Source of the DNA: Devosia sp. ZB163
Lineage (GTDB): Bacteria > Pseudomonadota > Alphaproteobacteria > Rhizobiales > Devosiaceae
Assembly (NCBI RefSeq): GCF_028613635.1
Contig: NZ_JAQRMY010000005.1
Span: forward strand, 124,001-188,000
Direction of reading: 5' to 3'
DNA: 64,000 bases
The position numbers were made by a program, and so were the translations under genes. Positions 1 through 64,000 of this stretch are shown here, piece by piece; position 1 is the first letter of the stretch; every line of letters starts with the position of its first letter. The notes beneath the pieces were generated by a model that saw only the letters and a list, made by a program, of their open reading frames with translations, did no database searches and was not told where the DNA came from.

Positions 1-1
1 C

Positions 2-1153
2 CGCGCCAATGCGCTCAGGGTGCAGGAACTGACTGAGGACGAGCGGCTGGCGCTCGAACAGCGCCGCGCCGAGCGCGCCGAGATGATGCTGTCGCTGCAG
101 CAGAGTTTTGGCCAGGTGGTCGACGCTGCCACGGAAGGCGATTTCAGCCATCGGGTCGAAGCGAGGTTCGCCGACGACGAACTCAACCGGCTGGCGCAGA
201 GCGTGAACCGGCTGGTCGACACGGTCGAGGCGGTCTTCACCGATGCCGGCACTGCGCTCGCCGCCATCGCCGACACCGACCTGACCTATCGCATGACCGG
301 CGAGTATGGCGGCGCGCTCGGCAAGCTGCGCGACGACACCAATCACGTGGCCGAGCGGCTGGCCGCCATGGTGTCAACGCTCAAGCATACCTCCGGCACG
401 CTCAAGACCGCGACGGCGGAGATACTGTCGGGCGCCAACGACCTCAGCGAACGCACCACACGGCAGGCAGCAACGATCGAGGAAACCAGCGCGGCCATGA
501 TGCAGCTGGCCGACACGGTGCGCGCCAATGCCGAGAAGGCCGAGGACGCCCGTCATGTCGCCGAGGACGTCACGCGTTCGGGGGAAGAGGGCGGGGCGGT
601 GATGCTCGAGGCCAACCATGCCATGGAGCGCATCACCCAGTCGTCGGGCAAGATTTCCAATATCATCGGCATGATCGACGACATCGCCTTCCAGACCAAC
701 CTGCTTGCACTCAACGCCTCGGTGGAGGCGGCTCGGGCCGGCGAGGCCGGCAAGGGCTTTGCCGTGGTCGCCGTCGAAGTGCGCCGCCTCGCCCAGTCGG
801 CAGCGCAGGCGTCGAGCGAGGTGAAGGTCCTCATCGAGCAGTCAGGCGCCGAGGTCCAGGGCGGCACGAGGCTGGTCGCCCAGGCGGCCGGCAAGCTGGA
901 TGCGATGATGACCGCGGCGCGTCGCTCCAGTGCGCTCATGGCTACCATCGCCGAGGGTAGCCGCCACCAGGCGGGTTCGATCGACGAGGTCAACATGGCC
1001 GTGCGCCAGCTCGACGAGATGACCCAGCACAATGCAGCGCTGGTCGAGCAGATCAACGCCGCCATCGAGCAGACCGAAGCCCAGGCGGGCGAGGTCGACA
1101 GCATCGCCGACGTCTTCACCCTCGGCGACAAAACGGGCCGGCGCGCTGCCTGA
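2..1153 (+). CDS. Methyl-accepting chemotaxis protein, C-terminal part (5' end outside window)
   Basis: This is the cytoplasmic signalling part of a chemoreceptor that talks to CheA/CheW. The frame is open from the window edge: the residues before the GTG at 20 ([12 protein letters not shown]) line up with [10 protein letters not shown] in the next gene, so the GTG is internal and the true start with the membrane and sensor domains lies to the left. A second HAMP-like segment (about 100-360) is followed by a long helical signalling domain whose hairpin tip reads [19 protein letters not shown] (about 690-750). The protein ends GDKTGRRAA and has no C-terminal W-x-x-F tether for CheR/CheB, unlike its neighbour. 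It is highly similar to the following gene and is probably a tandem paralogue. Confidence 0.93.
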
Positions 1154-1304
1154 CGGCGCCGGCTCCACATCCCCCTCCCACGGCCAAAGTAGCATAGCGG
1201 GACCGCAGCGCGGTGACGCGATGTTAACGATGACATGATGTCTTTCGGAATCGGACGCAGAAGCACCTGACGACAGTCGATTCTCCAGAAGGACCCGCGA
1301 CTTC

Positions 1305-3731
1305 ATGCCCGCCAAGCTATCTCTCAGATTCCCGTCGCTGAAGCTTCGGGGCTCCATTATCCTGGCTGCGGCCGCGATCTTCACCGTCGCCATCGGCTCA
1401 TCGCTCTACTACGTCGTCACCACCAACCGGGCACAGGACCTGGCTCGAGCCGACGAGGTCGTGGGCGGGCTGGCCGAGACCGAGGCGGAGTCGATCCGCT
1501 CCTTCCTCACGACCTTCGCCGTGGCCGCGGACTCTACTGCCCGCACCGCCGAAGCCCTGCTGGCGGGCCAGGAAGCGACGCCCTCGACCTACGGCGCAAT
1601 CGTCTCCAAGCAGTTGCAGAGCCTGCCCGGCGCGCTCGGCGTCTACATGATGTTTGCGCCGGATTCGGCGCTCCATACCCGCCCGGCGTTCCAGGGCTCG
1701 AACTTCGTCATCACGGGCAACCATGTCGGCATCCTTGCCGAGAACAAGGCCGACGGCAGCGTCGGCTTCGGATCGCTCGACAGCGGCGCCGGCTTCGACA
1801 GCTGGTTCACCGAGCCGCTCAAGGCCGGTGTGTCGGCGATCAGCGGCCCCGACAACATCGAGGGCCTGCTCTACACGAGCTTCACCAACATTATCCGCGA
1901 CGCGGCCGGCAAGGCCGTCGGCATGAGCGGCGTGGCGTTCAACTCGGCCAATCTCGCCACTATGATCGGCAGCGAGGCGCCGATGGGCAGCGGCTTCAAG
2001 GGCATCATCAACCAGAAGAACATCTGGGTGCTGAACCCCGATCCGGCGCTGGTCGGCACCGAGATCACCGAGCCGTGGGCGCTCGAAGCGACCGCTGCGC
2101 TCGCTTCCGCCGACACGTTCTCGTCGACCGGCGAAGCGGCTGGCCAGACCTGGAAGATGAACGCACGCAAGGTCGACCTGCCGGGCACCGACCAGAACTG
2201 GACGGTCGTAGTCGCCGTGCCGCAGGCAACGCTGCTGGCAGCGTCAGAAGCGCAGCTGGTCAACCTCCTCATCGGTGGGCTGGTGATCTTCGTGATCGGC
2301 CTCACCGCCTTCTTCTGGCTTGGCAGCTCGATCGCTCGGCCGGTTAACCGGATGACCGCCGTCATGCGCAAGCTGGCCGATGGCGACTACAAGGTCGAGG
2401 TCCCGTTCGGGCACTACAAGAACGAAATCGGCGACATGTCCAAGACGGTCGAGGTCTTCCGGGAGAACGGATTGCGCGTGGCCGAGATGACCGAGGCCGA
2501 AGCCGCCCGTATCGTCCGCGACCAGCAGGCACGGTCCGAGATGATGTCCGAACTGCAGCGCGCCTTCGGCCAGGTGGTCGACGCCGCGGTGGCCGGCGAC
2601 TTTTCGAGGCGTGTCGATACCGAATTCCCCGATGCCGAGCTCAATGCCATCGCAGGCAGCATCAACAACCTGGTCGCCACCGTCGATCGCGGGCTGGGCG
2701 AGACGGGCGAAGTGCTGGCGGCGCTCGCCAACACCGACCTCACCAAGCGCATGGAAGGCCATTACGAGGGCTCCTTCGCCCGGCTGCGCGATGACACCAA
2801 CGCGGTGGGCGACAAGCTGAGCGACATCGTCGGCAAGCTCCGGGAGACCTCGCGCTCGCTGAAGACGGCGACAGGCGAGATCCTTTCGGGTGCGAACGAC
2901 CTCTCCGAGCGCACCACCAAGCAGGCGGCAACCATCGAGGAAACCTCGGCGGCCATGGAGCAGCTTGCGACCACGGTGATGCAGAATGCCGAACGGGCCC
3001 GCGAGGCGAGCGAAGTGGCCACCACCGTCACGCGCACTGCCGAAGAGGGCGGCCACGTGATGGGCGAGGCGACGCACGCCATGGAGCGGATCACCGCCTC
3101 TTCGGCCAAGATCTCCAACATCATCGGGCTCATCGACGACATCGCCTTCCAGACGAACCTGCTCGCGCTCAACGCTTCGGTCGAAGCGGCCCGGGCGGGA
3201 GAGGCCGGCAAGGGCTTTGCAGTGGTGGCGGTGGAAGTGCGGCGCCTCGCGCAGTCGGCAGCCGAGGCCTCGTCCGAGGTCAAGGCGCTGATCGAGCAGT
3301 CTGGCACGGAAGTGAAGAACGGCTCCAAGCTCGTGGCCGACGCGGCGACCCGCCTAGTCGCCATGCTCGAGGCCGCCCGTTCCAGCAATGCGCTCATGGA
3401 CGGCATCGCCAAGGACAGCCGCGAACAGGCCTCGGCAATCGAAGAGGTCAACACCGCGGTGCGCCAGCTCGACGAGATGACGCAGCACAACGCGGCCCTG
3501 GTCGAGGAAACCAATGCCGCCATCGAGCAGACGGACAGCCAGGTGAACGAGCTCGACCGGGTGGTCGACGTCTTCACCATCGCGGGCTCGGCCCCTGCGG
3601 TGAAGTTCGCTGCGGCGCCGGCCCAGCCGTCACGCGGCATCAAGGGGCTGCAGGAGCGCGTCAAGAAGGCGGCCAGTGCCTACCTGACGCAGGGCAACGC
3701 AGCCATCGACAAGGACTGGGCGGAGTTCTGA
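1305..3731 (+). CDS. Methyl-accepting chemotaxis protein with Cache-like periplasmic sensor
   Basis: This is a full-length transmembrane chemoreceptor of 808 residues. Helix 1 lies at about residues 17-38 and helix 2 at about 317-342; the roughly 275 residues between them form a periplasmic sensor of double-Cache size. A HAMP domain follows (about 340-395), then a second HAMP-like repeat (about 415-505) and the signalling four-helix-bundle region with hairpin tip [19 protein letters not shown] near residues 615-640. The last five residues, DWAEF, fit the aromatic-x-x-aromatic tether that recruits CheR and CheB. AAGGA sits 11 bases before the ATG. The ligand cannot be told from sequence. It follows a close paralogue after a 151-base gap. 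Confidence 0.95.
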
Positions 3732-3747
3732 TCCGCCCCCTCATAAA

Positions 3748-3768
3748 CCCTGACACCAGCTGTCAGGG
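3748..3768 (+). terminator. Hairpin after the chemoreceptor gene
   Basis: CCCTGACA and TGTCAGGG form a perfect 8-bp stem with a 5-base loop, 17 bases past the chemoreceptor stop codon. There is no clear T tract, so this is a possible weak or Rho-assisted terminator. Confidence 0.4.
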
Positions 3769-3780
3769 GGACTGTGCGAG

Positions 3781-3810
3781 ACCCTTCCCAACGTCCACTG
3801 GGGAGGGTTT
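3781..3810 (+). promoter_or_regulatory. Hairpin that covers the ribosome-binding site of the next gene
   Basis: ACCCTTCCC (3781-3789) can pair with GGGGAGGGT (3800-3808), with one G-T wobble and a 10-base loop; TT follows. The right arm is also the Shine-Dalgarno sequence (GGAGG, 3802-3806) of the gene starting at 3815. It could limit translation of that gene or act as a terminator. Confidence 0.4.
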
Positions 3811-3814
3811 CGTC

Positions 3815-4114
3815 ATGACCCAGACGCTTGAGCTCGTCACGTTCCGTCTCGCGCGCGGCACCGGCCAGCAGTTCATCGATGCCAATGCCGCGATCAGCGA
3901 CTGGCTGAAGCGGCAGCCGGGTTTCGTCTCCCGCCACCTCGCCGAGCGCGACGACGGCAGCTATGTCGACATCGTCTTCTGGCAAAGCCACGACGCGGCA
4001 CTGGCGGCGAGCACGAAAATGATGGAAGAGATGGCCCAGAGCGAGGCCATGACCATGATCGATCCCATGGGCCTCGATATGAGCCATGGAACCATCAGAC
4101 TCTCGGTCGACTGA
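3815..4114 (+). CDS. Small dimeric alpha/beta-barrel (antibiotic-biosynthesis-monooxygenase-like) protein
   Basis: A 99-residue cytoplasmic protein. The pattern of a beta strand at the start (LELVTFRLARG), a helix, LKRQPGFVSRHLAERDDG, then VDIVFWQSHDAA matches the ferredoxin-like fold of ABM/EthD-type small proteins, which dimerise and bind small ligands. No catalytic residue identifies a reaction, so the function is open. The ATG has a strong GGGGAGGG eight bases upstream. The next gene starts inside its last 29 bases in another frame, which suggests translational coupling. Confidence 0.8.
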   Translation: MTQTLELVTFRLARGTGQQFIDANAAISDWLKRQPGFVSRHLAERDDGSYVDIVFWQSHDAALAASTKMMEEMAQSEAMTMIDPMGLDMSHGTIRLSVD

Positions 4115-4463
4115 ATTGGTCGCCGATCTCCTCCAGATTGTCAGGCCCTTCCCCGAGCCCATCGCCGAAATGGCGAGCCGGCTGGCGCTGACGCTGCTCA
4201 ACGTGCGGCCCGACCTCGAGGCCAAGGCGCGGCTGGGCTGGGGCTCGGTCAACTATCGCCACCCCGTCGCCGGGTTCGTGTGCGCCATCTTCCCGATGGA
4301 GGACCACGTCTCGCTGGTGTTCGAGCATGGCCGGCAACTGAGCTCGCCGTTACTCGAAGGCGACGGCAAGCAGGTGCGCTTCATCCGCTTCGCGCCGGGC
4401 GCAACGATCCCCGAGGATGAGCTCGCGATCCTCCTTGCAGAGGCTGTCGCGCTCAGGGCGTGA
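4086..4463 (+). CDS. DUF1801-type protein
   Basis: A 125-residue protein with the YdhG/DUF1801 fold pattern: helical N-terminus, then LGWGSVNYRHPVAGFVCAI and DHVSLVFEHGRQL, and KQVRFIRFAPG toward the C-terminus. The family is related to phosphoribosyl/iron-chaperone-like folds, but its function is not settled. It begins inside the previous gene (29-base overlap). Its tail runs 11 bases into the convergent LysR gene. Confidence 0.8.
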   Translation: MEPSDSRSTELVADLLQIVRPFPEPIAEMASRLALTLLNVRPDLEAKARLGWGSVNYRHPVAGFVCAIFPMEDHVSLVFEHGRQLSSPLLEGDGKQVRFIRFAPGATIPEDELAILLAEAVALRA

Positions 4464-5337
4464 CGGCGGCCGGGAGGTTTCCGAACTTGTCGACGATATG
4501 ACGGGCCAGCAGGTCGTAGATGCCATCCTGTGCATGGCTTGCGCGCATCAGCGCCAGCCGTGCGTCGATCAGGGGTGGCAGGCCCTCGCTTTCGGGCACG
4601 ATCACGAGGCCCGGAACAAGGCCGCTATCGGGCAGGTAGCCGACCGCGAGGTCGCCGCGGATCGCCCCCACGATGGCGGCCGCATCGGACGAGGCGACGA
4701 CGATGCGGAAGGCCCGGCCGATGCGATTGAGCTGGCCCACGGCATCCTGTCGCCAGCTGCTGCCGCTGGGACTGGCACAGGCCAGCGGCAGGATTTCCTC
4801 CTCGAGCACGCGACCGGTTTCGCCCATCACCCAACGCAGCGGTTCGATGCGGAAGAGCTCGCCATAGTGCTCCTCGACGCCCTGCGTGATGACGATGAGA
4901 TCGAGCTCGCCATGCTCAAGGGCGGAGACGAGCAGCGGGGTGCTGAAGCATTCGACTTCCACAGCGATCGCCGGGAAGGCCCGGTTGAAGCCGGGCAGCA
5001 CGGCCGGCAGGAGCTTCGCAGCATAGTCGTTGGGTACGCCGAACCTGATCCTTGCAGTTGGCGGGTGGCTGACGAACAGGTCGACGATTTCGGCATTGAG
5101 CTTGAGCATTCGGCGGGCGCGGGCCTGCATCAGCTCACCGGCGCTAGTCAGAGTGGCGCCGTGGCCATCGCGGACGAAAAGCGTCACGCCCAAGCGCTGC
5201 TCGAGGCGCTTCATCTGGACCGACACCGCAGGTTGCGTCTTGTTCACCCGCCGGGACGCTTCGGTGAAGCTGCCGCAATCGGCGATCGCACAGAAGGTTC
5301 GCAACTGATCGAGATCGAGGGGTAAATGCACCGCCAT
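4453..5337 (-). CDS. LysR-family transcriptional regulator
   Basis: A 294-residue LysR-type regulator. The N-terminal winged helix-turn-helix (about residues 8-66) contains the typical FTEASRRVNKTQPAVS and RLEQRLGVTLF elements. The rest is a periplasmic-binding-protein-like effector domain (about 95-290). The gene reads away from the small exported-protein gene at 5443, and LysR proteins often control a divergent neighbour, so that is a candidate target. The effector is unknown. Confidence 0.93.
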   Translation of the reverse strand: MAVHLPLDLDQLRTFCAIADCGSFTEASRRVNKTQPAVSVQMKRLEQRLGVTLFVRDGHGATLTSAGELMQARARRMLKLNAEIVDLFVSHPPTARIRFGVPNDYAAKLLPAVLPGFNRAFPAIAVEVECFSTPLLVSALEHGELDLIVITQGVEEHYGELFRIEPLRWVMGETGRVLEEEILPLACASPSGSSWRQDAVGQLNRIGRAFRIVVASSDAAAIVGAIRGDLAVGYLPDSGLVPGLVIVPESEGLPPLIDARLALMRASHAQDGIYDLLARHIVDKFGNLPAAVTP

Positions 5338-5442
5338 AATCTCCGTTCATGGCGATGATGAATTCTATTCCTGCGACGTATGACCAGCAAGGGCCTAACC
5401 TTGTGCTGCTGCATGGATGCAGCCCAAGCATGGGAGGTTGAG

Positions 5443-5817
5443 ATGGTACAACCCAGACGCGCGGTCGCGATATTGGCGGCGCTGGCAGCGCTACTTTGCG
5501 TCACCAGTGGGCTGGGCGACGAAGCCGGTGCCACTGTCCGCAAATCGGGTGGCAACGCCGCGGGCGACTGGATCTGCACTGTCGGCGACAAGGCGATCGG
5601 CACCCTGTCGCTGCGCGAGAACAGCTATGTCCTCAACCGGTTCGGCCAGTCGATGGCCGGCGAGTATCATCAGGATGCGGGCCGCGTGACGGTCACCAAT
5701 GGACCGCTGCTGGGGTGGGGCGCCGACGACGGCTTGGTCATGGCGGCGTCCGAGCCGCGCAAGCTCGAGTTCCAGACCGCCAATGGCGACGTGCTGTCCT
5801 GCCACGAGGTTCTCTAG
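5443..5817 (+). CDS. Exported hypothetical protein
   Basis: A 124-residue protein, unrecognised. I chose the ATG at 5443 because GGGAGG lies 5 bases before it and the next residues form a signal peptide (VQPRRAVAILAALAALL, likely cut near GLGDEAGA). The frame is open further upstream to 5380, but that extension has no signal character. The mature part has GDWICTVGDKAIGTLSL and ends GDVLSCHEVL. Its two cysteines may pair in the periplasm. It loosely resembles small lipocalin-like or AprI-type inhibitor domains, but that is only an impression. Confidence 0.75.
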   Translation: MVQPRRAVAILAALAALLCVTSGLGDEAGATVRKSGGNAAGDWICTVGDKAIGTLSLRENSYVLNRFGQSMAGEYHQDAGRVTVTNGPLLGWGADDGLVMAASEPRKLEFQTANGDVLSCHEVL

Positions 5818-5898
5818 CGGCGCGCGAAGCCACGCGGGCATTGCGCTCCAAGCCTCCGCCATGCTGAAAGCATGCCATGAGGAAGCGGAGATTTGGGC

Positions 5899-6261
5899 AT
5901 GGCGCGTATCGGCCTCGTGGCGCATGACGACAAGAAGGACGAGCTGGTCGCGTGGGCCAAGACCAATCGGGACAAGCTCGCCCTGCATGAGCTGTGGGGC
6001 ACCGGTACGACAGGCGCCCGTATCAACGAGGGCACGGGCCTTAGCGTCACCCGGCTGCTCAGCGGCCCGCTCGGCGGCGATGCGCAACTGGGCGCGATGA
6101 TCGCCGAAGGCCGGCTCGATGCACTGGTCTTCTTCCAGGACCCACTGACGGCGATGCCGCATGACGTGGACATCAAGTCCTTGAACCGGCTGGCAACTCT
6201 CTACAACATCCTGTTCGCGCCCAATCACAAGACAGCCGACGCGGTGCTCGCCGCGCTTTGA
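5899..6261 (+). CDS. mgsA: Methylglyoxal synthase
   Basis: Converts dihydroxyacetone phosphate to methylglyoxal plus phosphate, a bypass of lower glycolysis when phosphate is short. The 120 residues carry the phosphate-binding GTGTTG (34-39), SGPLGGDAQLGA with the catalytic Asp at about 61, and MPHDVDIKSLN with the active-site His/Asp pair at about 88/91. It is shorter than the E. coli enzyme (about 150 residues) mainly at the ends. The ATG at 5899 is preferred over the TTG at 5893 because GGAG lies 8 bases upstream. Glyoxalase II, part of the detoxifying route, is at 24.7-25.4 kb. Confidence 0.95.
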   Translation: MARIGLVAHDDKKDELVAWAKTNRDKLALHELWGTGTTGARINEGTGLSVTRLLSGPLGGDAQLGAMIAEGRLDALVFFQDPLTAMPHDVDIKSLNRLATLYNILFAPNHKTADAVLAAL

Positions 6262-6274
6262 CCATCTGGTCAAA
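6257..6274. promoter_or_regulatory. Perfect 8-bp inverted repeat upstream of the liv operon
   Basis: TTTGACCATCTGGTCAAA has two perfect 8-base arms around a 2-base centre. It overlaps the mgsA stop codon and lies about 130 bases before livG. The size and symmetry suit a dimeric repressor operator. There is no T tract after it, so it is unlikely to be a terminator. The cognate regulator is not identifiable here. Confidence 0.45.
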
Positions 6275-6402
6275 TGATCCACAAACCTTTATGAGCCGCG
6301 CCCAATCGAAACGCGGTGCTTGGTTGACCGACATTTGTGCATATGCGCAGATGCCTGAAACTCCGGCACAGCCGCGGCAAAAACATGAGGGGACGGGGCG
6401 GG

Positions 6403-7185
6403 GTGTCCTTCGACGCAGTCATCGACGTTCAGAACGTCAGTAAACGCTTTGGTGGTCTGAGAGCCGTCAACAACTGCTCGCTTCGGGTCGAGCGCGGCTC
6501 GATCACTGGTCTGATCGGGCCCAACGGGGCTGGCAAGTCGACGCTGTTCAATCTGGTCGCCGGCAATATCGTGCCCGACGAGGGCAGGATCTTCTTCGAC
6601 GGGCAGGATGTCACCGGGCTGAAGCCGCACCAACTCTTCCATCGCGGCATGCTGCGCACTTTCCAGATCGCGCACGAGTTCTCGAACATGACGGCGCTCG
6701 AGAACCTGATGATGGTTCCGTCGAACCAGACCGGAGAGAGCCTGATCAAGACGTGGCTGGCGCCCGGCGCCGTGAAGGACGCTGAGCGCCATGTCCGGCA
6801 GAAGGCGCTCGACGTCATCGATTTCCTCAAGCTCGGCCACGTCAAGTACGAGCTCGCAGGGAACCTGTCGGGTGGCCAGAAGAAGCTGCTCGAGCTCGGC
6901 CGCACCATGATGGTCGACGCCAAGGTGGTGCTGCTCGACGAGGTGGCGGCCGGCGTCAATCGCACGCTGCTGCAGGATCTCGCCGCCAATATCGAGCGCA
7001 TGAACCAGGAGCTTGGCTATACCTTCTTCGTCATCGAGCACGACATGGACCTGATCGGGCGCCTGTGCGATCCGGTGATCGTCATGGCGCAGGGCGAGAA
7101 GATCGCCGAGGGTCCGATGGAGGAGATCAGGGCCAATCCCGAGATCATCGAGGCCTATTTCGGCGCCCCGGTGGAGGCCGCCTGA
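6403..7185 (+). CDS. livG: Branched-chain amino acid ABC transporter ATP-binding protein LivG
   Basis: One of the two ATPases of the branched-chain amino acid (HAAT family) importer. Walker A is GPNGAGKST (about residues 39-47), followed by the LSGGQKKLLELGR signature, Walker B VVLLDE and the switch His in VIEHDMD. The usual Pro after the Walker B Glu is Val (DEVAAGV). The GTG at 6403 follows AGGGGA by nine bases and gives the expected short N-terminus; an ATG at 6385 in the same frame is the alternative. The stop overlaps the livF start (TGATG). Confidence 0.95.
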   Translation: MSFDAVIDVQNVSKRFGGLRAVNNCSLRVERGSITGLIGPNGAGKSTLFNLVAGNIVPDEGRIFFDGQDVTGLKPHQLFHRGMLRTFQIAHEFSNMTALENLMMVPSNQTGESLIKTWLAPGAVKDAERHVRQKALDVIDFLKLGHVKYELAGNLSGGQKKLLELGRTMMVDAKVVLLDEVAAGVNRTLLQDLAANIERMNQELGYTFFVIEHDMDLIGRLCDPVIVMAQGEKIAEGPMEEIRANPEIIEAYFGAPVEAA

Positions 7186-7889
7186 TGCCCGTGATCGAAC
7201 TCAAGGACGTCGTCGGCGGGTACGGCGGCGCGCCAATCCTGAACGGCGTCAACATTGCCATCGAGCAGTCGGATATCGGCGTCATCGTCGGACCGAACGG
7301 GGCGGGCAAGTCGACGACGCTCAAGGCCATCTTCGGGCTTCTCCGCGTCACCGGCGGCTCGATCGTCTTCAACGGCGAGGAAATCCAGAACGCGCTGCCG
7401 GACCGGCTCGTGCCCAAGGGGCTGAGCTTCGTGCCGCAGGAGAAGAACGTCTTCACCTCGATGAGCGTCGAGGAAAACCTCGAGATGGGCGCCTTCACTC
7501 GGACGGACGACTACCGGCCGACGATGGAGTGGGTCTACGAGATGTTCCCGGTGCTGCGCGAGAAGCGGCGGCAGCCGGCGGGCGAACTCTCGGGCGGACA
7601 GCGCCAGATGGTGGCGATGGGGCGCGCGCTGATGAGCCAGCCCAAACTGCTGCTGCTCGACGAGCCTTCCGCCGGGCTCAGCCCGCGCTACGTGCTCGAG
7701 ATCTTCGAGCAGATCGTCAAGGTCAACAAGGCCGGCGTCGGCATCCTCATGGTCGAACAGAACGCGCGGCAGGCCCTCGCCTTCGCTTCGCGCGGCTTCG
7801 TCCTCGCCACCGGCAAGAACCGCTTCACCGGCACGGGCGCAGAGCTCATCGCCGACCCTGAAGTCGCCAAGAGCTTCCTCGGGGGCTGA
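7185..7889 (+). CDS. livF: Branched-chain amino acid ABC transporter ATP-binding protein LivF
   Basis: Second ATPase of the importer, 234 residues. It carries Walker A GPNGAGKST (about 36-44), signature LSGGQRQMVAMGRALM, Walker B LLLLDEPSAGL and switch His region MVEQNARQAL, where Gln stands in the usual His position as in typical LivF. The ATG shares a base with the livG stop, which shows translational coupling. The frame is open further left but only as a shadow of livG. livH follows after seven bases. Confidence 0.95.
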   Translation: MPVIELKDVVGGYGGAPILNGVNIAIEQSDIGVIVGPNGAGKSTTLKAIFGLLRVTGGSIVFNGEEIQNALPDRLVPKGLSFVPQEKNVFTSMSVEENLEMGAFTRTDDYRPTMEWVYEMFPVLREKRRQPAGELSGGQRQMVAMGRALMSQPKLLLLDEPSAGLSPRYVLEIFEQIVKVNKAGVGILMVEQNARQALAFASRGFVLATGKNRFTGTGAELIADPEVAKSFLGG

Positions 7890-7896
7890 GGGGCAC

Positions 7897-8898
7897 ATGA
7901 ACGAACTCATCTTCTTCTTCAACAACGTGATGATCGCGGGAGTCGTGCTCGGCTCCATTTATGCGGTCGGCGCCATCGGCGTGACGCTGATCTTCGGCAT
8001 CCTGCGCTTTGCTCATTTCGCGCATGGCGACATGATGACGATGGGAGCGTTCGTCGCGTTCCTGCTGATGACCGCGTTCCAGGCCATGGGCTTCACGACG
8101 CCGTTCCTGCCGACCGGTTTCGTCGTCCTGCCCATCGCCATGGTGTTCACGGCCATCATCGCGCTCGGCATCGACAAGGGCTTTTACGCCCCGCTTCGCG
8201 CCCGCGGCGCGCGCCCGGTAACGCTGCTCATCGCCTCGATCGGCGTGACGCTCATCATCCAGGGCCTGATCCGCCTGTTCTTCGGCTCGGGCACCTGGTC
8301 CTTCTTCGAGACCGAGCAGAAGCAGCTGATCCGCATCCCGGTGCCGCTCGAGGGCGTGACCCGCACCATCAACTTCACCCAGCCGCAGCTGCTGATGATC
8401 GTTGCGACGATCATCGCGGTGGTGGCGCTGCACCTGTTCCTCACCCGATCGCGGCTGGGCAAGGCGATGCGCGCCATGGCCGACAATGCCGACCTGGCGC
8501 AGGTCTCGGGCATCAACACCAAGCTGGTGGTGCGCGTCACCTGGATCATTGCCGGCGGCCTCGCCGCCATGGCCGGCACGATGCTGGCGCTCGACGTGAA
8601 CCTCAAGCCCGACCTCGCCTTCAACATCGTGCTGCCGATCTTCGCTGCCGCGATCGTCGGCGGCCTGGGCAAGCCCTTCGGCGCCATTGCCGGCGGCTAC
8701 CTCATCGGCTTTGCCGAGACGGCCGCCATCTTCAACTGGTCCGTGCTGGCTCGGCCCTTCGCCGGCTCGCTGCCCTTCGAGCTGCCGGCGACCGTGGCGA
8801 TCGTGCCCACGGAGTACAAGCTGACCGTGGCGTTCGTCATTCTCGTGGTCGTCCTGCTGTGGCGCCCGACCGGTATCTTCAAGGGAGCCTCGACATGA
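7897..8898 (+). CDS. livH: Branched-chain amino acid ABC transporter permease LivH
   Basis: Inner-membrane permease, 333 residues with about eight hydrophobic helices. The N-terminal VLGSIYAVGAIGVTLIFGIL and the FAHGDMMTMGAF motif are typical of LivH. The central ANAD-like stretch NADLAQVSGINT contacts the ATPases. It starts seven bases after livF, with GAGGGG overlapping the livF stop as ribosome-binding site. Its last four bases (ATGA) overlap the livM start. It pairs with LivM as a heterodimeric channel. Confidence 0.94.
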   Translation: MNELIFFFNNVMIAGVVLGSIYAVGAIGVTLIFGILRFAHFAHGDMMTMGAFVAFLLMTAFQAMGFTTPFLPTGFVVLPIAMVFTAIIALGIDKGFYAPLRARGARPVTLLIASIGVTLIIQGLIRLFFGSGTWSFFETEQKQLIRIPVPLEGVTRTINFTQPQLLMIVATIIAVVALHLFLTRSRLGKAMRAMADNADLAQVSGINTKLVVRVTWIIAGGLAAMAGTMLALDVNLKPDLAFNIVLPIFAAAIVGGLGKPFGAIAGGYLIGFAETAAIFNWSVLARPFAGSLPFELPATVAIVPTEYKLTVAFVILVVVLLWRPTGIFKGAST

Positions 8899-10187
8899 GC
8901 GTGGCGCGGCGTTCCCTCCTGCTCTTTGCGGGACTGTTCGTTCTCTTCGTCGTTGTCGGCTGGGCGCTGGGCGCGGCCAATATCTCGCTGCTGCTCGTCC
9001 AGAGCTTCGCCTATGCGCTCGTCGCGCTCGGGCTCAACATCCAGTGGGGCTATGGCGGGCTGTTCAACTTCGGCATCATGGGCATGCTGATGCTGGGCGG
9101 CGCGGCCGTGACCTTCATCTCCTATCCGGTCAACGCCCAGTTCTGGGGCTCGGAAGGGCCGCTGATGCTGGGCAAGGCACTGATGGCGCTGCTTGCCGGG
9201 TTCCTGCTCATCTGGGGCGCCCGCCGTGCCGACCGGCTCGGCATCAAGGGGAAGTGGAAGAGCTTCGTCACCGTCCTCGCCTGGATCGTCGCCTACATCG
9301 TCTATCGCAGCCAGATCGACCCGGCGGCGGCCTATATCGAGAGCGCCGGTGGCGGCTGGGTCGGCGGGCTCGGGCTCCATCCGGTGCTGGGCTGGTTGTT
9401 CGGCGGCGTGCTGGCGGCTGGCGTTGCCTATGTCGTGGGCAAGATCTGCCTCGGCCTCAGGACGGACTACCTCGCCATCGCCACCATCGGCATTTCGGAG
9501 ATCATCCGGGCGCTGCTGAAGAACATGGACTGGCTGACGCGCGGCACGCTGACGGTTTCGCCGATTCCATGGCCGACGCCGCTGCCGCAGGACCTGCAAG
9601 CCCAGGGTGTCTCCATCGCGGATTCGTTCATCTACGCCCGCCTCGGGTTCCTGGCGCTCGTCCTGATCATCCTCGCCATCGCCTTCTTCCTCGTCCAGCG
9701 CGCCTATGGCGGGCCCTGGGGCCGGATGATGCGCGCCATCCGAGACAATCACATCGCCGCGGCCTCGATGGGCAAGGACGTCACCCGCCGCCAGCTCGAG
9801 ATTTTCGTGCTTGGCTCGGTGCTGATGGGCATTGGCGGCGCCATCCTTGTCAGCTTTCAGCAGATTTACGATCCGGGCTCGTATCAGCCGATCAACCACA
9901 CGTTCCTCATCTGGGTGATGGTGATCGTGGGCGGCGCCGGCAACAACTGGGGTGCCGTGTTCGGAGCGCTGCTCATCTACATCACGTGGATGATCTCCGA
10001 TCCGGTGGCACAGGCGGTAATGAACGCCATTTCCGGCTGGTCGACCGACATCGGCTGGGGCGGCATTCCCGAGATCCAGTCGCGGGCCAGCCAGATGCGC
10101 GTGTTCGTGCTCGGCGTGGTCATCACCATCGCGCTCCGCTATGCGCCGCGCGGGCTGATCCCGGAGGTCGTACGACGCGAGGCGTGA
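8895..10187 (+). CDS. livM: Branched-chain amino acid ABC transporter permease LivM
   Basis: Second permease, 430 residues with about ten hydrophobic segments. Family motifs include LNIQWGYGGLFNFGIMGMLM near the N-terminus, LRTDYLAIATIGISEIIR, and the coupling segment MMRAIRDNHIAAASMGKD. The ATG at 8895 overlaps the livH stop by ATGA, so the four liv genes form one tightly coupled operon. Residues about 130-170 include an extra loop (YRSQIDPAAAYIESAGGGW) likely facing the periplasm. The toxin-antitoxin pair begins 75 bases downstream. Confidence 0.94.
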   Translation: MSVARRSLLLFAGLFVLFVVVGWALGAANISLLLVQSFAYALVALGLNIQWGYGGLFNFGIMGMLMLGGAAVTFISYPVNAQFWGSEGPLMLGKALMALLAGFLLIWGARRADRLGIKGKWKSFVTVLAWIVAYIVYRSQIDPAAAYIESAGGGWVGGLGLHPVLGWLFGGVLAAGVAYVVGKICLGLRTDYLAIATIGISEIIRALLKNMDWLTRGTLTVSPIPWPTPLPQDLQAQGVSIADSFIYARLGFLALVLIILAIAFFLVQRAYGGPWGRMMRAIRDNHIAAASMGKDVTRRQLEIFVLGSVLMGIGGAILVSFQQIYDPGSYQPINHTFLIWVMVIVGGAGNNWGAVFGALLIYITWMISDPVAQAVMNAISGWSTDIGWGGIPEIQSRASQMRVFVLGVVITIALRYAPRGLIPEVVRREA

Positions 10188-10238
10188 TGTCCAAATCCGG
10201 ACAAACCTCTTGTGGATTGTCTGGAATTGGACTATGTC
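10188..10238 (+). promoter_or_regulatory. Candidate promoter with two half-palindromic operators for the antitoxin operon
   Basis: TGTCC-N6-GGACA (10188-10203) and TGTCT-N6-GGACT (10218-10233) share arm sequence and spacing, and their centres are 30 bp apart, about three helical turns. A possible sigma-70 promoter overlaps the second: TTGTGG (10210-10215), 17 bases, TATGTC (10233-10238). This layout suits an autorepressing HTH antitoxin. It is inferred, not shown. Confidence 0.4.
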
Positions 10239-10262
10239 TCTAATTGTACGTGGAGACGCAAG

Positions 10263-10799
10263 ATGCAGGTCGGGTTTGGCGAGAGGGCACGGGCCGCGTT
10301 CGTTCCGGCTGGAGCCGATGACGTCATCGATTTCGGCCGCTTCTCGGCGACCAACCGACGGCGGCTCAGCGGGCCGGCGCTGCGCACCTTCCTGACGATC
10401 GCCGAACGGTGGGGTCTCAACGAGGAGCAGCGGCGGCTGGTGCTCGGCTATCCCTCGCGCTCGACCTATCACAACTGGGCCAAGCTGGCCCGCGAGGGCC
10501 AGCCGATCACCCTCGATCTCGATGCGCTGCTACGTATTTCGGCGGTCTTCGGCATCCATCAGGCCCTCGGTGTGCTTTTTGCCGATGAGCCTGAGGGCGT
10601 GCGCTGGTTGCGCGGTCCGCACATGGCGCCGCTGTTCGGCGGCCAGCCGCCTCTGGCGCTGGTCACCTCGGGCACACAGGATGGTCTGATGGCAGTGCGG
10701 CGCTTCCTCGATGCGGCGCGGGGCGGGCAGTACATGCCGCCCAATGCCCTCGATGCGGCCTTCACCCCCTACGAAGACAGCGACATCGTCATTCGCTGA
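10263..10799 (+). CDS. MbcA/ParS/Xre-type antitoxin with toxin-binding (DUF2384) domain
   Basis: A 178-residue protein: the N-terminal half carries a helix-turn-helix of the Xre/DUF2384 type (TFLTIAERWGLNEEQRRLVLGYPSRSTYHNW spans about residues 40-72) and the C-terminal half the toxin-binding segment (LRISAVFGIHQALGVLF, then WLRGPHMAPLFGGQPPL). These antitoxins neutralise RES-domain toxins and repress their own operon. GGAG lies seven bases before the ATG at 10263; an upstream in-frame start at 10212 would run through the likely promoter. The stop shares a base with the toxin start. Confidence 0.92.
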   Translation: MQVGFGERARAAFVPAGADDVIDFGRFSATNRRRLSGPALRTFLTIAERWGLNEEQRRLVLGYPSRSTYHNWAKLAREGQPITLDLDALLRISAVFGIHQALGVLFADEPEGVRWLRGPHMAPLFGGQPPLALVTSGTQDGLMAVRRFLDAARGGQYMPPNALDAAFTPYEDSDIVIR

Positions 10800-11449
10800 T
10801 GCGATCGCCGGCACCACAGCCGACCCATCGGCTCATCCCATCGCGGTTTCCGCCGATCGGGTTGTTCGACACCGTGGCCACCGTCGCCGACCTTGAGGCG
10901 GTCATGGAGCTTGCCGAGTGGACGAATGACCGGCTGGTCAAGGAGCGGGTGGCGCGACTGCCGCAGAGCGAGTGGGTCTTCGGGCGGACCAACTCGAGCG
11001 TCGTCATGGCGGCCTTCCTGCATGCCGCGCCGGGTGGAGCACGCTTCAACGGTCCCGATCTCGGGGCCTGGTATGCGGCCGCCTCGACCGTGACCGCCAT
11101 TGCCGAAGTCGGCCATCACCTGCGTCGCGAGGCGCTGGCCCGCGGGCTCGAGGGGGCCTCCCGCACCTTCCGCAGCTATATGGCGCGGCTAGACGGCGAT
11201 TATCGCGACATCCGTGGCTCCGAGCCGGAACTGCATGCCGCCGACAGCTATGCGGCCGGTCAATCCTATGGCGAGACCCTGCGGGCCACCGGCGAGGATG
11301 GCATACTCTATGACAGCGTTCGCCATCGCGGTGGCACCAATGCCTGCGCCTACCGACCGAGCAAGGTGCTCGACGTGGTCCAGGCCGAGCACTTCGAAGT
11401 GTCGGTCATCGTGACCGAGAAGCGGATCGAGGCGAAGCAGCTGCCCTGA
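10799..11449 (+). CDS. RES-domain toxin (NAD+-degrading)
   Basis: A 216-residue RES-family protein, named for its conserved Arg, Glu and Ser. The RES core includes GARFNGPDLGAWYAA (about 80-94), the helix TAIAEVGHHLRRE, and the C-terminal YDSVRHRGGTNACAYRP. Characterised members (MbcT, ParT) degrade or phosphorolyse NAD+ or modify targets with it. It overlaps the antitoxin stop by one base, as expected for a toxin translated after its antidote. It ends 66 bases from the convergent livK. Confidence 0.92.
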   Translation: MRSPAPQPTHRLIPSRFPPIGLFDTVATVADLEAVMELAEWTNDRLVKERVARLPQSEWVFGRTNSSVVMAAFLHAAPGGARFNGPDLGAWYAAASTVTAIAEVGHHLRREALARGLEGASRTFRSYMARLDGDYRDIRGSEPELHAADSYAAGQSYGETLRATGEDGILYDSVRHRGGTNACAYRPSKVLDVVQAEHFEVSVIVTEKRIEAKQLP

Positions 11450-11459
11450 TCGCGGCCCC

Positions 11460-11493
11460 AAAAGCAAAAGGCCCGGGATTGCTCCCGGGCCTT
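11460..11493 (-). terminator. Intrinsic terminator between RES toxin and livK
   Basis: AAGGCCCGGGA and TCCCGGGCCTT form a perfect 11-bp stem with a 4-base loop (11468-11493). Read on the minus strand it is followed by TTTTGCTTTT, a good U tract for livK. The stem may also stop plus-strand transcription from the toxin operon. Confidence 0.85.
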
Positions 11494-11515
11494 CGCAATC
11501 GGATCGAGTCGATGC

Positions 11516-12724
11516 TTATTGCACGGGGCCCTTCTCGACGAACTTGCCGTCTTCGACGGCGAGCTCGACGATGACACCGTTGACGTCGCCGGCCGCGTCG
11601 AAATCGAGCGGGCCGCCAGCGCCTTCATAGTCGATGTCGGTGCCGGCCTTGATCAGCTCGACAGCCTTGGTCCACTCGCCGGGGAGGATCTTCTCGCCCG
11701 GAGCCGAAGCGACTTCGCGCAGCGCGGCGCCGAGGCCTTCGCGCTTGGCCGAGCCGTTCTTCTCGATGGCGAGAGCCAGGAGGAAGCCGGCGTCATAGGC
11801 CTGCGGCGCATAGGTCGCGGCCGGATCCTGGCCGGCGTCGGTGGCCAGCTTCTTGTAGATGTCGGCCGACTCGCCGGTGTAGGCGCCAGCGCGGGTGGCA
11901 ATGATCTTGCCGTTCACGGCGTCGGCCGGGAGGCCCGCCACGAGCTGGTCGTCGACCATGCCGTCGCCGCCGACATAGGCAGTGAACTCGCCGCCTTCGA
12001 TGGCCTGCTGAAGGATCGTCTTGCCCGAGCCCGAAGCGTAGGCGAGCACGACGAGGTTCTGCGAGCCGCCCGAGGACAGCTGGCCGAGCTCGGCGCGATA
12101 GTCCGCCTTGCCGTCCTCATGCGCAACGTTGGCCGAGACCGTGCCGCCACCGGCGGTGAAGGTCGCGACGAACACGTCGGCGAGGCCCTTGCCGTAGTCG
12201 TTGTTCACATAGGTGACGGCCACGTCCTTGATGCCCTTGGCGAGCAGCAGCTCACCGAGCTTCACGCCCTGGAAGGCGTCGGACGGGGTGGTGCGGTAGA
12301 CGAGGTCGTTGTCCTCAAGGGTGGTGAGGGCAGGGGCCGAAGCCGACGGCGAGATCTGCACCATGCCGCCCGGGATGCCGGCGGCGGTCGCGGCACCAAT
12401 GGTGGCGCCGGTGCAGAAGGCACCAACCATCGCAGTCACCTGGTCGGTGTTGACCAGCTTGTCGGCGGCAGGGCCGGCAACCGACGGATCGCAGGCGCTG
12501 TCACCGGTGACGGAGACGATCTTGCCACCGCCGAGGATGCCGCCCTGGGCATTGACCTGGTCGAAGGCAAGCTGCGCACCGGCGACGATCGGCGGCGCCA
12601 GGCTTTCGATCGGGCCGGTCAGGTCGCCGAGGATGCCGAGCTTGACGTCTTCGGCGAGCGCGGGGACCGCGAGACCGAGCGTGGTCGCGGCGACTGCGAG
12701 GCCAAGGATACTGAATTTGTTCAT
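11516..12724 (-). CDS. livK: Branched-chain amino acid ABC transporter substrate-binding protein
   Basis: A 402-residue periplasmic binding protein of the Leu/Ile/Val type (type I fold). The signal peptide is MNKFSILGLAVAATTLGLAVPALA, with likely cleavage after ALA. The mature protein begins EDVKLGILGDLTGPIESLAPP. Typical signature regions follow: AFDQVNAQGGILGG, GDSACDPSVAGPAADKLV and VAVTYVNNDYGKGLADVF. The start at 12724 is preceded by GAGGGAC; an upstream extension in the same frame lacks signal character. It most likely serves LivFGHM, although it lies on the opposite strand beyond the toxin module. Confidence 0.94.
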   Translation of the reverse strand: MNKFSILGLAVAATTLGLAVPALAEDVKLGILGDLTGPIESLAPPIVAGAQLAFDQVNAQGGILGGGKIVSVTGDSACDPSVAGPAADKLVNTDQVTAMVGAFCTGATIGAATAAGIPGGMVQISPSASAPALTTLEDNDLVYRTTPSDAFQGVKLGELLLAKGIKDVAVTYVNNDYGKGLADVFVATFTAGGGTVSANVAHEDGKADYRAELGQLSSGGSQNLVVLAYASGSGKTILQQAIEGGEFTAYVGGDGMVDDQLVAGLPADAVNGKIIATRAGAYTGESADIYKKLATDAGQDPAATYAPQAYDAGFLLALAIEKNGSAKREGLGAALREVASAPGEKILPGEWTKAVELIKAGTDIDYEGAGGPLDFDAAGDVNGVIVELAVEDGKFVEKGPVQ

Positions 12725-12948
12725 GATGTCCCTCTGGTTTGTCGCCCCGCCGGCTGCCCCTTCATGCGAGGACATCTTCGACGGAACAACAATGACTGGG
12801 GGCACAACCCGCGCCCCACTGGCGGCGATATTGCATAAATAGCGAAAGGGAGTCATCCGCTTTTGATCAGGTGGTAAAAACGCGCGTGCGCCCTTTGTCA
12901 GCCCCGCTTCGGGCGGGTAGAACTAGGCTCCGATCCTGTCCCGGTCCG

Positions 12949-14025
12949 ATGCTGATGCTCGTTCGACTGCTCCTTGTCCTTGTGTTCATGGCGATGGCTC
13001 CGCTGAGCCTCGCCCAGGACTCGGTGCAGACGCTCGAGCCGCCTGCCGGGGTCGCACCCAGCGAGGCCATCGTCGGCGTGCCGCCGGCTCCGCCGCCGCC
13101 TTGCGGCACCCAGCAACTGGCGATCGCACGGATGAGCTGGCCGTCGGCAGCCCTGCTGGCGGAGATTCATTCGCGCCTGCTTACCGCGAGCTACCTGTGC
13201 AATATCGCCGTGCAGGATGGCGACCTCGCGCAGACGGGCTCTTCCATGGGCGCCAACGGACAACCGGCCGTGGCGCCCGAGATGTGGATCGCGCGCGTCG
13301 CCGATATCTGGAACGCGGCGATGAAGAGCCAAAACGTCCGGCAGGCAGGCACCCCCTATGCCGAGACGGTGTTCGAGGGCTGGTTCGTGCCCGATTATGC
13401 GGCGGCACAGTGGCCCGAGATCACCACGATCGACGGGCTCAAGGCGCATGCGGCCGAGTTTGGCGACGGGAACGGTCGCGGCAAGTTCATCTCGTGCCCG
13501 GTGGACTGGGGCTGTGCCGTCATCAACCGCAATATGCTCAAGGCATACGGGCTCGACCAGATGTTCGACATCGTCGAGCCGGCCAACCGGTTCGAACTCG
13601 ACACGCTGATCGCCGCAGCGGTGGGGCGGCGCGAGCCGATCCTCTTTTACTACTGGCAGCCCAATGCGGTGCTGGCGCAATTCGCCTTCAAGCCGGTGAC
13701 GCTCGCCGCCTATGACCGTGACGCGTTCCTGTGCCTGGGGAAGGTCTCCTGTGCCTCGCCGATGCCGACCGGATTCGCGGCCGACCCGGTGGTGATCGCC
13801 GTGGCCGAGTGGGTTTTCCTCGATGCGCCGCAGGTTGCTTCCTATTTCGGACGCGCCAAGATGCCGTTCGCCGAGATGAACTGGATGCTGCAGCAATTGG
13901 GCCAGGACGGCGAGACGGTGGAAAGCGTGGCCGACCGGTTTGTCGCCGAGCGTTCCGAGATATGGCGCCCGTGGGTCGGCCTGCCGCCGCTGCAGAGGCC
14001 TGTCGAGTTGCCGCCTGCACAGTAG
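12949..14025 (+). CDS. Glycine betaine/quaternary-amine type ABC substrate-binding protein
   Basis: A 358-residue exported protein. The signal peptide is MLMLVRLLLVLVFMAMAPLSLAQ, followed by a Pro-rich linker. The remainder reads as an OpuAC/ProX-type domain: LAIARMSWPSAALLAEIHSRLL, then ETVFEGWFVPDYA, ITTIDGLKAHAAEFG, and ILFYYWQPNAVLAQF. Several aromatic residues could form a cation-binding box. Cysteines at CPVDWGC and CLGKVSC may form disulfides. No permease or ATPase of this type is adjacent, so it may be an orphan or serve a transporter elsewhere. ATG 12949 was chosen over upstream in-frame ATGs because it begins the signal peptide. Confidence 0.82.
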   Translation: MLMLVRLLLVLVFMAMAPLSLAQDSVQTLEPPAGVAPSEAIVGVPPAPPPPCGTQQLAIARMSWPSAALLAEIHSRLLTASYLCNIAVQDGDLAQTGSSMGANGQPAVAPEMWIARVADIWNAAMKSQNVRQAGTPYAETVFEGWFVPDYAAAQWPEITTIDGLKAHAAEFGDGNGRGKFISCPVDWGCAVINRNMLKAYGLDQMFDIVEPANRFELDTLIAAAVGRREPILFYYWQPNAVLAQFAFKPVTLAAYDRDAFLCLGKVSCASPMPTGFAADPVVIAVAEWVFLDAPQVASYFGRAKMPFAEMNWMLQQLGQDGETVESVADRFVAERSEIWRPWVGLPPLQRPVELPPAQ

Positions 14026-14082
14026 CGACCGCAGCCGGAAGCGCTGTCTCGGCCCTTGCCTTCCGCGAGGCCTGACCGGTGC

Positions 14083-14100
14083 AGGCGCTGGGCGCCTTTT
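14083..14100 (+). terminator. Short intrinsic terminator after the betaine-type binding protein
   Basis: AGGCGC and GCGCCT form a perfect 6-bp stem with a TGG loop; the right arm runs into TTTT. Confidence 0.55.
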
Positions 14101-14235
14101 CGGCGTAGCCTTGCAAGGGCTGCATAACTCCATCGTCGCAAGACCTTTGGCGGTTTCCGGCCGCCTTGCCTCGCCAATGTGCCGATGTCTATAAAGGGGC
14201 GGGAAGACCTGGGCCTATCTATCGGAGTTAATGAT

Positions 14236-14652
14236 TTGGACGTGAAGCGGATCAACGACCATGTGAGCGTGTCCCCGCAGATCAGACCCGAGGATGTGAA
14301 GGCGATAAAAGCCCTTGGCTTTGCTGCCATCGTCAACAACAGGCCGGATGGGGAATCGCCCGACCAGCCGGAAGGCGCGGAGATCGAGAAGGCCGCCCAT
14401 GAGGCGGGGCTGTCCTATCACTTCATTCCGCTCGGCCGTGAAGGGGTCACCCCCGACATGATCGAGCAGACCAAGGAGGTGCTCGAGGGGAGCGCCGGGC
14501 CTGTGTTCTGCTACTGCCGTTCGGGCACGCGCTCGACGACATTGTGGGCGCTGAGCCAGGCCGGCAAGGCACCTGCCTCCGAGATCATCTCGGCGGCGGC
14601 GCATGCCGGCTACGACATGTCCCATCTCGCGGGGCATCTGAGCCAGAAATAG
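14236..14652 (+). CDS. TIGR01244-type (beta-lactamase hydrolase-like) phosphatase/sulfurtransferase domain protein
   Basis: A 138-residue DSP-like phosphatase fold. The N-terminus DVKRINDHVSVSPQI and the block FAAIVNNRPDGESPDQP are characteristic. The catalytic P-loop is CYCRSGTRST, a C-x-S-G-x-R variant of the C-x5-R motif. Members occur alone or fused to beta-lactamase-like persulfide dioxygenases. I chose the TTG at 14236 because GGAG lies nine bases upstream and the product starts as in relatives; the frame is open upstream to 14179. The substrate is unknown. Confidence 0.88.
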   Translation: MDVKRINDHVSVSPQIRPEDVKAIKALGFAAIVNNRPDGESPDQPEGAEIEKAAHEAGLSYHFIPLGREGVTPDMIEQTKEVLEGSAGPVFCYCRSGTRSTTLWALSQAGKAPASEIISAAAHAGYDMSHLAGHLSQK

Positions 14653-14752
14653 GGGCAAAAGCCCCATTGGGTCTGTGGCCTTCGGGCCGGACCCGACCGT
14701 TCCTTGCCGGTGCCCTCGCGGTGCCTCACTCCCCTCTGCTCGGGTAACATCG

Positions 14753-17700
14753 ATGCCGATCAAGAAAATCCTTGTCGCGAACCGCAGTGAAATCGCCATC
14801 CGCGTGTTTCGCGCTGCCAACGAACTCAACATCAAGACGGTCGCCTGCTACGCCGAAGAGGACAAGCTGGCGCTACACCGGTTCAAGGCGGACGAAGCTT
14901 ACCTGATCGGCAAGGGCAAGGGCCCGGTCGAAGCGTATCTGCAGATCGACGAGTATATCCGCATCGCCCGTATCTCGGGCGCCGACGCGATCCACCCGGG
15001 CTACGGCCTGTTGTCGGAAAGCCCCGAGTTCGCCGATGCCTGTGCCGATGCCGGGATCATCTTCATCGGCCCGCGCGCCCAGACCATGCGCGATCTCGGC
15101 AACAAGGTCGCGGCGCGCAACATGGCGATCGCCTCGGGCGTGCCGGTCGTTCCGGCTACCGACGCACTACCCGACGACATGGACGAAGTCAGGCGCATGG
15201 CCGCCGAGATCGGCTATCCGCTGATGCTCAAGGCCAGCTGGGGCGGCGGCGGCCGCGGCATGCGCCGCATCATGGACGAGAAGTCGCTGGTCCACGAAGT
15301 CTCGGAAGGCAAGCGCGAGGCCAAGGCCGCGTTCGGCAAGGACGAGATGTATCTCGAAAAGCTGATCGAGCGCGCCCGCCACGTCGAGGTGCAACTGATC
15401 GGCGACGACCATGGGAACCTGGTGCACCTGTTCGAGCGCGACTGCTCGGTGCAGCGGCGCAACCAGAAGGTGGTCGAACGCGCTCCCGCGCCGTATCTCA
15501 GCGAGCAGGTGCGCAACGACCTTACCGGCGCGGCGATCCGGCTCGGCAATGCCGCCAACTATCGTGGCGCCGGCACGGTCGAGTTCCTGCTCGATGCCGA
15601 TACGGACAAGTTCTATTTCATCGAGGTGAACCCGCGCATCCAGGTCGAGCACACCGTGACCGAGGTGGTCACCGGCATCGACATCGTGAAGGCGCAGATT
15701 CGGCTGCTAGAGGGCGCCGTGATCGGCACGCCCGAGTCCGGCGTGCCCAGGCAGGAAGACATCCGGCTCAACGGCAACGCCATCCAGTGCCGCGTCACGA
15801 CCGAGGATCCCGAGCAGAATTTCATCCCTGATTATGGCCGCATCACCGCCTATCGCGAGGCGACCGGCTTCGGCGTGCGTCTCGATGGCGGCACGGCTTA
15901 CGCGGGCGCAGTGATCACCCGGTTCTACGATCCGCTGCTCGAAAAGATCACCTGCTGGGCGCCGACGGCCGACGAGGCCATCGCCCGCATGCACCGCGCG
16001 CTGCGCGAGTTCCGCATCCGCGGCGTCGCGACGAACCTGGCGTTCCTCGAAAATATCATCACGCATCCGGATTTCATCGAGAACCGCTACACGACGCGCT
16101 TCATCGACACGACCCCGGCGCTGTTCGACTTCAAGCGCCGGCAGGACCGGGCGACGAAGCTCCTCACCTACATCGCCGACGTCACCGTCAACGGCCACCC
16201 CGAAGTGCGCGACCGGCCGCGGCCGCCGGCTGACGCCATCGAGCCGGTGGTGCCCGAGTATGCGCCACTCGCCATCATCGAGGGATCGCGCCAGATCCTC
16301 GAGCGCGACGGCGCCAAGGGCCTCGCGCGCTGGATGAAGGCGCAGACCCATGTGCTCTTTACCGACACCACCATGCGTGACGCGCACCAGTCGCTGCTCG
16401 CCACCCGCATGCGCTCGTTCGACATCACGCGCATCGCGCAGGCCTATAGCCGCGGGCTGCCGAACCTGTTCTCGCTCGAGTGCTGGGGCGGGGCGACCTT
16501 CGACGTCGCCATGCGCTTCCTCAACGAGGATCCCTGGGAGCGCCTGAGTGCTGTGCGCGAAGGCGCGCCGAACATCCTGACGCAGATGCTGCTGCGCGGC
16601 TCGAATGGCGTCGGCTACACCAACTATCCCGACAACGTCGTGAAGTTCTTCGTGCGCGAGGCGGCGAAGGGCGGGGTCGACGTGTTCCGCGTGTTCGACT
16701 GCCTCAACTGGGTAGAAAACATGCGCGTCTCGATCGACGCGGTGGCCGAGGCCGGCAAGGTGGCCGAAGGCGCCATCTGCTACACCGGCGATCTGCTCGA
16801 CCCTGATCGGGCCAAGTACGACCTCAAGTACTATGTGGGGCTCGCCAAGGAGCTTGAGGCGGCCGGCGCTCACGTGCTGGGTCTAAAGGACATGGCCGGC
16901 CTGCTGAAGCCTGCCGCCGCCAAGAAGCTCATCGAGACGCTGAAGCAGGAAGTCGACCTGCCGATCCACCTCCACACGCACGATACGTCGGGCGCCGCTG
17001 CCGCGACGATCATGGCTGCGGTCGAGGCGGGCGTCGATGCGGTGGACGCCGCGATGGACGCGCTCTCGGGCACGACCTCGCAGCCGACGCTTGGCTCGCT
17101 CGTCGCCGCTCTCAAGGACGGCCCGCGCGATCCCGAACTCGACGGCAAGGTGATCCGCGAGATCTCGTTCTACTGGGAAGCGGTGCGCACGCAGTACCGC
17201 GCGTTCGAGAGCGACCTCAAGGGCGGCGCCTCGGAAGTCTATCTCCACGAGATGCCCGGCGGGCAGTTCACCAACCTTAAGGAGCAGGCGCGTTCTCTCG
17301 GCCTCGAGAGCCGCTGGCATGAGGTGGCGCAGACCTATGCGGACGTGAACCAGATGTTCGGCGACATCGTGAAGGTGACGCCGTCCAGCAAGGTCGTGGG
17401 CGACATGGCGCTGGCCATGGTGTCGGCCGGCCTGACGCGCGCCGAGGTCGAGGATCCGAACCGCGACGTGGCGTTCCCCGATTCCGTTGTCGGCTTCTTT
17501 GCCGGCGATCTGGGCCAGCCCCCGGGCGGCTTCCCCGCAGCGCTGCAGAAGAAGGTGCTCAAGGGCAAGAAGCCGCTGACCAACCGGCCCGGCTCCTATC
17601 TCAAGGATGTCGACCTCGAGGCGGAGCGTGCCAAGGTCGCCAAGGACACGGGTGAGGAGATCGACGACAAGCGTCTCGCCTCCTACCTGATGTACCCCAA

Positions 17701-18193
17701 GGTCTATACCGACTTCGTCAAGACGCAGGACAAGTACGGCCCGACCGCGGTGCTGCCGACGCCGATCTACTTCTATGGTCTCGTGGAAGGCGAAGAGGTG
17801 TTCCTCGACCTCGAGAAGGGCAAGACCCTCGTGCTCACCTATCAGGGTCGCACCGAGACCAACGAGAAGGGCGAGGTGCGCGTCTTCTTCGACCTCAACG
17901 GCCAGCCGCGCACCATCACCGTGCCGGACCGGCTGAAGGTCGGCGAGATCAAGGTTCGCGCCAAGGCCGCGCTGGGCGATTCCAAGCAGGTCGGCGCGCC
18001 GATGCCGGGCGTCATCTCGGGCCTCGGCGTCAAGGTCGGCGACAAGGTGTTCGCCGGCGATGTGCTGCTGTCGATCGAAGCGATGAAGATGGAAACCGCC
18101 ATCCACGCCGACGCCGATGGGGTCGTCGCCGAAGTGACGGTGAAGCCGGGCGATCAGATCGACGCCAAGGACCTGCTGGTCAGGTTCGAGTAG
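14753..18193 (+). CDS. pyc: Pyruvate carboxylase
   Basis: Biotin-dependent carboxylation of pyruvate to oxaloacetate, refilling the TCA cycle. At 1,146 residues it is a single-chain enzyme of normal length. Biotin carboxylase comes first (about 1-450; ATP-grasp SWGGGGRGMRRIMD, FIEVNPRIQVEHTVTE). The carboxyltransferase follows (about 530-800; LFTDTTMRDAHQSLLATR, metal-site HLHTHDTSG), then the PYC_OADA region. The C-terminal biotinyl domain has IEAMKMET with biotinyl Lys at about 1112. The ATG at 14753 begins the conserved PIKKILVANRSEIAIR. The frame is open upstream, but those residues are not conserved in character. It appears monocistronic. Confidence 0.97.
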   Translation: MPIKKILVANRSEIAIRVFRAANELNIKTVACYAEEDKLALHRFKADEAYLIGKGKGPVEAYLQIDEYIRIARISGADAIHPGYGLLSESPEFADACADAGIIFIGPRAQTMRDLGNKVAARNMAIASGVPVVPATDALPDDMDEVRRMAAEIGYPLMLKASWGGGGRGMRRIMDEKSLVHEVSEGKREAKAAFGKDEMYLEKLIERARHVEVQLIGDDHGNLVHLFERDCSVQRRNQKVVERAPAPYLSEQVRNDLTGAAIRLGNAANYRGAGTVEFLLDADTDKFYFIEVNPRIQVEHTVTEVVTGIDIVKAQIRLLEGAVIGTPESGVPRQEDIRLNGNAIQCRVTTEDPEQNFIPDYGRITAYREATGFGVRLDGGTAYAGAVITRFYDPLLEKITCWAPTADEAIARMHRALREFRIRGVATNLAFLENIITHPDFIENRYTTRFIDTTPALFDFKRRQDRATKLLTYIADVTVNGHPEVRDRPRPPADAIEPVVPEYAPLAIIEGSRQILERDGAKGLARWMKAQTHVLFTDTTMRDAHQSLLATRMRSFDITRIAQAYSRGLPNLFSLECWGGATFDVAMRFLNEDPWERLSAVREGAPNILTQMLLRGSNGVGYTNYPDNVVKFFVREAAKGGVDVFRVFDCLNWVENMRVSIDAVAEAGKVAEGAICYTGDLLDPDRAKYDLKYYVGLAKELEAAGAHVLGLKDMAGLLKPAAAKKLIETLKQEVDLPIHLHTHDTSGAAAATIMAAVEAGVDAVDAAMDALSGTTSQPTLGSLVAALKDGPRDPELDGKVIREISFYWEAVRTQYRAFESDLKGGASEVYLHEMPGGQFTNLKEQARSLGLESRWHEVAQTYADVNQMFGDIVKVTPSSKVVGDMALAMVSAGLTRAEVEDPNRDVAFPDSVVGFFAGDLGQPPGGFPAALQKKVLKGKKPLTNRPGSYLKDVDLEAERAKVAKDTGEEIDDKRLASYLMYPKVYTDFVKTQDKYGPTAVLPTPIYFYGLVEGEEVFLDLEKGKTLVLTYQGRTETNEKGEVRVFFDLNGQPRTITVPDRLKVGEIKVRAKAALGDSKQVGAPMPGVISGLGVKVGDKVFAGDVLLSIEAMKMETAIHADADGVVAEVTVKPGDQIDAKDLLVRFE

Positions 18194-18303
18194 CTAGAGG
18201 ACCGGCAACCGGTCGAGGAGCCCGTCGAGGAAGGTTGCGAGCCAACGCTTCAACGACCGGGGCTTCTCGCGGTTGTAACGTTCTCTAGTGTTGGGTGTCG
18301 TTC

Positions 18304-18606
18304 TCAGCGCTTCCGGTAAGTTCCGTCGATCACCTTGGCGCCGTCAGCGGTGCGCTCGTAGACGGGCGCCTTGCGCGGCAGCATGGCGACGATCCAGCTG
18401 ACCATCAGGGGGATGACGACGAAGTCGTCGACCCAGCCGAGCAGCGGAATGAAGTCCGGGACCATGTCGATCGGGCTGAGCAGGTAGGCCGGCACGAGCA
18501 GCATCAGTGCCTTAAGATGCACCGGCGTCTCGGGCGCCATGAAGGCGCGCCACAGCGTTGCGAGTTCCTTGCGGAAGGTGACGAAGCGGGTGAGCAATCT
18601 GGCCAT
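18304..18606 (-). CDS. YkvA family (DUF1232) small membrane protein
   Basis: A 100-residue protein with the family core YLLSPIDMVPDFIPLLGWVDD (about residues 41-61), followed by a hydrophobic segment VVIPLMVSWIVAML. The family is widespread and membrane-associated, and its function is unknown. It ends 110 bases from the convergent pyc gene and lies downstream of a DUF4287 gene on the same strand (45-base gap). Confidence 0.88.
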   Translation of the reverse strand: MARLLTRFVTFRKELATLWRAFMAPETPVHLKALMLLVPAYLLSPIDMVPDFIPLLGWVDDFVVIPLMVSWIVAMLPRKAPVYERTADGAKVIDGTYRKR

Positions 18607-18651
18607 GACCCCGATGTGGTTCGTGGCATCATTCTGTTCAAGACCTCTGTC

Positions 18652-18861
18652 TTACGTCAGCCCAGCCCTGTCCTTCAGCAGCTTGACGATGGCCATGGCG
18701 TGGCCGTGGCCCAGCTGGTAGTCGGCCTTCAGCCAGTCGGTGATCTGGGTTGCCTTGGTGCCGGCATTCGTGAACCCCTTGGCGGTTGCCAGCTTGATGA
18801 ACTCGTCGGGCGTGACGCCGGTCTGCTTCCGGATGTTGTCGAGATAGGCCTGGAAGGTCAT
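18652..18861 (-). CDS. DUF4287 family small protein
   Basis: A 69-residue protein: FQAYLDNIRKQTGVTPDEFI, then KGFTNAGTKATQITDWLKADYQLGHGHAMAIVKLL (about residues 29-63). This matches DUF4287, small proteins sometimes linked to DUF5655 domains; no biochemical role is known. It may be co-transcribed with the YkvA gene. ispG starts 88 bases away in the opposite direction. Confidence 0.88.
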   Translation of the reverse strand: MTFQAYLDNIRKQTGVTPDEFIKLATAKGFTNAGTKATQITDWLKADYQLGHGHAMAIVKLLKDRAGLT

Positions 18862-18949
18862 GGGCAGCTCGCTTCAATCGGTCACGCAATCGTAACATTG
18901 CGCCCACAACGTCAAAGGCCTATTTGCTGGGGCGGATAGAGGTCTTTCG

Positions 18950-20188
18950 ATGAGCATTTCTCCCCGCCGTCATTCGGTCGGCGTCAATGTCGGTGGCGTG
19001 ATGGTGGGCGGTGGCGCCCCGATCGTCGTGCAGTCGATGACCAACACGGATACTGCCGATATCGAGGCGACCGTTCGCCAGGTGGCGCAGCTGTGGCGCG
19101 CCGGCTCGGAAATTGTCCGCATCACCGTCGATCGGGATGAGTCTGCGGCTGCTGTGCCGCATATCCGCGACCGGCTGGCGGCGCGCGGCATCGACGTGCC
19201 GATCGTCGGCGACTTCCACTACATCGGCCACAAGCTGCTGACCGACCATCCAGCCGCTGCGGAAGCGCTGGCGAAGTACCGGATCAATCCGGGCAATGTC
19301 GGCTTCAAGGCGAAGCGGGACACGCAGTTCGCGACGCTGATCGAACTGGCGATGAAGTACGACAAGCCGGTGCGGATCGGAGTGAACTGGGGTTCGCTCG
19401 ACGAGGAGCTGCTCACCCGGCTGATGGACGAGAACTCGGCCTCGGCCGTGCCGGTGAGCGCCGCCGCAGTGCAGCGCGAGGCGATCATCCGGTCGGCACT
19501 GCTCTCCGCGGAGCGGGCTGAAGAGCTCGGGCTGGGGCGTGACAAAATTATCCTCTCGACCAAGGTTTCGGACGTCCAGCACCTGATCGCGGTCTACCGG
19601 GATCTCGGCGCCCGCTGCGACTACGCGCTGCATCTCGGGTTGACCGAGGCTGGCATGGGGTCGAAGGGCATCGTTGCGTCGTCGGCGGCCATGGGCATCC
19701 TGCTGCAGCAGGGGATCGGCGACACCATCCGCGTATCGCTGACGCCCGAGCCGGGTGGTGACCGCACGCAGGAAGTCCGGGTGGCGCAGGAGCTGCTGCA
19801 GACCATGGGCTTCCGCCAGTTCCTGCCGGTTGTGGCGGCCTGCCCGGGCTGCGGGCGCACGACGTCGCAGACCTTCCAGGTGCTGGCCAAGGAAATCCAG
19901 GATCACCTCAGTTCCTCGATGCCGGAGTGGAAGGAACGCTATCCGGGCGTCGAGAGCCTTTCTGTCGCGGTGATGGGCTGCATCGTCAACGGTCCGGGGG
20001 AATCGAAGCACGCCAATATCGGCATCTCGCTGCCCGGCACCGGCGAGACGCCGGCTGCGCCGGTGTTCATCGACGGGCAGAAGGTCGCGACGCTGCGCGG
20101 CGCCGATGTTGCCGAGCAGTTCAAGGTGATGGTCGCCGACTACATCGAGAAGCGCTTCGGCACCGCTGAGAAGACGGCGGCCGAATGA
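18950..20188 (+). CDS. ispG: 4-hydroxy-3-methylbut-2-enyl-diphosphate synthase (IspG/GcpE)
   Basis: The iron-sulfur enzyme that converts MEcPP to HMBPP in the MEP isoprenoid pathway. The 412 residues include [15 protein letters not shown] near the start and the [4Fe-4S] ligands Cys298 and Cys301 (CPGCGRT) and Cys344 ([11 protein letters not shown]), followed by the conserved Glu. Length is typical for the proteobacterial two-domain form. Its last four bases overlap a 40-residue membrane protein. A polyprenyl diphosphate synthase that would use the pathway's products lies 600 bases further on. Confidence 0.97.
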
Positions 20189-20307
20189 GCCGGCTGCGCC
20201 ACTGGCTGTTCACGGGCGAGGCGGCGCGCCGGCGCTGGTTCTGGCTCGGGGCGCTCGCCGTGGTGCTGATCGTCCTCTACCTGACGGGCAATCTCAGGAC
20301 GCAGTAG
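20185..20307 (+). CDS. 40-residue single-pass membrane microprotein
   Basis: An ATGA overlap with the ispG stop starts a 40-codon frame: [20 protein letters not shown], then a hydrophobic stretch [15 protein letters not shown] and a short polar end. This predicts one membrane helix with a basic cytoplasmic N-terminus. Translational coupling to ispG makes expression likely. Its last 14 bases overlap the convergent ybaK-like gene. I do not recognise a family; membrane tethering of IspG would be speculation. Confidence 0.6.
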
Positions 20308-20767
20308 GCACATCGCAGGCGTCAGCCCAGTTGCTGCCGCAGAGCTCGACCAGCCGGCCGAGAGGCAGGCGCACCGAGGCGTGGGTGGAGCCGCCGGCGG
20401 GGATGACCTCGTCGTAGATATTCAGCGACACATCGCAATAAATGGTCAGCGGCGCCGGCAGCCCGAAGGGGCAGACGCCGCCGACCTGATGGCTGGTGAG
20501 GCGCAGCACGTCCTCGGGGCCCAGCATGCGCGGGCGACCACCGAAGGCGGCCTTGGCCTTCTGGTTGGAGAGCCGGGCATCACCGCGCGTCACGAGCAGG
20601 AATTCGGCATCGCCGACGCGGATCGCCAAAGTCTTCGCGATCTGCCCCGGCGCCACGCCATGAACGGCCGCCGCGAGGTCGACGGTTGCCGTGCTGTCGT
20701 CGGTGACGATGACGGGCAGGTCGGGGGCCCGGACGGCGAGGTCGCTCTGGACCGTTTCAAGCGACAT
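20294..20767 (-). CDS. YbaK/EbsC-type aminoacyl-tRNA deacylase
   Basis: A 157-residue prolyl-tRNA-editing-domain protein that would hydrolyse mischarged tRNA (Cys-tRNAPro is the best-known case). Visible motifs are GVAPGQIAKTLAIRVGDAEF, where the Lys is the family's key residue, LVTRGDARLSNQKAKAAFG, and HQVGGVCPFGLP. The C-terminus has the expected IPAGGSTHASVRLPLGRL. It is a stand-alone editing factor, and its exact substrate tRNA cannot be told. It lies 27 bases downstream of the polyprenyl synthase on the same strand. Confidence 0.93.
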   Translation of the reverse strand: MSLETVQSDLAVRAPDLPVIVTDDSTATVDLAAAVHGVAPGQIAKTLAIRVGDAEFLLVTRGDARLSNQKAKAAFGGRPRMLGPEDVLRLTSHQVGGVCPFGLPAPLTIYCDVSLNIYDEVIPAGGSTHASVRLPLGRLVELCGSNWADACDVPTAS

Positions 20768-20794
20768 GAGGCAACTCCATAAGCATCAGATCAA

Positions 20795-21700
20795 TCAGTT
20801 CATTCGTTCGGCAAAGAACTTGGCCGTCTCGCGCAGGCCGTCGGCGCGGGTGTCAAAGGTAATCAGGGCGCCCAGCGCGTCGTGGATGACCTCGGCCAGT
20901 TCGCGGCGTGCGGCTTCGACGCCGATGCGGGCGACGATCGTCTGCTTGCCCTTGTCGGCATCCTTGCCGGTGGCTTTCCCCATGGCTTCGGTGGTGGCGG
21001 TGACGTCGAGGATGTCGTCGGCGAGCTGGAAGGCGCGGCCGGCCGCCTCGGCATAGGTGGTGAGGCGGCCAAACTGTTCGTCGGAGGCCCCGCCGAGGAT
21101 GGCGCCCATTCGCACGGCGGCGCGGATCAGGGCGCCCGTCTTCATCGCCTGCATCTGGGCGATGGCGCGCTCGGTGAGGAAGCCCGTCTCGCCCTCGATG
21201 TCGCGCATCTGGCCGCCGACCATGCCGCCGGCGCCGGCGCCGGCAGCGAGCTCGGCGACGAGGCGGATGCGCACGACCGGATCGGTATGCGCCTCATCGG
21301 AGGCCAGGAGGCCAAAGGCGTGGGTGAGGAGCGCGTCGCCAGCGAGGATGGCCGTCGCCTCGTCATAGGCCTTGTGGACGGTGGGCTGGCCGCGGCGCAG
21401 GTCGTCGTCGTCCATGGCCGGGAGGTCGTCGTGGATCAGCGAGTAGCAGTGGATCATCTCGACGGCGAGCCCGGCTGTCACCGTCGTCTCGGGTGGTACG
21501 CCGAATACGCCGGCCGCCTGGCGCACGAGGAGCGGCCGCAGGCGCTTGCCGCCATTGAGCGTCCCGTGGCGAGTGGCGGCGATCAGCCGATCCGGCGGTA
21601 GCCCGGGGCCGGAGAGCGGGCCTGCAGCGATGAATCTGTCGAGGGCGCGCTCGATATCGGCGGCTGTGCTTTTCAGTTCGGCGGAGAAGGAATAGGTCAC
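20795..21700 (-). CDS. Polyprenyl (farnesyl/geranylgeranyl) diphosphate synthase
   Basis: A 301-residue E-type isoprenyl diphosphate synthase that condenses IPP onto an allylic diphosphate. The first aspartate-rich motif is HDDLPAMDDDDLRRG, and the second is FQLADDILD. GGKRLRPLLV near residue 50 binds IPP. The two residues between the first Asp pair and the following Asp run fit the short-chain (IspA-like) class. The GTG at 21700 is preferred because TYSFSAELKSTA follows; the frame runs further upstream to 21811 without conserved sequence. Together with ispG it ties this region to isoprenoid supply. Confidence 0.92.
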   Translation of the reverse strand: MTYSFSAELKSTAADIERALDRFIAAGPLSGPGLPPDRLIAATRHGTLNGGKRLRPLLVRQAAGVFGVPPETTVTAGLAVEMIHCYSLIHDDLPAMDDDDLRRGQPTVHKAYDEATAILAGDALLTHAFGLLASDEAHTDPVVRIRLVAELAAGAGAGGMVGGQMRDIEGETGFLTERAIAQMQAMKTGALIRAAVRMGAILGGASDEQFGRLTTYAEAAGRAFQLADDILDVTATTEAMGKATGKDADKGKQTIVARIGVEAARRELAEVIHDALGALITFDTRADGLRETAKFFAERMN

Positions 21701-21903
21701 GTGAGACGTCCAGGCGGGTCTGGATGCTTCTAGCGGATTTGCGCCGACACAGGAACGGGTGCGACAAAGCCGCATTGCGGGCGATTTCGCCCCTTCCCAT
21801 TGGCGCCACATTGCTCTATAGACGCCCCCAATTCCCGACAGACCCTGTCTGTTAGACGCCGGAACGCCTTCGGCGAAACGCTATTGAACCAGGAGTAACA
21901 ACC

Positions 21904-22086
21904 ATGGCAGTGCCAAAGCGCAAGACCTCGCCGATGAAGCGCGGGTTCCGCCGCTCCGCCGATGCGCTGGCAACCCCGGCCTACGTCGAAGACAAGGACT
22001 CGGGTGAGCTGCGTCGTCCGCACCACGTCGATCTCAAGACCGGCATGTATCGCGGCAGGCAGATCCTGCAGCCGAAGAGCTCCTAA
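21904..22086 (+). CDS. rpmF: 50S ribosomal protein L32
   Basis: The 60-residue L32 of the large subunit: [20 protein letters not shown] at the start is diagnostic, followed by the strand-rich [16 protein letters not shown]. The cysteine pairs found in zinc-binding L32 forms are absent, so this is the zinc-free type. AGGAG lies nearby upstream of the ATG. It appears monocistronic, with a strong hairpin downstream. Confidence 0.97.
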
Positions 22087-22130
22087 GCCCTCGGGCTCAG
22101 GCTCTCTTGCGCAAGCATCACTAATTTCGA

Positions 22131-22164
22131 CGGCCGGCTCCCGAACTGGGGGCCGGCCGTTCCC
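22131..22164 (+). terminator. Terminator hairpin after rpmF
   Basis: CGGCCGGCTCCC and GGGGGCCGGCCG form a 12-bp stem with one G-T wobble and a GAACT loop. A short TTCCC tail follows, so termination may be imperfect. Confidence 0.55.
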
Positions 22165-22191
22165 ATATGATTTCCTGAAAGGCATTCCGGC

Positions 22192-23586
22192 ATGGGTACG
22201 CGCGTCGAATCGGATTCCATGGGCACGATCAATGTGCCGTCCGAAAAGTACTATGGGGCGCAGACCGCGCGGTCGCTCGCGAACTTCGATATCGGCGGCG
22301 AGAAGATGCCGACCGAGATCATCACTGCCTTCGGCGTGCTGAAGAAGGCTGCCGCGCTTGCCAATACCAGGCTGGGGCTGATGGACGAAAAGACGCGCGA
22401 CCTGATCGTCGCGGCGGCCGACGAGGTCATCGCCGGCAAGCTCAAGGACCATTTCCCGCTGGTGGTGTGGCAGACCGGGTCGGGGACCCAGTCCAACATG
22501 AACGTCAACGAGGTGATCTCCAACCGCGCCATTGAGATGGCCGGCGGAGTGATGGGGTCGAAGAAGCCGATCCACCCGAACGATCACGTCAACATGAGCC
22601 AGTCGTCCAACGACACCTACCCGACGGCGATGCACATTGCGGCGGTCGAGGCGATCGAGGGGTACCTCATCGATCGGATCCTGCTGCTGCGCAACACGCT
22701 CGATGCCAAGGCCAAGGAGTTCATGGACATCGTCAAGATCGGTCGTACGCACCTGCAGGATGCGACGCCGGTGACGCTGGGCCAGGAAATCTCGGGGTGG
22801 GTGGCGCAGCTCGACCTCGCGATCAAGGCCATTCGTGCGACGCTGCCGCAGCTGCATGAGCTGGCGCTTGGCGGCACGGCTGTCGGCACCGGGCTCAACG
22901 CCCATCCCAAGTATGGCGAAATGGTCGCGGCCGAGATCGCGGAGCTGACCGGCTATCCGTTCGTCACGGCGCCCAACAAGTTCGCGGTGATGGCCGGGCA
23001 CGACGCCTTTGTCGGCTCGTCCGGCGCGCTCAAGCAGCTTGGGGTGGCGCTGATGAAGATCGCCAACGACGTGCGCTGGCTCGCCTCGGGTCCGCGCTCG
23101 GGCCTGGGCGAAATCACCATTCCGGAGAACGAGCCGGGCTCCTCGATCATGCCGGGCAAGGTTAACCCGACGCAGTCGGAAGCCATGACCATGGTCTGCG
23201 TGCAGGTGTTCGGCAACGACACCGCCATCGGCGTCGCCGCCAGCCAGGGCAATTTCGAGCTCAACGTCTTCAAGCCGGTCATTGCCTACAACTTCCTGCA
23301 GTCGGTCCGGCTGCTCGCCGATGCGGCCAAGAGCTTCAACGACCACTGCGCCATCGGCATAGAGCCCGACCGCGACCGCATCAAGCAGCTGGTCGACCAG
23401 TCGCTGATGCTGGTGACCGCGCTCAATAGGAAGATCGGCTACGACAACGCGGCCAAGATCGCCAAGAACGCGCACAAGAGGCGCATCACCCTCAAGGAAA
23501 GCGCGATCGAGCTGGGGCTGCTCACCGGCGAGGAATTCGACGCCGAAGTGAAGCCCGAGCAAATGGTTGGCCCGCTCAAGGTCTAG
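22192..23586 (+). CDS. fumC: Fumarate hydratase, class II
   Basis: Reversible hydration of fumarate to malate in the TCA cycle by an iron-free tetramer. The 464 residues include the N-terminal [20 protein letters not shown], substrate-binding [28 protein letters not shown] and the superfamily signature [16 protein letters not shown]. Length is standard for FumC. The ATG at 22192 lies 14 residues before the family's conserved start, with no better alternative seen. An intrinsic terminator follows. Confidence 0.97.
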
Positions 23587-23616
23587 CCCTCTCTCGCTAC
23601 AGAGTGCGAAATCGTG

Positions 23617-23646
23617 CGGCGGGGCTAGCTCCCCGCCGTTGCGTTT
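23617..23646 (+). terminator. Intrinsic terminator after fumC
   Basis: CGGCGGGG and CCCCGCCG form an 8-bp GC stem around a CTAGCT loop, followed by TTGCGTTT. Confidence 0.65.
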
Positions 23647-23689
23647 GGCATTGTCGGGATCAGCGATTTAGCCCTGTGGGAGTGCCCCG

Positions 23690-24142
23690 ATGACCGACAA
23701 TACCGTATTCATTCCGCCGGAACGCCGTGCGGTGCGGGGCGGTGCCTTCATTCCGCCGCTGCTGATCGTCCCGCTGGTCGCCTACAACTTCTTCGCCTTC
23801 CTGTTCATGGGTGGCAATCCGGCCGGCTGGAGCCAGCAGCTCCTGACCATCCCCATGGTGTCGGGTGTCCAGTGGTCGCTGACCTCGGGCGACCTGATGC
23901 TGGTGATCGGCCTCGTCTGCCTGTTCTTCGAGGTGATCAAGTCCACCAATACCGGGCGCAACTCGGTGATCGAGCACATGCTCTCGGTGGTGGTGTTCGT
24001 GGTCTTCCTCGTCGAGTTCCTGCTCGTCGGGGCCGCCGCGAGCTCGGTGTTCTTCATCCTGATGATGATGGCGATCGTCGACGTGGTTGCCGGCTTCACG
24101 GTGTCGATCACCGGCGCCGGTCGCGACGTTTCGATGAACTGA
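23690..24142 (+). CDS. Small four-helix integral membrane protein, unknown function
   Basis: A 150-residue protein with four hydrophobic segments (about residues 20-42, 62-82, 92-112 and 116-138). A polar N-terminus, TDNTVFIPPERRAVRGG, should sit in the cytoplasm. FFEVIKSTNTGRNSVIEHML links helices 2 and 3. Length and layout are seen in uncharacterised alphaproteobacterial membrane proteins. I recognise no catalytic or transport motif. Confidence 0.82.
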   Translation: MTDNTVFIPPERRAVRGGAFIPPLLIVPLVAYNFFAFLFMGGNPAGWSQQLLTIPMVSGVQWSLTSGDLMLVIGLVCLFFEVIKSTNTGRNSVIEHMLSVVVFVVFLVEFLLVGAAASSVFFILMMMAIVDVVAGFTVSITGAGRDVSMN

Positions 24143-24230
24143 GGCTAGCCGCGACGCGCCGGCTTGGCACGATGGGTCCCCGGGGATGACGGTACTGGAG
24201 CTGCCTTGACTGGCTCTCCCGTGTCGGCAG

Positions 24231-24545
24231 TCAGGTCACGATGGTTCTGCGATAGCCGGCCGGCATGCGGCGCACTGCGATGCGCGAGCCGCGGTCATAG
24301 GCATTGACCGCCTCGTCGACGGGCGCACGGCTTTGTTCCCGCTGGGGCGGCAGGTGCTGGCGTTCGGCGATCAACTGGCTGAGGAAATCGGCGTTGGGGG
24401 CAGGGGTGATGACGCGCAGGTAGGTCCGCGGCGGCTCGACGCCGTCCGGTAACCTGAAGACCTTGCGCTCCGTCCCGTTCCCGTCCATCGCCTCGGCCAA
24501 TCCCTTGGATCCGGGGCGGCTGTTTCGTTTTGGGACAGCCTTCAC
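24231..24545 (-). CDS. Hypothetical protein
   Basis: A 104-residue, hydrophilic and basic protein, unrecognised. VFRLPDGVEPPRTYLRVITP in the middle and AYDRGSRIAVRRMPAGYRRT at the end look like structured segments. The GTG at 24545 has no clear ribosome-binding site; the ATG at 24488 is an alternative that would remove 19 residues. It lies between two genes without overlap. Another frame is also open here, so it is less certain than its neighbours. Confidence 0.55.
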   Translation of the reverse strand: MKAVPKRNSRPGSKGLAEAMDGNGTERKVFRLPDGVEPPRTYLRVITPAPNADFLSQLIAERQHLPPQREQSRAPVDEAVNAYDRGSRIAVRRMPAGYRRTIVT

Positions 24546-24595
24546 CGGATCGCTGCATTCAAAGTCGCAACGGCCCGGGCAGGTTGCAATGAATC

Positions 24596-24658
24596 GGCGG
24601 GATTTTCCCGCCCTTCCGTAAGGAATGGTTAACCGTAACGCGGCGTCCTGCGCGTTAC
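24596..24658 (-). terminator. Two hairpins at the end of gloB
   Basis: GTAACGCG and CGCGTTAC (24635-24658) form a perfect 8-bp inverted repeat that includes the gloB stop codon. GGCGGGA and TCCCGCC (24596-24612) form a 7-bp stem with a TTT loop further along. Neither has a long U tract, so efficiency is uncertain. Confidence 0.4.
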
Positions 24659-25428
24659 TTGAAGTCGTCCTTGGCCTTGCGCAGCGCCGCGAAGACCTTT
24701 TCGGGCGCGGAGTCGGCGGCGTAGCCCATGGCCTTGGCGAGGGCCGGCTGGTCGGCGCGGAGGAAGGGGTTGGCGGCCTTCTCCATGCCCAGCGTCACGG
24801 GAATGGTGAAACGTCCCGACTCCACCTGCCGCTTCACCTCGCCGGCGCGGATGTTGAGCGCGGAGTTGCGCGGATCGACGCTGAGGGCGAAGGCGGCATT
24901 GGCGGCCGTGTACTCGTGACCGGGATAGACGAGGGTATCGTCGGGCAGGCCGCGCAGCTCCTCCAGGCCACTCCACATCGGGCCGGGCTTGCCCTCGAAC
25001 ATCCGCCCCACGCCCAGCGAGAACAGCGCGTCGCCGGAAAACAGGTGCCGGCCGGCCGGCTCGTAGTAGACGATGTGCCCGAGCGTGTGGCCGGGGGTCT
25101 CGATGATGAGGAAATCCGTCTCGCCGAGCGAAACGGTGTCGCTGGCCGAAACCAGTTCGTCGAGCCCCAGTATCTTGGATTGCTCGGCTTCCGGCCCGAC
25201 GACCCGCACCCCATATTCGCGCTTGAGCGCAGGGATACCCTCGACATGGTCGGTATGGTGATGGGTGATGAACAGATCAGTGAGCCGCCAGCCGCGCCGA
25301 TTCAGCGCTTCCTTGATCGCCTTGGCGTCAGGAGCATCGATGGCCGCGGTTCGCCCGGTGGCCACGTCGTGGACGAGATAGCCGAAATTGTCGCTGCGGC
25401 TGAGGAAGATATCGATGAGGACGGGCAC
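24655..25428 (-). CDS. gloB: Hydroxyacylglutathione hydrolase (glyoxalase II)
   Basis: Hydrolyses S-lactoylglutathione to lactate and glutathione, the last step of methylglyoxal detoxification. The 257 residues are a metallo-beta-lactamase fold with metal site THHHTDHVEG and further ligands in ETPGHTLGH, FSGDALFSLG and YPGHEYT. The C-terminal helical domain includes NPFLRAD, which binds the glutathione moiety. The GTG at 25428 is preferred because GGAG lies about eight bases upstream; a longer frame to 25557 is a shadow. It is divergent from the methyltransferase gene, 86 bases away. Confidence 0.95.
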   Translation of the reverse strand: MPVLIDIFLSRSDNFGYLVHDVATGRTAAIDAPDAKAIKEALNRRGWRLTDLFITHHHTDHVEGIPALKREYGVRVVGPEAEQSKILGLDELVSASDTVSLGETDFLIIETPGHTLGHIVYYEPAGRHLFSGDALFSLGVGRMFEGKPGPMWSGLEELRGLPDDTLVYPGHEYTAANAAFALSVDPRNSALNIRAGEVKRQVESGRFTIPVTLGMEKAANPFLRADQPALAKAMGYAADSAPEKVFAALRKAKDDFK

Positions 25429-25514
25429 GATGGGTCTCCGAGGCACTTGGCCGCCGAGGGTGGCAGGCCGCGTCAAAGCATGACAGAAACTAGATAAGGT
25501 TTTCGGACAACGCC

Positions 25515-26255
25515 ATGACCTCCAACGTCGAGCGGCTGATCGGCTTTTACAAGTCACCCCTGGGCAAGATCTCCCGGGCGCTGCTGCGCGAGGAGGTGGT
25601 GCGGTTTGCCGGCAACGTGAACGGCAGGCGCATCCTGGGGCTTGGCTTCGCCACGCCCTACATGCGCTTCACCCTCGATAGGGCCGAGCGGGTCATCGCG
25701 GCGATGCCGGCCCGGCAGGGCGCCTCGGCCTGGCCGCGCGAGGGGCCGTCGCACACCGTGATGTGCGATCCGCTAGAACTGCCGCTCACCGACGCGGCGG
25801 TTGACCTCACGATCGCCGTCCATGCGTTCGAGCATGCCAGCGACACCGAGGAGCTGATGCGCGAGCTGTGGCGGGTGTCGGCCCCAAATGCGCGGCTGAT
25901 CGTGATCGTCCCCAAGCGGCGCGGCATGTGGTCGTCGCTGGACAATACCCCGTTCGGCGATGGCCACCCATTCTCGCGCGGTCAGCTCGAGCGGCTGCTG
26001 CGCGACCACAGCTTCGTGCCCGAGCAGTGGAAGGACGCGCTCTACCTGCCGCCATCGCAGCACTCGCTCGTTCTCAAGTCGACGCGCTTCTTCGAGCGCG
26101 CAGGGCGGCTGTTCGGGCCTACTTTTGCCGGCGTGCATTGCGTGCTGGCGCGCAAGGAGCTGTTCCCGGCCGTGCCGCGGCGACGGCGGGCCGAGCGCTA
26201 TGTGCGCGTGCCGGCGATGGCGCCGCAGGCGGCGATGCGGAATCTCGGGCGCTAG
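25515..26255 (+). CDS. Class I SAM-dependent methyltransferase
   Basis: A 246-residue methyltransferase of the UbiE/type 11 group. GRRILGLGFATPYMRF stands in for the glycine-rich SAM motif I; the Asp in MCDPLELPLTDAAVDL corresponds to motif II/III. LTIAVHAFEHASDTEELMRELWRVSAPNARLIV is the classical motif region (about 97-129). The C-terminal PRRRRAERYVRVPA is strongly basic. Hyphomicrobial relatives commonly sit divergent from gloB. The substrate is unknown. The stop is one base from the convergent gene's stop. Confidence 0.88.
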   Translation: MTSNVERLIGFYKSPLGKISRALLREEVVRFAGNVNGRRILGLGFATPYMRFTLDRAERVIAAMPARQGASAWPREGPSHTVMCDPLELPLTDAAVDLTIAVHAFEHASDTEELMRELWRVSAPNARLIVIVPKRRGMWSSLDNTPFGDGHPFSRGQLERLLRDHSFVPEQWKDALYLPPSQHSLVLKSTRFFERAGRLFGPTFAGVHCVLARKELFPAVPRRRRAERYVRVPAMAPQAAMRNLGR

Positions 26256-26256
26256 G

Positions 26257-26583
26257 CTAGAGGGCGCTCCCGGCTCCGACCTCGGGCCTGAGGTGCAGGG
26301 CGACGTCGCCGGACCACGGCTCGGTCACGCCACGGCCTCCTCCGAGGTCTTCCAGCAGCGGCCGCAGCTTGTCGAGATTGGCGATCATGGCTGGGCGTGC
26401 CGCTGCCAGTTCGGCCATTCCGGTCCATTCCCCCACGACGCAATAGGTGCGCTCGCCCGTCTTCACGACCCAGAAGTTGCGCAGGCCCGGCGGGACGTTG
26501 CGCTCGAATTTGCGATGAATGTCGAGGAATTCTTCTTCGCGGGCGGGTTTGACCCGCATGTGCACGATGTTCATTGCCGTCAT
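26257..26583 (-). CDS. Antibiotic biosynthesis monooxygenase (ABM) family protein
   Basis: A 108-residue single-domain ABM-type protein. MNIVHMRVKPAREEEFLDIH is the first strand and helix, and GLRNFWVVKTGERTYCVVGEW the central hairpin. The family has a dimeric ferredoxin-like barrel and includes quinol monooxygenases and heme-degrading enzymes, but many members are uncharacterised. GGAGG lies about six bases before the ATG at 26583. It converges on the methyltransferase with a one-base gap. Confidence 0.85.
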   Translation of the reverse strand: MTAMNIVHMRVKPAREEEFLDIHRKFERNVPPGLRNFWVVKTGERTYCVVGEWTGMAELAAARPAMIANLDKLRPLLEDLGGGRGVTEPWSGDVALHLRPEVGAGSAL

Positions 26584-26715
26584 CGGAACCTCCTCCGTTC
26601 GACAACCATGCGCCGCCATCGTAGCAGAAGCGGCGGCGAAAGGCCGGGATTCCTTTGCAAGGGCAGGCCGCTTCCCCTATGGTCCGGCCCGATTTCGCGC
26701 CTACCCCACAAGAAA

Positions 26716-27819
26716 ATGACCGACGCACCAACTCGCCCCGTTCCCCAGCCCGGCATCCTCAAGATCGCGCCCTATGTGCCGGGCCGATCGGACGCGCCTG
26801 AGGGCGTGAAGCTGGTAAAACTCTCGGCCAACGAGTCCCCGCTCGGCGCCAGCCCCAGGGCTGTGGAGGCGATGATGACTCAGGCCGGCCGGATGCACAT
26901 CTATCCCGAGGGCTCGTCGCGGGAGCTGAGGATGGCGCTCGGCGAGGTCCACGGCATCTCGCCGGACCGGATCGTGTGCGGTTTCGGCTCGGACGACATC
27001 CTGCACCTGCTGGCACAGGTCTACCTGGGTGAAGGCGACGAGGCGCTGATGAGCCAATATGGCTTCAACGTCTATCCGATCATCACCCGGGGCGCTTCGG
27101 CCGAGATTGTCATGGTGCCGGAGACCGACTACCGGGCCGATGTCGATCGCATGCTGGCGAGCGTGACCGAGCGGACCAAGGTTGTCTTCCTCGCCAACCC
27201 CAACAACCCGACCGGCACCTACCTGCCAGCGGCCGAGGTCGAGCGGCTCCATGCGGGGCTGAGGCCCGACATCCTGTTCGTCCTCGACAGCGCCTATGCC
27301 GAGTATGTCACGGCGTCCGACTATTCGGTGGGCATCGACCTCGTCGACAAGTCCGAGAACGTCGTGATGGTGCGCACCTTCTCCAAGATGGGCATTGCCG
27401 GCGAGCGCGTGGGCTGGATGTATGGCCCGCCCCATATCGTCGATGCGGTCAACCGCATCCGCGGTCCGTTCAACGTCTCGCTCTCGGGGCAGGCTGCCGC
27501 TGCTGCTGCTGCGCGCGACGTCGAGTTCACGGCGCGGCTGCGCGACCACAATGCGCGGTGGCGCGAGTGGCTTACGCTCGCGCTTTCGGGCAATGCCATC
27601 CGCGTGCCGCCCAGCCAGGGCAACTTCGTCCTCGCACTGTTCGAAAATGTCGAGACGTCGAAGGCCGCCTTCGGGGCGCTGCGCGACAAGGGCCTGATCG
27701 TGCGCGAGATGCACGGCTACGGCATCCCGGAAGGGCTCAGGATTTCCATCGGCCTCGAGGAGCACATGCGTGCCGTGGTCGAAGTTTTGAAGGCGTTCGG
27801 CGCTCCGGGGGCTAACTAG
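26716..27819 (+). CDS. hisC: Histidinol-phosphate aminotransferase
   Basis: PLP-dependent fold-type I aminotransferase, 367 residues, catalysing the histidinol-phosphate step of histidine synthesis. Relatives also act on phenylalanine and tyrosine precursors. The N-terminus ILKIAPYVPGRSD and LSANESPLGASP are typical. FLANPNNPTGTYLP and the PLP Lys in RTFSKMGIAGERVGWMYG are visible. The ATG at 26716 was chosen for the expected N-terminus; the frame stays open upstream through other genes. It directly abuts tyrC (0-base gap), so it probably functions in aromatic amino acid synthesis as well. Confidence 0.93.
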   Translation: MTDAPTRPVPQPGILKIAPYVPGRSDAPEGVKLVKLSANESPLGASPRAVEAMMTQAGRMHIYPEGSSRELRMALGEVHGISPDRIVCGFGSDDILHLLAQVYLGEGDEALMSQYGFNVYPIITRGASAEIVMVPETDYRADVDRMLASVTERTKVVFLANPNNPTGTYLPAAEVERLHAGLRPDILFVLDSAYAEYVTASDYSVGIDLVDKSENVVMVRTFSKMGIAGERVGWMYGPPHIVDAVNRIRGPFNVSLSGQAAAAAAARDVEFTARLRDHNARWREWLTLALSGNAIRVPPSQGNFVLALFENVETSKAAFGALRDKGLIVREMHGYGIPEGLRISIGLEEHMRAVVEVLKAFGAPGAN

Positions 27820-28803
27820 ATGTTCGACAAGATCACCCTCATCGGCATCGGCCTCATCGGTTCGTCCATCGCCCGCGCGGTGAAGCTCAAGGACCTGGCC
27901 AAGACGATCGCGATCACGACCCGCAAGTCCGAGACGCTGGAGGAAGCGCGGGCGCTCGGGCTGGGCGACATTTACACGCTAGACGCCGCCGAGGCGGTGG
28001 CCGGGGCCGATCTCGTCATCCTCTGCACGCCGGTCGGCGCCTATGAAGAGGTGATGAAGCAGATCGGTGGCGCGCTGGCTCCGGGTGCCATCCTCTCCGA
28101 CGTGGGCTCGGTCAAGGGCTTCGTCCTCAAGGTTATGAAGCCCTATGTGGCTGAGGGCGTGCACCTGATTCCCGGCCATCCGATCGCCGGCACCGAGCAT
28201 TCCGGTCCGTCCGCCGGCTTCGCCGATCTGTTCGTCGGCCGCTGGTGCATCCTCACCCCGGAAAAGTCGGCCGACCCGGTGGCAGTCGACCGCCTCACCT
28301 CGTTCTGGGGGGCGCTCGGTTCCAATGTCGAGTGCATGGATGCCAACCATCACGACCTGACGCTCGCCATCACCAGCCACGTGCCGCACCTCATTGCCTA
28401 CAATATCGTGGGCACGGTCTCCGACCTCGAGGCCGACACGCAGTCCGAGGTGATCAAGTTCTCGGCCTCGGGTTTCCGTGATTTCACGCGCATCGCGGCC
28501 AGCGATCCGATCATGTGGCGCGACGTGTTCCTTACCAATCGCGACGCCGTGCTCGAGATGCTGGGCCGGTTCCTCGAAGACCTGAGCCGGTTGCAGCGCG
28601 CCGTGCGCGTGGGCGACGGGCCGGCGATGCAGGAGCTCTTCACCCGCACCCGCGCCATCCGCCGCTCGATCATCACGGCGGGCCAGGAAACGGCGGCGCC
28701 CGATTTCGGCCGTCCGCACGGCACCACGGGCAATGCGATCGTCCAGCCCGAGGACGTGACGCCGTTCGCCGTCCGCGAGCATGGCGGCGGCGAGGACGCC
28801 TAG
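27820..28803 (+). CDS. tyrC: Prephenate/arogenate dehydrogenase
   Basis: NAD(P)-dependent oxidative decarboxylation of prephenate or arogenate in tyrosine synthesis. The 327 residues start with the dinucleotide-binding LIGIGLIGSSIARA. ILCTPVGAYEEV, SDVGSVKGFV and HPIAGTEHSGPSAG (with the catalytic His) follow, and the C-terminal helical domain includes FRDFTRIAASDP. There is no ACT regulatory domain. It starts at the first base after the hisC stop, so the two form an operon. Its TAG shares CTAG with the convergent DUF2125 gene. Confidence 0.94.
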   Translation: MFDKITLIGIGLIGSSIARAVKLKDLAKTIAITTRKSETLEEARALGLGDIYTLDAAEAVAGADLVILCTPVGAYEEVMKQIGGALAPGAILSDVGSVKGFVLKVMKPYVAEGVHLIPGHPIAGTEHSGPSAGFADLFVGRWCILTPEKSADPVAVDRLTSFWGALGSNVECMDANHHDLTLAITSHVPHLIAYNIVGTVSDLEADTQSEVIKFSASGFRDFTRIAASDPIMWRDVFLTNRDAVLEMLGRFLEDLSRLQRAVRVGDGPAMQELFTRTRAIRRSIITAGQETAAPDFGRPHGTTGNAIVQPEDVTPFAVREHGGGEDA

Positions 28804-29807
28804 AACAGCGGCAGCAGCTGGGCAAACACCACGGTCAGCAGTTTCACCTGACCGTCGGTGATGGTCAGCGTATTGCTGAAGTTGCCCTCGCCCTGCGGTG
28901 CGCCGCGCAGGATGGCGAGTTGCACCGCCGGCACGTAGTCGGCGAAGCGCTCGAGGACGCCTTTGGTGGTGTAGTTGATCTCGCCTTCGGGATAACCGGC
29001 AGCATTGAGACGCAGCTTGCCGGCCACGTCGAAGCGTTCTTCGGGGTTGGGCTGGCTGCCCGAGAAGCGGACGATGTCGAGTTCGCCTCCGGCCGCCTGC
29101 CAGCGACGGATGGCGTCTGGCGCCCCGAAGTCGTGGAGGTCGGCGGGAAGGCCGCTCAACTGGGCCTCGAGCGTCGCGTTGCCGCCCGCGATCTGCAGGC
29201 CGGGCAGGTCGAGGTCGGACACCGTGACATAGTTGGCGACGGCGGAGGTGCCCGCGGTCTTGTCGAGGCCGGCGGGGTTGTCCACCAGATGGGCCTCGAC
29301 ATGCTTGGCGGCCGCTTCGCGGACGTCCCCGGCCACGGTGTCGGTGACGGCAAGGTCGTCAGCTTCGATGGAGAAACGACCCAGGCGCCAGCCTTCGCCG
29401 CTCAGCCCCTTGACCGGATCGGCTGAAACAAGGCGCAGGCTGCCATCGAGGCCGGTGAAGTCGAGCCGGCGCTGGCTGCCGGAGAAGGCATCGGCATAGG
29501 CGAACGGGCCCTTGGCCGAAAAGATCGCGTGCGTGGGGTTGTAGACCAACACCGACGCCCGGAGCCCGGCGAAGGTCACGGTCAGGTCCTGCTCGACCAA
29601 CGTGCCCTCGGCACAGTCGAGGTCGAAGCGGAAGGGGAAGCCGGTGACGTTGAACGTCGCGCAGGAGAACTTGGGAGCGCTGTCGCCATCATTGGCCGCC
29701 AGCCTCTCGACCTGGCCGCGGATCTCCCCCGCGGCCCAGAACCAGCCCGCGGTCCAGGCCGCCACGACCACGATCACCGCGATCGCGAGCCAGAGGAACT
29801 TCCGCAA
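28800..29807 (-). CDS. DUF2125 family membrane-anchored protein
   Basis: About 335 residues. An N-terminal hydrophobic helix (RKFLWLAIAVIVVVAAWTAG) anchors a large periplasmic region with repeated amphipathic strands, e.g. FNVTGFPFRFDLDCAEGT and AGLRASVLVYNPTHAIF. This is the pattern of DUF2125, common in Hyphomicrobiales and reminiscent of AsmA/lipid-transfer-like beta domains. I chose the TTG at 29807 because GGAG lies eight bases upstream; the GTG at 29813 is too close to that site. Function unknown. It ends on a CTAG shared with tyrC. Confidence 0.88.
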   Translation of the reverse strand: MRKFLWLAIAVIVVVAAWTAGWFWAAGEIRGQVERLAANDGDSAPKFSCATFNVTGFPFRFDLDCAEGTLVEQDLTVTFAGLRASVLVYNPTHAIFSAKGPFAYADAFSGSQRRLDFTGLDGSLRLVSADPVKGLSGEGWRLGRFSIEADDLAVTDTVAGDVREAAAKHVEAHLVDNPAGLDKTAGTSAVANYVTVSDLDLPGLQIAGGNATLEAQLSGLPADLHDFGAPDAIRRWQAAGGELDIVRFSGSQPNPEERFDVAGKLRLNAAGYPEGEINYTTKGVLERFADYVPAVQLAILRGAPQGEGNFSNTLTITDGQVKLLTVVFAQLLPLF

Positions 29808-29893
29808 AGTCACGTCTCCTATGCCGGCGCAGGCGTTGCGCGCGGCGGACCGTATCGGTACGAACATGACGGGGGCAAGGCGGAACGGCTGAA

Positions 29894-30445
29894 GTGGCGC
29901 AGATATCAACGCATTGGGTGTTCGGCTACGGCTCGCTGATCTGGCGGCCGGGTTTCGCCTTCGTCCGCCAGGTGCCGGCGATGCTACGGGGCGTTCATCG
30001 TCGCCTGTGCGTCTACTCGCAGCGCCATCGCGGTACGGCAGCACAGCCGGGTCTCGTCTTCGGACTCATGCCGGGGGGCTCATGCCGGGGCGTGGCCTTC
30101 GAGGTGGAAAGCAAGCGCTGGGACGAGGTTCACGCCTATCTCAGCGAGCGTGAGATGGACCACGGTGTCTACAAAGAGGCCTTCCGCCCCATGCTGGTCG
30201 ACGGCCAAGTCGTCTCGGGCCTCGCCTTCGTCGCCGATACCCGCCATGTCCAGTATGCCGGCAAGCTCGCCATTGCCGAGCAGGTCCGGCTCGTGAGGTC
30301 AGGGGTCGGCGAATCCGGCCCCAATCCCGAATACGTGCTGGAAACCGCCCGCAGGCTGGCAGAACTGGGCATCCGCGACCGCTATCTCGACGAGGTGGTA
30401 ACGGCGCTACACGGCGTCGACATCCCGGTGGTGGCTTCGGCCTAG
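29894..30445 (+). CDS. Gamma-glutamylcyclotransferase (ChaC family)
   Basis: A 183-residue ChaC-like enzyme that would cleave glutathione to 5-oxoproline and Cys-Gly. The substrate-binding signature is VFGYGSLIWRPGF (about residues 9-21). The catalytic Glu lies in SEREMDHGVY, and LAIAEQVRLVRSGVGESGPN matches the family's C-terminal half. It starts with GTG. A second, divergent family member lies at 37.4-38.2 kb. Its stop shares CTAG with the convergent hypothetical gene. Confidence 0.92.
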   Translation: MAQISTHWVFGYGSLIWRPGFAFVRQVPAMLRGVHRRLCVYSQRHRGTAAQPGLVFGLMPGGSCRGVAFEVESKRWDEVHAYLSEREMDHGVYKEAFRPMLVDGQVVSGLAFVADTRHVQYAGKLAIAEQVRLVRSGVGESGPNPEYVLETARRLAELGIRDRYLDEVVTALHGVDIPVVASA

Positions 30446-30786
30446 GCCGCGCTCAATCCCAGAATCGGCTCGGCCCCCTCGAGGTCCCACACCACGGTCA
30501 GGCGCTCGATGGCGTCCGTGCTGGTTTCGACGTGGAAGACACGGTCGGCGCAATCCATGGCGAGGCGGAAGCGGGCGCGGCTCACGGCATCCTCGACGAG
30601 GTCGGCGGCGCCACCGGCCCACAGCACGTGCGGACCAAGCGCGATGAGGTAAAGTTCGTCGCCGGCGAAGCGGAAGTCCTCGAGCCGCAGCGGCTCAAGC
30701 GCGTAGTAGCGGCCAGAGCGGCCGCGCCAGTTCACCGGATGCGCCATCGCATGTTGCAGCAGCGTACGATCAAGTGTCGGCACCAT
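30442..30786 (-). CDS. Hypothetical protein
   Basis: A 114-residue soluble protein, unrecognised. The sequence starts VPTLDRTLLQHAMAHPVNWR and continues YYALEPLRLEDFRFAGDELY, with VFHVETSTDAIERLTVVWDL near the end. It has no signal peptide or membrane helix. ATG 30786 was preferred over an upstream frame (to 30852) that has no ribosome-binding site. It ends on a CTAG shared with the ChaC gene. Confidence 0.7.
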   Translation of the reverse strand: MVPTLDRTLLQHAMAHPVNWRGRSGRYYALEPLRLEDFRFAGDELYLIALGPHVLWAGGAADLVEDAVSRARFRLAMDCADRVFHVETSTDAIERLTVVWDLEGAEPILGLSAA

Positions 30787-30901
30787 GCCCCGGCTCCCTC
30801 GGTTCCCCAGTCGAAGGGAACAAAAGTAGAACAAACTTGAGACAAATGTCAAGCCCCGCCAAGGCTGACAACTACAGCTATGGGCTGCGTCGCCTGCCCC
30901 G

Positions 30902-31726
30902 TCAAGATATAGTGGGCTTGACCGCCGCGGGGGCTATCCCCTGTGCCAACTTATCGAGCTTTTCGCGCAGGGCGGGGTCGATCGGGCGTTTGAGCCCTTC
31001 CTCATACGCCGAGAGGATCAGCCGGTTGGTTTCGCCCTCGATCGCCGTGATGAGCCGGGCGCGGAACTCTTCCGTCGGCAGACCGGGCGGAATTGCCGGC
31101 AGGAAGCGGGCCCGGGCCGTACCGCGCCACAGCAGCAGGCTGTTGCGCCCCCAGAAGAGACCGGAGTTCAGCGCCACCGGCACGACCGGCACGTTCAGCG
31201 CCTCGTATAGACGGACAACGCCGTAGCGGTAGTCATGCGGTTCGAGCGGGGCTTTCCGCGTCCCCTCGGGGAAGATGATGATGCGGGCGCCACCGGCGGC
31301 GGCCTTTCGGGCATCCTCGAGCATCATGGGAATGGCATCGCCACCGCGCGAACGGTCGACGCGGATGGTATCGAAAGCCATCGCCGCCTTGCCGAAGAAG
31401 GGAATGTCCATCAGCTCCTTCTTGGCGATGAAGGCCGGCCGCTCAGCCCCCGGCAGCAGGGCGAAGATGTCCCAGTCGCTCATGTGCTTGGAAGCAATGA
31501 TGCAGGGGTCGGCCGGAATGTTCTCTTCGCCCGCAACGTCGGTTCTGATGCCGGCGAGCCAGCGCAGCGCGAAGAGGTTCGAATGGATCCAGTAGAGTGC
31601 GATGGCCCAGCCGAACTTCGTCCGCCCGCGCAGCACGGCGCTCAGGCCCACGATGATCGCCAGCGGCACCGTCTGCAGGTAGAAAAAGGCATAGAAAAGC
31701 AGCGAGCGGATCGCCTGGCCGATCAA
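30902..31726 (-). CDS. plsC: 1-acyl-sn-glycerol-3-phosphate acyltransferase (PlsC family)
   Basis: Acylates lysophosphatidic acid in phospholipid synthesis at the inner membrane. The 274 residues begin with a hydrophobic helix (SLLFYAFFYLQTVPLAIIVG). Acyltransferase block I is KHMSDWD (H-x4-D), and block III is FPEGTR; FIAKKELMDIPFFGKA lies between. I chose the TTG at 31726 because GGGGAGGAC lies 5-8 bases upstream and the product starts at the helix; the frame continues upstream only as a shadow of ftsX. It is 62 bases downstream of ftsX and probably co-transcribed. Confidence 0.92.
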   Translation of the reverse strand: MIGQAIRSLLFYAFFYLQTVPLAIIVGLSAVLRGRTKFGWAIALYWIHSNLFALRWLAGIRTDVAGEENIPADPCIIASKHMSDWDIFALLPGAERPAFIAKKELMDIPFFGKAAMAFDTIRVDRSRGGDAIPMMLEDARKAAAGGARIIIFPEGTRKAPLEPHDYRYGVVRLYEALNVPVVPVALNSGLFWGRNSLLLWRGTARARFLPAIPPGLPTEEFRARLITAIEGETNRLILSAYEEGLKRPIDPALREKLDKLAQGIAPAAVKPTIS

Positions 31727-31788
31727 TTGAAGTCCTCCCCTTCCGGCCGGCACCGTGCCTGCTTGCGGCGCCGGGGACAATAGGCCCG

Positions 31789-32727
31789 TCAGGACGTCTT
31801 CTGCAGGAAGCGTCGCACAGTCATGCGCGAAGTGATAGCGGTCATAGCGGCGATCACGGGGATGACGGCGAGGATGCCGAACATGCCGTCGATGCCGAGG
31901 GCGAAACGGCCGAAGAGGATGCCAAGCTGCTGACCGGCCTCCTGCGGCACCATCGATCCGGCGGCAAGGCCGACGAGGAAGAAGAAGAGCAGCGCGCCAA
32001 GGCCTCCGATGATGCCGCCCCGGAAGCCGATGGTGAGGAAGCGGCCCTGGAACTCGCCGGCGATGAAGCTGTTGGAGGCGCCGATGAAATGCAGCACGTC
32101 GACGATTTCGCGGTTGGAGGACATGGTGCCGCGCGTCGCGAAGATGATGGCGAGCACCGTCGCAACGACGATCAGGGCCAGTACGAGAAGGCCCGAGGCG
32201 ACGATGGTGCCGGCCATGACGTTGAGCTGCTGACGCCATGCGGCATGGGTATCCAGGCTGGCGCCCTTCACCGACTGCAGGTCACGCTCCAGCTTGGCGA
32301 TGTCCGCCTCACCGGGATCAGCCAGTTGCACGACGACGAGGCGGGGGATGTCGATTGCCGACAGGTCGAGCCCGGCGCCGAGCCAGGGCTCGAGCAGTTT
32401 CTGGCTCTCTTCGAGCGTCAGGGCCTGCGCGGAGGCGACGCCGGGCGTTGCTTCGGCCAGCGCTACCGCCGTGCGCAGGTTCGAGTCCATCACCTCGCCC
32501 TCCATGGGGCGGATCTGGATGGTCATCTCGCGGCCGACGTCGGACGACCAGGCAATGGCGGATTTCTGCACCAGCACCACCCCACCAAGGGTCACGCCGG
32601 AGAGGAAGGTCATGATGGCGATGAGCAGCACCAGGGTGCGTCCGGCGACCGAGCGCTCGGGGACGATCGGGGCGGCGCGCTCGCGGCTATCGAGGCCGGC
32701 AAAACGGGGGAGCCTGAGCTCAATCAC
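31789..32727 (-). CDS. ftsX: Cell division permease FtsX
   Basis: Membrane subunit of FtsEX, which transmits ATP hydrolysis to periplasmic cell-wall hydrolases at the septum. The 312 residues have one helix near residues 31-53, an extracytoplasmic domain (about 54-170) and three C-terminal helices (about 175-195, 232-255, 275-295). The segment [11 protein letters not shown]-like [17 protein letters not shown] is family-typical. It overlaps ftsE by eight bases on the same strand, so the two are translationally coupled. Confidence 0.93.
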
Positions 32728-33379
32728 TGAACACCACCTGGCCCTCGTGGAGGTTCATGCGCGGGAAGGGGAAGTTGTCGAGCAGGGGCAACTCGTGCGT
32801 CGCGAGGATGATGGTCGTTCCCATCTTGTTGAGCTCGGCGAAGAGCCGCACGAGGCGCAGCGACAGCTCGGGGTCGACGTTGCCGGTGGGCTCGTCGGCG
32901 AGAAGGATGTCGGGCCGGCCGATGACGGCACGGGCAATGGCGGCGCGCTGCTTCTCACCGCCCGAGAGAACCGCCGGGTGCGCATCGAGCCGGGAGCCGA
33001 GGCCGACCCATTCGAGCAGCTCGGTGACATTGGCGCGGTAGCTCGATTCCGGCTCGCCCAGGACGCGTAGCGGCAGCGCCACGTTCTCGAAGGTCGTCAG
33101 GTGGTCGAGCAGACGGAACTCCTGGAACACGATGCCGATGTGGCGCCGCATCTGGAGCAGGGCATCCTGGTCGAGTGCCGAGGTATCCTTGCCGAACAGG
33201 GTCACGCGGCCGCGTGTGGGCCGGAGCGAGAGCAGCAGGAGCTTGAGCAGCGACGTCTTTCCGGACCCGGAGGGACCGGTAAGGAAGTGGAAGGTGCCGG
33301 GTTCGATGCGGAAGTTGAGATCGCGCAGGATCTCTGGGCCCTGCCCATAGCGCAGGCCAACATTGGAGAACTCGATCAC
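32720..33379 (-). CDS. ftsE: Cell division ATP-binding protein FtsE
   Basis: Cytoplasmic ATPase of FtsEX, 219 residues. Walker A is [11 protein letters not shown] (about 36-46), with Q-loop [14 protein letters not shown], signature [14 protein letters not shown], Walker [15 protein letters not shown] and switch His in ATHELPL. The Q-loop region FQEFRLL is characteristic of FtsE. It is the first gene of an ftsE-ftsX-plsC run. The 161 bases between it and the divergent zinc-ribbon gene should hold both promoters. Confidence 0.94.
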
Positions 33380-33540
33380 CGGGCCTATCCGCTCCGAATC
33401 AATTGCAGGGCATCATAACAGCGGTCCCCCGCGTCAACGGGCGTTCTCACCGACAATTCAGCCCAAATCTTGGTCGCGGGCAGCGGAATATGATGGCGCC
33501 GGTTTGAGGAAACTTAACGCCCTCCGCCTAGGTTCGAATC

Positions 33541-34491
33541 ATGCGTTCGCCTCAGCAAAAAACAGTTGTCATCGCCTGCCCGCATTGCGGCACGCGCTAT
33601 CAGCTGCCGCCCGATACGCTAGGGGCGAGCGGGCGCAAGGTGAGCTGCGCGCATTGCGGCCAGTCGTGGCTCGCCGAGGCGCAAACCCCGCCCCCAGAGG
33701 ATCGGCTGTTCACGCCTGGCGAGGAAGAGGTGCTCGATCGCGAGTTCACCGCGCTCCAGCAGCGGGCAGGGCTGGCCGGGGTGCCGGATCCACTGCAGCA
33801 GTTGACATCGCAGGAAGCGCCGCCACCACCCGAAGTGGTCAAGTCCATTGCCGAAATCCGGGCGGCGATCGCGCCGCGAGCGGCCATGGAGCCCGAGACC
33901 GAAGCGCCTGAACCTGTTTCCGACAAGGCAGCCAGGGGCCGGATCGAGAAGCGCCAGCGCGCCGTCGGCGCTGCCCTCCCGGCAGCACGACTCATCCGCG
34001 CCGTTCGGCTGGCCTCGGTGGTGCTGCTCGTGAGTGTGCTCGGTGCCGGATATGTGTTCCGTACCGAGATCGTGCGCCTCATTCCTGACATGGCTGGCGT
34101 TTACTCGGCGCTCGGCCTCGGTGTGAACGTCGTCGGCCTAGAGTTCAGCGACGTGTCTACCGTCGTCACCCGACGTGGCGAGGACAGCGTGTTGAGCGTC
34201 ATAGCCAAGATACGGCCGGTTGAAGCCCGCCGAGTCGTCGTGCCCCCCGTTGTCGTGACTTTGCTCGATGATCGCGGTGCACAGGTTTACCAGTGGAGCG
34301 TGATGCCTGCTGCCGGCGATGTTGCGCCGGGCGAAGCGCTCGACTTCACCGCCGAACTCGCCTCGCTGCCCGCTGCAGCGACCCAACTGCGGCTCGGCTT
34401 TGCCGACAGCGCGGTCCGCACGCAGGCCGCCAACACGGCGGCCGCAACACCATTGCCCGAACACGAACCTATTCAGAAGAGCGATCACTGA
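33541..34491 (+). CDS. MJ0042-type zinc-ribbon protein with a transmembrane helix
   Basis: A 316-residue protein. The N-terminal zinc ribbon has C13-x2-C16 and C36-x2-C39 (IACPHCGTRYQLPPDTLG, KVSCAHCGQSW). A Pro/Glu-rich linker follows (about 45-145), then one helix at about 154-176 (RLASVVLLVSVLGAGYVF). The remaining 130 residues form a beta-rich extracytoplasmic domain resembling DUF3426. Cellular role unknown; the family often accompanies ftsE in these bacteria. Its stop shares a base with the receiver gene's start. Confidence 0.88.
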   Translation: MRSPQQKTVVIACPHCGTRYQLPPDTLGASGRKVSCAHCGQSWLAEAQTPPPEDRLFTPGEEEVLDREFTALQQRAGLAGVPDPLQQLTSQEAPPPPEVVKSIAEIRAAIAPRAAMEPETEAPEPVSDKAARGRIEKRQRAVGAALPAARLIRAVRLASVVLLVSVLGAGYVFRTEIVRLIPDMAGVYSALGLGVNVVGLEFSDVSTVVTRRGEDSVLSVIAKIRPVEARRVVVPPVVVTLLDDRGAQVYQWSVMPAAGDVAPGEALDFTAELASLPAAATQLRLGFADSAVRTQAANTAAATPLPEHEPIQKSDH

Positions 34492-34901
34492 TGGCCAGGA
34501 TCCTGCTTGCCGAAGATGATGACGGCGTGCGCGCCTTTGTTTCCCGCGCGCTCCAGCATGTGGGGCACGAGGTGGTGGAGGCCGAAGACGGCGGTCTCGC
34601 CTCCGAGATCATGACTGAGGAGGACGGCCGCTTCGACCTGCTGCTGTCCGACATCAAGATGCCCGTGATGGACGGCATTGCGCTCGCGCTCAACGTCGCG
34701 GCGGGATGGCCGAACCTTACGATCGTGCTGATGACCGGCTTTGCCGACCAGCGCGAGCGGGCTCATGGCCTCGACCAGCTGATCTACGACGTGATCCCCA
34801 AGCCCTTCTCGCTGCAGCAGGTGCTTGAAAAGGTCGATGACGCGCTCAATGGTCGCCCGGCCGAAATCGTCTCGCTGGCCCGGCAGGCGATGGCCGGCTA
34901 G
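34491..34901 (+). CDS. Stand-alone receiver-domain response regulator (CpdR-like)
   Basis: A 136-residue single receiver domain. The acidic pocket is EDDD (8-11), the phospho-acceptor Asp54 lies in LLLSDIKMPVMDG, the switch Thr in VLMTGFAD and the conserved Lys in VIPKPFSLQQVL. The sequence and the neighbouring zinc-ribbon gene fit CpdR, the receiver that primes the ClpXP protease for cell-cycle substrates in alphaproteobacteria; that assignment is inference. TGATG overlap with the gene before. It shares CTAG with the convergent gene. Confidence 0.9.
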   Translation: MARILLAEDDDGVRAFVSRALQHVGHEVVEAEDGGLASEIMTEEDGRFDLLLSDIKMPVMDGIALALNVAAGWPNLTIVLMTGFADQRERAHGLDQLIYDVIPKPFSLQQVLEKVDDALNGRPAEIVSLARQAMAG

Positions 34902-36004
34902 TCGGACCGCACGTCCAGCACTCGTACATCGTAGCTCTCCGCAGCTTCCTCCATGAAACGGAGGAAGAGTGCGCCTTCACGCTCGATGTCGGCGATATCG
35001 GCCTTGCGCAGGCGGTGGTAGGGCTCGACCGCGAGGATTGCCGCGCCCTTTTTCCTGTCGATGCTCCACCCGGCGGCGATGACGCCGTCGACGAGTACGG
35101 CCGGCCTGAAGTCGGCGAACAGGTTGATGCGCGTCTCGTCGTCCTTGGCGAGCATGCGGCGGCGGTTGTCGTAGCCGAGATAGACATTGTCGTAGAGCGG
35201 CAGGAAGCGGACAGGGGCCGGGGTGTCGGCATCCGGCCGCGGTGCGTCTGGCAGATCGAAGTGCTCGCGGCCGTCGGGGGCGGTGAAGGTGACGAGCTCG
35301 GTACGCAGCGCCTCGAGCGCCTCGCCGAGTCTCGAAAGCCGCGACCAAGTCTGCATGTCGGCGACACTGGCTGGCCCGTAGGCGGCGAGATAGCGGCGGG
35401 CCAGGGTTTCGCGGGCGATCGGGCGCTCGTAGGGGGCGGGTAGCCAGTTGCCGATGCGGGTGATCACTGGCGAATGGCCGGAGCCCCAGATGCGGGTCGG
35501 CGGGATCTGGATCAGCGTGTCGGTAGACTGCAGCAGCATGGTCATGGCCAATGGCTCGCCCTCGGGGAAGCGCTCGGAGAGGCGCTTGCCGAGTTGCCCG
35601 GCGGTCATCGGCCCGACGTCGAGCAGTTCACGCGCCAGCGCCAGCACGGCCGCTTCGTCATTGCCGCCGAATCGCTTCCTGAAATTGCTGAGCCAGAAGG
35701 AGCGCAGGAACGGCTGCATCTGTTCGCGGATGCCGATCAGATCGTCGGCGGTATGAAGGTGGAGCGTGCCGCGCATCGTCGTGGCGCGGGCGAGGGTGCG
35801 ATCGACGATCAGCGCAGTCAGTGCCTCATGGGTGAAACCGGCGAGGCGCGACCAGAGGCCGATATAGGGGTCATGGGTCTGCTGCGCCTGGAGGCCGAGC
35901 AGCCATTCCACCGTCGCGACGATGTCCTTGTCGCTCCGCTCGAGCAGCATCTGGCGGGCCAGCGTCGCGCGGTTGAGCTGGCGGTCGGTCAGGGTCTCGG
36001 GCAT
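34898..36004 (-). CDS. Winged-helix DNA-binding domain protein (AlkZ-like, DUF1006 type)
   Basis: A 368-residue protein of the HTH_42 family, whose studied members (AlkZ, YcaQ) are DNA glycosylases that unhook interstrand crosslinks. Visible family features: QLNRATLARQMLLER at the start, LLGLQAQQTHDPYIGLWSRL (with the Q-x-Q pair usually found at the active site), TMRGTLHLHTADD, and LPLYDNVYLGYDNR. No signal peptide. The ATG at 36004 follows ACGGAG by about seven bases. Whether this branch is an active glycosylase is open. Confidence 0.87.
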   Translation of the reverse strand: MPETLTDRQLNRATLARQMLLERSDKDIVATVEWLLGLQAQQTHDPYIGLWSRLAGFTHEALTALIVDRTLARATTMRGTLHLHTADDLIGIREQMQPFLRSFWLSNFRKRFGGNDEAAVLALARELLDVGPMTAGQLGKRLSERFPEGEPLAMTMLLQSTDTLIQIPPTRIWGSGHSPVITRIGNWLPAPYERPIARETLARRYLAAYGPASVADMQTWSRLSRLGEALEALRTELVTFTAPDGREHFDLPDAPRPDADTPAPVRFLPLYDNVYLGYDNRRRMLAKDDETRINLFADFRPAVLVDGVIAAGWSIDRKKGAAILAVEPYHRLRKADIADIEREGALFLRFMEEAAESYDVRVLDVRSD

Positions 36005-36079
36005 GGCGCGACTCCGTCGTGGCACTGGCCAAGACTAGAGCGCTGACGCTGACAGGGTTTGTCAGCAGTGCAAAGGCGA

Positions 36080-37336
36080 TCAGACCCAGTCGGGGACGCT
36101 GTCGAGCGCGATCAGTTCCTCGATCGACTTGCGCGGGCGGATGACGTGCCACTTCCTGCCGTCCACCAGCACCTCGGGCACCAGCGGACGCGAGTTGTAG
36201 GTCGAGGCCATGACTGCGCCATAGGCGCCGGCGGACATCACGGCCAGGAGATCGCCTTCCTTGACGCCTTCCATGCGGCGGTCCTGGGCGATGAAGTCGC
36301 CCGTCTCGCAGACCGGGCCGACTACGTCGGCGACGATCTGCGGCAGGTTGGAGTGCACCACCGGCTGGATGTCGTGGTGCGCCTCGTAGAGGGTGGGGCG
36401 GATCAGGTCGTTCATCGCCGCATCGACGATGACGAAGGTCTTGCCACCTTCCTTCACGTACTCGACCTTGGTGACGAGGATGCCGGCATTGCCGACGATC
36501 AGCCGGCCGGGCTCCAGCACCAGCGAGACGCCCAGCGGGCCGATGTGCTTGCGGACGATCTCGGCGTAGGCGGGTGGTGCGGGCGGGGCGTCTTCATCGT
36601 GGTGGTAGGGGATGCCGAGGCCGCCGCCGACATCGGCATGGCGGATATCGTGCCCGGCGGCCTTGAGGTCACGCACCAGTTCGGCGAGCAGCGCGAAGGC
36701 ATTGTCGAACGGCGTCATATCGGTGATCTGGCTGCCGATATGCATGTCGACGCCGACGGCGCGGACGCCGGGGAGCGACGCGATGCGGGCATAGACCTCG
36801 CGGGCGCGGGCGAACGGGATGCCGAACTTGTTCTCGGCCTTGCCGGTCGAGATCTTCTTGTGCGTGCCGGCATCGACATCCGGGTTGATGCGCACCGACA
36901 CCGGCGCGGTCATCCCCATCGACACAGCGACATCGCTCAGCCGCTCGAGCTCGGGCTCGCTCTCGAGGTTGAAGCACTTGATGCCGACTTCGAGGGCGCG
37001 GCGCATCTCGGCGAAGGTCTTGCCGACACCGGAAAAGACGATGCGGTTGGCGGGGACGCCCGCCGCGATAGCGCGTTCGAGCTCGCCACCTGAAACCACG
37101 TCGGCGCCGGCGCCTTCGCTGGCGATGAGCTTGATCACCGCCTGGTTGGAGTTGGCCTTCATGGCGTAGGCGACCAGCGTGTCGATGCCCTTGAAGGCGT
37201 CGCGCATCATCTGCACGTGGCGGCGCAGCGTCGCGGCAGAGTAGACGTAGAAGGGCGTGCCCACCTTGCCGGCGAGTTCGGTCAGGTCGACATCCTCGGC
37301 AAACAGCCGGTCGCCGCGATACTGGAAATGATGCAC
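36080..37336 (-). CDS. lysA: Diaminopimelate decarboxylase
   Basis: Last step of lysine synthesis: PLP-dependent decarboxylation of meso-diaminopimelate. The 418 residues form an alanine-racemase-type barrel with PLP Lys in VAYAMKANSNQAV. HIGSQITD, DVGGGLGIPY and EPGRLIVGNAGIL follow, and the C-terminal barrel has CETGDFIAQDR and GAYGAVMASTYNSRP. GTG at 37336 gives VHHFQYRGDRLFAEDV, close to the usual LysA start; TTG one codon earlier is possible. The ChaC-like gene and argH lie upstream on the same strand. Confidence 0.96.
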   Translation of the reverse strand: MHHFQYRGDRLFAEDVDLTELAGKVGTPFYVYSAATLRRHVQMMRDAFKGIDTLVAYAMKANSNQAVIKLIASEGAGADVVSGGELERAIAAGVPANRIVFSGVGKTFAEMRRALEVGIKCFNLESEPELERLSDVAVSMGMTAPVSVRINPDVDAGTHKKISTGKAENKFGIPFARAREVYARIASLPGVRAVGVDMHIGSQITDMTPFDNAFALLAELVRDLKAAGHDIRHADVGGGLGIPYHHDEDAPPAPPAYAEIVRKHIGPLGVSLVLEPGRLIVGNAGILVTKVEYVKEGGKTFVIVDAAMNDLIRPTLYEAHHDIQPVVHSNLPQIVADVVGPVCETGDFIAQDRRMEGVKEGDLLAVMSAGAYGAVMASTYNSRPLVPEVLVDGRKWHVIRPRKSIEELIALDSVPDWV

Positions 37337-37422
37337 CAAGGTCCTGGGCCCCTACGAAATCCGGGCGGAAGCTCTAGGCGAAAGGGCGACAAAACGGAAG
37401 TCAGACTTCTCGATGGTGCCGA

Positions 37423-38151
37423 TCAAGAAGGGCGATGGGGTGCGCCGGCGGGTGCCGGCCAGTGGTGGTCAATGCGTTCGGCGATCAGCCGCTGCAGGGC
37501 CCAGAGGTTGCGGTCGTGGATGCCGTATTCCTCAAGCTTCTGCACAGTCGATAGCACATACTCGGCCATCGAGCCTTTCCAGCCATGGGCCTGTGCCAGC
37601 CGGTCGGCTCGCTCCGCCAGGGTAAGGCCGCCGACATAGCGCGTGCTGTTGCGGTTGATAGCAAACGCCAGCGCGGTGAGCGGTCCCTCGGCAGTCGTTA
37701 CCTTGATCCAGCGGCCGGGGAAGGCGTTCGGCACCATGCTCATTTCGCGGCGGACCAGCTTGTCCATGTTGGCCTTGATGGTCCCGGCCGGGATGCGGTA
37801 GGCAACGCTGCGGCAGCTGCCGCCTCGATCTAGGCACATCATCAGGCCCGGCTGTTTGGGATTGCCGCGCCAGCGCTGGTCGAACAGGCAGAAGCTGCGG
37901 TGCCAGCCGCTGGCGACGGCGATGCGCTGCTGGTCGAACTCGGTGGCTGGGTTCCAGATCAACGAACTCAGCGCGAAGATCCAGAACTCGCCTTCCGGCG
38001 CAGTGTCGATGATGCGCGCGACTTCCGCATCGTAGTCGGCTTCGGTCGCCGGGCGAATACCCGGGTAGGTCGGCTGGCCCGGATCCTCGATCACCGGGAT
38101 GCGGGCGACGTGGTCGGCGGTGAGGTGGAGGGTGCGAGGACGAGCGGGCAC
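37423..38151 (-). CDS. Gamma-glutamylcyclotransferase-like protein with altered substrate loop
   Basis: A 242-residue ChaC/GGCT relative. The block GWHRSFCLFDQRWRG, PGLMMCLDRGGSCRSVAYRI and the catalytic-Glu region LVRREMSMV match the family. However, the usual Y-G-S-L substrate loop reads FALSSLIWNP (about residues 58-67), so Tyr and Gly are both replaced. Together with the 40-residue N-terminal extension this marks a separate subfamily whose substrate may differ from glutathione. It sits between argH and lysA on the same strand. Confidence 0.87.
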   Translation of the reverse strand: MPARPRTLHLTADHVARIPVIEDPGQPTYPGIRPATEADYDAEVARIIDTAPEGEFWIFALSSLIWNPATEFDQQRIAVASGWHRSFCLFDQRWRGNPKQPGLMMCLDRGGSCRSVAYRIPAGTIKANMDKLVRREMSMVPNAFPGRWIKVTTAEGPLTALAFAINRNSTRYVGGLTLAERADRLAQAHGWKGSMAEYVLSTVQKLEEYGIHDRNLWALQRLIAERIDHHWPAPAGAPHRPS

Positions 38152-38168
38152 TGAACTCTCCTGTTGAT

Positions 38169-38277
38169 CCTCCCCTGCGCAGCGGGGGAGGGGGACCAGC
38201 GAAGCTGGTGGAGGGGGCGAGGCTGGACTCGGTGCGTGTAGGTGCCCCTCTACCGCCTTCGGCGGTCACCCTCCCCC
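38169..38277. repeat. Intergenic inverted-repeat element with three hairpins
   Basis: Two related units lie in inverted orientation, 38184-38218 and 38244-38277. Both are built as GGGGGAGGG, then a 6-bp stem with a 3-base loop, then GAGGGGC. The inner stems are ACCAGC-GAA-GCTGGT (38195-38209) and ACCGCC-TTC-GGCGGT (38252-38266); two of six pairs differ but stay paired. A further hairpin, CCTCCCC with GGGGGAGG, precedes the first unit. This resembles the REP-like palindromic elements common between genes in alphaproteobacteria. It separates argH from the ChaC-like gene. Confidence 0.75.
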
Positions 38278-38298
38278 GTCAGGAGAGGCCGGTGAACG

Positions 38299-39741
38299 TT
38301 ACTCTACTCCGCCGTCGCCGTGAGCCCCCGATTTCTTCACGCTGACCGGGTCCGACTTCACGCCGGTGAGGATTTCCTTCCAACGTGCCGCCTGCAAGGC
38401 GACGTTCTCCGGCGCCGTGCCGCCGTAGCTCTTCCTCGCGGCGACCGAGCTTTCGACGCTCAGCACCTTGTGGATACGGCTGTCGATGCGGTGGTCGATG
38501 AACTTGAAGTCCTCGATGGTGAGGCCATCGAGCGTCATGCCCTTCTGCTCGGCCAGGGCGACGATCTGGCCGGTGATGTGGTGGGCCTCGCGGAACGGGA
38601 TGTTGGCCTGCTTCACCAGCCAGTCGGCGATATCGGTGGCGGTGGAGAAGCCGGCATTGGCCGAGGCGCGCATCTTCTCGCGATTGGCCTTCAGATCCTC
38701 GACCATGCCGGTCATCGCGGCGAGCGACAGCGACAGGCTATCCAGCGCGTCGAAGGCGACTTCCTTGTCTTCCTGCATGTCCTTGGAATAGGCGAGCGGC
38801 AGGCCCTTCATGACGATCAGCAACGAGGTCAGCGCGCCCATGATGCGGCCGACCTTGGCGCGGATCAACTCGGCGGCGTCGGGGTTGCGCTTCTGCGGCA
38901 TGATCGAACTGCCGGTGGTGAACTTGTCGCTGAGCTTGACGAAGCCGAACTGCGACGAGGACCAGATCACCAGTTCCTCGGCGAAGCGCGACAGGTGCAT
39001 GGCGCAGAGGCTTGCGGCGCTCAGCGTTTCCAAGATGAAGTCGCGGTCGGAAACGGCGTCCAGCGAGTTGGCAGTCGGCCGGTCGAAACCGAGGGCCTTC
39101 GCGGTCATGTCGCGGTCGATCGGGTAGGGGGTGCCGGCAAGGGCGGCCGAGCCGAGGGGGCTCTCGTTGAGGCGCTTGCGGGCATCCTCGAAGCGACCGT
39201 AGTCGCGGCCGAGCATCTCGACATAGGCGAGGAGGTGATGGCCGAAGGTCACCGGCTGCGCGTTCTGCAGGTGAGTGAAGCCGGGCATGATGGTCGCGAC
39301 TTCTTCCTCTGCGCGCTTCACCAGCGCGAGCTGCAGGGTTTTCACCTGCGCCAGCAGAGTGTCGATGGCGTCGCGGACATAGAGGCGGAAATCGGTCGCG
39401 ACCTGGTCGTTGCGCGAGCGGGCGGTGTGGAGGCGCCCGGCGGCGTCGCCGATGATCTCCTTGAGCCGGCTCTCGACGTTCATGTGGATGTCCTCGAGCG
39501 AACGCGAGAACGTGAATTTGTTTGTCTCGATTTCCTCGAGCACGCTGTTTAGGCCGGCAATGATCGCGTCGCGATCCGCATGGGTCAGGATGCCCACTTC
39601 CGCGAGCATCGTGGCGTGTGCGATAGAACCTGCGATGTCCTGCTTGTAGAGCCGCTGATCGAAGCCGATGGAGGCGTTGATCTCTTCCATGATGGCGTCG
39701 GGCCCGGTCGCAAAACGGCCGCCCCACATGCGATTGCTCAT
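38299..39741 (-). CDS. argH: Argininosuccinate lyase
   Basis: Cleaves argininosuccinate to arginine and fumarate. The 480 residues start [55 protein letters not shown] and the superfamily signature [16 protein letters not shown] are all present. GGAG lies about seven bases before the ATG at 39741; a longer frame to 39774 runs into the divergent tlpA gene. Only 21 bases separate it from tlpA, so at least one promoter must lie inside the other gene. FumC at 22 kb recycles the same product, fumarate. Confidence 0.97.
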
Positions 39742-39762
39742 CTCAACTCCAACGGTAGACCT

Positions 39763-40416
39763 ATGACCGACCAAAGCCCCGCACCGACCCGCAGATTGCA
39801 GCCCAAGCGGGTGCTGCTGATTGCCCTGGCCAGCGCGGGGCTAGCACTAGTCCTTACCCTCGCCATTGGCAACTTCATGCCGGCCCAGGCGCACCAATGC
39901 GAGGCGCAGGTGGTGAAGGGGCAGAAGATCGATGCGGCGGCGACGGGCCTGCTGGCGGCGCTCACCGGCACCGGCGAGGGCCGTGGCTATGCCGACATGG
40001 CGTTCCAGGACGAGGCGGGCCAGCCCAAGACGATCGCGGACTTCGCGGGCAAGAAGTTGCTCGTCAACTTCTGGGCGACGTGGTGCGTGCCGTGCCGCGA
40101 GGAGATGCCGGCGCTGGACAACATCGCCACCGAGTACAACTCGGATGAGTTCATGGTGCTGACCATCAATACCGGCGAGACCGACCTCGCCAAGGCCAGC
40201 AAGTTCATGACCGAGGAGCAGCTCAAGAACCTGCCGCTCTATTGGGACAGAAATTTCTCCGCGTTCGACCGACTGAAGCGGAACGCGGTGGCGATCGGGC
40301 TGCCGGCGACGCTGCTGCTCGACGAGAAGGGGTGCGAGCTCGCCGTACTGCAGGGTCCGGCCGCCTGGGACTCGTCCGATGGCAAGGCCGTCATCGACAC
40401 GCTGATCGGGGCCTGA
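39763..40416 (+). CDS. tlpA: Periplasmic thiol:disulfide interchange protein (TlpA family)
   Basis: A 217-residue membrane-anchored thioredoxin-like protein. Residues 17-40 form the N-terminal helix ([20 protein letters not shown]); the thioredoxin fold follows with active site [13 protein letters not shown] (about 104-116). TlpA proteins keep periplasmic thiols reduced, for example for cytochrome oxidase copper-site assembly. An extra Cys (HQCEAQV) follows the helix, and another lies near the C-terminus (EKGCELAVL). It is divergent from argH and two bases upstream of the PfkB kinase gene. Confidence 0.94.
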
Positions 40417-40418
40417 GC

Positions 40419-41306
40419 ATGGGCCGGATACTCTGCGTCGGTGCCCTGACCATGGACACCATCTTCCGGCTGGACCGACTGCCGGAAGGGCCGGGGAAGG
40501 TCATTCCGCTCGATGCGGTCGAGGTGGCCGAAGGCATGGCGGCGGCGCAAGCAGCGAGCATTGTCCGGTTGGGCGGTGAGGCCGCACTCTGGGCTTCGGC
40601 AGGGGATGACGCCACCGGCGACCGGCTGGTAAAGCAGATCTCCGGCGAGGGCGTCGATTGCTCGAGGGTGCGACGCGTCGCCGGGTCGCGTTCGGGCTTC
40701 TCGTCGATCTTCATGGATCGCACCGGCTCGACGATGATCGTGCCGCGCTACGATCCGACGCTGATGGCGCCGCCGGAGGCGGCTCCGGGTCTCGGCAACA
40801 TCGACGCGGTGATGACCGACGTGCGCTGGCCGGGCGCGGCGGCGCTGGCGCTGGCTGCAGCGAAAGCCGCCGGCATTCCGGCGATCCTCGATGCTGACAT
40901 GGCGGCGCGCGAGGTGCTGGACGGGCTGCTGCCGCTGGCGACGCACGTGGTCGCCTCCGAGAGTGCAGCCAAGCTGGTGACGGGGGCAGACACGCCGGAT
41001 GTTGCGGCGGGACGGCTCGCAACCAGCCATGGCGGCTTCGTTGCTGTCACCGCAGGAGCAGACGGCTGCTGGTGGACGGAAGGCGGCGGCATCCGCCACT
41101 CGCCGGCGCCGAAGGTCGAGGCGATCGACACGCTGGCGGCGGGGGATGTCTTCCACGCCGGCTTCGCGGTGGGGCTGCTGGAAGGCTGGCCGATGCGCAA
41201 TGTGATCGCGTTTGCTTCCGCAGCTGCGGCGATCAAGTGCACGCGGTTCGGCGGGCGGCTCGGCGCGCCATCGCGCGCCGAGGTTGAGGCGTTTCTGGTC
41301 AGGTAG
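40419..41306 (+). CDS. PfkB-family carbohydrate/nucleoside kinase
   Basis: A 295-residue ribokinase-fold enzyme. It opens with ILCVGALTMDTIFRLDRLP; GEAALWASAGDDATGD corresponds to the first PfkB signature. The C-terminal signature is AIDTLAAGDVFHAGFAVGL, with the anion-hole GxGD reading AAGD and Asp as the catalytic base. The substrate cannot be told; sugar or sugar-phosphate is likely. It is preceded by the tlpA stop two bases upstream, so the two are probably co-transcribed although functionally unrelated. Confidence 0.9.
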   Translation: MGRILCVGALTMDTIFRLDRLPEGPGKVIPLDAVEVAEGMAAAQAASIVRLGGEAALWASAGDDATGDRLVKQISGEGVDCSRVRRVAGSRSGFSSIFMDRTGSTMIVPRYDPTLMAPPEAAPGLGNIDAVMTDVRWPGAAALALAAAKAAGIPAILDADMAAREVLDGLLPLATHVVASESAAKLVTGADTPDVAAGRLATSHGGFVAVTAGADGCWWTEGGGIRHSPAPKVEAIDTLAAGDVFHAGFAVGLLEGWPMRNVIAFASAAAAIKCTRFGGRLGAPSRAEVEAFLVR

Positions 41307-41310
41307 CGCT

Positions 41311-41931
41311 CTACGCCGCGTTGGCGGCGAGTGTCGTCTTGGCGCTGGCCGGGCGGATGACGCGGCAGGGGTTGCCGGCGGCGAGGACGCCGGGCGGGAT
41401 GTCGCGGGTCACGACACTGCCGGCGCCGATCGTCGTGCCGTCGCCGATGGTGACGCCGCCTACGATCATGGTGCCCGCACCGATCCAGCAGTTCTTGCCG
41501 ATGGTGATGGGCTTGTTGATGCACATGGCGCCGTTGAGCGTGCCGGTCACCGGGTCATGGCGCTGGCGCTCGACCGGATCGACCGGGTGGCCGGCGGTCA
41601 GGAACATCACACGCGGGGCAATGGCGGTGCCGTCACCGATGCGCACGTCGGCGCCATCGAGGAAGACGCATTCGAAGTTGATGAACACGCCATCGCCGAT
41701 GTGGATGTGCTTGCCGTATTCCCAGGTAATGGGGCTGAGCACGAAGCTCTCGCCGAAGCTGCCGAGCTGGTCGCGCAGCATCGCGGTGCGGTTGGCCATG
41801 TCCCAGCTGGGGGCGGCATTGAGGCGATCGAGCTTCTTCTTGGCCTCGACCTGCATCGCGATCAGATCCCAGTCCGGACCCTCGTAGAGCTCACCGCTCA
41901 CCATCTTTTCGTAGCCCGACTTCGTCGTCAT
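41311..41931 (-). CDS. Sugar O-acetyltransferase (maltose/galactoside acetyltransferase type)
   Basis: A 206-residue left-handed beta-helix enzyme of the Maa/LacA/NodL group, transferring acetyl from acetyl-CoA to a sugar hydroxyl. The N-terminal Mac domain (EKMVSGELYEGPDWDL) precedes hexapeptide repeats such as IGDGVFINFECVFLDGADV and IGKNCWIGAGTMIVGG. The catalytic His lies in FLTAGHPVDPVER. The C-terminus has the usual GNPCRVIR. A hairpin stands directly before its ribosome-binding site. The substrate is uncertain. Confidence 0.92.
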   Translation of the reverse strand: MTTKSGYEKMVSGELYEGPDWDLIAMQVEAKKKLDRLNAAPSWDMANRTAMLRDQLGSFGESFVLSPITWEYGKHIHIGDGVFINFECVFLDGADVRIGDGTAIAPRVMFLTAGHPVDPVERQRHDPVTGTLNGAMCINKPITIGKNCWIGAGTMIVGGVTIGDGTTIGAGSVVTRDIPPGVLAAGNPCRVIRPASAKTTLAANAA

Positions 41932-41945
41932 GGGCCAAACTCCTC

Positions 41946-41966
41946 ATCAGCGTTCCCCCCGCTGAT
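41946..41966 (-). promoter_or_regulatory. Hairpin just before the acetyltransferase ribosome-binding site
   Basis: ATCAGCG and CGCTGAT form a perfect 7-bp stem with a 7-base loop. On the minus strand the stem ends directly before GAGGAG, the ribosome-binding site of the acetyltransferase gene. It may shape the leader RNA; function is unproven. Confidence 0.3.
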
Positions 41967-42069
41967 CGGCGGGTGGAATGCTCTCGCGCAGTGCGCCGCG
42001 CAAGCAGGAGAATCAGCAAAAGGTATGCTGACTCGACCGTTCTGTTCAGAAGGGGTTCAGAGACGGGGC

Positions 42070-42300
42070 CTAAACACGGCGATCGACGATGCGGCCGATG
42101 ATATCGTCGGAGCGGCGCTCCATGTCGGAGAGGGCGCGTTCGAGTTCGGCGCCTGCGGGCTTGCTGCCCTCGTTCACCCGCTGGACCAGCATCCGGTGAT
42201 CGAGATCGGCGCGCTTCTTGGCGACGAGGACCTGGGCTACGCCGAGCGAGTCGGCTTCGCGGAAGGCCATGCGATAGATCGAGCTGTCGAGGTTCATCAC
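42070..42300 (-). CDS. Small hypothetical protein
   Basis: A 76-residue, mostly helical and charged protein: LDSSIYRMAFREADSLGVAQ, then AELERALSDMERRSDDIIGR. No signal peptide or membrane helix. GGAGGGG lies directly upstream of the ATG pair. It follows the YjfB-like gene after ten bases on the same strand, so the two are probably one transcript. I do not recognise the family. Confidence 0.6.
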   Translation of the reverse strand: MMNLDSSIYRMAFREADSLGVAQVLVAKKRADLDHRMLVQRVNEGSKPAGAELERALSDMERRSDDIIGRIVDRRV

Positions 42301-42310
42301 CCCTCCGGCG

Positions 42311-42493
42311 CTAGGCCAGCTTGTCGACCTTCGTCCCCTGTCCTGGAGGCGGCGCGGAACGCGCGACCTGGTCGACCATCTGGATCAATGACATCTCCAT
42401 CTCGTGCGACTTCTTGAGCACGGCAATGGAGATCGCATGGTGCGTGCCGGCGGTGCGCGCGGCAAGAAGCTGCGATGTCAGATCGAGGTCCAT
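42311..42493 (-). CDS. YjfB-like putative motility protein
   Basis: A 60-residue protein whose core, ISIAVLKKSHEMEMSLIQMV, resembles the YjfB family (small proteins named as putative motility proteins in Bacillus). The ending GQGTKVDKLA also fits that family's G...DxxA tail. No flagellar genes are present in the window, so a motility role is only suggested by the name. The spacing between AGGGG and the ATG is very short, which makes the start uncertain. Confidence 0.55.
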   Translation of the reverse strand: MDLDLTSQLLAARTAGTHHAISIAVLKKSHEMEMSLIQMVDQVARSAPPPGQGTKVDKLA

Positions 42494-42553
42494 CCCCTTG
42501 AGTTTATCGATGGGCGGTAAATGAGACCTTGCCGCCCATGGTAAATGCCGGCG

Positions 42554-43243
42554 CTACCGTCCACCGAACAGCGGCACATCGCGGCGCTTGAGCGGCAGGC
42601 ACAGCAGGGCGCCGATAAGGAGGCCCCCGATATGGGCCGTCCACGCCACCGGGCTCGCATCGCCGGTCGCGAGATAGAAGACCTGTACCACCGCCCAGGC
42701 GCCGAGCATCCAGAGCGCGGGCAGCGGCAAGGGGACGGGGATAGTGAGGCCGAGCAGCACGTAGACCCGGGCATGGGGGTAGAGGACGATGTAGGCGCCC
42801 ATCACGCCCGCCACGGCGCCGGATGCGCCGATCAGCCAGTTGTAGGTCCCCAGCGCCGAGACGATGTAGACGAGGCCGGAGAGCGCCGCACAGCCGAGGT
42901 AGAAGAGCGCGAACTTCACGTGCCCCAGCGCATCCTCGATGTTGTCGCCAAACACCCACAGGAACAGCATGTTGCTGAGCAGGTGCAGCCAATCGGCATG
43001 AAAGAAGGCGTAGGTGAAGAGCGTCAGGCCGTCCGGCAGGTAGGCCAGGCGATCCGGTGCCGTGGGCTGAAGGAAATAGGCCGGCACTGCGGCATAGGTC
43101 AGCGCGAATTCGTCGAAGCTCCTCCCGCTGCCATGGGCGAGCTGGGTCAGGAAGACGAGGATGTTCAGCGCGATGATGCCATAGGTTACGTAGGCGAATT
43201 TGATGTGCCTGACCGGGTTGCGGTCGTGCAGCGGGATGAGCAT
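42554..43243 (-). CDS. Rhomboid-family intramembrane serine protease
   Basis: A 229-residue polytopic membrane protein with six to seven helices. The catalytic Ser141 lies in LIGASGAVAG and His204 in TAHIGGLLIG. HADWLHLLSNMLFLWVFG (about 82-99) provides the conserved His and Asn near the active site. Rhomboids cut substrates inside the membrane; the substrate is unknown. The ATG overlaps the upstream adenosyltransferase stop by one base (TGATG). The frame also runs on upstream as a shadow of that gene. Confidence 0.93.
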   Translation of the reverse strand: MLIPLHDRNPVRHIKFAYVTYGIIALNILVFLTQLAHGSGRSFDEFALTYAAVPAYFLQPTAPDRLAYLPDGLTLFTYAFFHADWLHLLSNMLFLWVFGDNIEDALGHVKFALFYLGCAALSGLVYIVSALGTYNWLIGASGAVAGVMGAYIVLYPHARVYVLLGLTIPVPLPLPALWMLGAWAVVQVFYLATGDASPVAWTAHIGGLLIGALLCLPLKRRDVPLFGGR

Positions 43244-43827
43244 CAGCCGCCGCCGCGGAACTTGCCCGGCGTCCACAGGACGTCGCTCTCGCCATTGGCG
43301 TTGGCGACGCGGGCCATGACGAACATCAGGTCCGACAGGCGGTTGAGGTAGATGAGCGCGTCCTTGTTGATGTCGGGCTCGACGGCGACGAGGGCGACGA
43401 CCAGCCGCTCGGCGCGTCGCGCCACGGTGCGGGCGAGGTGCAACGCCACCGCGAGCTGGGTGCCGCCCGGGAGGACGAAGCTGGTCAGCGGCTTCAGCGC
43501 TTCGTTGTAGATGTCGATCTGCTGCTCCAGCCACTCGGCCTGGGCCGGCACGATGCGAAGCGAGGGCGGCGAGCCCGCCGGGTCTTCTCCAGGGGTCGCA
43601 AGATCGGAGCCGAGGTCGAACAGGTCGTTCTGGATGCGCGCCAGCACGCGGTCGAATTTGGGCATGGTGGTCGTGTGCAGACGGGCCATGCCGATGAAGC
43701 TGTTGGCCTCGTCGACCGTGCCGAAGGCTTCGACGCGCAGGTCGGCCTTGGAGCGCCGTGGTCCGCGCACCAGCCCGGTCGTGCCGTCGTCGCCGGTCCT
43801 GGTGTAAATCTTGTTGAGCTTGACCAT
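43243..43827 (-). CDS. Cob(I)alamin adenosyltransferase (PduO type)
   Basis: Makes adenosylcobalamin from cob(I)alamin and ATP. The 194 residues start LNKIYTRTGDDGTTGLVRG, the ATP-binding N-terminus of PduO-type enzymes. FGTVDEANSFIGMARL follows, and ARTVARRAERLVV carries the R-x3-R-R-x-E-R motif. YLNRLSDLMFVMARVAN completes the trimer interface. No other cobalamin gene is nearby. It is the third gene of a minus-strand run (LysR, HIG1-type, this, rhomboid). Confidence 0.95.
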   Translation of the reverse strand: MVKLNKIYTRTGDDGTTGLVRGPRRSKADLRVEAFGTVDEANSFIGMARLHTTTMPKFDRVLARIQNDLFDLGSDLATPGEDPAGSPPSLRIVPAQAEWLEQQIDIYNEALKPLTSFVLPGGTQLAVALHLARTVARRAERLVVALVAVEPDINKDALIYLNRLSDLMFVMARVANANGESDVLWTPGKFRGGG

Positions 43828-43884
43828 CCGTTCCGCCTGCGAGTCAGTTGCAGGAAGCTAGCCCAAGAACGGCAGCGAGCGAAG

Positions 43885-44076
43885 CTATCCCCGTCCGAAG
43901 AAGTAGAGCGCGGCGAGAATCGCGACGACCGCCACGAACTGGGCGATCACGCGCGCCCGCATCAGCTTCTGGCTCAGGTTGGGGTTGCCGCCCCGGAACA
44001 TGTTCCAGAGGCCCATGAAAAGGATGATGGAGACCGCGGCGAGCGCGATGATGGTGATGATAGAGGTGACGTTCAT
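43885..44076 (-). CDS. HIG1-type twin-transmembrane protein
   Basis: A 63-residue protein with two membrane helices (about 4-24 and 42-60) joined by FRGGNPNLSQKLMRARVIAQ. The R-A-R-x-x-A-Q element matches the HIG1/hypoxia-induced domain, whose alphaproteobacterial and mitochondrial members bind cytochrome c oxidase or the bc1 complex. Its ATG overlaps the upstream LysR stop by ATGA. A respiratory-complex role is inference from the family. Confidence 0.88.
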   Translation of the reverse strand: MNVTSIITIIALAAVSIILFMGLWNMFRGGNPNLSQKLMRARVIAQFVAVVAILAALYFFGRG

Positions 44077-44969
44077 TTACTGGCCTTCACGAGCAGGCGC
44101 CCGAGGCCTTCGCTCAACGCGTCATAAATGGCACGAATACGGCGGCTGGTGAACAGCTCGCGGTGAGTGGTCAGCCATACCTCAAGGGATGGCGGGCTGA
44201 GGCCAGGCAGCAAGCGCACCATGCCCGGCGTCGCGTCGACGAGAATCGACTGGGCGAAGCCGATGCCGATGCCTGCCTTGGCCAGCTCCCACATGTTGGT
44301 CTGGCTGTCGGTACGCACGGCGAAGTCGTTTCTACCCAGCTCGAAGCCCATTCGCCGCGCGGCGGTGATCAACAGCTCCGAGCGGTCGAAGCCGATGAGG
44401 TCATGGTTGCGTAAGTCCTCGGGCGAGGCCGGTCGGCCGCGCCGCGCCAGGTAACGCTCATGGGCGCAGGCGACGATGGGGATCTCGCCGAGCTTTTTTG
44501 CGACGAGGTCGAGCTGGGTCGGCCGGAACATCCGCACGGCGATATCGGCCTCGCGCAGGAGGAGGTTCTCGACGGAATCGGAGGGCACCAGTTCGAGGGC
44601 TACCTGCGGGAAGGCCTGCCGGAGGTCGTAGAGCAGGGGCGGCAGCACGTAGTGGCACATGGCCGTGCTCGAGGTCAGGCGCACCGAACCGGTGAGCGCG
44701 GCGCTTGCGCCTTCCGCGAGCAGGGTTGCCTCGGCGAGCGAGGTCTGGGCCGCTTGCACAGGCTCGTAGAGCTTGAGCGCCGTCTCGGTGGGCTTGAGAC
44801 CGGCAAGCGTCCTCTCGAACAGGCTCATGCCGAGCGATTGCTCGAGCGCCTCGATGTGGCGGCCCAGCGTGGGCTGGCTGAGCCCGAGGGCGCGGGCCGC
44901 CGCGGACAGCGAGCCATGCTGGACGACGGCGCCGAAGCTGCGCCAGTGAGACCAGTCGGGTTGAGCCAT
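44073..44969 (-). CDS. LysR-family transcriptional regulator
   Basis: A 298-residue regulator. The DNA-binding domain (about 8-66) reads GSLSAAARALGLSQPTLGRH and IEALEQSLGMSLFERT. The effector domain follows, with VRLTSSTAMCHYVLPPLL. It resembles the LysR group that regulates divergent oxidoreductases. The epimerase-like gene starts 107 bases away in the opposite direction, and an ATAC-N6-GTAT inverted repeat lies between them. It is translationally coupled to the HIG1 gene. Confidence 0.93.
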   Translation of the reverse strand: MAQPDWSHWRSFGAVVQHGSLSAAARALGLSQPTLGRHIEALEQSLGMSLFERTLAGLKPTETALKLYEPVQAAQTSLAEATLLAEGASAALTGSVRLTSSTAMCHYVLPPLLYDLRQAFPQVALELVPSDSVENLLLREADIAVRMFRPTQLDLVAKKLGEIPIVACAHERYLARRGRPASPEDLRNHDLIGFDRSELLITAARRMGFELGRNDFAVRTDSQTNMWELAKAGIGIGFAQSILVDATPGMVRLLPGLSPPSLEVWLTTHRELFTSRRIRAIYDALSEGLGRLLVKASK

Positions 44970-44983
44970 TGCCGGTTCCTTCT

Positions 44984-44997
44984 ATACGTTTCTGTAT
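44984..44997. promoter_or_regulatory. Candidate LysR operator
   Basis: ATAC-GTTTCT-GTAT is a 14-base inverted repeat 14 bases before the LysR start and about 80 before the divergent epimerase-like gene. It fits the T-N11-A style of LysR boxes. Confidence 0.4.
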
Positions 44998-45076
44998 GGC
45001 ATAAGTTCTAGTTTGTCCAATTTCTAAACGCTGTCGTTGTGCCTACCTTATGCTCACGAGTACGGGAGAACGGCAA

Positions 45077-46027
45077 ATGAGTACGCAGCAGGTCATCATC
45101 CTCGGGATCAACGGCCATATCGGCCACAACGCCGCCAAGGCCTTCGTCGCGGCCGGATGGGACGTTACCGGCTACGGCCGGTCGAACAGGCACCCGATCG
45201 AGGGCGTGCGGTTCGTCAAGGGCGATGCGGACGACGTCGAGGCGTTGCGCGCGGCGATCGGCGAGATCGACGTGGTGGTCAACGCGCTGAACCTGCCTTA
45301 CCACCAGTGGGATAACGGCCGGATGGAGGCGCAGGCTGAGCGCGTGCTCGCCGCACTGGGCAAGAGCGGCAAGACCATGCTGTTCCCGGGCAACATCTAC
45401 AACTATGCGGCGACAGATCGTGTCGTGACGCCGGACCTGCCGCAGCACCCGCAGACACCGCGCGGTGCTATCCGCGTGCAGGTCGAGAAGGTGTTCTCGG
45501 CTGCGGCGCAGCGTGGCGACATCCAGCTCATCATCCTGCGCGCCGGTGACTTCTACGGCCCCAACAACACGTTCGACTGGTTCGATCTCGCCATGCTGAG
45601 CGAGGCCGGGAAGGGCAAGCTGAAGCTCATGGGCGCCCGCGGAATCGGCCATGCGTGGGCCTATCTCCCCGACCTGGGGCGGGCCTTCGAGAAGCTCGCC
45701 TGGCATCGCAAGGAACTGGGTGCCTCGGAGAATTTCCATTTCGCCGGGCACTACGTGACACCCGAGGACCTGGAGACGGCAATCGTTGCCGCTGCGCCGG
45801 TGCGGCTCAAGGTCTCGATGTTCCCGCGCTGGATCTTCGGCGCCATTGGGTTGGTCAATCCGATGATGCGGGAGGTCGGCAAGATGGCCTACCTCTGGGA
45901 GAATCCGATGGAGCTCAGGGATCCCCGCCTCGACGCCATCCTCGGGCCGGGCTTCGCCACGCCGTTCGATGCGGCCATCAAGGCAACGGTGGTGCCGTTC
46001 TTTGCCGCAGAGCGGAAGGCGGCCTAG
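45077..46027 (+). CDS. NAD(P)-dependent epimerase/dehydratase-like protein
   Basis: A 316-residue Rossmann-fold protein of the extended/atypical SDR group. The cofactor loop is VIILGINGHIGHNAAKAF (G-x-x-G-x-x-G form). VVVNALNLPYHQWDNGRM and FPGNIYNYAATDRVV follow; the usual Y-x3-K is not obvious, as in NmrA/isoflavone-reductase-like members. LRAGDFYGPNNTFDWFDL is shared with epimerases. ATG 45077 follows GGGAG by eight bases. The divergent LysR gene is its likely regulator. Substrate unknown. Confidence 0.87.
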   Translation: MSTQQVIILGINGHIGHNAAKAFVAAGWDVTGYGRSNRHPIEGVRFVKGDADDVEALRAAIGEIDVVVNALNLPYHQWDNGRMEAQAERVLAALGKSGKTMLFPGNIYNYAATDRVVTPDLPQHPQTPRGAIRVQVEKVFSAAAQRGDIQLIILRAGDFYGPNNTFDWFDLAMLSEAGKGKLKLMGARGIGHAWAYLPDLGRAFEKLAWHRKELGASENFHFAGHYVTPEDLETAIVAAAPVRLKVSMFPRWIFGAIGLVNPMMREVGKMAYLWENPMELRDPRLDAILGPGFATPFDAAIKATVVPFFAAERKAA

Positions 46028-46869
46028 AACCCCAGTTTCTGCCTTACCTCTTCCGGCGTCACGCCGGATTCGCGAAGGCTCCTCAGGGATGGGGAGCCTT
46101 TCGATTTCGACAGCTTCTTGCCCTCGCCGTCGAGGATCAGTTTGTGGAAGGTGTAGATCGGGGAGCCGAGGCCAAGCAGCATCTGGAGCAGCACGTGGAT
46201 GTCGGTCGATGGCTCCATATCGCGGCCGCGTGTCACGTGGGTGACGCCCTGCGCATCGTCATCGATCACCACGCTCAGGTGGTAGCTCGTAGGGGTGCCC
46301 TTGCGCTGGATCACCACGTCGCCCCAGATCTGGGGGCGGGCGTAGCGGATCTGCGACCGGTCGGTCGGGGTTGGACCAGCGACCGAGAAGGTCAGGAGGC
46401 CTGTGAGCTCCAGCGCCTCTTCGGTCCGCAGGCGCCACTGGACCTCCTCGCCGGCGGCAAGGCGGTATTCGATCTGGGCGGGGGTAAGGTGCCGGCAGGT
46501 GCCGGCATAAAGAGGAGCGCCGTCGGGATCCGTGCCGCTCGCGGCGGCCGCAACTTCGCTGCGCGAACAGAAGCAGGGGTAGAGCAGGCCGCGCTGCTTC
46601 AGCCGATCGGCATGCGCTGCATAGATGTCGAAGCGCTCCGACTGTCGCCAGACCGGCTCCTCCCAGTCGAGGCCGAGCCAGCGCAGGTCCTCGAAGATCG
46701 CTTCGGTGAATTCCGGCTTGCTTCGTTGCGGGTCGGTGTCCTCGATGCGCAGCAGGAACCGGCCATGCATCGCCGCGGCCCATTGCGCGGTATATAGCGC
46801 GGAATAGGCATGCCCCATATGGAGGTAGCCATTGGGGCTCGGGGCGAAGCGAAGGACGGGTCTGGGCAT
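46024..46869 (-). CDS. gluQ: Glutamyl-Q tRNA(Asp) synthetase
   Basis: A truncated glutamyl-tRNA synthetase paralogue that attaches glutamate to queuosine in the tRNA-Asp anticodon loop. The 281 residues retain the catalytic domain: the HIGH motif appears as HMGHA in RFAPSPNGYLHMGHAYSAL, and the KMSKS motif as KLSKSKG. The zinc-site elements CFCSRSEV and YAGTCRHL are present. The anticodon-binding domain is missing, as normal for GluQ. It shares CTAG with the convergent epimerase gene and is divergent from the glycosylase gene. Confidence 0.95.
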   Translation of the reverse strand: MPRPVLRFAPSPNGYLHMGHAYSALYTAQWAAAMHGRFLLRIEDTDPQRSKPEFTEAIFEDLRWLGLDWEEPVWRQSERFDIYAAHADRLKQRGLLYPCFCSRSEVAAAASGTDPDGAPLYAGTCRHLTPAQIEYRLAAGEEVQWRLRTEEALELTGLLTFSVAGPTPTDRSQIRYARPQIWGDVVIQRKGTPTSYHLSVVIDDDAQGVTHVTRGRDMEPSTDIHVLLQMLLGLGSPIYTFHKLILDGEGKKLSKSKGSPSLRSLRESGVTPEEVRQKLGF

Positions 46870-46902
46870 TGCCGCCGAGAGCTAACACGCAAGGGACATG
46901 AT

Positions 46903-47547
46903 TTGACAGACCGCCTCGATTCCCCAGAAACGCTTGCCCGGCATCTCGAGGTGCTGGTCGGGCTGGACCCGCGGCTCGGCGACGTCGCGGCGCGCGCCGG
47001 CAGCTTCGACATTCGCCGCTCGCCGGGAGGGTTCGAGGGATTGGCGCGCATCGTTACGGGCCAGCAGGTCTCGACCGCCAGCGCCGATGCGATCTGGTCG
47101 CGCTTCGCGCTGCTGCCCGGTGCGCTCGATCCGGCGGGCTATCTCGAACTGAGCGAAGAGCAGGTGCGTGGTGCGGGACAATCGGGCGGGAAGTACCGGG
47201 CCCTCAGGGGCATCGCCGAAGCGGTGGTCGGCGGACAGTTCGACTTTGCGCCGCTCGCGGACCTGCCGGCGGAAGAGGCCATCGCCGCGATGACGCGGCT
47301 CAAGGGCGTCGGGCCCTGGACGGCGGAGATCTACCTCATGTTCTCTGCCGCGCATCCCGACATCTTCCCGGCCGGGGACGTGGCATTGCAGCGGGCGGCC
47401 CAATGGGCGTTCGGGCTTGACGACAAGCCGCCGGTCAAGGACTTGATCGACATGGCCCGACGGTGGTCGCCACATCGCTCGACGGCGGCGCTGCTGCTGT
47501 GGCGCTACTATCGCGCGGTGCGCAACAAGGAAGGACTCTCGATCTGA
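46903..47547 (+). CDS. DNA-3-methyladenine glycosylase II (AlkA type)
   Basis: Base-excision repair of alkylated purines. The 214 residues form an HhH-GPD glycosylase: GFEGLARIVTGQQVSTASAD opens the helical core. The helix-hairpin-helix is LKGVGPWTAEIYLM, and the catalytic Asp lies in FPAGDVALQRA. The N-terminal AlkA beta domain is absent, as in compact bacterial forms. The TTG at 46903 follows AGGGA by six bases; the frame is open upstream into the gluQ region. The stop overlaps the next gene's start (TGATG). Confidence 0.92.
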   Translation: MTDRLDSPETLARHLEVLVGLDPRLGDVAARAGSFDIRRSPGGFEGLARIVTGQQVSTASADAIWSRFALLPGALDPAGYLELSEEQVRGAGQSGGKYRALRGIAEAVVGGQFDFAPLADLPAEEAIAAMTRLKGVGPWTAEIYLMFSAAHPDIFPAGDVALQRAAQWAFGLDDKPPVKDLIDMARRWSPHRSTAALLLWRYYRAVRNKEGLSI

Positions 47548-48191
47548 TGGTGAAGCTCAACGGGCCGATGCTGCCGCCAAAGAGCGGCGGGACCGCCAAG
47601 CAGATCGTGGTGTTGCTCCACGGCTATGGCGCCGACGGCACCGACCTCATCGGGCTCGGACAGCATTGGGGTGAGGTGTTGCCCGATGCCCTGTTCGTCT
47701 CGCCGAACGCGCCGACGCCCTGTGCCGGCAACCCGTTCGGCTTCGAGTGGTTTCCGCTGCAGGTCGATCGCATTGCTGGCCGGATCGAGGGCGCCAAGGC
47801 GGCGGCCCCGGTGATCGTCGAGTTCCTCGAGGACCTCTGGCGGCAGACCGGGGTGACAGCCGCTGACACCTATCTCATCGGTTTCTCGCAGGGCGCTATG
47901 ATGGCGCTCCACGTGGGCACCGCGCTGCCCCACGCGCTGCGTGGCATCGTCTCGTTCTCTGGCGCGTTCGTTCCAGCCGACGACTTCCCCGTCGACAGCA
48001 AACCGCCGGTGGCGCTGATCCATGGCGACCTCGATCAGGTCGTCGATCCCCGGCTCAGCAAGCAGGCGGCAGATGATCTGCTCGCCGCCGGCTACGATGT
48101 GACGCTCCATATCTCGAACGGTACGGCTCACGGCATCGCGCCTGACGGGCTCGATTTCGCGACATCCTTCCTCGTTTCTCAGAACAACTGA
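47547..48191 (+). CDS. Carboxylesterase/phospholipase (alpha/beta hydrolase, YpfH/Est type)
   Basis: A 214-residue serine hydrolase. The oxyanion region is LLHGYGADGTDLIGL, and the nucleophile Ser lies in GFSQGAMMAL. Asp (IHGDLDQVVD) and His (NGTAHGIAPDG) complete the triad. FGFEWFPLQ is typical of the small carboxylesterase/acyl-protein-thioesterase family. It is translationally coupled to the glycosylase gene by a one-base overlap. Physiological substrate unknown. Confidence 0.93.
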   Translation: MVKLNGPMLPPKSGGTAKQIVVLLHGYGADGTDLIGLGQHWGEVLPDALFVSPNAPTPCAGNPFGFEWFPLQVDRIAGRIEGAKAAAPVIVEFLEDLWRQTGVTAADTYLIGFSQGAMMALHVGTALPHALRGIVSFSGAFVPADDFPVDSKPPVALIHGDLDQVVDPRLSKQAADDLLAAGYDVTLHISNGTAHGIAPDGLDFATSFLVSQNN

Positions 48192-48286
48192 AACGACTTA
48201 TCGAATCGCGCTTCACAGTCGCGTCACATCAGGCATAGATTATTGCCGATCATGACTTGCCGCGATTCCCGTTCCGGGGGCGACAA

Positions 48287-48844
48287 GTGACAGTACATGC
48301 GTCGCTTGAGAGTTGCCCCGCTCTGGTGCTGAACGCCGACTACCGTCCGCTCAGCTATTACCCATTGTCGCTTTGGTCCTGGCAGGATGCCATCAAGGCA
48401 ATCTTCCTCGACCGGGTGAACGTGGTCTCCAATTATGACCGGGTGATCAAGTCGCCCAGCTTCGAGATGTTCCTGCCCAGCGTGGTTTCGCTGAAGGACT
48501 ACGTGCGCCCGGCGCGTCATCCGGCCTTCACCCGCTTCAACGTCTTCCTGCGCGACAAATTCCAGTGCCAGTACTGTGGCGCGCGCGACGACCTGACGTT
48601 CGATCACGTCCTGCCGCGGTCCAAGGGCGGGCGTACGACGTGGGAGAACGTCGTCACCGCCTGCGCGCCGTGCAACCTCAGGAAGGCCAACCGGCTGCCG
48701 CGCGAGATCCACATGTATCCGATGCAGGAGCCGTTCCAGCCGAGCGTGAATGACCTGCACAACAATGGCCGGGCGTTCCCGCCCAACCACCTGCACCAGA
48801 GCTGGCTCGACTACCTCTACTGGGATATCGAGCTCGAGCCCTAG
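48287..48844 (+). CDS. HNH endonuclease
   Basis: A 185-residue protein with an HNH core: RFNVFLRDKFQCQYCGARD, then LTFDHVLPRSKGG and NVVTACAPCNLRKANR. The two C-x2-C pairs (CQYC, CAPC) bind structural zinc; His in FDHVLPRS is the catalytic residue. The N-terminus (LVLNADYRPLSYYPLSLWSW) is conserved in chromosomal HNH proteins found across alphaproteobacteria, whose role is unclear and may be repair-related. GTG 48287 was chosen as start. It shares CTAG with dsbB. Confidence 0.91.
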   Translation: MTVHASLESCPALVLNADYRPLSYYPLSLWSWQDAIKAIFLDRVNVVSNYDRVIKSPSFEMFLPSVVSLKDYVRPARHPAFTRFNVFLRDKFQCQYCGARDDLTFDHVLPRSKGGRTTWENVVTACAPCNLRKANRLPREIHMYPMQEPFQPSVNDLHNNGRAFPPNHLHQSWLDYLYWDIELEP

Positions 48845-49374
48845 GCAGCCTTGCGTCCGCGCAGCACTGTGGCCGCGAGCAGCATCGCCACGATGGCAAT
48901 CGAGATCAGCGCATTGTAGCCGGCCAGCGACAGGCCGAGGAAACGGAACTGCACGGCGTCGCACGGGATGACGCGCGTGGCGTTGATGTTGTTGAGGTCG
49001 TTGAAGTTGACCGTCACGCCCGTGCCCGTGCAGGCCGTCGGGCCGGGCCACCAGTGCCATTCGACGCCGGAATGGTAGCCGGCCAGCCAAGTCGACCAGA
49101 CGAAGGTGGCTATGGCGATCGCCATGGCGACATACCACACGATGCGCGGCAGGCGGTTCCAGAAGATGAGGATGAGCGCCAGCACCGGCAGGCCCAGGTA
49201 GTAAGGCAAGCGCTGCTCGAGGCAGAGTTCGCAGGGCACGAGACCGCCGATCAACTGCGATCCCCAGGCGCCGGCGATAGTAGCGAGGCCGAGGACGAAG
49301 GAAATCGCGGTCAGGAGCCGCGGACGATCGGCAGTGATGGACAAGGGTGACGCTCCAGTCGTTGCGCCGGCCAT
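48841..49374 (-). CDS. dsbB: Disulfide bond formation protein B
   Basis: Inner-membrane quinone reductase that reoxidises DsbA. About 177 residues with four helices. The first redox pair is Cys48/Cys51 (LVPCELC); the second is Cys115 (PTACTG) and Cys138 (RVIPCDAVQF), in the periplasmic loop. The Gln after the first pair (CLEQRLPYY) is typical. An alternative TTG start at 49344 has GGAG eight bases upstream and would remove ten polar residues. It ends on CTAG shared with the HNH gene. Confidence 0.93.
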   Translation of the reverse strand: MAGATTGASPLSITADRPRLLTAISFVLGLATIAGAWGSQLIGGLVPCELCLEQRLPYYLGLPVLALILIFWNRLPRIVWYVAMAIAIATFVWSTWLAGYHSGVEWHWWPGPTACTGTGVTVNFNDLNNINATRVIPCDAVQFRFLGLSLAGYNALISIAIVAMLLAATVLRGRKAA

Positions 49375-49422
49375 ATTCTCGGGCGCGTCCGCCCTGTCAA
49401 CTTACCGCCGATAACGAGATTG

Positions 49423-50292
49423 TCACTCGCCCGGGCCCTTGAGGCCGAGCATCGCCATCACTGCGCGGGCATTGTCGGGCGCGTGTTCCTTGTCGGTCGA
49501 GACAAAGAAGGCGAAGACGTCGCGGGGTGGCGGAGCCGCCTCGGGACCGGTGACGTACGTACCATCGGCGACGGCCGAGCCTTCGGCCCAGGCCTTGAGC
49601 CAGCCGGTGCGGGCGTCGCGCTCATCGGTCGAGTAGCTCTCCCTGCCCGGTGCCCCCTGGAGGCGGGCATAGGAGAAGTCGGCGGTCTGGTCGATGTGGG
49701 GCCAGTCGGCGGTGTCGGCGACGACGAGCGCGACGTTGTAGCGCCGGAGTTGGGCGATGAAGCGCTCGTCGGCAAAGCTCTTGTGGCGCACCTCGATGGC
49801 GTGGCGGACACGGCCGATGCCGGTCGCATCGAGATAGGGTGGGTTCTTGGCATAGTCGGTCTTGCCGGCCAACGTGGTGAGTTCGTCGGGCGTCTGAGGC
49901 AACAGCGCGAGGAAGTCCTCCATGCGCGCAGGGTCATAGCTCGAGTTGCCGGGCAGCTGCCAGCAGAAGGGCCCGAGCTTGCGGCCGAGCGCCATGACGC
50001 CCGAGGCGAAGAAATTGGCGAGAGGGATCTCGACATCCTTCAGCCGCTTGATGTGGGTTACGAGCTGGTGGCCCTTCACCGTGAAGACGAAGTCGTCGGG
50101 GGTCTGGCTGGCCCAGTTCTCGAAGCTCGTGGCCTTCTGGTGCGAGTAGAAGGTGGCGTTGATCTCGATATTGCCGAGCTGCGCGCTCGCGTAGGCGAGC
50201 TCCTCTCTCTGCTTCAGTCCGTCGGGATAGAAGTTCTTGCGCCAGGGTTCGAAGACCCAGCCGGCCGTGCCCAGCCTGATCGTGCCTGCCAT
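49423..50292 (-). CDS. DUF72 family protein
   Basis: A 289-residue TIM-barrel-like protein of the YecE/DUF72 family. It begins IRLGTAGWVFEPWRKNFYPDG; INATFYSHQKATSFENWASQ and the block FTVKGHQLVTHIKRL follow, then LGPFCWQLPGNSSYDPA and HAIEVRHKSF. The fold is related to AP-endonuclease-type barrels, but the function is unknown. It is downstream of the 50-residue membrane protein gene on the same strand, with a strong terminator between them. Confidence 0.9.
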   Translation of the reverse strand: MAGTIRLGTAGWVFEPWRKNFYPDGLKQREELAYASAQLGNIEINATFYSHQKATSFENWASQTPDDFVFTVKGHQLVTHIKRLKDVEIPLANFFASGVMALGRKLGPFCWQLPGNSSYDPARMEDFLALLPQTPDELTTLAGKTDYAKNPPYLDATGIGRVRHAIEVRHKSFADERFIAQLRRYNVALVVADTADWPHIDQTADFSYARLQGAPGRESYSTDERDARTGWLKAWAEGSAVADGTYVTGPEAAPPPRDVFAFFVSTDKEHAPDNARAVMAMLGLKGPGE

Positions 50293-50379
50293 CCGTCACT
50301 CCTCGCTCTCGATCAGCCCAAGCCTCGGTGCCCGGATCAACCGGTTCCGCAGGTGCATATACTGAACGAAAAGAGGAAG

Positions 50380-50409
50380 GCGTGCCAACGCCTTGAGGCG
50401 TTGGCACGC
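50380..50409 (-). terminator. Perfect 13-bp terminator hairpin
   Basis: GCGTGCCAACGCC and GGCGTTGGCACGC pair perfectly around a TTGA loop. Read on the minus strand it is followed by CTTCCTCTTTT. It lies 10 bases past the stop of the 50-residue protein and upstream of the DUF72 gene. Confidence 0.8.
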
Positions 50410-50419
50410 TGGTTGTCAG

Positions 50420-50572
50420 TCAGGCGTTGGCCGCGCGAAGCAGGAAGAGGCTGAAGATCAGGGCGCTTCTCACGCCCCACTCGATCTCCTGGATGCCCTC
50501 CGCCATTCCGGCGTCGATTGACCACCGTATGACGACCAGTGCCAGCAAAACCACAAATGCAGCCCGAATCAT
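50420..50572 (-). CDS. 50-residue membrane microprotein
   Basis: The frame MIRAAFVVLLALVVIRWSID (residues 1-20) continues to a second hydrophobic part, ALIFSLFLLRAANA, at the C-terminus. A charged middle (EGIQEIEWGVR) separates two short membrane segments. GGGGGAC lies five bases before the ATG, and the gene ends ten bases before a perfect terminator hairpin. I know no family for it. Its promoter would lie in the low-GC region to the right. Confidence 0.55.
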   Translation of the reverse strand: MIRAAFVVLLALVVIRWSIDAGMAEGIQEIEWGVRSALIFSLFLLRAANA

Positions 50573-51184
50573 CTTGTCCCCCAGTCACGCAAGTACAACA
50601 AGGACTTAGATCGGGCGAAATTACACAGATGTACTTAATTCGTGGTGCGATTTCGCACTTTGACTAGCCCTGTCTGCTTCTCCGGCCGACATTGATATGA
50701 ACATCAGGGTTGATTTTGTGGTGCAAGTTCGGATTTTTGTGGTGTTGAATAGTGTGAATAAGGTGGATTCCGTACGATTGTTTTGAATCGATCAATATAT
50801 CGACGTATCAACTGGTTGTGTCGTAGACGTGCGCTTGCGTACCAACAATTTTGGCAAGTTGTCGTCATGTTTTTGTCAAGATGTCGGTGTGAGGCTTTCC
50901 GTGCCAGGCCGGATCCCAACCGAGCCCCAAACCGAAGTGGGGATCCGAATGACCTCTAGAGGACCCCGGCCTTCCGCGACCGAAGGCTGGGGTCTTTGGC
51001 ATTGTGGCGCTGCTGCAGATACTCCGTCTGAGGCGCTGCCGATTGCCGGGCGAAGTATTGCCTCCGCAAATCGAAGAAAAAGAGCCGCGACTTCTTCGGG
51101 CGCGCTTCTGCGTTTCCTAACCCGGGCCGGGCATCGTCCAGCTGGGGTTCGCTAAGGGGGCCCCCGCGAGCCGGAGTTCCTTCG
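50573..51184. other. Long low-GC non-coding region with repeats and hairpins
   Basis: No convincing gene. From about 50590 to 50890 the sequence is clearly richer in A and T than its surroundings. It holds GTGCGA-TT-TCGCAC (50645-50658) and two direct copies of GATTTT(T)GTGGTG (50712-50723 and 50732-50744) spaced about two helical turns. GGATCCC...GGGATCC (50912-50948 region) and a terminator-like hairpin at 50962-50996 follow. It may carry divergent promoters for the microprotein and an untranslated RNA ending near 51000. Confidence 0.5.
50962..50999 (+). terminator. Intrinsic terminator with no evident upstream gene
   Basis: GACCCCGGCCTTC and GAAGGCTGGGGTC form a 13-bp stem with one G-T wobble and a 7-base loop, followed by TTT. 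No coding region ends before it, so it may end a small RNA. Confidence 0.6.
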
Positions 51185-51517
51185 ATGAGCATGGTACGAC
51201 ACGCTGCCTTGGCATTGCTTGTCACAGGCACGCTGCCAGCCGCTGGACACGCGCTAGCGCAGACCGCTTCTGGAGCCTTTCCGCTGATCGTGAGCTGCTC
51301 GGATGCCGGGACCGATCGCTTCTTTTACCTATCGACTCTCAGGCCGGATGGAACGGCGGTCTACCTCTCGCCGGACAACATTGCCGCGACGATCACCCCG
51401 AGCGGCGCTGCGAGCAGGATCCAGACGGAAGGCAACGGCACCTGCACCGACAAGACAGTCGACCAGCTGCGCGCCGATGGCCAGATCTATGACGCAGTGC
51501 AAGGCGGCCGGCGGTAA
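51185..51517 (+). CDS. Exported hypothetical protein
   Basis: A 110-residue protein, unrecognised. The signal peptide is MSMVRHAALALLVTGTLPAA with cleavage probably after HALA. The mature protein (about 85 residues) has two Cys (IVSCSDAGTD, GNGTCTDKTV) that could form a disulfide, and FYLSTLRPDGTAVYLSPD between them. GGAG lies about eight bases before the ATG. It sits alone between a non-coding region and the DUF2092 gene. Confidence 0.7.
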   Translation: MSMVRHAALALLVTGTLPAAGHALAQTASGAFPLIVSCSDAGTDRFFYLSTLRPDGTAVYLSPDNIAATITPSGAASRIQTEGNGTCTDKTVDQLRADGQIYDAVQGGRR

Positions 51518-51700
51518 GCTTGTCGACGTCGCCCCGGCGTCGTTCACAAGCGTACGAACGCTGCCGTTAGTTGATTGAAACACTTCTCGAAATCGTCCGA
51601 GCGAATTCTCCGTTTCATCAGCCCTCTCCAGCTAGACCAGCAGGGTCCAAATTGACTGCGCTGTCCGGGGTTCCCGGCCGCGCCAATCCGGAGTGACCCG

Positions 51701-52543
51701 ATGTACCTGAATACACACCAACGGGTGCGGGCCCCGATCCTTCCCGTGCTTGCAGCGTCGCTACTGATGTCGGTGCTGACGGCAGCGGCGCAGGAGGCAG
51801 CGCCCGCAAAGCCGATTGAGAAGGCCCTTGCCCCGCTCCAGGAAAAGGCCGAGGCCGACAAAATCGAGCCGGCGTCGGTCGAGGCACTGGAGGCGATGGG
51901 AGCCTATCTCGCCGACCTCAAGAACTTCACGCTCAAGAGCGATTTCGAAACCCAGATGGCCCTCGACAACGACCAGGTCATCGATATTACCGGCACCACG
52001 AACTACGAAGTCCGGCGTCCGGATGGCCTGCGCGCGACAGTCGAGAGCGAACTGGGCTCGCGCGAGTTCATCTATGATGGCAAGCAACTGACCGTGGTCG
52101 ATCCGCCCGACAAGGTCTACGGCAGGGCCGAGGTGGCCCCGACCATCAAGGGGATGCTCGAGCAGGTCAGCTACCATCTCGGCATCGACCTGCCGCTGTC
52201 GGACCTGTTCAATTTCGGCACGCCAGACGCGGCCGAGAACATCATCACCGAAGGCTTCCTCGTCAGCTCGGCCAAGGTCGACGACATCCCAGTCAAACAC
52301 TGGGCTTATCGCACAGCCGGCAAGGATTTCGAGCTCTGGATTCAGGACGGCGATACGCCGCTCCCGCTTCGCGTCGTGGTTCTCGACGACACGATCCCGG
52401 CTCGCCCGCGCTTCGAGGCCAACCTCGAATGGGCGCCCAATGTCGAGGTGGCCAGCTCGGAGTTCGAGTTCACGCCCCCGGACGACTACGAGGAGATCGG
52501 TTTTGTCATGCAGACGGCCGAAGCCGGGGAGCCCGCCAAATGA
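51701..52543 (+). CDS. DUF2092 family exported protein
   Basis: A 280-residue exported protein. Residues 1-30 form the signal peptide (ILPVLAASLLMSVLTAAAQ). The mature part contains ALEAMGAYLADLKNFTLKSD, RRPDGLRATVESELGSREFIYDGKQL and TIKGMLEQVSYHLGIDLPLSDLF (about 140-162). This is the DUF2092 pattern, related to LolA/LolB-type half-barrels that bind lipid groups in the periplasm. The last four bases overlap the glycine-rich gene (ATGA), so the two proteins are made together. Confidence 0.9.
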   Translation: MYLNTHQRVRAPILPVLAASLLMSVLTAAAQEAAPAKPIEKALAPLQEKAEADKIEPASVEALEAMGAYLADLKNFTLKSDFETQMALDNDQVIDITGTTNYEVRRPDGLRATVESELGSREFIYDGKQLTVVDPPDKVYGRAEVAPTIKGMLEQVSYHLGIDLPLSDLFNFGTPDAAENIITEGFLVSSAKVDDIPVKHWAYRTAGKDFELWIQDGDTPLPLRVVVLDDTIPARPRFEANLEWAPNVEVASSEFEFTPPDDYEEIGFVMQTAEAGEPAK

Positions 52544-53103
52544 GTGCGTCAAACCTTACCTTCAAACCCCGTCCGGTCATGGCGGTGGTGACTGCCATTC
52601 TCATCGGCCTCGTCCTGTCAGTTCCGGCTGACGCTCGACCGGGCGGCGGTGGCGGGGGCGGTGGCCGCGGCGGTGGTGGTGGTGGCTTCGGCGGAGGGGG
52701 CGGCTTCAGTGGCGGCCATGGAGGCGGCAATTTCAGCGGCAATTTCGGTGGTGGCGGTTCGGGCTTCTCGCGCCCGGCCAACGTCGGCGGTGGCGGCATC
52801 AGTTCGCGGCCGCGTCCCGAACAACCCATCGTGAAACCGCCCGGCAATCGCCCCGACCGCCCGAACCGGCCTGATCACCCCAACCGCCCGAACGTTCCGT
52901 GGATACCCGGGGCCGGTATCTGGTGGGGCGCCCAGATTTCCGACGACTACTGGGATGATCTGAACGTGGTCTACAACCTGCCCAACAGCTGCCAGCAGGT
53001 GCGGGTCAATGACCAGCGCTATATCCGTTGCTCCAACGGCTGGTACCAGAAGGTGTTCAACGGCAATCAGGTGGCCTACGCCGCCGTTGCGGCGCCGCGC
53101 TGA
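52540..53103 (+). CDS. Glycine-rich exported protein
   Basis: A 187-residue protein. After a signal peptide (about 14-32, VMAVVTAILIGLVLSVPADA) comes a roughly 55-residue stretch of Gly with scattered Phe, Ser, His and Asn. A Pro/Arg/Asn-rich segment follows (RPDRPNRPDHPNRPN). The C-terminal 75 residues form a small domain with two Cys (PNSCQQVRVNDQRYIRCSNG), probably disulfide-bonded. It is coupled to the DUF2092 gene. Cell-surface or envelope location is likely; function unknown. Confidence 0.82.
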   Translation: MSASNLTFKPRPVMAVVTAILIGLVLSVPADARPGGGGGGGGRGGGGGGFGGGGGFSGGHGGGNFSGNFGGGGSGFSRPANVGGGGISSRPRPEQPIVKPPGNRPDRPNRPDHPNRPNVPWIPGAGIWWGAQISDDYWDDLNVVYNLPNSCQQVRVNDQRYIRCSNGWYQKVFNGNQVAYAAVAAPR

Positions 53104-53113
53104 CCGAAGATGG

Positions 53114-53154
53114 CGTTGCCACGATGCCCTCGCTAGGCGCGCGTCGTGGCAACG
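53114..53154 (+). promoter_or_regulatory. Perfect 11-bp inverted repeat covering the channel start codon
   Basis: CGTTGCCACGA (53114-53124) and TCGTGGCAACG (53144-53154) pair perfectly around 19 bases. The right arm contains the GTG start (53146) of the channel gene. It could block translation initiation, act as a temperature or ion-sensitive switch, or end the upstream transcript. Confidence 0.45.
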
Positions 53155-53595
53155 ATCCTTCACTTTAGCCTGGGCTTCGCGACCGTCGGGACCACCGTCG
53201 TCCTGCACCTTGTCGGGCTTGCGCTGATCCTGCGACTGCTCGAGCTGTGCAAGGAGCGGCTGAAGCGGACCCGGATCATGCAGATGATCCTCATGGGTTC
53301 GGTCGTCTGCGGCATTCTCGCGCTGCACATGGCCGAGATCAGCGTTTACGCACTGATCTTCTGGCTCGGTGGGGCCCTCGCGCCCTATGACATCGCCCTC
53401 TACTTTTCGGCGACGACGTTCACCACCATCGGCTATGGCGACGTGACTGTTGACGGAGCGTGGCGCCTGTTTGCCGCCCTCGAGGGACTGACCGGGATCA
53501 CACTCGTTGGATGGTCGGTGGCGTTCCTCGTGACAGTGGTGCGTCGGCTGGACCAGTGGCTGGGGGCCCAGTCACCCGGACGTCTGCGCCGGTGA
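53146..53595 (+). CDS. Two-helix potassium channel family protein
   Basis: A 149-residue ion-channel (KcsA-type pore) protein. The selectivity filter is FTTIGYGDVTVDG (about residues 91-103), flanked by a pore helix (LYFSATTF) and an outer and inner helix. An extra N-terminal helix (TVVLHLVGLALILRLLELC) precedes a basic loop, so there are about three to four membrane segments. GTG is the only reasonable start. Its last 24 bases overlap the 3' end of glsA on the other strand. It may contribute to charge balance during acid stress. Confidence 0.9.
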   Translation: MATILHFSLGFATVGTTVVLHLVGLALILRLLELCKERLKRTRIMQMILMGSVVCGILALHMAEISVYALIFWLGGALAPYDIALYFSATTFTTIGYGDVTVDGAWRLFAALEGLTGITLVGWSVAFLVTVVRRLDQWLGAQSPGRLRR

Positions 53596-54564
53596 CGAAA
53601 CGAAGAGGTCGAGCCCGAGGTGCTGTGACAGGTACTTCGCTACCAACTGGCCCTTGATGCTGTTGCCGGCGGTATCGAGCAGCGGCGCGAACGTGCCGAG
53701 CCCGCCCTTGCCCGGCGAAACGGCGACGATGCCGCCGCTGATGCCACTCTTGCCGGGCAGCCCGATCTCATACAGCCAGTCTCCCGAGGTCTCGTAGAGT
53801 CCGGCGGTGGCCATCACTGCCAGCGTGTAGTGACAGACCAAGGGATCGATCACCCGTTGCCGCGTCACTGGATTGACGCCGCCGCTGGCAAGTGTTGCGC
53901 CCATCACGGCGAGGTCGCGGGCGGTGACGTTGAGGCAGCACTGGCGGGTGTAGAGATCTACCGCCTGCATCGGGTCGCAGTAGATTCCGCCGAGGCCATG
54001 GAGGATCTGGGCGAGGCCGCGGTTGCGGAAGTTGGTGGTGGAGGCCGAGGCGAATACCTCGTCGTCGAGTGCTAACTCGCGCCCGGCGAACTCGGAGAGG
54101 CCGGCGCGAAGGAAATCCCATTTGTCCTCCGCACTGTCCCCCGGCGCGAGGCTGGTCGTCGCCATGGCGCCGCTGTTGACCATTGGATTGGTGTGCCCGC
54201 CTGGGTTGCGCTCGAGCGGCGCGGCGGAGTTGAAGGCAGAACCGGTGGCGTTCACGCCGAGCTTCTGGCGGGCCGCGGTCGGTCCGATCTGCTCGCAGAT
54301 GAGGGCGAAGACGAAGGGCTTGGAGATACTCATCAGCGTGAACTCGTGGTTCATGTCGCCGACCCCGTAGGTCTCGCCGTTGGTGGCCGCGATACAAATG
54401 CCGAAGAGGTCCTCCTGGGCGCGTGCCAGGGCAGGGTAGACCTGCGAGCGCTCACCCTCGGTGTTGTCGCGCACCAGCATGTGGGCTCGCTCGACGATCT
54501 GCCGGACATCGACCGGCGACGGCAACTGGCCGGTCGAAACGTAGGGGCGCGCCTCGTGGATCAT
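53572..54564 (-). CDS. glsA: Glutaminase A
   Basis: Hydrolyses glutamine to glutamate and ammonia. The 330 residues are a serine-dependent beta-lactamase-like fold with catalytic Ser79 and Lys82 (FTLMSISKPF). Also present are the substrate-binding RNPGGHTNPMVNSGA, and GKSGISGGIVAVSPG near the C-terminus. E. coli YbaS of this family is an acid-resistance enzyme: the ammonia takes up protons and leaves as a gas. It is the last gene of the minus-strand run aspT, decarboxylase, Ca2+/H+ exchanger, glsA (20-base gap), which supports an acid-response role here. Confidence 0.95.
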   Translation of the reverse strand: MIHEARPYVSTGQLPSPVDVRQIVERAHMLVRDNTEGERSQVYPALARAQEDLFGICIAATNGETYGVGDMNHEFTLMSISKPFVFALICEQIGPTAARQKLGVNATGSAFNSAAPLERNPGGHTNPMVNSGAMATTSLAPGDSAEDKWDFLRAGLSEFAGRELALDDEVFASASTTNFRNRGLAQILHGLGGIYCDPMQAVDLYTRQCCLNVTARDLAVMGATLASGGVNPVTRQRVIDPLVCHYTLAVMATAGLYETSGDWLYEIGLPGKSGISGGIVAVSPGKGGLGTFAPLLDTAGNSIKGQLVAKYLSQHLGLDLFVSSPAQTSG

Positions 54565-54584
54565 CTGACCGCACTCCGTCGCGA

Positions 54585-55679
54585 CTAGGCAGCAGGCGGC
54601 GGGAGCAGGAACAGGGTGATCCCGAAGATGCCGTAGACCATCAGCAGGAGCACCCCCGGATACCAGGCGGACCGTCCGCTGCCGCTGACGAGGATCGCCG
54701 TAAGCGTGGCGAGGAACATCATCAGGACTGCGCCCGGCCAGAACAGCATATCCATTGGATGCGGGCCGATGAAGTAGCTGAGGATCAGCAGGACCGGCGC
54801 AACGAACAGCGCGATCTGGGCGGCACTGCCCAGCGCAATGCCGACGCTGAGATCCAGCCGGTTCTTGCGGGCGGCGGTGAAGGCGGAGAGGATTTCGGCC
54901 GCTGCGCCGACGATGGCGACGACGATGAAGCCGACGAACGCCGGCGACATGCCCAGCGTCTCTGCCGCGTGCTCCAGCGACGCAACGAAAACGTGGCTGA
55001 CGAGCGCGACGACGATGGTGATGCCAACGAGCATGATCAGCGCAATGCCGAGGCGCCAGGGATGCTCGTCGGCCTCCCCGTGGTCGCGCGAGCCGAAGAA
55101 GCCCTTGTGGGTCTTCAGCGCAAAGAACATGCCGAGGCCGTAGGCAATCATGAGCAGGACCGCGATGCCGAGGCTGATGTCCTGGATGTAGCCGCCGGGC
55201 GGCGCGCGTTCGGCGTTGGCGACAGCCGACGGGACGATCAGCGCGACTGTGGCAAGGAAGAGCAAGGAGGCCTGGAAGCGGGCACTGGTGCTGTTGAACT
55301 CCTGCACGTGGTGCCTGAGCCCGCCGATCAGGAACGACCCCCCCAGCATGAACAGCGAGTTGGTGACGATTGCGCCGGCGATCGTCGCCTTGACGAGGAG
55401 GTACTGGCCGGCCGCCAGCGCTGTCAGCGCGATCACCATTTCGGTAAGGTTGCCGAGCGAGGCGTTGAGCAGCCCTCCCACCGTGTCACCCGTACTGTGC
55501 GCGACGGACTCGGTCGCCTTGCTCATCAGGGCGGCCAGCGGGACGATGGCGAGCACGGACAGGATAAACAGCCAGGTGTGCTGATCCGGCCAGAGCACCT
55601 CGGCAACGAAAACGATGGGGACGAAGACGAGCAGCCAGAGCAGCGGCGTCTGGATGATGTCCTTGATCACCTGGCCCAA
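54585..55679 (-). CDS. Ca2+/H+ (cation/proton) exchanger, ChaA/y4hA type
   Basis: A 364-residue antiporter with about eleven helices. The two inverted alpha-repeat motifs of the CaCA superfamily are visible: LNASLGNLTEMVIALTALAA (about 88-107) and IVGAAAEILSAFTAARKNRL, with the key acidic residues. LGSAAQIALFVAPVL follows the second repeat. ChaA-type proteins exchange Ca2+, Na+ or K+ for H+. It lies between the decarboxylase (53 bases) and glsA (20 bases), in one apparent operon. Its direction of action under acid stress is unclear. Confidence 0.92.
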   Translation of the reverse strand: MGQVIKDIIQTPLLWLLVFVPIVFVAEVLWPDQHTWLFILSVLAIVPLAALMSKATESVAHSTGDTVGGLLNASLGNLTEMVIALTALAAGQYLLVKATIAGAIVTNSLFMLGGSFLIGGLRHHVQEFNSTSARFQASLLFLATVALIVPSAVANAERAPPGGYIQDISLGIAVLLMIAYGLGMFFALKTHKGFFGSRDHGEADEHPWRLGIALIMLVGITIVVALVSHVFVASLEHAAETLGMSPAFVGFIVVAIVGAAAEILSAFTAARKNRLDLSVGIALGSAAQIALFVAPVLLILSYFIGPHPMDMLFWPGAVLMMFLATLTAILVSGSGRSAWYPGVLLLMVYGIFGITLFLLPPPAA

Positions 55680-55732
55680 CGGGGGTCTCCTTGTGGGAAG
55701 GGGCCCGCGCGTCGCGCGTGCCCCGAGAGCGG

Positions 55733-58597
55733 TCAGTGCGTGGTGCGGTTACGCGCGGCTGGCCTGCGGGCCTTGGCGCGTGGTGTCGCGGCTGCGGCGA
55801 CGACCGGGATCACCTTGGCCGGGCGCTCGGTGCGTCCGTTCGGGCGCTTGGCGGCTGTCGCGGATTTGGGGGTCGCCGCAGGCTTGCCGGCCGTCGCGGA
55901 CCTAGTGGCGCCCGCCATCTTGATGAGCTTGAGGCCGCGCGCCTTCTCGTAGCCGTGGATCTCCTTCACATCGAGCTTGCGCATGAAGTCGATGGTTTCC
56001 TTGGTGATCACCTGGCCCGGTACCATGATGGGGAAACCTGGCGGGTAGGGGATGACGAAGTTGGCCGAGACCATGTCGGGGCCTTCCTTCAGGCGCCGAT
56101 CGCATTCGGGGCCGATGAGCGGCACGTACTCGGTGCCGGCCATGTCGTAGGCGCCATAGAAGGCCGAGCGCATATCGCCTTCCGGCGTCAGCTTGCCGGC
56201 GTCCTTGCGGTAGGCCGCATGGAAGTGGGAGAAGTTCGGCAGGTCGGGTACGTCGGTCATCAGCGCCTTGACGCGGGCCGCTAGCGCCTGGCGCGCCCCG
56301 TCACCGCCTTCGGCGAGCTGGTCCTCGATCCCCTCGCAGATCTCGAGCAGGGCGCGGATCAGGTGGGCGATGTCGCTGCGCGTGTTGTTGATGTTGGACT
56401 GCAGCAGCACTGAGTTGCGCGACGTCTTGTTGAGCTGGATGTTGTAGCGGTCGGTCAGCAGCGCCTTGAACTGGGTGCCGTCGAACCCGGCCGTGCCACA
56501 GACGAGAGTCAGCCGCGTCGGGTCGAGGCAGAACTCGTCTTCATGCATGCTCTTGATCTGGGTCGCCCAGGTAGTCTTGTCGGCGAGGAAGTCGGTGAAG
56601 CCGCTCTTCCGGTACTCGGCCGGCACCATGGCGTCGGCGCCCAGGACCTTGAAGTATTTCGAGATCACGGGATGGGCGTTGACCTCGCGACGGATGGCGA
56701 GCGCGATCTCGATGGCATTGAGCACGAGGCCGTAGCCCTCGAGTTCCATCTGCCGGCGCGCGACATCGAGTGCGGCAATGAGCTGCTGGTTGGGGCTGGT
56801 GGAGGCATGCGTGAAAACGGCTTCCTTGAACTGCGCTTCGACCGTGTGGAACTCCACGTCCTTGACCAGCACCATCGAACCCTGACGCAGGGCCGACATC
56901 GACTTGTGGGTCGAGTTGGTCTGGTAAACGCGGATCCGCACCTTGGAGGGATCGGGGATCAGTCGGGTCGCGAGCAGCTTTTCGACCGATGGATTGGGCC
57001 CGAGCTCGATCTGCTGGCGGGCATAGGCTTCCTGCGAGCCGGGCTCCCTGATCCAGTCCTCGATGGCCTGTGCGGCCCCCATCGCGGTGCGGGGGCGCAG
57101 GATCGGCGAGAAGCGGGCAAAGCCGAACCAGGCCTCATCCCAGAGGAACACGAGGTCGGGCTTGATGGCGAGGCATTCCTCCATCACCCGGCGGACATTG
57201 TAGATATGTCCGTCGAAGGTGCAGTTAGTGAGGTCCAGCATCTTGACGCGGTCGAGCCGGCCTTCATCCCTCGCCGCGAGCAGCGCCTTCTTGATCGTCG
57301 ACAGCGGGACGGCGCCGTACATCGAGTACTCCGTCATCGGGAAGGCCTCGACATAGAGCGGCTGGCCGCCGGCCAGCACGAGCCCGTAGTGGTGCGACTT
57401 GTGGCAGTTGCGGTCGAGGATGACGATGTCGCCCGGCGCGATCAGCGCCTGGTGCACCATCTTGTTGGAGGTGCTGGTGCCGTTGGTGACGAAGAACACC
57501 CGGTCGGCGCCGAAGGCGCGGGCAGCCATGTCCTGGGCGCGTTTGATGTTGCCGGTGGGCTCGAGCAGGCTGTCGAGGCCGCCGGTCGTGGCGCTGCTTT
57601 CGGCAAGGAACAGGTTGATGCCGTAGAACTCGCCCATGTCGCGGATCCAGTCGGACTTGAACACCGACTTGCCGCGGGCGATGGGCAGGGCGTGGAAGGT
57701 GCTGATGGGCCGCTGGGCGTATTTCTTGAGATTGTCGAAGAAGGGCGAGACGAAGCGATCGTCTATGCCCTCGAGGATCGAGAGATGGAGCTCCAGTGGC
57801 TCCTCGACGGCGTAGAGAACGCGCCGCAGCGCCGATGCTCGAGGATCTCCGGCCAGCATTTCGACGCGACGGTCGGACAGCAGGTAGATGTCGAGCTCCG
57901 GCCGCACGTGCTTGATCGCGTTGGCCAGCGCCAGCGCCAGGTCGGGATCGTCCGCCATGGATTCGTCGAGGCCCATATTGGAGAGCACGTCGCGCAGGAT
58001 CGGCGCCGGGTGGCGCGAGGCATAGGCGAAGCCCTCGACGATGGTCACGGCATTGATGTCGGGATTGATGATCGCGGCGCAGAAGGCGTCCTCGAAGCTG
58101 CCGACCGGCACCACCTCGTAGACGAAGCGATCTTCGGGACGGCGAAGCCGGCGCATCTCGGCGATCCGGTGAGCGTCGCGCGTGCCATCGCCCGGGGCAA
58201 CGAGGAGCATCTCGAAGTAGGGCCGCTTGGCGGTGCGGCCGAGGACCGAGGGCAACAGTTCGGCTGCCGTCTCGGCACCATCGCTGGGCGTGTCCCACTC
58301 GGATGGATCGCTCTTGAACGAGCGTGTGGCAATGGCGAGCGACAGGCGCCGGGCGAGGTCGGAAAACCCGGTGGCATCGCCGCCGCGCAGCCGATCCCTC
58401 AGCGCCGACATCAGCCTGCCGCCAGGGAAGGCGTGGAAGTCCTCCATCGGGCCGAGCTCGTCGAGCGCGGCTTCGACTTCCCCGGCGACAGGCTTGCCCG
58501 CTGCCCAGGACCTGGCGGTGGCGACCAGGTCGCGCCAACGGTCGGCGCGGGCTGCCGGCATAGAGAAGAAGTGGTCGATGCGATGATCCGATGCCAT
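55733..58597 (-). CDS. Orn/Lys/Arg decarboxylase family protein with basic C-terminal tail
   Basis: A 954-residue fold-type I PLP decarboxylase. The N-terminal wing/receiver-like domain (about 60-300) is followed by the catalytic core: FFVTNGTSTSNKMVHQALI, DRNCHKSHHYGLVLAGG, FLWDEAWFGFARF and the PLP Lys565 in NSTHKSMSALRQGSM. The C-terminal domain ends near EIHGYEKARGLKLIKMA. Such enzymes consume a proton per amino acid and release CO2 and a polyamine. Exactly which amino acid is used is uncertain. About 59 extra residues of Ala, Lys, Arg, Pro and Thr form an unusual tail. ATG 58597 was chosen over an upstream TTG. Confidence 0.92.
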   Translation of the reverse strand: MASDHRIDHFFSMPAARADRWRDLVATARSWAAGKPVAGEVEAALDELGPMEDFHAFPGGRLMSALRDRLRGGDATGFSDLARRLSLAIATRSFKSDPSEWDTPSDGAETAAELLPSVLGRTAKRPYFEMLLVAPGDGTRDAHRIAEMRRLRRPEDRFVYEVVPVGSFEDAFCAAIINPDINAVTIVEGFAYASRHPAPILRDVLSNMGLDESMADDPDLALALANAIKHVRPELDIYLLSDRRVEMLAGDPRASALRRVLYAVEEPLELHLSILEGIDDRFVSPFFDNLKKYAQRPISTFHALPIARGKSVFKSDWIRDMGEFYGINLFLAESSATTGGLDSLLEPTGNIKRAQDMAARAFGADRVFFVTNGTSTSNKMVHQALIAPGDIVILDRNCHKSHHYGLVLAGGQPLYVEAFPMTEYSMYGAVPLSTIKKALLAARDEGRLDRVKMLDLTNCTFDGHIYNVRRVMEECLAIKPDLVFLWDEAWFGFARFSPILRPRTAMGAAQAIEDWIREPGSQEAYARQQIELGPNPSVEKLLATRLIPDPSKVRIRVYQTNSTHKSMSALRQGSMVLVKDVEFHTVEAQFKEAVFTHASTSPNQQLIAALDVARRQMELEGYGLVLNAIEIALAIRREVNAHPVISKYFKVLGADAMVPAEYRKSGFTDFLADKTTWATQIKSMHEDEFCLDPTRLTLVCGTAGFDGTQFKALLTDRYNIQLNKTSRNSVLLQSNINNTRSDIAHLIRALLEICEGIEDQLAEGGDGARQALAARVKALMTDVPDLPNFSHFHAAYRKDAGKLTPEGDMRSAFYGAYDMAGTEYVPLIGPECDRRLKEGPDMVSANFVIPYPPGFPIMVPGQVITKETIDFMRKLDVKEIHGYEKARGLKLIKMAGATRSATAGKPAATPKSATAAKRPNGRTERPAKVIPVVAAAATPRAKARRPAARNRTTH

Positions 58598-58670
58598 TGG
58601 AATACCGTCCAATCCTGAGACTCGATGCGTGGTTCGATGGTTGGAAGAGGCGGGCGGCGCGGGCCGCCCG

Positions 58671-60362
58671 CTAGCTCATCAGCATGATGATGACCATGCC
58701 CCACACCGTCAGCAGCGTGTTCCCCACGGCATAGGTCACGGTGTAGCCGAGGCCGGGGATCTGGCTCTTGGCGCGGTCGTTGATCATGCCGAGGGATGCG
58801 GTGGTCGTGCGGGCGCCGGAGCAGGCGCCGAGCAGGATCGCCGGGTGGAACTTGAAGATGTACTTGCCCACGTACATGGCGAGGATCAGCGGGATGGTCG
58901 TCGCGACGATGCCCCACAGGAACAGGCCGAAGCCGAGCTTCTGCAGGCCCGCCACGAAATTGGGCCCGGCCGTGATGCCAACCACCGCGATGAAGATGTT
59001 GAGGCCGACCGAGTTCATGAACCAAACGGTCGAGCTCGGAATGCGGCCGAAGCTGGGACGCACCGAGCGCAGCCAGCCGAACACGATGCCGGCGATGAGC
59101 GCACCGCCCGAGGTGCTCAAGGTCAGCGGGATGCCGCCGACATTGGCGACGAGCGAGCCGACGAGCGCACCGACGACGATCGCCGCGCTGAAGAAGGCCA
59201 CGTCGGCGACATCGCTCGGCCGGTCGACGACGCCGAGCACCTTGGCGATGGCGTTAGTGTCCTGGGTGCGTCCGACTACGGTCAGGATGTCGCCCCGGTT
59301 GATCCTGGTGTCGGCGAGGATCGGGATGTCCGTCGCTGTCGCACCCCGCACGATCTTGCGCAGGAATACGCCGCGTGCGGCAGGCCACTTGCTGAGCTCC
59401 TCGATGGTCTTGCCGTCGGCCTGCTTGGAGGTGACGAGGACGTCCACGCCTTCGATCGGCACGGCCAGCAGTTCGCCGTCATCGACCTCATCGGCCTTCT
59501 CGCCGATGAGATCGACGAGGGTTTCGCGGCGCCCGGATACGGCAAGCACGTCACCGGCCTCGATCACCATGTCGGACGTTGCCTCGACAATCTCGCCGTT
59601 GCGACGGATACGGGCGACGTAGATGCGCTGTCCGGGGAGGATGGTCTCCGCCTCGGCTACCGTCTTGCCGACCACGAGGCCGTCCTCGCGTACCTTGAAG
59701 GCGCGCAGTTCGAAGTGGTGCCAGGCCGTACCGGCTCCACCGATCTCCTTCTTGCCGCCGTGCAGCTCCTCGTAGTTCTTGCATTCCTTCTCGAGGTCGA
59801 TGCGAAGCAGGGCGGGCCCGAGCAGGGCGAGCACGATGGCCGAACCGACGGTGCCGAAAATGTAGGTGACCGCGTAGGCCACAGGCATCGCGTCGAGCAG
59901 GCGCTTGGTTTCGTCCGCAGGCAGTTCGAGGCGGTTGATGGCGTCCGTGGCAAGGCCCATCGAAGCGGAGATGGTCTGCGATCCGGCGTAGAGGCCCGCA
60001 GCCGATCCCATGTCGTAGCCGGCGACCTTCGCGACCAGCCACGGCACGATCAGGCAGAATACGCAGACCACTGCGGCGAAGATCGCTTGTGGCAGGCCGT
60101 CCTTGGCGACACCGCGCACGAATTGCGGTCCGACGCCGTAGCCGACCGCGAACAGGAACATCAGGAATACCGTCGCCTTCAGAGGCGGGGAGATTTCGAT
60201 GCCAAGCTGACCGATGATGACGGCGGCGATCAGTGTCGCGGTGACCGAGCCCAGGCCCAGTCCCTTGAAGGTGAATTTGCCGAAGTAATAGCCAATCGCC
60301 AGCGACAGGAAGATGGCGATCTCGGGGTATTTGCGCAGGGTGTCTGCGAACCACTCGAGCAC
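58671..60362 (-). CDS. aspT: Aspartate-alanine antiporter (AspT/AAEx family)
   Basis: Exchanges aspartate (in) for alanine (out). This electrogenic exchange, coupled to intracellular decarboxylation, generates proton-motive force. About 563 residues: N-terminal membrane half ([20 protein letters not shown]), two central TrkA-C/RCK domains (about 205-370, e.g. [20 protein letters not shown]), and a second membrane half with [18 protein letters not shown] and [20 protein letters not shown] 60362 has GGAGG five bases upstream and gives [17 protein letters not shown], as in AspT. It is the first gene of the minus-strand run and partners asdA at 62 kb. Confidence 0.93.
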
Positions 60363-60726
60363 TTGTGCCTCCACGGGAAGATCCAAGGGAAGGCAGCGAT
60401 GGCCCTGGTTAATCGCGCCACGAACGCAATCACCGCAACGGCTGTGAAGGCGCCTGCCGAGCAGCGGAGTTACAGCCTAGATACTTGTCCCTTCTGATTT
60501 ATCGGCAAAGGCTGGTCCGCTTATTTTATGCATACTTTACTGTCTGGCTTATGCGGGAAACTACAAAGCGGGCGCTAAATAGTTCACTGAATCGAGCATG
60601 TACTAAATGGCACCGAGTACGCGGCAGGGATATAGTTTGACGAGCTGCGCAAATCGCGTTCTCGTATCTGTGGCGGCTGCCGATTCGCGAGGAGTCGCAA
60701 TCGCCGGGGCAAGTTGCGAGGGGCGG
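60363..60726. other. Divergent intergenic region between aspT and the porin gene
   Basis: 364 bases without a convincing gene. The part from about 60480 to 60620 is AT-rich for this genome and should carry the divergent promoters. TTATGC occurs at 60526 and 60549 (23 bases apart), within CTTATTTTATGCATAC and GGCTTATGCGGG. I could not fix definite -35/-10 boxes. Confidence 0.5.
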
Positions 60727-61923
60727 ATGCGGATTAGGCGAAAGCACTGGGCCTTGTTGGTTCTGGCCGGATTGCCAGCTCCGGTGGCGATGGCGGCAGA
60801 CCAGTCGGCAACGACGGCAACCGAGCAAGAGGCCGGCGTGGTCGAGGCCGAAGCGCCGCCCGAGCACCTTATCCCTGACCTCAAGATCGGCGACGACAAG
60901 AACTGGGCCGAGTTCTACGGCCAGATCGACAAGGGCATCCTGTTCTACGACGATGGCGTCGAGGAACTGACCTTCTTCCCCGTGGACAACTCCAACTCAT
61001 CGACGCGTTTCGGTATCCGCGCGCTCGGAACCATCAGCGACGACCTGACACTAGGCGGCAACTGGGAAGTCGAGTGGAACCCCTATGCCACTGGCAACGT
61101 GAACCAGCTCAACATCGACGATTTCGACTGGGACACGTCGCTGCTGCGCAAGGCGGAACTCTACTTCACCAGCGAGACCTACGGTAAGTTCTGGTTCGGC
61201 CAGGGCAGCATGGCGTCCGACGGAACGGCCGAGGTCGACTATTCCGGCACCACCGTGATCGGCTATGCGAACGTCAACGACATGGCCGGCGGCCTGCTGT
61301 TCCGGTTCGACGACGGCACGCTTTCCGATGTCGCCATCGACGATGCGTTCAGCGATTTCGACGGCGCCGGACGCAAGGCCCGGGTGCGCTACGATACGCC
61401 TTCATGGGAGGGGTTCAGCCTGTCGGGTTCGGTGGGCACTCAGATCGTTCCGACCATCACCGATATCCCGGTCTGGGACGTCGCAGCGCGCTACGAGAAG
61501 GAGCTTGGCGACTTCAAGGTCGGCGGCGCAGCGGCTGTATCGGTGCCGGGCGAGGACGTGGTTCTGCTCGACGGCTCCATCTCGGTTCTGCACACGCCGT
61601 CGGGGATCAGCATCACGCTTGCCGGCGCCGTCGAGGAGAACGATGCCTCCGATGCCGACGCACGCTATGTCTACGGCAAGGTCGGCTACCAGACCGAGTA
61701 CTTCGACTGGGGCATGACCGCTGTCTCGGTCGACGCCTATATCGGCGAGGACGTCGCAGCCGCTGGCAGCGAGAGCCGATCGATCGGTGCCCAGTTCGTG
61801 CAGAACATCGACTACCTGCAGACCGAACTCTATCTCGGCGCGCGGCTCTACGAGTATGACGAAGATGTTGCCTCTTTCGACGACGGTTTCGCAGTGCTTT
61901 CAGGTGCCAGACTAAGGTTCTGA
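60727..61923 (+). CDS. Outer-membrane porin
   Basis: A 398-residue beta-barrel protein. The signal peptide is RRKHWALLVLAGLPAPVAMA. Mature barrel strands alternate, e.g. AEFYGQIDKGILFYDDGVEE and SSTRFGIRALGTISDDLTLG; YGKFWFGQGSMASDG resembles the constriction-loop region of general porins. The chain ends GARLRF with the C-terminal Phe needed for insertion by BamA. ATG 60727 was chosen because it begins the signal peptide. It precedes asdA by 118 bases on the same strand, suggesting a role in letting aspartate or alanine cross the outer membrane. Confidence 0.87.
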   Translation: MRIRRKHWALLVLAGLPAPVAMAADQSATTATEQEAGVVEAEAPPEHLIPDLKIGDDKNWAEFYGQIDKGILFYDDGVEELTFFPVDNSNSSTRFGIRALGTISDDLTLGGNWEVEWNPYATGNVNQLNIDDFDWDTSLLRKAELYFTSETYGKFWFGQGSMASDGTAEVDYSGTTVIGYANVNDMAGGLLFRFDDGTLSDVAIDDAFSDFDGAGRKARVRYDTPSWEGFSLSGSVGTQIVPTITDIPVWDVAARYEKELGDFKVGGAAAVSVPGEDVVLLDGSISVLHTPSGISITLAGAVEENDASDADARYVYGKVGYQTEYFDWGMTAVSVDAYIGEDVAAAGSESRSIGAQFVQNIDYLQTELYLGARLYEYDEDVASFDDGFAVLSGARLRF

Positions 61924-62041
61924 CGGCTGCCCGGGCATCCTGTCGCCCGGCTCGTCGCCCCCAGGGTGGACTGATCTTGAGTGCCCGCCGTGCCTCATCG
62001 CCGGCAGCGGGCTGGATCCAATGTCCATCCGGGAGTTCCCT

Positions 62042-63667
62042 ATGGCGACGTTAGATATCGACTATCGCAAGTTCGACAAGATGAGCCCCTTCGAGATCAA
62101 GGACGGGCTCATACGGCTGGCCAAGAGCTCGGCGCAGAAATCAGCCAATACCCTGCTCAATGCCGGCCGGGGCAACCCCAACTGGGTGGCGACCAAGCCG
62201 CGTGAGGCCTTCTTCCTGTTCGGGAGCTTTGCGCTCTCCGAGTGTCGCCGCAGCATGGATGATCCCGTGGCCGGCCTCGCCGGAATGCCGCAGATGAAGG
62301 GCATCTCCGAACGCTTCGAGCTCTGGCTGCATCAGCACGAGGATCAACCCGGCGCCGAGTTCCTGCGCAAGATGGTGGACTATGCCACCGTGCGCCTCGG
62401 CTTCGACGCCGACGCCTTCGTCCACGAACTTACCGACTCGATCATCGGCGACAACTATCCGGTGCCCGACCGGATGCTCTTCCATGCCGAGCAGATCGCC
62501 CATCGCTACCTGATGTGGGCGATGTGCAACGACAAGCCTCCGGGCGGCTGGTTCGACCTTTATGCCGTCGAAGGCGGCACGGCGGCCATGTGCTACATCT
62601 TCAAGTCGCTGATGGCGAACCGCATCCTCAAGAAGGGCGATCGCATCGCGCTCGGCACCCCCATCTTCACGCCCTATGTCGAGATCGCCCATCTCGAGGA
62701 TTATGCCTTCGACGTGGTGAACATCCGGGCGTTGCAGGAGAACCGCTTCCAGTACTCCGACGAGGAGATCCGCAAGCTCGAGGATCCGAGCATCAAGGCG
62801 TTCTTCGTGGTCAACCCCGGCAACCCGACGTCCATGGCGATCGATCCCGCGACCATGGCCAAGCTCGTCGAGTTCGTGAAGACCAAGCGACCGGACCTCA
62901 TCATCCTCACCGACGATGTCTACGGCACGTTCGTGCCGAACTTCCGCTCGCTGATGGCCGAGCTGCCTTACAATACGATCGGGGTCTATTCGTACTCCAA
63001 GTATTTTGGCTGCACCGGCTGGCGCCTGGGCGTGATCGCGATCCACGAGCGCAACATCATCGACGACAGGATCGCCAAGCTTGGGGAGCGGGAGCGCCAG
63101 GCCCTGCACGATCGCTACATCGCCATCACGCTGGAGCCCGAGAACCTCAAGTTCATCGACCGCATCGTGGCCGACAGCCGCGACGTGGCGCTGAACCACA
63201 CTGCCGGCCTGTCGCTGCCGCAGCAGGTGATGATGACGATGTTCTCGCTCGCCGAGCTGATGGACACCGACAAGGTGTACCAGAAGGCCTGCATGAAGAT
63301 CTGCGAGGACCGTCTTGCCTCGCTGCTCATGGGCCTGCCGCTCGACCTGCAGCCCAACCAGAACTTCGCCTACTACTACGGCACGATCGACTTCGAGTTC
63401 TGGCTGCGCCGGGTTGCCGGCGAAGAGATGGTGGAGTGGCTGAAGGAGCACGTCCATCCGCTCGATCTGGTGCGGCGACTGGCCGAGGACCACGCGATCG
63501 TTCTGCTCAACGGTGGGGGCTTCGCGGCGCCCGACTGGAGCGTGCGCGTGTCGTTCGCCAATCTGCCCGACGATGTCTACGACGACATCGGTCGCGCCGT
63601 CCGCGCGGTCGGGCGCGGCTATATCGAGGCCTACAATGCCTCAAAGGCAAGCACAGGTCGGAAGTAG
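62042..63667 (+). CDS. asdA: Aspartate 4-decarboxylase (bifunctional with aspartate aminotransferase)
   Basis: Converts L-aspartate to L-alanine and CO2, using one proton. The 541 residues form a fold-type I PLP enzyme of the AsdA group, larger than ordinary aminotransferases. Features are LLNAGRGNPNWVATKPREAF near the start, FDLYAVEGGTAAMCYIF, FFVVNPGNPTSMAID, ILTDDVYGTFV and the PLP Lys320 in YSYSKYFGCTGWRLG. GGGAG lies six bases before ATG 62042. Its product alanine is the counter-substrate of AspT encoded 1.7 kb away on the other strand. Confidence 0.95.
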   Translation: MATLDIDYRKFDKMSPFEIKDGLIRLAKSSAQKSANTLLNAGRGNPNWVATKPREAFFLFGSFALSECRRSMDDPVAGLAGMPQMKGISERFELWLHQHEDQPGAEFLRKMVDYATVRLGFDADAFVHELTDSIIGDNYPVPDRMLFHAEQIAHRYLMWAMCNDKPPGGWFDLYAVEGGTAAMCYIFKSLMANRILKKGDRIALGTPIFTPYVEIAHLEDYAFDVVNIRALQENRFQYSDEEIRKLEDPSIKAFFVVNPGNPTSMAIDPATMAKLVEFVKTKRPDLIILTDDVYGTFVPNFRSLMAELPYNTIGVYSYSKYFGCTGWRLGVIAIHERNIIDDRIAKLGERERQALHDRYIAITLEPENLKFIDRIVADSRDVALNHTAGLSLPQQVMMTMFSLAELMDTDKVYQKACMKICEDRLASLLMGLPLDLQPNQNFAYYYGTIDFEFWLRRVAGEEMVEWLKEHVHPLDLVRRLAEDHAIVLLNGGGFAAPDWSVRVSFANLPDDVYDDIGRAVRAVGRGYIEAYNASKASTGRK

Positions 63668-63675
63668 CCCGTCTC

Positions 63676-63700
63676 GGCGCCCGGCAGATCTCCGGGCGCC
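63676..63700 (+). terminator. Terminator hairpin after asdA
   Basis: GGCGCCCGG and CCGGGCGCC form a perfect 9-bp stem around a 7-base loop, followed by GTTCCTCC. It starts nine bases after the asdA stop. Confidence 0.6.
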
Positions 63701-63724
63701 GTTCCTCCGTCCATCCCGAAGCAA

Positions 63725-63756
63725 GAGGCCGCGGTGGTTCGTGCCACCGCGGCCTC
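63725..63756 (-). terminator. Terminator hairpin for the minus-strand gene at the window end
   Basis: GAGGCCGCGGTGG and CCACCGCGGCCTC form a perfect 13-bp stem around TTCGTG. It lies 25 bases past the minus-strand stop; TTGCTTC follows in that direction. It may also back up asdA termination. Confidence 0.65.
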
Positions 63757-63780
63757 CGCGCCTGCTGGGACCGCGCGGAC

Positions 63781-63999
63781 CTAGTGGCCGCCGCTGAGCA
63801 CCAGCGTCTGGACCGGCAGCATGGCTGCCTGAATGCGCAGGATGAGGGCGTGGACGAGGGCCGTTGCGTCGATCGCGTGGTAGAAGAGCCATTCGGGCGA
63901 TCCCGCCGGCACCTTCTCCAGCTCGTCATGCTTGTTGCTGTAGACGTTCGCGATGCAGGTGCCTCCCGGCGGAATGCCCAGCGACTGTCCCTCGAATAG
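63781..63999 (-). CDS. C-terminal 72 residues of a protein cut by the window edge
   Basis: The frame is open from the right edge and ends TAG at 63781. It reads LFEGQSLGIPPGGTCIANVY, then SNKHDELEKVPAGSPEWLFY and HAIDATALVHALILRIQAAM, ending LPVQTLVLSGGH. The strand-like GGTCIANVYSN followed by a long amphipathic helix resembles the end of HlyD-type membrane-fusion proteins (YiaV/AaeA-like), but I hold this weakly. The following perfect terminator supports a real gene. Confidence 0.6.
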   Translation of the reverse strand, partial: LFEGQSLGIPPGGTCIANVYSNKHDELEKVPAGSPEWLFYHAIDATALVHALILRIQAAMLPVQTLVLSGGH

Positions 64000-64000
64000 C

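Follow-up and report, generated by a model that had tools for sequence, protein, structure and literature searches.

The locus examined here raises the question of what a large decarboxylase of the Orn/Lys/Arg fold (DC) does beside an antiporter of the aspartate-alanine family in Devosia sp. ZB163: which amino acid it takes, which carrier serves it, and whether the surrounding genes form one proton-consuming unit. The window, i.e. the whole stretch of DNA that was analysed, comprises 64,000 nucleotides. An earlier note on this DNA had proposed a divergent acid-response island, and the genes that it named were all found in the place and on the strand claimed, with family models that match the names (Table 1). 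A single minus-strand run comprises AspT, DC, Cax and GlsA, and a porin and AsdA lie divergently on the plus strand. What had been called a cation/H+ exchanger is present and can be refined to the Ca2+/H+ exchanger family (Cax, TIGR00378). The DC frame starts with the ATG at 58597. For aspT, the GTG at 60362, which stands behind GGAGG, is the more likely start, the open frame extending to 60386; read with a signal peptide, the porin would start at the ATG at 60727, with a longer frame from 60607. The island extends past the window: AsdA is followed by a HlyD-like gene and, outside the window, by a DUF3302-like gene (below the Pfam cut-off), and relatives of both recur in DC loci. No regulator gene was found within the island. 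Scanning the window against Rfam gave no match, sigma-70-type and terminator-like sites occurred at chance frequency, and in the search for a promoter motif shared by the window and six relatives the best 18-mers scored 69, compared to 68-70 in three shuffles.

Table 1. Features of the island and its borders in the window, with the supporting family model and score.
Feature	Position	Strand	Evidence and remarks
Small K+ channel-type protein, peripheral member	53146..53595	+	Ion_trans_2, 49.9 vs cut-off 22.5; convergent with glsA
glsA, glutaminase A family	53572..54564	-	NF009020 'glutaminase A', 446.6 bits vs cut-off 395
cax, Ca2+/H+ exchanger	54585..55679	-	TIGR00378, 292.0 bits vs cut-off 211.15
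DC, Orn/Lys/Arg-fold decarboxylase with N-terminal extension, 954 aa	55733..58597	-	OKR_DC_1, 237.5 bits vs 27
aspT, aspartate-alanine antiporter family, subfamily T4	58671..60362	-	TIGR03802, 702.9 bits vs cut-off 546.95; tree
Divergent control region	60363..60726		between aspT and porin
Outer-membrane porin, Porin_4	60727..61923	+	55.1 vs cut-off 27
asdA, aspartate 4-decarboxylase	62021..63667	+	TIGR03801, 768.1 bits vs cut-off 435.1
HlyD-like gene, 3' part	63784..64000	-	Biotin_lipoyl_2, below Pfam cut-off; continues past the window

The conservation of this arrangement was assessed by collecting DC loci with a query that contained DC only; 80 of 582 confirmed DC stretches are listed and were compared, at identical thresholds, with 20 arbitrary 20-kb stretches from five genomes. 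Among the listed loci, AspT lies within 600 nt of DC and on the same strand in 69 of 80, and this adjacency is seen in 39 of 42 genus-level groups. Anywhere in the locus, AspT was found in 70 and AsdA in 24 of the 80. None of the island components was found in any of the control stretches (0/20). The DC lineage is thus genetically coupled to AspT-family antiporters. A relative of the K+ channel (19/80 vs 0/20 controls), Cax (11/80; downstream of the DC-AspT pair in L081, L124, L134 and L161) and a porin of the window's type (6/80 vs 0/20) are, like AsdA, rarer yet recurrent accessories of this pair. A neighbourhood comparison had been set beforehand as a possible refutation of the island, and the core genes do co-occur. 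The glutaminase, present in 2 of the 80 listed loci, is a local addition. The claim that the combination is unusual found no support, as the divergent AsdA-porin/AspT-DC layout is also seen in Kaistia (L126) and similar sets occur in Phyllobacterium (L185, a relative from the same order), Thermohalobaculum and Rhodobacter.

Ten of the listed loci had no AspT match of 300 residues, three of them being cut by contig ends; L129, a DC locus cut in this way, retains the first 36 residues of an AspT. Bradyrhizobium accounts for five of the ten. Three of the Bradyrhizobium loci that lack AspT (L110, L115 and L118) have a SulP gene immediately upstream of DC. SulP was considered as a substitute carrier and set aside, L105 and L107 having neither SulP nor AspT; with 101 bits for one representative, far short of the DauA model's cut-off of 614, its substrate could not be read. 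The module is distributed over many alphaproteobacterial genera, including Rhizobium, Ensifer, Phyllobacterium and Bradyrhizobium, and some Beta- and Gammaproteobacteria, with single contigs assigned to Rokubacteria and Verrucomicrobia. The window's DC lineage is sparse, with 5 of 150 genomes in the order sample and 7 of 398 in the phylum. All five of these order-sample genomes, three of which belong to one genus, have an AspT-family match, compared to 8 of the 145 others, where six of the eight matches show only 26-28% identity. The AsdA of the window is the only full-length match among the 150 genomes.

To our knowledge, the DC family contains no enzyme with known activity. DC carries the PF01276 signature, with the PLP lysine in STHK (Lys565) and the aspartate in DEAW (Asp487), as do all 81 DCs. 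In the sequence alignment, at the position of the glutamate that is proposed to bind the basic side chain in canonical enzymes, 81 of 81 have asparagine (Asn723), whereas 34 of 36 canonical Orn/Lys/Arg decarboxylases have glutamate; four residues further on, Arg727 is invariant (81/81). A second lineage of DC, which shares 39-50% identity with that of the window, has the same asparagine and keeps the whole NKTSRN motif in 16 of 16 enzymes. The closest solved chains are 9n0o and 9n0n (E about 9e-221, residues 42-914 of 954 aligned); 9N0O is Rv2531c of Mycobacterium tuberculosis, and 9n0n and 9n0p are nearly identical chains. Rv2531c keeps the asparagine of the pocket motif but carries isoleucine in place of Arg727, and the available part of the structure study leaves its activity unclarified (PMC12910592). 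None of the NCBIfam models for lysine, arginine or ornithine decarboxylases scored over its cut-off for DC. Because the pocket motif is NKTSRN, compared to EKTG-type motifs in most enzymes for basic amino acids, the substrate is most likely an acidic amino acid, glutamate in the first place and aspartate in the second, and not lysine, arginine or ornithine. The genome contains no match to TIGR01788, the model for canonical glutamate decarboxylase.

The neighbourhood of the second lineage was also considered. In the order sample, AspT was found in none of the eight genomes that have it. Of its 16 loci, 13 include a CN-hydrolase, an ATP-grasp protein and an AAT-family acyltransferase, and 15 include the last two. 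GabT adjoins this DC in 3 of 16 loci, all from two genera, and is no more than 7 kb away in 5 of 16, which would count in favour of an acidic substrate for the module. A further lead came from Castellaniella, for which glutamate-dependent acid tolerance with rising GABA is described, but no GadA/B, GadC or GlsA, along with one 'arginine/lysine/ornithine decarboxylase' without the usual antiporters, as far as the available text goes (PMC12915299). Of 121 genomes from the family around Alcaligenes endophyticus, 118 match DC at E 1e-20, but only 8 have a DC of full length; the other matches cover about 225-275 residues, mostly in frames of ~750-800 aa, like canonical enzymes. The MT123 decarboxylase was set aside as evidence, a canonical enzyme being more likely.

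Taken together, these data make a proton-consuming, acid-type island the best reading of the locus, as the earlier note had proposed. We see an even chance that it is a module for acid homeostasis or proton-motive force that combines decarboxylation with antiport, DC probably acting on an acidic amino acid. The porin would admit the amino acid, and AspT would exchange the incoming amino acid for its decarboxylated product. Inside the cell, DC and AsdA (aspartate to alanine) would each consume one proton and release CO2, so that with the exchange each turn would remove a proton and move charge. GlsA might be a source of glutamate and ammonia, and Cax and the K+ channel might keep Ca2+ and charge in balance. 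The module would function analogously to GadB-GadC, but with its enzyme from the Orn/Lys/Arg fold and its carrier from the AspT family. As in GadBC, AdiAC, CadBA and SpeF-PotE, the decarboxylase adjoins an antiporter, a pairing that is genetic here as in GadB-GadC, and glutaminase A lies alongside as in the glutamate acid-resistance system. However, GadC, AdiC, CadB and PotE are APC-type carriers, whereas the antiporter of the window belongs to the AspT (AAEx, 2.A.81) family, and the 954-residue DC is not GadB.

An alternative is that the working unit is the AsdA-AspT aspartate/alanine cycle, with DC doing a separate job in a loose cluster of stress genes. AsdA-AspT is a proton-motive cycle of the Tetragenococcus halophilus type, an asdA-aspT pair is annotated on a Lactiplantibacillus plasmid, and the window holds both proteins over their family cut-offs. 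Its AspT belongs to subfamily T4, which in 17 of 26 assessed loci has AsdA no more than 500 nt away. However, T4 adjoins DC as well (24/26), and T1 and T3 stand beside DC (25/26 and 16/16 assessed) and in no case have AsdA within that distance. In the window, the two genes lie on opposite strands with the porin between them, AspT sharing its run with DC, Cax and GlsA, and most listed DC loci have AspT without AsdA. Of 18 genomes that were chosen for having DC beside AspT, 15 lack an AsdA over the cut-off, which indicates that AspT homologues partner DC itself. We consider this alternative improbable. The re-entrant-loop motifs are common to T3 and the AsdA-linked T4. Arg76, which we take to be a known site of T. 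halophilus AspT, was also compared: it is arginine in the solved chain 9oqy, presumably T. halophilus AspT, glycine in the window and glutamate in the AsdA-linked AspT of L. plantarum. Because of this glutamate, membership of the family cannot be read from the residue, and it was dropped as a diagnostic. The earlier note had left open whether AspT is shared or DC serves polyamine supply, as no antiporter for lysine, arginine or ornithine is present; this dilemma is largely resolved, since DC travels with AspT-family antiporters also in genomes where no AsdA passes its cut-off.

It also seems unlikely that DC decarboxylates lysine, arginine or ornithine, as had been assumed, with an AspT that has diverged to exchange amino acid for amine in acid resistance or polyamine supply. 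DC does belong to the OKR fold family and is the sole PF01276 protein of the genome, and nine listed DC loci, including Lysobacter, carry a member of a neighbour cluster whose representative is an OprD-type porin; porins of this type admit basic amino acids. On the other hand, asparagine replaces the acidic residue proposed for the distal amino group in all 81 DCs and in all 16 enzymes of the second lineage, which makes a basic substrate doubtful, and genes for agmatinase or polyamines are absent from the 20 annotated recurrent neighbour clusters (of 33). In the available text on LdcI, the binding of that amino group by Glu526 is based on docking and on a proposal that is cited there (PMC5607190). 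Exporters of glutamate and of succinate belong to the AspT family (PMC9527358), and the available text on this family names aspartate, alanine, serine, succinate and glutamate as substrates. Rather doubtful, too, is that the exchange serves energy conservation or the response to envelope or osmotic stress instead of acid, generating proton-motive force within a general stress island made up of the porin, channel, HlyD-like, DUF3302-like, SulP and PPK2 genes. The recurrent neighbours in the 80 listed loci are for the most part membrane and stress genes (HlyD-like 33, DUF3302-like 29, SulP 24, PPK2 24, K+ channel 19), and the available text on Zymomonas reports that acetate induces the asdA homologue ZMO1682, which lies in an asdA-aspT operon, and that ethanol and salt lead to co-expression of this operon (PMC4189746). 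Yet decarboxylation combined with antiport removes protons under any trigger, so that the difference is one of regulation more than of mechanism, and the acetic acid bacteria Acetobacter and Gluconobacter carry DC-AspT pairs.

The acid-type reading with an acidic substrate has consequences beyond this locus. A structure has been solved for the DC family, and a function that can be tested follows from its strong coupling to AspT carriers. The DC-AspT pair, which recurs in other bacteria, looks like a route of acid removal that has so far gone unrecognised. More tentatively, it may represent a new, widely but thinly spread class of acid resistance, in which the Orn/Lys/Arg fold has been retooled for glutamate or aspartate (yielding GABA or beta-alanine) and combined with AspT antiporters, an equivalent of GadB-GadC that has none of its parts and occurs in groups like the rhizobia. 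Two rhizobial strains, including PRF 81, seem to be without the enterobacterial decarboxylase-antiporter systems according to the available part of the report (PMC3557214), and other rhizobia do carry the DC-AspT module. If DC acts on an acidic substrate, the pair would be a new decarboxylase-antiporter system, would document that the charge of the substrate has switched during the evolution of the Orn/Lys/Arg fold, and would provide a candidate gene set for tolerance to soil acid.

The gene order that the earlier note had read from the sequence, a minus-strand run of AspT, decarboxylase (DC), Cax and GlsA with a divergent porin-AsdA pair, was recovered in full with every member over its family cut-off, and the 954-residue decarboxylase it described has that length from its ATG. 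None of the NCBIfam lysine, arginine or ornithine decarboxylase models matched the window's DC over cut-off (top score 180.5 bits versus 968). In a genome search, DC was the sole PF01276 protein of the window's genome, and no canonical glutamate decarboxylase was found there. No regulator gene was found within the island and no promoter motif common to the island and its relatives.

Genes of the island and its flanks (window positions)
Feature	Position	Strand or orientation	Remarks
AspT	58671-60362	minus	family match over cut-off
DC, decarboxylase	55733-58597	minus	954 aa, ATG at 58597; OKR_DC_1 match over cut-off
Cax	54585-55679	minus	family match over cut-off
GlsA	53572-54564	minus	family match over cut-off
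Porin	60727-61923	plus	divergent from AspT run; family match over cut-off
AsdA	62021-63667	plus	paired with porin, divergent; family match over cut-off
Small K+ channel	53146-53595	convergent with glsA
HlyD-like and DUF3302-like genes	63784 to beyond 64000 (genome C5:187784-189475)		after AsdA; both below Pfam cut-offs
DUF2092 gene and glycine-rich protein gene	51701-53103		ahead of K+ channel

To survey the co-occurrence of these genes, 84,980 species genomes were searched with a query alignment that contained only DC. At least 582 DC stretches were confirmed, and the window's proteins were placed on the best 80 of them, each with up to 10 kb of flank per side; all counts out of 80 refer to these best 80 of at least 582 loci. 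Twenty arbitrary 20-kb stretches from five genomes served as a small control (400 kb versus 1.67 Mb surveyed). An AspT-family antiporter adjoined DC, that is, lay within 600 nt on the same strand, in 69/80 loci, and was present anywhere in 70/80, with two copies in 43 and three in one. Adjacent pairs occurred in 39 of 42 genus-level groups; the three groups without one are represented by L129, L140 (Ignatzschineria) and L143, where AspT is in pieces and a 300-aa piece lies 635 nt from DC. Among the 11 non-adjacent loci, contig ends truncate L129, L147 and L149, the first 36 residues of AspT still being visible in L129 (81% identity), and in L120 AspT lies on the strand opposite to DC. No AspT was found within reach of DC in L094, L105, L107, L110, L115, L118 and L140, and five of these seven loci belong to Bradyrhizobium. 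A SulP transporter, perhaps a replacement carrier for AspT, lies directly upstream of DC in the Bradyrhizobium loci L110, L115 and L118; L105 and L107 carry neither.

AsdA was present in 24/80 loci, the K+ channel in 19, Cax in 11, the window-type porin in 6, DUF2092 relatives in 5 and GlsA in 2; SulP and polyphosphate kinase 2 (PPK2) were found in 24 each. All of these were absent from the 20 controls. This neighbourhood comparison bears out AspT beside DC and, in part of the loci, AsdA, and does not support GlsA as a recurrent member. Relatives of the glycine-rich protein were found in 0/80 loci. HlyD-like and DUF3302-like relatives occurred in 33/80 and 29/80, so these genes look like regular island members. 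Response-regulator genes recur upstream of DC (23/80), and another recurrent neighbour cluster (18/80) has a histidine kinase as its representative.

Kaistia terrae (L126) shares the layout of the window: an AsdA-porin pair occupies one strand, AspT-DC-AspT the opposite one. Phyllobacterium (L097, L102, L114) has AsdA set apart from AspT-DC-AspT, and a relative in the same order (L185) carries porin-AspT-AsdA-AspT-DC on a single strand. In Thermohalobaculum (L081), AsdA, HlyD-like and DUF3302-like genes stand apart from DC-AspT-AspT-Cax, the order also seen in Rhodobacter sp. CZR27 (L161, a named plasmid record), with a porin upstream on the opposite strand. Compared with these relatives, the window has GlsA in addition and lacks the second AspT behind DC. 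Its genome carries two further AspT-family genes, an intact copy with no DC beside it (C2:493079-494752, L074) and one split into two overlapping frames (C1:1194754-1196333, L075). Both fall beside subfamily T2, which follows DC in Rhizobiaceae.

A FastTree phylogeny of AspT (126 rows, some joins on long branches and unsure) gave groups T1 (26 rows), T2 (25), T2b (8), T3 (17), T4 (28, including the window) and T5 (12). T1 adjoins DC in 25/26 and T3 in 16/16 assessed cases; neither ever lies within 500 nt of AsdA; two T3 loci (L081, L086) do have AsdA, at a greater distance. Among 18 genomes of unstated completeness, picked for a T1 or T3 pair with DC and no AsdA in the locus, 15 had no AsdA over cut-off genome-wide. 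DC thus seems to have AspT homologues as its partners even where AsdA is lacking. T4 adjoins AsdA in 17/26 and DC in 24/26 assessed cases. Since T3 and T4 have the consensus loop motifs GSQTISAS(I/M)GLATDAIN and GART(S/T)TAS in common, the window's AspT may serve both enzymes.

A second DC lineage (L067-L073, L176-L184) shares 39-48% identity with the window's DC in tblastn. A CN-hydrolase, an ATP-grasp protein (PRK06524, 'biotin carboxylase') and an AAT-family acyltransferase lie close to DC in 13/16 of its loci; these clusters, sometimes with GabT, are biosynthetic-looking. GabT lies within 7 kb of DC in 5/16 loci and adjoins it in 3/16, namely L070 and two loci from a single genus, L068 and L072; the GabT of L068 matches TIGR00700 over cut-off.

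To compare active sites, 81 DCs (the 80 loci and the window), 16 second-lineage enzymes and 36 canonical decarboxylases were aligned; the canonical set came from 38 loci, two being left out because no long frame there bore the signature. All the aligned enzymes have PLP lysine 565 and aspartate 487 of the DEAW motif. At position 723, canonical enzymes carry Glu (34/36) or Ser (2/36), and Asn is found in 81/81 DCs and 16/16 second-lineage enzymes. The equivalent Glu526 of LdcI is proposed, from docking and a cited proposal, to hold the lysine substrate (PMC5607190). Both DC lineages carry Arg727 without exception, the canonical residues there being Leu (31), Asp (4) and Thr (1); Gln733, Asn735 and Asn737 are also invariant in the AspT-linked lineage. 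Judged from these residues, a pocket that has lost an anion and gained an invariant arginine would suit an acidic side chain. This reading agrees with AspT as partner, for whose family aspartate, alanine, serine, succinate and glutamate are named as substrates (PMC9527358, PMC9508256), with GabT near second-lineage DC and, weakly because of its rarity in the loci, with GlsA. The closest solved structure, Rv2531c, to which one study assigns no activity (PMC12910592), keeps Asn at the 723 equivalent and may differ from DC, since Ile replaces Arg727.

Full-length DC was found in 13/150 genomes of the order, five of the AspT-linked lineage and eight of the second (47-50% identity). AspT-family matches likewise occurred in 13/150: all five AspT-linked, none of the eight second-lineage and eight other genomes, six of these at just 26-28% identity. 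Three of the AspT-linked five (G035, G112, G143) are of one genus, so the five are not independent cases. Full-length AsdA was found only in the window's genome (1/150). In the phylum sample, 17/398 genomes matched at E 1e-100, seven AspT-linked (at least 58% identity) and ten second-lineage. By these counts the module is spread broadly but thinly. DC was not found in the four other same-family genomes of the order sample, which suggests that the window's DC was gained by transfer; loss in the relatives is the alternative. In Rokubacteria, Verrucomicrobia, Acidobacteria and Thermodesulfobacteriota, each case comes from a single metagenome-assembled contig, whose taxonomic assignment could be wrong.

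In the open-access literature searched, we found no paper connecting AspT-family antiporters with a large decarboxylase of the Orn/Lys/Arg type. Genome work on two Rhizobium strains reported no orthologues of enterobacterial decarboxylase/antiporter genes (PMC3557214), and excerpts of an R. tropici acid-stress study make no mention of such a module (PMC5936775). The component families are already known; the novelty lies in the DC-AspT pairing and in a probable change of substrate class in DC.

Aspartate/alanine exchange has been demonstrated for T. halophilus AspT (PMC9508256), and in Zymomonas an asdA homologue that shares an operon with aspT is induced by acetate (PMC4189746). In the window, the porin would be the amino acid's entry route across the outer membrane, and AspT would exchange this amino acid, as an anion, against the neutral product of its decarboxylation. 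Amino acid decarboxylation takes up a proton, and DC, on its putative substrate, and AsdA would each remove one from the cytoplasm per reaction. GlsA, as is typical of its family, would yield glutamate and ammonia from glutamine, and Cax and the K+ channel may balance ions and charge.
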